Assembly: GCA_020850375.1 (NCBI GenBank)
Contig: JADZET010000188.1
Location: 1 to 9,592, forward strand
Source of the DNA: Phycisphaeraceae bacterium
GTDB taxonomy: Bacteria; Planctomycetota; Phycisphaerae; Phycisphaerales; Phycisphaeraceae
Length of the DNA stretch: 9,592 bases
Direction of reading: 5' to 3'
The notes under the pieces are model-generated. The model had not been told where the DNA came from. It was given only the letters and a program-made list of their open reading frames with translations, and did no database searches. Positions 1 through 9,592 of the stretch are shown in pieces. The translations under genes were made by a program, and so were the position numbers. Positions within the stretch are counted from its first letter, which is position 1; each line of letters starts with the position of its first letter.

Positions 1-758
1 CCATGCACCTCGATCTGCCCGACCTGGATGTCCAGGTCCTCCCGCCGGTCGATGTGGTCGACCTGCCCGTCGCGCATCCACAGGATCCGGTCGGAGTTGA
101 TGAGCATCTTGTGATCGTGCGTGGCCGTGACGATCGTCACCCCGCGCTCCTGCGAGAGCTGCTTGAGCAGGCCGATGATGTCCGCCCCGGTCTTGAAGTC
201 CAGGTTGGCCGTCGGTTCGTCGGCCAGGATGATCGCCGGGTCGTTCACCAGCGCCCGCGCGATGGCCACACGCTGCTGCTGCCCGCCCGAGAGCTCGTCC
301 GGCCGATGGTCCAGGCGATGGCCCAGCCCCACGAGCTCGAGCACCTGCTTGGCCTGCTGCGTCGCCTCGTGCTCGCTGGCGCCGCCGAAGATCGCCGCCA
401 GCGACACGTTCCGCAACGCCGTCAGCGACCAGATCAGGTTGTACGCCTGGAAGATGTACCCGATGTAGTGGTTCCGCACATACGCCAGCTGCCGGCTGGT
501 GAGCCGGGTCAGGTCCAGCGGCCCGATGCTCACCGACCCGTTCGTCGGCACGTCCAGGGCGCCGATCATGTTGAACAGCGTCGTCTTGCCCGACCCGCTC
601 GGGCCCATGATCGACAGGTACTCGCCCCGCTTGATGTCGAAGCTCACGTCCCGCACGGCGTAGACGTCCTCGCCGCGCAGGTGGAACAGCTTGGAGATCT
701 TGTTGACCTCGATCAGCGTGGCGCCCTTGGGGATGTCTCGTGGGATGTTCTGGGTCAT
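1..758 (-). CDS. LolD/MacB-type ABC transporter ATP-binding protein, second copy (3' end outside window)
   Basis: Nucleotide-binding subunit that would power an FtsX-type permease from the cytoplasmic face. The visible 252 residues hold every ABC motif: Walker A GPSGSGKT at about 52-59, Q-loop IFQAYNL with Gln104, signature LSGGQQQ at 156-162, Walker B with IILADEPTANLD at 176-187, and the H-loop histidine at 214 in TATHDH. DEPTANLD and LSGGQQQRVAIARA are typical of the LolD/MacB/FtsE branch. The reading frame has no stop before the window edge. ATG at 758 is chosen because an in-frame TGA lies five codons upstream (773-771) with no other start between. No Shine-Dalgarno is visible, so coupling to the upstream gene is likely. 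It starts 35 bases after the OPT-like transporter gene. It is a paralogue of the ATPase at 7924-8727, and both run past the H-loop with a tail containing D/N-L-x-I-x-V/I-G-x-I. Its partner permease may lie just left of the window or be one of the permeases seen here. Family is sure; substrate unknown. Confidence 0.96.
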   Translation of the reverse strand, partial: MTQNIPRDIPKGATLIEVNKISKLFHLRGEDVYAVRDVSFDIKRGEYLSIMGPSGSGKTTLFNMIGALDVPTNGSVSIGPLDLTRLTSRQLAYVRNHYIGYIFQAYNLIWSLTALRNVSLAAIFGGASEHEATQQAKQVLELVGLGHRLDHRPDELSGGQQQRVAIARALVNDPAIILADEPTANLDFKTGADIIGLLKQLSQERGVTIVTATHDHKMLINSDRILWMRDGQVDHIDRREDLDIQVGQIEVH

Positions 759-793
759 GATCGGGTCGTGTCAGCGGTGGGGGGGGGAAGAAC
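759..793 (-). other. short intergenic gap with a 9-base C/G homopolymer
   Basis: This is the 35-base spacer between the OPT-like gene and the downstream ATPase gene. It holds an uninterrupted run of nine G on the plus strand (779-787), read as nine C in the transcript, about 20 bases before the ATPase start. No Shine-Dalgarno, hairpin or terminator-like T-run is visible, which supports read-through within one operon. Whether the tract varies in length is unknown. Confidence 0.6.
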
Positions 794-2866
794 TCAGAAC
801 GGCAGCTGGAAAACGCTCTTGACGAGGAACACAAAGCCGATGCCCAGCGTGGCGACCAGGCCCATGCCGCAGCTGAAGCCCGCCACGATGACCGGCACGT
901 ACTGCCGCCAGGCCAGCCCCAGCCGTTTCTGGAAGTAGTAGCGTCCGATCAGGGCCCCGATGAACTGCGGGATGATGGCGAAGGGCAACGCCTGGTTCAG
1001 CCCGCGGACGATGCCGTAGGTCAGGAAGATCGGCGCCCCGAGTGTGTTGAGCAGCCCGAACAGCAGGCCCCCGAACCCCAGCCCCCAGAGGATGTAATCC
1101 GCCCGCAACGCCTGCTCGGCCGTGCCGAAGCTCCCGAGCGTCAGCGAGTGGATGACGGCGTTGTTCTCGGCGTTGATCTCCCAGATCTGCTGGGCGAAGG
1201 GGTACTGGGCGCTGGGGATCGGCGCCAGCCCCCAGATGTAGTTGGCGAAGAACAGCGACGCCACGAGGATGATCGGCGTCAGCAGCAGCTCCGACTTCCA
1301 GATGCTCCAGAACTTCGTGCCCGTCAGCTCGCACTGCCGGTAGAAGACCGACATCGCGCCGTAGTTCTGCAGCGGCACGGGCAGGAACCAGACGTCCACC
1401 CCCTTGTAGCCCGAGAGGATGAAGGACGCCTCACGCACGAAGGGGATGTTGACCACCTCCCCGGCGATGCCCTCCATCCGGGCGGTGACGTAGCTGATCA
1501 CCGGCGTGTACAGGAAGCCGTAGAAGAGCATCACGATCATCACGCCGCGGTGCCAGTCGATCAACCACCCCGAGACCAGGATGTACGCCATGGTCGAGAG
1601 GACGTAGGTCAGCAGGATCAGCACGCTGGGCAGGTCCCCGCGTCCGCGCGGCGCCGCGTGCAGGGGGTTGGGCTCCTGCCCGCTCTCGCGGAGCTTGCGG
1701 CGGGCCTTGCGGAGCTTGATCAGCCCCTTGCTCACGGCCAGGAAGCCGACCACCGCGATGGCCAGCGACAGCCCGATGCTGAAGCTGAAGTAGAAGTCGA
1801 TGTTGTTCTTGTAGACCGTCGTCAGCAGCGGATCGTTGAAGTTCCAGGTGTGCAGGATGCCTTGATCACGCAGCAGAGGGTTGGCGATGAACGTGATGAT
1901 CATGCCGATGAACGTGCCCAGCACCGCGTAGAAGGGCAGCAGCATGCCGATCAGCAGCACGCCCAGGTCCAGCGAGATGCCCGTGGCCACCGCCGGCAGG
2001 ATGTGCTGCGTGCGGGCCGTCCAGTCCACGAACGGGATCGGCAGGATCGAGATCGGCGCCGCCAGCAGCGCCCCGGTGATCGTCGGCAGACCCAGGTACA
2101 GCAGCCCGAAGACCATCCCCATCAGACCGCCGATGGAGAACACCCGCCAACGCCAGCTCGTCGGGGCGTTGGGGTCCTTGTTCATGTCCTTCTCAGCCTT
2201 CTCCTCCTCCTGCTCCTCGGACAACGCCAGGATGCCCTGCGCCCCCAGCGGCGCCATCGGGAAGGGCAGACGCTCGATGTCGCTGGCCAGCCGGAACAGC
2301 CCGTACCCCAGGATCATGTTGTTGAGCCTGCCCATCACGGTCCCGAAGATCATCAGCCCGATCGCCGGCATCCACTGCCACATCAGGATCGATCGCTGCT
2401 CGAGCACCGCCGGATCATTCGGCGCGAACCACTTGGGCAGCGCCTCGGCGATCCCGCTGGCCTGGGCGGCGTTGGACTGGGCGTAGAACTGGTTCCACAG
2501 CATGCCCATGCCGCCGTCGAACCCGCTCGCCCCCCCGATCAGCGCCCCGGCGAGGTAGAAGAGCGTGAAGATCTCCGCCTTCTTGAGCACCTTGTTGGCC
2601 CGGCGGGCGACCTCAATAAACAGGATCAGCGTCACCCACTGCGCCGCCCCGCCGATCCCCGTGCCGGCGATCAGCCCCATGTACATCGACCCCGGCACCA
2701 TCACCAGGGCGACGAACAGGGCGCCGAGGAACGCCTGCCACGTGAAGCCGTCCTCGAACGTCTCGGGCGGCTGCATGAGGTTGCGGAACATCTCCAGTTC
2801 CGTGTCCCGACTCTTGACCGCGGGGTTGGCCGGCGGCTGGGGCTCGATGGTTGGCGGTGCACTCAC
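794..2866 (-). CDS. OPT-like polytopic membrane transporter (planctomycete 'peptide transporter' type)
   Basis: A 690-residue inner-membrane protein with roughly 13-15 hydrophobic helices by eye, for example near 44-70, 98-112, 163-190, 243-280, 296-329, 356-380, 411-462, 525-548, 591-612, 628-642 and 655-685. Length, helix number, the early GSMYMGLIAG glycine-rich segment and the LPFPMAPLGAQG motif (200-211) resemble the oligopeptide transporter (OPT) superfamily and the uncharacterised planctomycete/verrucomicrobial membrane proteins annotated as 'peptide transporter' (DUF6785/DUF6784 type). That assignment is from memory, and a true OPT identity is not proven. A highly charged loop (216-233, SEEQEEEKAEKD and following) and a basic loop (381-393) are probably cytoplasmic. 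The N-terminus (1-40) is soluble and proline-rich, with no signal peptide. The start is GTG at 2866, supported by GGAG seven bases upstream. It lies 36 bases after the giant permease gene and 35 bases before the second ATPase gene, so it sits inside an ABC operon although it is a secondary-carrier type. Likely role: import or export of small peptides or metal chelates (inference). Confidence 0.78.
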   Translation of the reverse strand: MSAPPTIEPQPPANPAVKSRDTELEMFRNLMQPPETFEDGFTWQAFLGALFVALVMVPGSMYMGLIAGTGIGGAAQWVTLILFIEVARRANKVLKKAEIFTLFYLAGALIGGASGFDGGMGMLWNQFYAQSNAAQASGIAEALPKWFAPNDPAVLEQRSILMWQWMPAIGLMIFGTVMGRLNNMILGYGLFRLASDIERLPFPMAPLGAQGILALSEEQEEEKAEKDMNKDPNAPTSWRWRVFSIGGLMGMVFGLLYLGLPTITGALLAAPISILPIPFVDWTARTQHILPAVATGISLDLGVLLIGMLLPFYAVLGTFIGMIITFIANPLLRDQGILHTWNFNDPLLTTVYKNNIDFYFSFSIGLSLAIAVVGFLAVSKGLIKLRKARRKLRESGQEPNPLHAAPRGRGDLPSVLILLTYVLSTMAYILVSGWLIDWHRGVMIVMLFYGFLYTPVISYVTARMEGIAGEVVNIPFVREASFILSGYKGVDVWFLPVPLQNYGAMSVFYRQCELTGTKFWSIWKSELLLTPIILVASLFFANYIWGLAPIPSAQYPFAQQIWEINAENNAVIHSLTLGSFGTAEQALRADYILWGLGFGGLLFGLLNTLGAPIFLTYGIVRGLNQALPFAIIPQFIGALIGRYYFQKRLGLAWRQYVPVIVAGFSCGMGLVATLGIGFVFLVKSVFQLPF

Positions 2867-2873
2867 GTCCCGT

Positions 2874-2877
2874 CTCC
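2874..2877 (-). promoter_or_regulatory. ribosome binding site of the OPT-like transporter gene
   Basis: The transcript reads GGAG, then seven bases, then GTG at 2866. This spacing decides the non-ATG start. The site lies in the 36-base gap after the giant permease stop (2903-2905). Confidence 0.65.
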
Positions 2878-2902
2878 GGGTAAGGGGTCACTGGTAGGGG
2901 GA

Positions 2903-5900
2903 TCAGACGCCCGCGCCTTGCGCGACCGGCTCGCCCTTGCGGCCGAGCTCCTCGAGGGTCTGCCGGCGATAGCCTTCGATCGCCTCGTTCGACAGCGTCC
3001 GCCACAGCAGGAACTGACGCCGCAGGTCATGCACGAACACACGGTTGGCCCGGTACCAGTCGGGCCTGGCGCCGCTGCGCCGCTCGGCCGCGATGGTCAC
3101 CTCGTCCACCCCCGGGATCTCCGACGGCGTGGCGGTCAGCCGGAACACCTCCGTCACGCCCAGGTCGAACGGCGCCAGGGCCAGCTCGGCCTCGAGCGTC
3201 AGGTGCTTCTCGTCGCCGACCTGCACGATGCGCGTGGCCGTGGTGGCGAAGATGCCCAGGCCCGCGTCGTCGTGCTGGCGGAAGTGCTCGGCCAGGAAGC
3301 TCACCACCCCCGTGATGTCGTACGACGAGACCGTAAACGGGAACTTCATCCGGATCAGGTCGTCCTGCGCCGGGGGCATCTTCCAGGCCCGCGCCAGCCC
3401 GGGGTTGGCGCTCCGCGACGCCCGCACCGCCGGGTAGATCGCCGAGACCATCACCGTGGCCATCACCACGCCGATGGCGAACATCGAGTTGGTCGAGGAG
3501 AAATTGATCGACGGCGTCTGGATCCACCCGAGCTTGGCCAGCCCCGCCGCTCCCTGGGCCACCGCCTGCGCGAGCAATTGCCCGCCCATCCCCCCGATCA
3601 CCGCGTACACCGCCGCCTCGGCGAAGAACAGGAAACCCACGTGCGCCGGCCCCAGGCCCAGGGCGCTGAAGGTGTAGATCTCCTTCTCGCGGTCGGTGAT
3701 GCTCCCGAGCATCGTCCCGAAAATGATCAGCCCCCCCAGCAGGATCGGCACCACCAGGGCCATGCCGCCCGAGACCTCCGTCAGCGTCGTGAAGAACAGG
3801 CGGTAGACGCCCTGCTCGGTGCGGGTCCAGACCGGCACCGACGTCAGCTGCGCCAGCGCGTCGCCGCGCTCGCCCGCGTCGAGCTGGCCCCGGGGATAGA
3901 GGGGCACGACATGCAGGTTGCCCCCGAGGAGCCTGACCCTCTTGCCCGAGGTGATGGCCACCTGGTTGGGGCTCAGCCGCTGGAAGTCGCGCTGGATGCG
4001 GTCGTCCGTCTGGGCCGCCTGCTGGGCGCCGCTGGCCCGCTCGGCCTCGAAGGCCACGAAGTCCACCGGCAGGATCGATCGGCCGTCGAGGTGGCGCAGA
4101 CGCTGCAACGCCGAGATGTCGATCGCTCCCGCGAAGCTCAGACGCATGCCGTCGACCATCACCGGGTCGCCTGGCCGCAGGCTCAACTGCTCCTGAAGCA
4201 GACGCGGCAGGTACACCCCGCCCTCGGCCAGGGCCTTCTTCTTGGCCTCGGTGTCACGGCCCTCGAGCGCCAGGGCCAGGTCCGGCCAGAAGTCCATCTC
4301 GGTCGGGTCGAAACCCATCACGGCGTCGACGCTCAGCGCCTTGCCGTTGTCGGCCCGCGCGATGCTCGTCTGCGCGTCGGTCCGCTGCAGCCGCACCTTC
4401 CACCAGTGGCCCATCGCCAGCGCGTGCGTCTGGGCCGGGTCGCCCAGCAGACGTTCTATCTGGCGATCCGACAGCGAGGAGTAGTCGAGCTTGCGCAGGA
4501 AGATCGCCGCCGTCTGGCCCTGCGCCGTCGGCCCCTCGTAGACGCGACGCACCCCCATCTGGCTCGACAGCGACGCGAAGCACAGGATCGTGAACGTCAG
4601 CATCACCACCGTCACCGCCGTCAGCGTCGTCCGCAGCGGCCGCCGACGCATCGTCGACATGCCCATCCCCACCGCCGCCAGCAGCGTCCCCATGGCCGAG
4701 ACCTCCACCCGGTGACGCGCCCCGCCCTGGCCCTGGCTCTCCATCAGTTGATCGCGGAACTTGCGCATGATGATGAAGCTCACCAGTGACGACAGCAGGA
4801 TGATCGCGAACGCCAGCAGGATCATCACCGGCGCCTGCGCGATGGCGAACCCCGGGTGCATCAGGTAGAGCAGCCCGAACGTCACCAGGAAACAGCCGGC
4901 GAAACCCGCCAGCCGCCCGTACACCGTGCTGCGGCAGAACAGCAGCCGCTCGAGCGAGAAGGCGAACGGGATCGCCAGCAGCAGCAGCGCGACGATCCCG
5001 TTGATCAGGTCGTTCATGGCCGCTCGCAGCGGCGTGTAGACCTGACGGCTCAGCGCCAGCGCCTGGGCCACCGCGGACTGCTCGGTGGCCAGGGACTCGT
5101 CGGCGCCGACCGCGACATCCCCGCCCTCACCCGCGGGGGAGGCCGCCTCCGGGCCGGCTTCGTGCAGCAGTCGGCCGGCCCGGCTGTGAAGTCGTTCGAG
5201 GTCGGGAAGGATCACGCCGCCGCGCCGCAGTGTGGCGAGCCGTCCCTCGTTCAGCGCCCAGAGGTCCGCCGCGGTGCCCGCGTCCGCAGGCCAGGGCAGG
5301 AGCATCTTCGAGGCCGGCACACCCATCCCCTCGGGCGCCCCGGGCGTGACCCCGAGCACGATCGCCCCGTCGGGCTGCACGATCTTGAATCGCGCCTCGC
5401 CGCGAGCTCCCTCGGCCTGGAGGTCGAAGCGGTGGGCGTAGAAGAAGGCCACGTCGTTGGCCTGGCCCATCAGGCTGCGGTTCGTGCGCAGGTCGGCGTT
5501 GGACACCGCACGCAGGACGCGCAGGCCGTTGGCCTGGTAGTCCTTGCCCCGCTGCGTCTGGACGATCACGAAGCCCTGCCCGGGGAACAGCTCGCTGCGG
5601 CCCGTGCCGGGATCGACGACATAGCTCGATGCCCGGTTGTTGATCGCCGAGACCTGGCCATGGCCGTCGAACATCGCGGCCAACCGGTGGTAGTGGATGT
5701 AGTCCCCGCCGTGGACGCCCACGAGGCTGATCCGCCCGTTGGCATCGGTCGGCTCGATGACCACCGGGTCGTAGTCCGGGATCAACACATACCCGGCCAG
5801 CGGGGCCCAGGGGTCGTTCGAGAACCAGCTCTCGCTGGGCCACGTCGCCGTGACAGCCCCGGCGGCCGGCCAGTCCTCGGTGAGGCTGCCGGTCGAGCGG

Positions 5901-7927
5901 AGAATGGCCATGTCGCCCATGATCTGGTTGGGCGACCAGTCGGGTCGGTAGGTCTTGGTCACGTTCTGGAACAGCCGCGGCAGGCTCACGTCCGGCGAGT
6001 CGACGATGCGCGACAGCAGCGCCCCGGCCGACCGGGCCTGGGTGTGGATCCGCCGCCAGTCCAGGTGCGCCAGGTCATCGACCGGCAGCCCCTGGCGGGG
6101 GCGTTCGTCGTAGCCCGTCATGATCGACAGGCCGTAGAAGCCGAAGCTGCTGGCCACGGCGCCGCTGGGCATGAACTGCCGCGCCGCGAACGTGCCGCCG
6201 TAGTCCGGGTCGTCGATCGGCCGCGAGTCGAACCCGTCGATGCCGGACGAATCCTCCCCTGAACCACCGGGATGGCCCCCCGCGGGGGCCGCCAGCCGTC
6301 CGATGACCGACAGCAGGCGCTTGTGCAGGCCCGGCGTGTCGACGTTGGCCGCCTGACGGGTCCAGAAGAACAGACGTTTGGCCGAGTGCCCCGCCACCGT
6401 GCTCCACGTCGGCCCCTGGTCGGAGAGGTCGAAGTTCGCGTGCAGGATGATCCACCGCCCGGCCGCGAGCCGGCGCAGGGCCTGACGCTGTTGGTCCATC
6501 GCCGAGAGCCGATGCAATTCCTCGAGCCGTTGGCTGATCCGCTGCCCGACGGCCTGACGCAGGTCGGCGGCGTTGTCGCGGATCATCGGCTTCTGACGCT
6601 CGATCTGGTCGGCCGACCACAGCGGGTTGGAGTGGGCCAGGCTCTGGGCCACGGCCTGATCGAGGTCGGCGGGGTCGAAGCTCGTCGGCGACCGGCTGGC
6701 ATTGTTCAGCACCCGGCGGAACTCGTCCCAGCGGTTGCGGCTGTCCTGAAGCTCGGCCATCTGGCCCCTGTGCTCCTCCGAGGCCTCGGTGGCGGTCTCG
6801 GCCAGACGCATCCGCGCCAGCTCGTCGTTGACGGCCGTGCGCACCCGTTGGGCCTCGCGATCGAGCATCTGGATGAGATTGCTCACCTGCTGCCGCGTCG
6901 GCGTCGTGCCCGGGGCGCTGATCAGGAACTGACGCATCTGCCCGAGCATCGCCTGCTCGTCGCGGTGGTCCCCGGTGAGCGTCTCCGAGACATCATCGTC
7001 CATGCACAGGGCGTCGTACACCAGACGCGCGCCCTGGTCGCTGCGGGCGTGATTGTTCAGGAAAAGAGCCAGCACGTCGCGCTTGGGCCGCTCCCTGACC
7101 ATCCCCTCGAGGGTGTGCAGAAGGGCGGCGACGTTGGCCGCGCCCGTGGCGTTGGGCGAGGCGTCGGGCACGTCACCGAAGCTGTCCAGGTCAGCCGCGA
7201 GGATGACCAGTTCCGGCTCGACGCGGGCCTCGACGAAGCCCGGGTCCGAGCCCGGGATCAGCGCCGCGAGGTTCGTCGCCGTGCCCAGCGCCCAGGTGAC
7301 CCGGCTGACGATCGTCGCCTCGGGCAGGTCGCGGTGCAGGTCCAGCCCCCCGAGCGTCGACGGCGGGGCGTAGAACCGCAGCAGGTTGGCGGGCATCACC
7401 TGGTGCTTGGCGTTCTGAACCTGCGGGCCGTCGCCGAGGAAGATCACCGCCTTGGCCCCCATGGCCATGGCATCCACCCAGTTCTGCAGGCAGTCGTAGT
7501 CCAGGACCACGATCGCCCCTTCGGGCGACCGGCCGCCGTACTCGGCCAGCGTGCCCGAGCCCGCGTAGATCACCGGCCCGCTGACCCCCTCCGGCCCGGT
7601 CGAGGGCGGGACGATCAGGTTCGGCCGCATCGGCAGCAGCGGGTACTTCTTGTCGCCGATCCGCAGCTCGCATTGGAGCACCTTCGTCTGCCAGACCGGC
7701 ATCTCCATCCGCAGCACCTGCTCGACCCCCATCGCACGCAGACGCTGCTCGACGTAGCTCACCGCGGCCTCGCCCTCGGCGGTGCCCGCCAGGCGGTGCG
7801 GCGCCGCGGTCAGCGCCTGGATGTCAGCCAGGAACGACCTCTCGTCGGCCGTCAGCGACTCGGCCGCGACCGAGAAGCACAACAGGCCCGCGATCAGCAC
7901 GAGGAGCATGTCACGCCAACGCATCAT
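2903..7927 (-). CDS. giant FtsX/MacB-type ABC permease fused to a degenerate M28-peptidase-like ectodomain
   Basis: A 1674-residue envelope protein. Order of parts: signal peptide 1-22 (likely cut after VAA); M28-type N-terminal helix 28-70 with PHRLAGTAEGE; a PA-like insert about 110-170; first M28 half 216-305; Glu/Arg/Gln-rich helical, probably coiled-coil insert about 320-485; second M28 half about 486-645; beta-rich region about 705-880 with TDANGRISLVGV (727-738), like carboxypeptidase-regulatory domains; three extra helices about 970-992, 1004-1023 and 1031-1054; then a full FtsX permease: helix 1098-1121, periplasmic domain 1122-1378, helices 1385-1409, 1427-1455 and 1482-1503 with SITDREKEIYTFSALGLGP and YPAVRASRSANP; and a soluble tail 1520-1674. 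Basic residues at RRRPLRT (1094-1100) and RKFRDQ (1055-1060) fit a periplasmic ectodomain and a cytoplasmic tail. Zinc and catalytic positions of M28 look lost: His to Asp246, Asp to Pro258, the Glu-Glu pair to His293-Ala294, last His to Gly613; only Asp248 and perhaps Asp500 remain. The start ATG overlaps the ATPase stop (ATGA) and has a strong GGAGG. It probably partners the upstream ATPase. The FtsX part is certain and the M28 fold likely; inactivity is inferred. Confidence 0.93.
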   Translation of the reverse strand: MMRWRDMLLVLIAGLLCFSVAAESLTADERSFLADIQALTAAPHRLAGTAEGEAAVSYVEQRLRAMGVEQVLRMEMPVWQTKVLQCELRIGDKKYPLLPMRPNLIVPPSTGPEGVSGPVIYAGSGTLAEYGGRSPEGAIVVLDYDCLQNWVDAMAMGAKAVIFLGDGPQVQNAKHQVMPANLLRFYAPPSTLGGLDLHRDLPEATIVSRVTWALGTATNLAALIPGSDPGFVEARVEPELVILAADLDSFGDVPDASPNATGAANVAALLHTLEGMVRERPKRDVLALFLNNHARSDQGARLVYDALCMDDDVSETLTGDHRDEQAMLGQMRQFLISAPGTTPTRQQVSNLIQMLDREAQRVRTAVNDELARMRLAETATEASEEHRGQMAELQDSRNRWDEFRRVLNNASRSPTSFDPADLDQAVAQSLAHSNPLWSADQIERQKPMIRDNAADLRQAVGQRISQRLEELHRLSAMDQQRQALRRLAAGRWIILHANFDLSDQGPTWSTVAGHSAKRLFFWTRQAANVDTPGLHKRLLSVIGRLAAPAGGHPGGSGEDSSGIDGFDSRPIDDPDYGGTFAARQFMPSGAVASSFGFYGLSIMTGYDERPRQGLPVDDLAHLDWRRIHTQARSAGALLSRIVDSPDVSLPRLFQNVTKTYRPDWSPNQIMGDMAILRSTGSLTEDWPAAGAVTATWPSESWFSNDPWAPLAGYVLIPDYDPVVIEPTDANGRISLVGVHGGDYIHYHRLAAMFDGHGQVSAINNRASSYVVDPGTGRSELFPGQGFVIVQTQRGKDYQANGLRVLRAVSNADLRTNRSLMGQANDVAFFYAHRFDLQAEGARGEARFKIVQPDGAIVLGVTPGAPEGMGVPASKMLLPWPADAGTAADLWALNEGRLATLRRGGVILPDLERLHSRAGRLLHEAGPEAASPAGEGGDVAVGADESLATEQSAVAQALALSRQVYTPLRAAMNDLINGIVALLLLAIPFAFSLERLLFCRSTVYGRLAGFAGCFLVTFGLLYLMHPGFAIAQAPVMILLAFAIILLSSLVSFIIMRKFRDQLMESQGQGGARHRVEVSAMGTLLAAVGMGMSTMRRRPLRTTLTAVTVVMLTFTILCFASLSSQMGVRRVYEGPTAQGQTAAIFLRKLDYSSLSDRQIERLLGDPAQTHALAMGHWWKVRLQRTDAQTSIARADNGKALSVDAVMGFDPTEMDFWPDLALALEGRDTEAKKKALAEGGVYLPRLLQEQLSLRPGDPVMVDGMRLSFAGAIDISALQRLRHLDGRSILPVDFVAFEAERASGAQQAAQTDDRIQRDFQRLSPNQVAITSGKRVRLLGGNLHVVPLYPRGQLDAGERGDALAQLTSVPVWTRTEQGVYRLFFTTLTEVSGGMALVVPILLGGLIIFGTMLGSITDREKEIYTFSALGLGPAHVGFLFFAEAAVYAVIGGMGGQLLAQAVAQGAAGLAKLGWIQTPSINFSSTNSMFAIGVVMATVMVSAIYPAVRASRSANPGLARAWKMPPAQDDLIRMKFPFTVSSYDITGVVSFLAEHFRQHDDAGLGIFATTATRIVQVGDEKHLTLEAELALAPFDLGVTEVFRLTATPSEIPGVDEVTIAAERRSGARPDWYRANRVFVHDLRRQFLLWRTLSNEAIEGYRRQTLEELGRKGEPVAQGAGV
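5125..5142. repeat. GC-rich imperfect palindrome inside the giant permease gene
   Basis: An 18-base near-palindrome centred between 5133 and 5134 has arms of nine with one A-G mismatch. It encodes part of the low-complexity linker SPAGEGG (about 930-936) between the beta region and the first membrane helix. It may be a chance product of Gly/Pro codons in GC-rich DNA or a remnant of a short inserted element. Confidence 0.35.
6274..6290. repeat. perfect 7-base inverted repeat inside the giant permease gene
   Basis: GGCCCCC and GGGGGCC flank a three-base CGC loop. The element falls in a Gly/Pro/Ala-rich stretch (about 546-560, LAAPAGGHPGGSG) that interrupts the second M28 half. The origin is unknown, and chance is possible in such GC-rich DNA. 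Confidence 0.4.
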
Positions 7928-7940
7928 TCCTCGCCTCCGA
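7924..7940 (-). promoter_or_regulatory. stop/start overlap and ribosome binding site joining the ATPase and giant permease genes
   Basis: The ATPase ends in TGA (7926-7924), which shares four bases with the ATG of the giant permease (7927-7925). A GGAGG at 7938-7934 sits six bases before that ATG. This arrangement predicts translational coupling, as expected for subunits of one complex. A second ATG follows immediately (7924-7922), so initiation at either codon differs by a single Met. Confidence 0.85.
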
Positions 7941-8727
7941 TCCGGCCGATGGTGATCTTGAGGTTCTGCCGCGCCTCGACCCGCTCGATCCGACCGTCAC
8001 GCACCCACATGATCCGGTCGCAGATGTTCAGCAGCCGATGGTCGTGCGTCGCGCACACGATCGTCACCCCGCGCTCCTGGTTGATCCGCTGCATGATGTT
8101 GAGGATTTCCTGCCCCGTCTTGAGGTCCAGGTTCCCCGTCGGCTCGTCGGCCAGCAGGATCTTGGGCTCGTTGCACATTGCCCGCGCGATCGCCACGCGC
8201 TGCTGCTGACCCCCCGACATCTCGATCGGACGGTGCGACCAGCGGTTCTCCAGCCCCACGAGCTTGAGCAGCTTCATCCCGCGACGCCTCGCCTCCTCGG
8301 GCTTGACCCCCGCGAAGGTCATCGGCACCGTCACGTTCTCCAACGCCGTCATGTAACGGATCAGGTTGTAGCTCTGGAAGATGTACCCGATCTTCTGACA
8401 ACGCAAAAACGCCAACTCGCTGGCGCTCAGCTGCGCCACGTCCACCTCGTCGATCAGCACCCGACCCTCGCTCGGCGAGTCCAGCGCCCCGATCATGTTG
8501 AAGAACGTGCTCTTGCCCGACCCGCTCGGACCCAGCACCGAGATGAACTCCCCGCGATAGATCGTCGCATCGACGCTCCGCAGCGCGTGCGTGACCGCCT
8601 CCCCCATGCCGTACCTCTTGCACAGCCCCAGCGTGCGGATGATGATCGGCTTGTCCGCCCCGGATCCCGCCCCCGGAAGGGGAGGGGGGGTTGCCGTCGC
8701 CGGTGAAGATGTCTGGCTCTGTGTCAA
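7924..8727 (-). CDS. LolD/MacB-type ABC transporter ATP-binding protein, first copy
   Basis: Cytoplasmic ATPase subunit expected to energise the adjacent FtsX permeases. With a TTG start at 8727 it has 267 residues: a proline/glycine/alanine-rich N-terminus (6-27), Walker A GPSGSGKS at 66-73, Q-loop IFQSYNL with Gln118, signature MSGGQQQ at 170-176 (Met in place of the usual Leu), Walker B KILLADEPTGNLD at 189-201, and H-loop His228. The TTG start is preferred because GGAGG lies eight bases before it. An upstream in-frame GTG at 8763 would add 12 residues, overlap the preceding permease gene by 11 bases and lack a good binding site. All catalytic residues are present, so it should be active. 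It is a paralogue of the ATPase at 1-758, with short blocks of identical DNA. Its place between two FtsX permease genes matches the lolC-lolD-lolE order, though a Lol function is not shown. Confidence 0.96.
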   Translation of the reverse strand: MTQSQTSSPATATPPPLPGAGSGADKPIIIRTLGLCKRYGMGEAVTHALRSVDATIYRGEFISVLGPSGSGKSTFFNMIGALDSPSEGRVLIDEVDVAQLSASELAFLRCQKIGYIFQSYNLIRYMTALENVTVPMTFAGVKPEEARRRGMKLLKLVGLENRWSHRPIEMSGGQQQRVAIARAMCNEPKILLADEPTGNLDLKTGQEILNIMQRINQERGVTIVCATHDHRLLNICDRIMWVRDGRIERVEARQNLKITIGRIGGEE

Positions 8728-8735
8728 CGCAAATT

Positions 8736-8740
8736 CCTCC
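8736..8740 (-). promoter_or_regulatory. ribosome binding site that decides the TTG start of the first ATPase
   Basis: The transcript carries GGAGG, then eight bases, then TTG at 8727. It lies in the 25-base gap after the upstream permease stop (TAA at 8755-8753). It is a perfect anti-16S match, whereas the alternative GTG at 8763 has only a weak GGAAG-like element. Confidence 0.7.
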
Positions 8741-8752
8741 GGCCATGCCGGT

Positions 8753-9592
8753 TTAGTCCACACGCATCGCTTCCATCGGCGCCAGCCGCGCCGCCGTCCA
8801 CGCCGGCCCGATCGACGCCACCGCCCCGAGCATCAGCCCCGCCGCCACCGACAACGCCCCGCCCGTCAGCACGTCCCCCCACGGCATCGACGGGAACACC
8901 AGCGCCCCGAGCGTGATCCACCCCCGCAGCACCGCCAGCCCCACCCCCAGCACCACCCCCACGATCCCCCCGAGCAGCCCCTGGATCGTCGCCTCGAAGA
9001 AGAACATCAGCAGCAGGAAACCGTCGAGCGCGCCCAGGCACTTCATCGTCGCGATCTCCGTGAACCGCTCGGTCACCGACATCATCATCGCGTTGATCAC
9101 CCCGATGGCGCAGACCAGGAACGACACCAGCACCAGCCACCGTGTCCAGTTGGGCAGGTCCAGCAACCCCTCGCGTACCTTCGGCTCGGTCGTCCCCTGG
9201 ATCGACTCGAGCCGGCCCTGCTTCCGCTCCGACTCGGCCAGGGCCAGCAGCCGCGTGGCCGAGAGATCCGTCTGGGGATCCTGCTTGACCAGCTCGTCCG
9301 CCAGCGATCGCGCCCGCGACTCGCTCCGCAGCCAGTTGATCGTACGCGTCAGGTCCACCTCACGGGGGTTGATCGACAGATGCCGGGCCATCGCCGCGCG
9401 GACCGCGGAGGTCTCGAGCAGGGGCTTGAGGTGCTGCACGTCCACCAGGCGCTGGGCGTGGCGCTTGAGCGAGCCAAGGGTGCCCGCGACGTCGTCGCCG
9501 ATCGCGTAGCCCGCCCGCTCGATGGCCGCGCCAAGCTCCGGCGGTGAGGCCGCGAGCAGGTCCACCGCGTCCACATCCCCGCCGGCCCGCCG
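8753..9592 (-). CDS. FtsX/MacB-type ABC transporter permease (5' end outside window)
   Basis: C-terminal 279 residues of an inner-membrane permease; the frame is open to the right edge, so the N-terminal helix and start are missing. About 148 visible residues form a soluble, helix-rich extracytoplasmic part. They are followed by the three C-terminal FtsX helices (visible residues about 149-172, 191-221 and 239-264). Between the first two is the FtsX/MacB coupling segment with SVTERFTEIATMKCLGALDG, and the end reads PAWTAARLAPMEAMRVD, very close to the usual MacB/LolC ending PxxxAAxxxPxEALR. These helices and the cytoplasmic coupling segment contact the ATPase in the family. The gene ends 25 bases before the ATPase start. 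It is the natural partner of that ATPase, and possibly of the giant permease as a heterodimer. Unlike MacB itself, the ATPase is a separate gene. Substrate unknown: lipoprotein, drug or lytic-enzyme control are all possible for this family. Confidence 0.93.
   Translation of the reverse strand, partial: RRAGGDVDAVDLLAASPPELGAAIERAGYAIGDDVAGTLGSLKRHAQRLVDVQHLKPLLETSAVRAAMARHLSINPREVDLTRTINWLRSESRARSLADELVKQDPQTDLSATRLLALAESERKQGRLESIQGTTEPKVREGLLDLPNWTRWLVLVSFLVCAIGVINAMMMSVTERFTEIATMKCLGALDGFLLLMFFFEATIQGLLGGIVGVVLGVGLAVLRGWITLGALVFPSMPWGDVLTGGALSVAAGLMLGAVASIGPAWTAARLAPMEAMRVD

Follow-up and report, generated by a model that had tools for sequence, protein, structure and literature searches.

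The window, that is, the whole 9,592-nucleotide stretch of contig JADZET010000188.1 from a Phycisphaeraceae bacterium (assembly GCA_020850375.1), carries an operon on the reverse strand. One of its genes encodes a protein that joins an M28-fold ectodomain to an FtsX-type permease. The genes, and the parts of this fusion protein, are as follows.

8753..9574, reverse strand, second FtsX-type permease, truncated at the window edge (PF02687, 50.2 bits)
7924..8763, reverse strand, ABC ATPase 1 (PF00005, 112.7 bits)
2903-7927, reverse strand, M28-fold/FtsX protein gene, an open frame of 1,674 aa
7859..7927, reverse strand, N-terminal hydrophobic stretch, a probable signal peptide read from the translation, residues 1-23
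7706..7858, reverse strand, M28-fold lead-in (HRLAGTAEGE), residues 24-74
7223..7705, reverse strand, PA-type insertion, residues ~75-235, with continuous alignment to 2ek8 and YwaD
6998..7222, reverse strand, M28 core, residues 236-310, with sites 1-3, the base position, and the conserved Asp248
6464..6997, reverse strand, helical insertion, residues 311-488, from model secondary structure and conservation
5978..6463, reverse strand, second half of the M28 core, residues 489-650, with site 4 (Asp500) and site 5 (Gly613)
5288..5977, reverse strand, beta-rich region, residues 651-880, from model secondary structure
4988..5287, reverse strand, juxtamembrane helices, residues 881-980
4697..4987, reverse strand, three extra predicted TM helices, residues ~981-1077, the first starting before 981, from model helices and hydrophobicity
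3410..4696, reverse strand, type VII ABC permease, residues ~1078-1506
2903..3409, reverse strand, C-terminal domain, conserved and presumably cytoplasmic, residues 1507-1674
794..2866, reverse strand, OPT-group membrane protein of 690 aa, directly downstream of the M28/FtsX gene
1..758, reverse strand, ABC ATPase 2, read from the translation, downstream of the OPT-group gene and truncated at its 3' end where the window stops

ABC ATPase 1 is encoded upstream of the M28/FtsX gene, with a 4-base overlap at the start of the latter, and is itself preceded by the second FtsX-type permease gene. In the nearest orthologue found, at locus L001 in a Phycisphaeraceae assembly (89% identity over the whole protein and 82% over residues 1-660), the counterpart of this second permease gene is longer (L001:2841-4319), and the counterpart of ABC ATPase 2 (L001:12372-13166) matches PF00005 at 118.5 bits.

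The C-terminal part of the fusion protein belongs to the type VII ABC permeases. In the predicted model of residues 660-1674 (pLDDT 80.9), residues ~1077-1511 group with HrtB, MacB, LolC, and FtsX. TM1, at ~1078-1117, is followed by a MacB/LolC-like periplasmic domain (~1121-1384) and by the C-terminal FtsX helices TM2-4 (~1388-1506), so that an FtsX-type transmembrane core holds a periplasmic domain between TM1 and TM2, and the adjacent ABC_tran gene supplies the partner ATPase. The protein thus resembles LolCDE, MacB, and FtsX in the predicted fold of its transmembrane and periplasmic core and in having ABC ATPases in its operon, but adds to them an N-terminal ectodomain of ~950 residues and three extra predicted TM helices. 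Starting from the ectodomain in the periplasm, the chain would cross the membrane through these three helices and so reach the cytoplasmic side, where TM1 would begin.

The ectodomain has the M28 fold, as found both in the predicted model and in profile alignments, and is like the aminopeptidases of Vibrio/Aeromonas (3b35/1amp) and Aneurinibacillus (2ek8) and YwaD of B. subtilis. The first-pass annotation had described an M28 aminopeptidase-like ectodomain with most metal and catalytic residues replaced, and had named structure prediction, an HMM search, and conservation of the substituted positions as checks on it. Structure prediction recovered the fold, whereas the HMM search gave no match of the window protein itself to PF04389 at the gathering score. 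The PF04389 cut-off was passed by five of the five relatives scanned, all picked for having a precomputed match; such a match is present in 19 of the 41 proteins from the query search, and some family members carry the database name M28 family peptidase. The PA-type insertion has its parallel in 2ek8 and YwaD, which we take to contain a PA domain, and the PA model scores 23.4 bits in relative P0252, slightly below the cut-off of 23.9. Conservation within the ectodomain is lowest in the helical insertion, where it equals that of the signal stretch, and the juxtamembrane helices contain the highly conserved residues Asp888, Arg896, His914, Tyr964, and Asp973.

The zinc ligands of 1amp are His97, Asp117, Glu152, Asp179, and His256 (table in PMC7522609), referred to here as sites 1 to 5. 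Sites 1-3 and the base were mapped by profile alignment to 2ek8, and also to YwaD. Asp246 is found at site 1, Ala294 at site 3, and His293 at the base position; at site 2 the window protein lacks one residue, between Thr261 and Gly262. Since the profile alignment stops near residue 310, the placing of Asp500 at site 4 and Gly613 at site 5 rests on the family alignment and the strand order of the model. The earlier assignments of Asp246, Ala294, Asp500, Gly613, and His293 stand; the one for site 2, Pro258, was out of register. Compared with the M28 aminopeptidases, the window protein therefore has zinc sites 1, 2, 3, and 5 and the base replaced, its bridging-Asp loop is one residue shorter, and it carries the helical insertion and the permease fusion. 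It has neither the five zinc ligands nor the Glu general base of an M28 enzyme, and an intact set of ligands was found in neither the family nor the profile alignments. Active M28 controls were sought in 22 PF04389 loci of eight sister genomes, several of these loci being family members themselves. A loosened active-M28 pattern was present in two of the 22 (L089 and L090, the former also giving one chance frame), and a stricter pattern in L090 alone; as both controls aligned poorly inside the family alignment, sites 1-3 and the base were placed from 2ek8 and YwaD instead.

A change of Glu to His at the base would not on its own be fatal, since the title of 2anp describes a functional E151H mutant of the Aeromonas aminopeptidase, as does a reference title in PMC4320195. 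The losses at sites 2, 3, and 5, as read from the alignments, are the stronger argument. They weigh heavily against an enzyme, whether hydrolase or transferase, that uses His293 as its base or works with an altered one-metal site of the kind modelled for GPAA1. Such an enzyme could take the E151H mutant as precedent, and Asp246, His293, and Asp500 do occupy the site-1, base, and site-4 positions. However, sites 2, 3, and 5 are all missing, and the GPAA1 models described in an excerpt of PMC7522609 retain acidic residues at sites 2-4, which the window protein does not. The positions that would have to serve also vary among the 34 close members (window included), with nine residue types at 246 (H, D, N, P, A, Y, G, R, or T) and five at 293 (Q, H, R, E, or D). 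We consider an enzyme of this kind highly unlikely.

The same losses run through the family. The query search returned 41 proteins, query included, and a profile of distant members returned 605; the members with a named source, which are few (for the profile search, among the best 120 of the 605), belong to Planctomycetota, Armatimonadota, Poribacteria, and Zipacnadales. The family alignment has 207 rows, window included, comprising P0001-P0041, P0162-P0280 (the best 120 of the 605 less one known before), and 47 ORFs from the genomes, each 1,500 aa or longer; ORFs below this length were left out, as was L001, which duplicates P0002, and other duplicates between the sets were kept. The canonical Glu at site 3 occurs in none of the 207, the base Glu in four, and the site-1 His in 18. 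His at site 5 is likewise found in 0 of 207, a zero that is weaker in ~48 rows, mostly long Poribacteria-type members, because large insertions spoil the alignment of sites 4 and 5 there. At most three of the six canonical positions are present in any member. These counts, together with the fold, bear out the earlier description of the ectodomain. Position 261, Thr in the window, is Arg in 30 of the 34 close members; across the 207 rows, Asp248, the Asp after site 1, is retained in 196 and His stands at the base position in 160.

The distant members (P0035-P0041 and P0162-P0280, n=126) show a regular pattern of their own: site 1 is Tyr or Phe in 123 and site 3 is Phe in 112, the base position is His in 125 of 126, and an alternative site-2 position is acidic, likewise in 125 of 126; sites 4 and 5 are often acidic. 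Because the same sites are lost across the family and the distant members have this pattern, the loss of the metal site looks old, and in the distant branch the pocket, possibly with its metal site, may have been remodelled. Among 957 ectodomain columns, the old ligand and base positions rank 85-396, that is, they are moderately conserved and are not hot spots, so that a cleft re-used to bind a single fixed ligand is not favoured. The top-conserved ectodomain residues include the juxtamembrane Tyr964, Arg896, and Asp973 and several residues of the PA region.

The M28-fold domain is under purifying selection. In one pairwise Nei-Gojobori comparison, window against L001, dN/dS came to 0.238 over residues 24-650. 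Within this span it was 0.104 in the segment 236-310 and 0.32 in the helical insertion; the permease gave 0.065. A decaying, non-functional gene is scarcely credible against values well below 1 in each part tested, an open frame of 1,674 aa, and a recurrent operon, even though in-frame stops occur in a few relatives (G115 contig 414, G357 contig 1, G146 contig 633, and G220 contig 90). With the fold, the residue loss in 207 members, and purifying selection, the first-pass picture of a pseudo-peptidase carried on an ABC permease is supported; the role as a substrate or peptide sensor that it attached to this picture is a separate matter, taken up below.

The downstream OPT-group gene, a partner absent from the first-pass annotation, is the most informative new result. 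The protein has 3,045 homologues, and several of the best 120 of these are named peptide transporter. The window protein itself, its closest relative P0042, and a frame from the distant planctomycete locus L068 do not reach the PF03169 cut-off, which four of seven scanned proteins pass (P0043, P0050, P0085, and P0154), so the OPT assignment of the window protein rests on its relatives; a profile search of the PDB gave no relative. To count the partnership, 52 planctomycete loci were retained from 54 read (L001 and L035-L087, with L059 and L087 dropped), each with an M28/FtsX frame of 1,200 aa or more; they are not independent, as some genomes contribute two. In 46 of the 52 the OPT-type gene is the next one downstream and on the same strand; of the 46 loci that have at least 600 nt of room, 43 have it there, the misses being L041, L071, and L085.

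The partnership also holds between genomes. A contig scan with the full-length protein gave the single locus L001, and the phylum was searched from the genome that carries it. The M28/FtsX gene is found in 48 of 392 planctomycete genomes and the OPT-type gene in 47, all of which fall within the 48; G080 alone has no OPT-type gene (hypergeometric 2.9e-60, a value that ignores shared ancestry). The 48 were counted by eye at E <= 1e-30, with the next best genome at 3.5e-10; this threshold was applied because the FtsX domain is common and mainly accounts for the matches obtained in 326 of the 392 genomes. In a few cases the OPT gene has no M28/FtsX site beside it, for example on G131 contig 13 and at about 204 kb on G357 contig 1, and several more OPT genes are on contigs other than that of the M28/FtsX gene. 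An ABC ATPase is encoded within 6 kb in 32 of the 52 loci and a second FtsX permease in 28; in 20 loci no ATPase was found, some of them being shortened by contig ends. Five loci (L060, L061, L065, L066, and L077) have the M28/FtsX and OPT pair and no ATPase despite more than 6 kb on each side, and their ATPase may be encoded elsewhere.

The neighbours of the operon were scanned as clusters common to at least four loci, and, besides the OPT-type protein, the families that recur in many loci are permeases, ABC ATPases, and a DUF6785/DUF6784 protein. Nothing among them is specific for sensing. A BceAB-like peptide or envelope sensor, in which a ligand on the M28 fold would alter the ATPase state and so signal, is unlikely, since no two-component gene was identified in the scanned clusters and the most constant neighbour belongs to a transporter group.

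A docking scaffold for some other envelope process has somewhat more in its favour. The complex would then act like FtsEX or YbbAP on peptidoglycan, lipoproteins, or lipids, with the OPT-type protein in a structural or lipid-handling role rather than as a peptide importer. Known type VII systems, according to an excerpt of PMC12646458, typically do periplasmic work without transmembrane transport of a substrate and are defined by their partner proteins, which fits such a scaffold. So does the LysM domain in the ectodomain of Poribacteria relative P0183, one of a set of relatives of ~2,400 aa whose named members are from Poribacteria; PF01476 is precomputed in many such long relatives among the best 120 of the 605, hinting at contact with peptidoglycan. 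On the other hand, LysM is listed for none of the 41 query-search proteins, no peptidoglycan hydrolase appears among the scanned neighbour clusters, and the most constant partner gene is of a transporter group. We regard the scaffold as possible but doubtful, and the OPT partner moves the balance towards ligand handling jointly with a transporter.

Starting from the computed fold, metal-residue loss, type VII permease fold, gene partnership, and purifying selection, we propose, with a probability of roughly 0.55, that the M28-fold ectodomain is a non-catalytic binding or docking part, driven by ATP via the type VII ABC permease, and works with the OPT protein, as follows. With its co-catalytic zinc site gone, judging by the residues lost in alignment, the ectodomain would not hydrolyse peptides and would be a binding or docking module. 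By analogy with type VII ABC transporters generally, ATP binding by the ABC ATPases of the operon would shift the FtsX-type TM helices, and the conserved juxtamembrane helices would relay this movement to the M28-fold ectodomain. The near-obligatory gene partnership suggests that the complex and the adjacent OPT-group protein act jointly; most likely, the complex would capture a peptide-like ligand outside the membrane and then either pass it to the OPT transporter or control that transporter. It is tempting, though distinctly speculative and on balance improbable, to go further and envisage a hybrid uptake machine of Planctomycetota, possibly also of Armatimonadota and Poribacteria, in which an ATP-driven type VII ABC system with a dead aminopeptidase ectodomain feeds peptide-like ligands to a dedicated OPT transporter within the same complex.

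Each part of the proposed system is already known in kind, and what may be new is the combination. Transferrin receptor 1, nicastrin, and nicalin are non-catalytic M28-fold ectodomains of eukaryotes; the window protein differs from them in being bacterial and fused to an ABC permease, and would be a bacterial counterpart on a mechanical ABC permease. That a permease of this type can work with a hydrolase is seen in YbbAP-TesA, a type VII ABC system of E. coli with a periplasmic hydrolase. TesA, however, is separate, active, and of another family, whereas the module in the window is fused, has lost its catalytic site, and has an OPT-type gene beside it. Among the matches listed in literature searches, titles and abstract openings contain no M28-fold/FtsX fusion and no pairing of OPT with a type VII ABC system. 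The tight link to OPT gives the family a first testable function, and joint action with OPT would widen the known range of type VII ABC transporters to work with a secondary transporter.

Some further genes were seen around the operon. The DUF6785/DUF6784 protein is present in 18 of the 52 loci (e.g., L001:7-1470 and L052:11928-14297), and a small protein with HEAT repeats and a lipoprotein-like start lies near the operon in four (L066:5846-6625 and three others). In the nearest relative, L001, the operon is followed by an alpha-L-rhamnosidase gene (L001:13275-15713).
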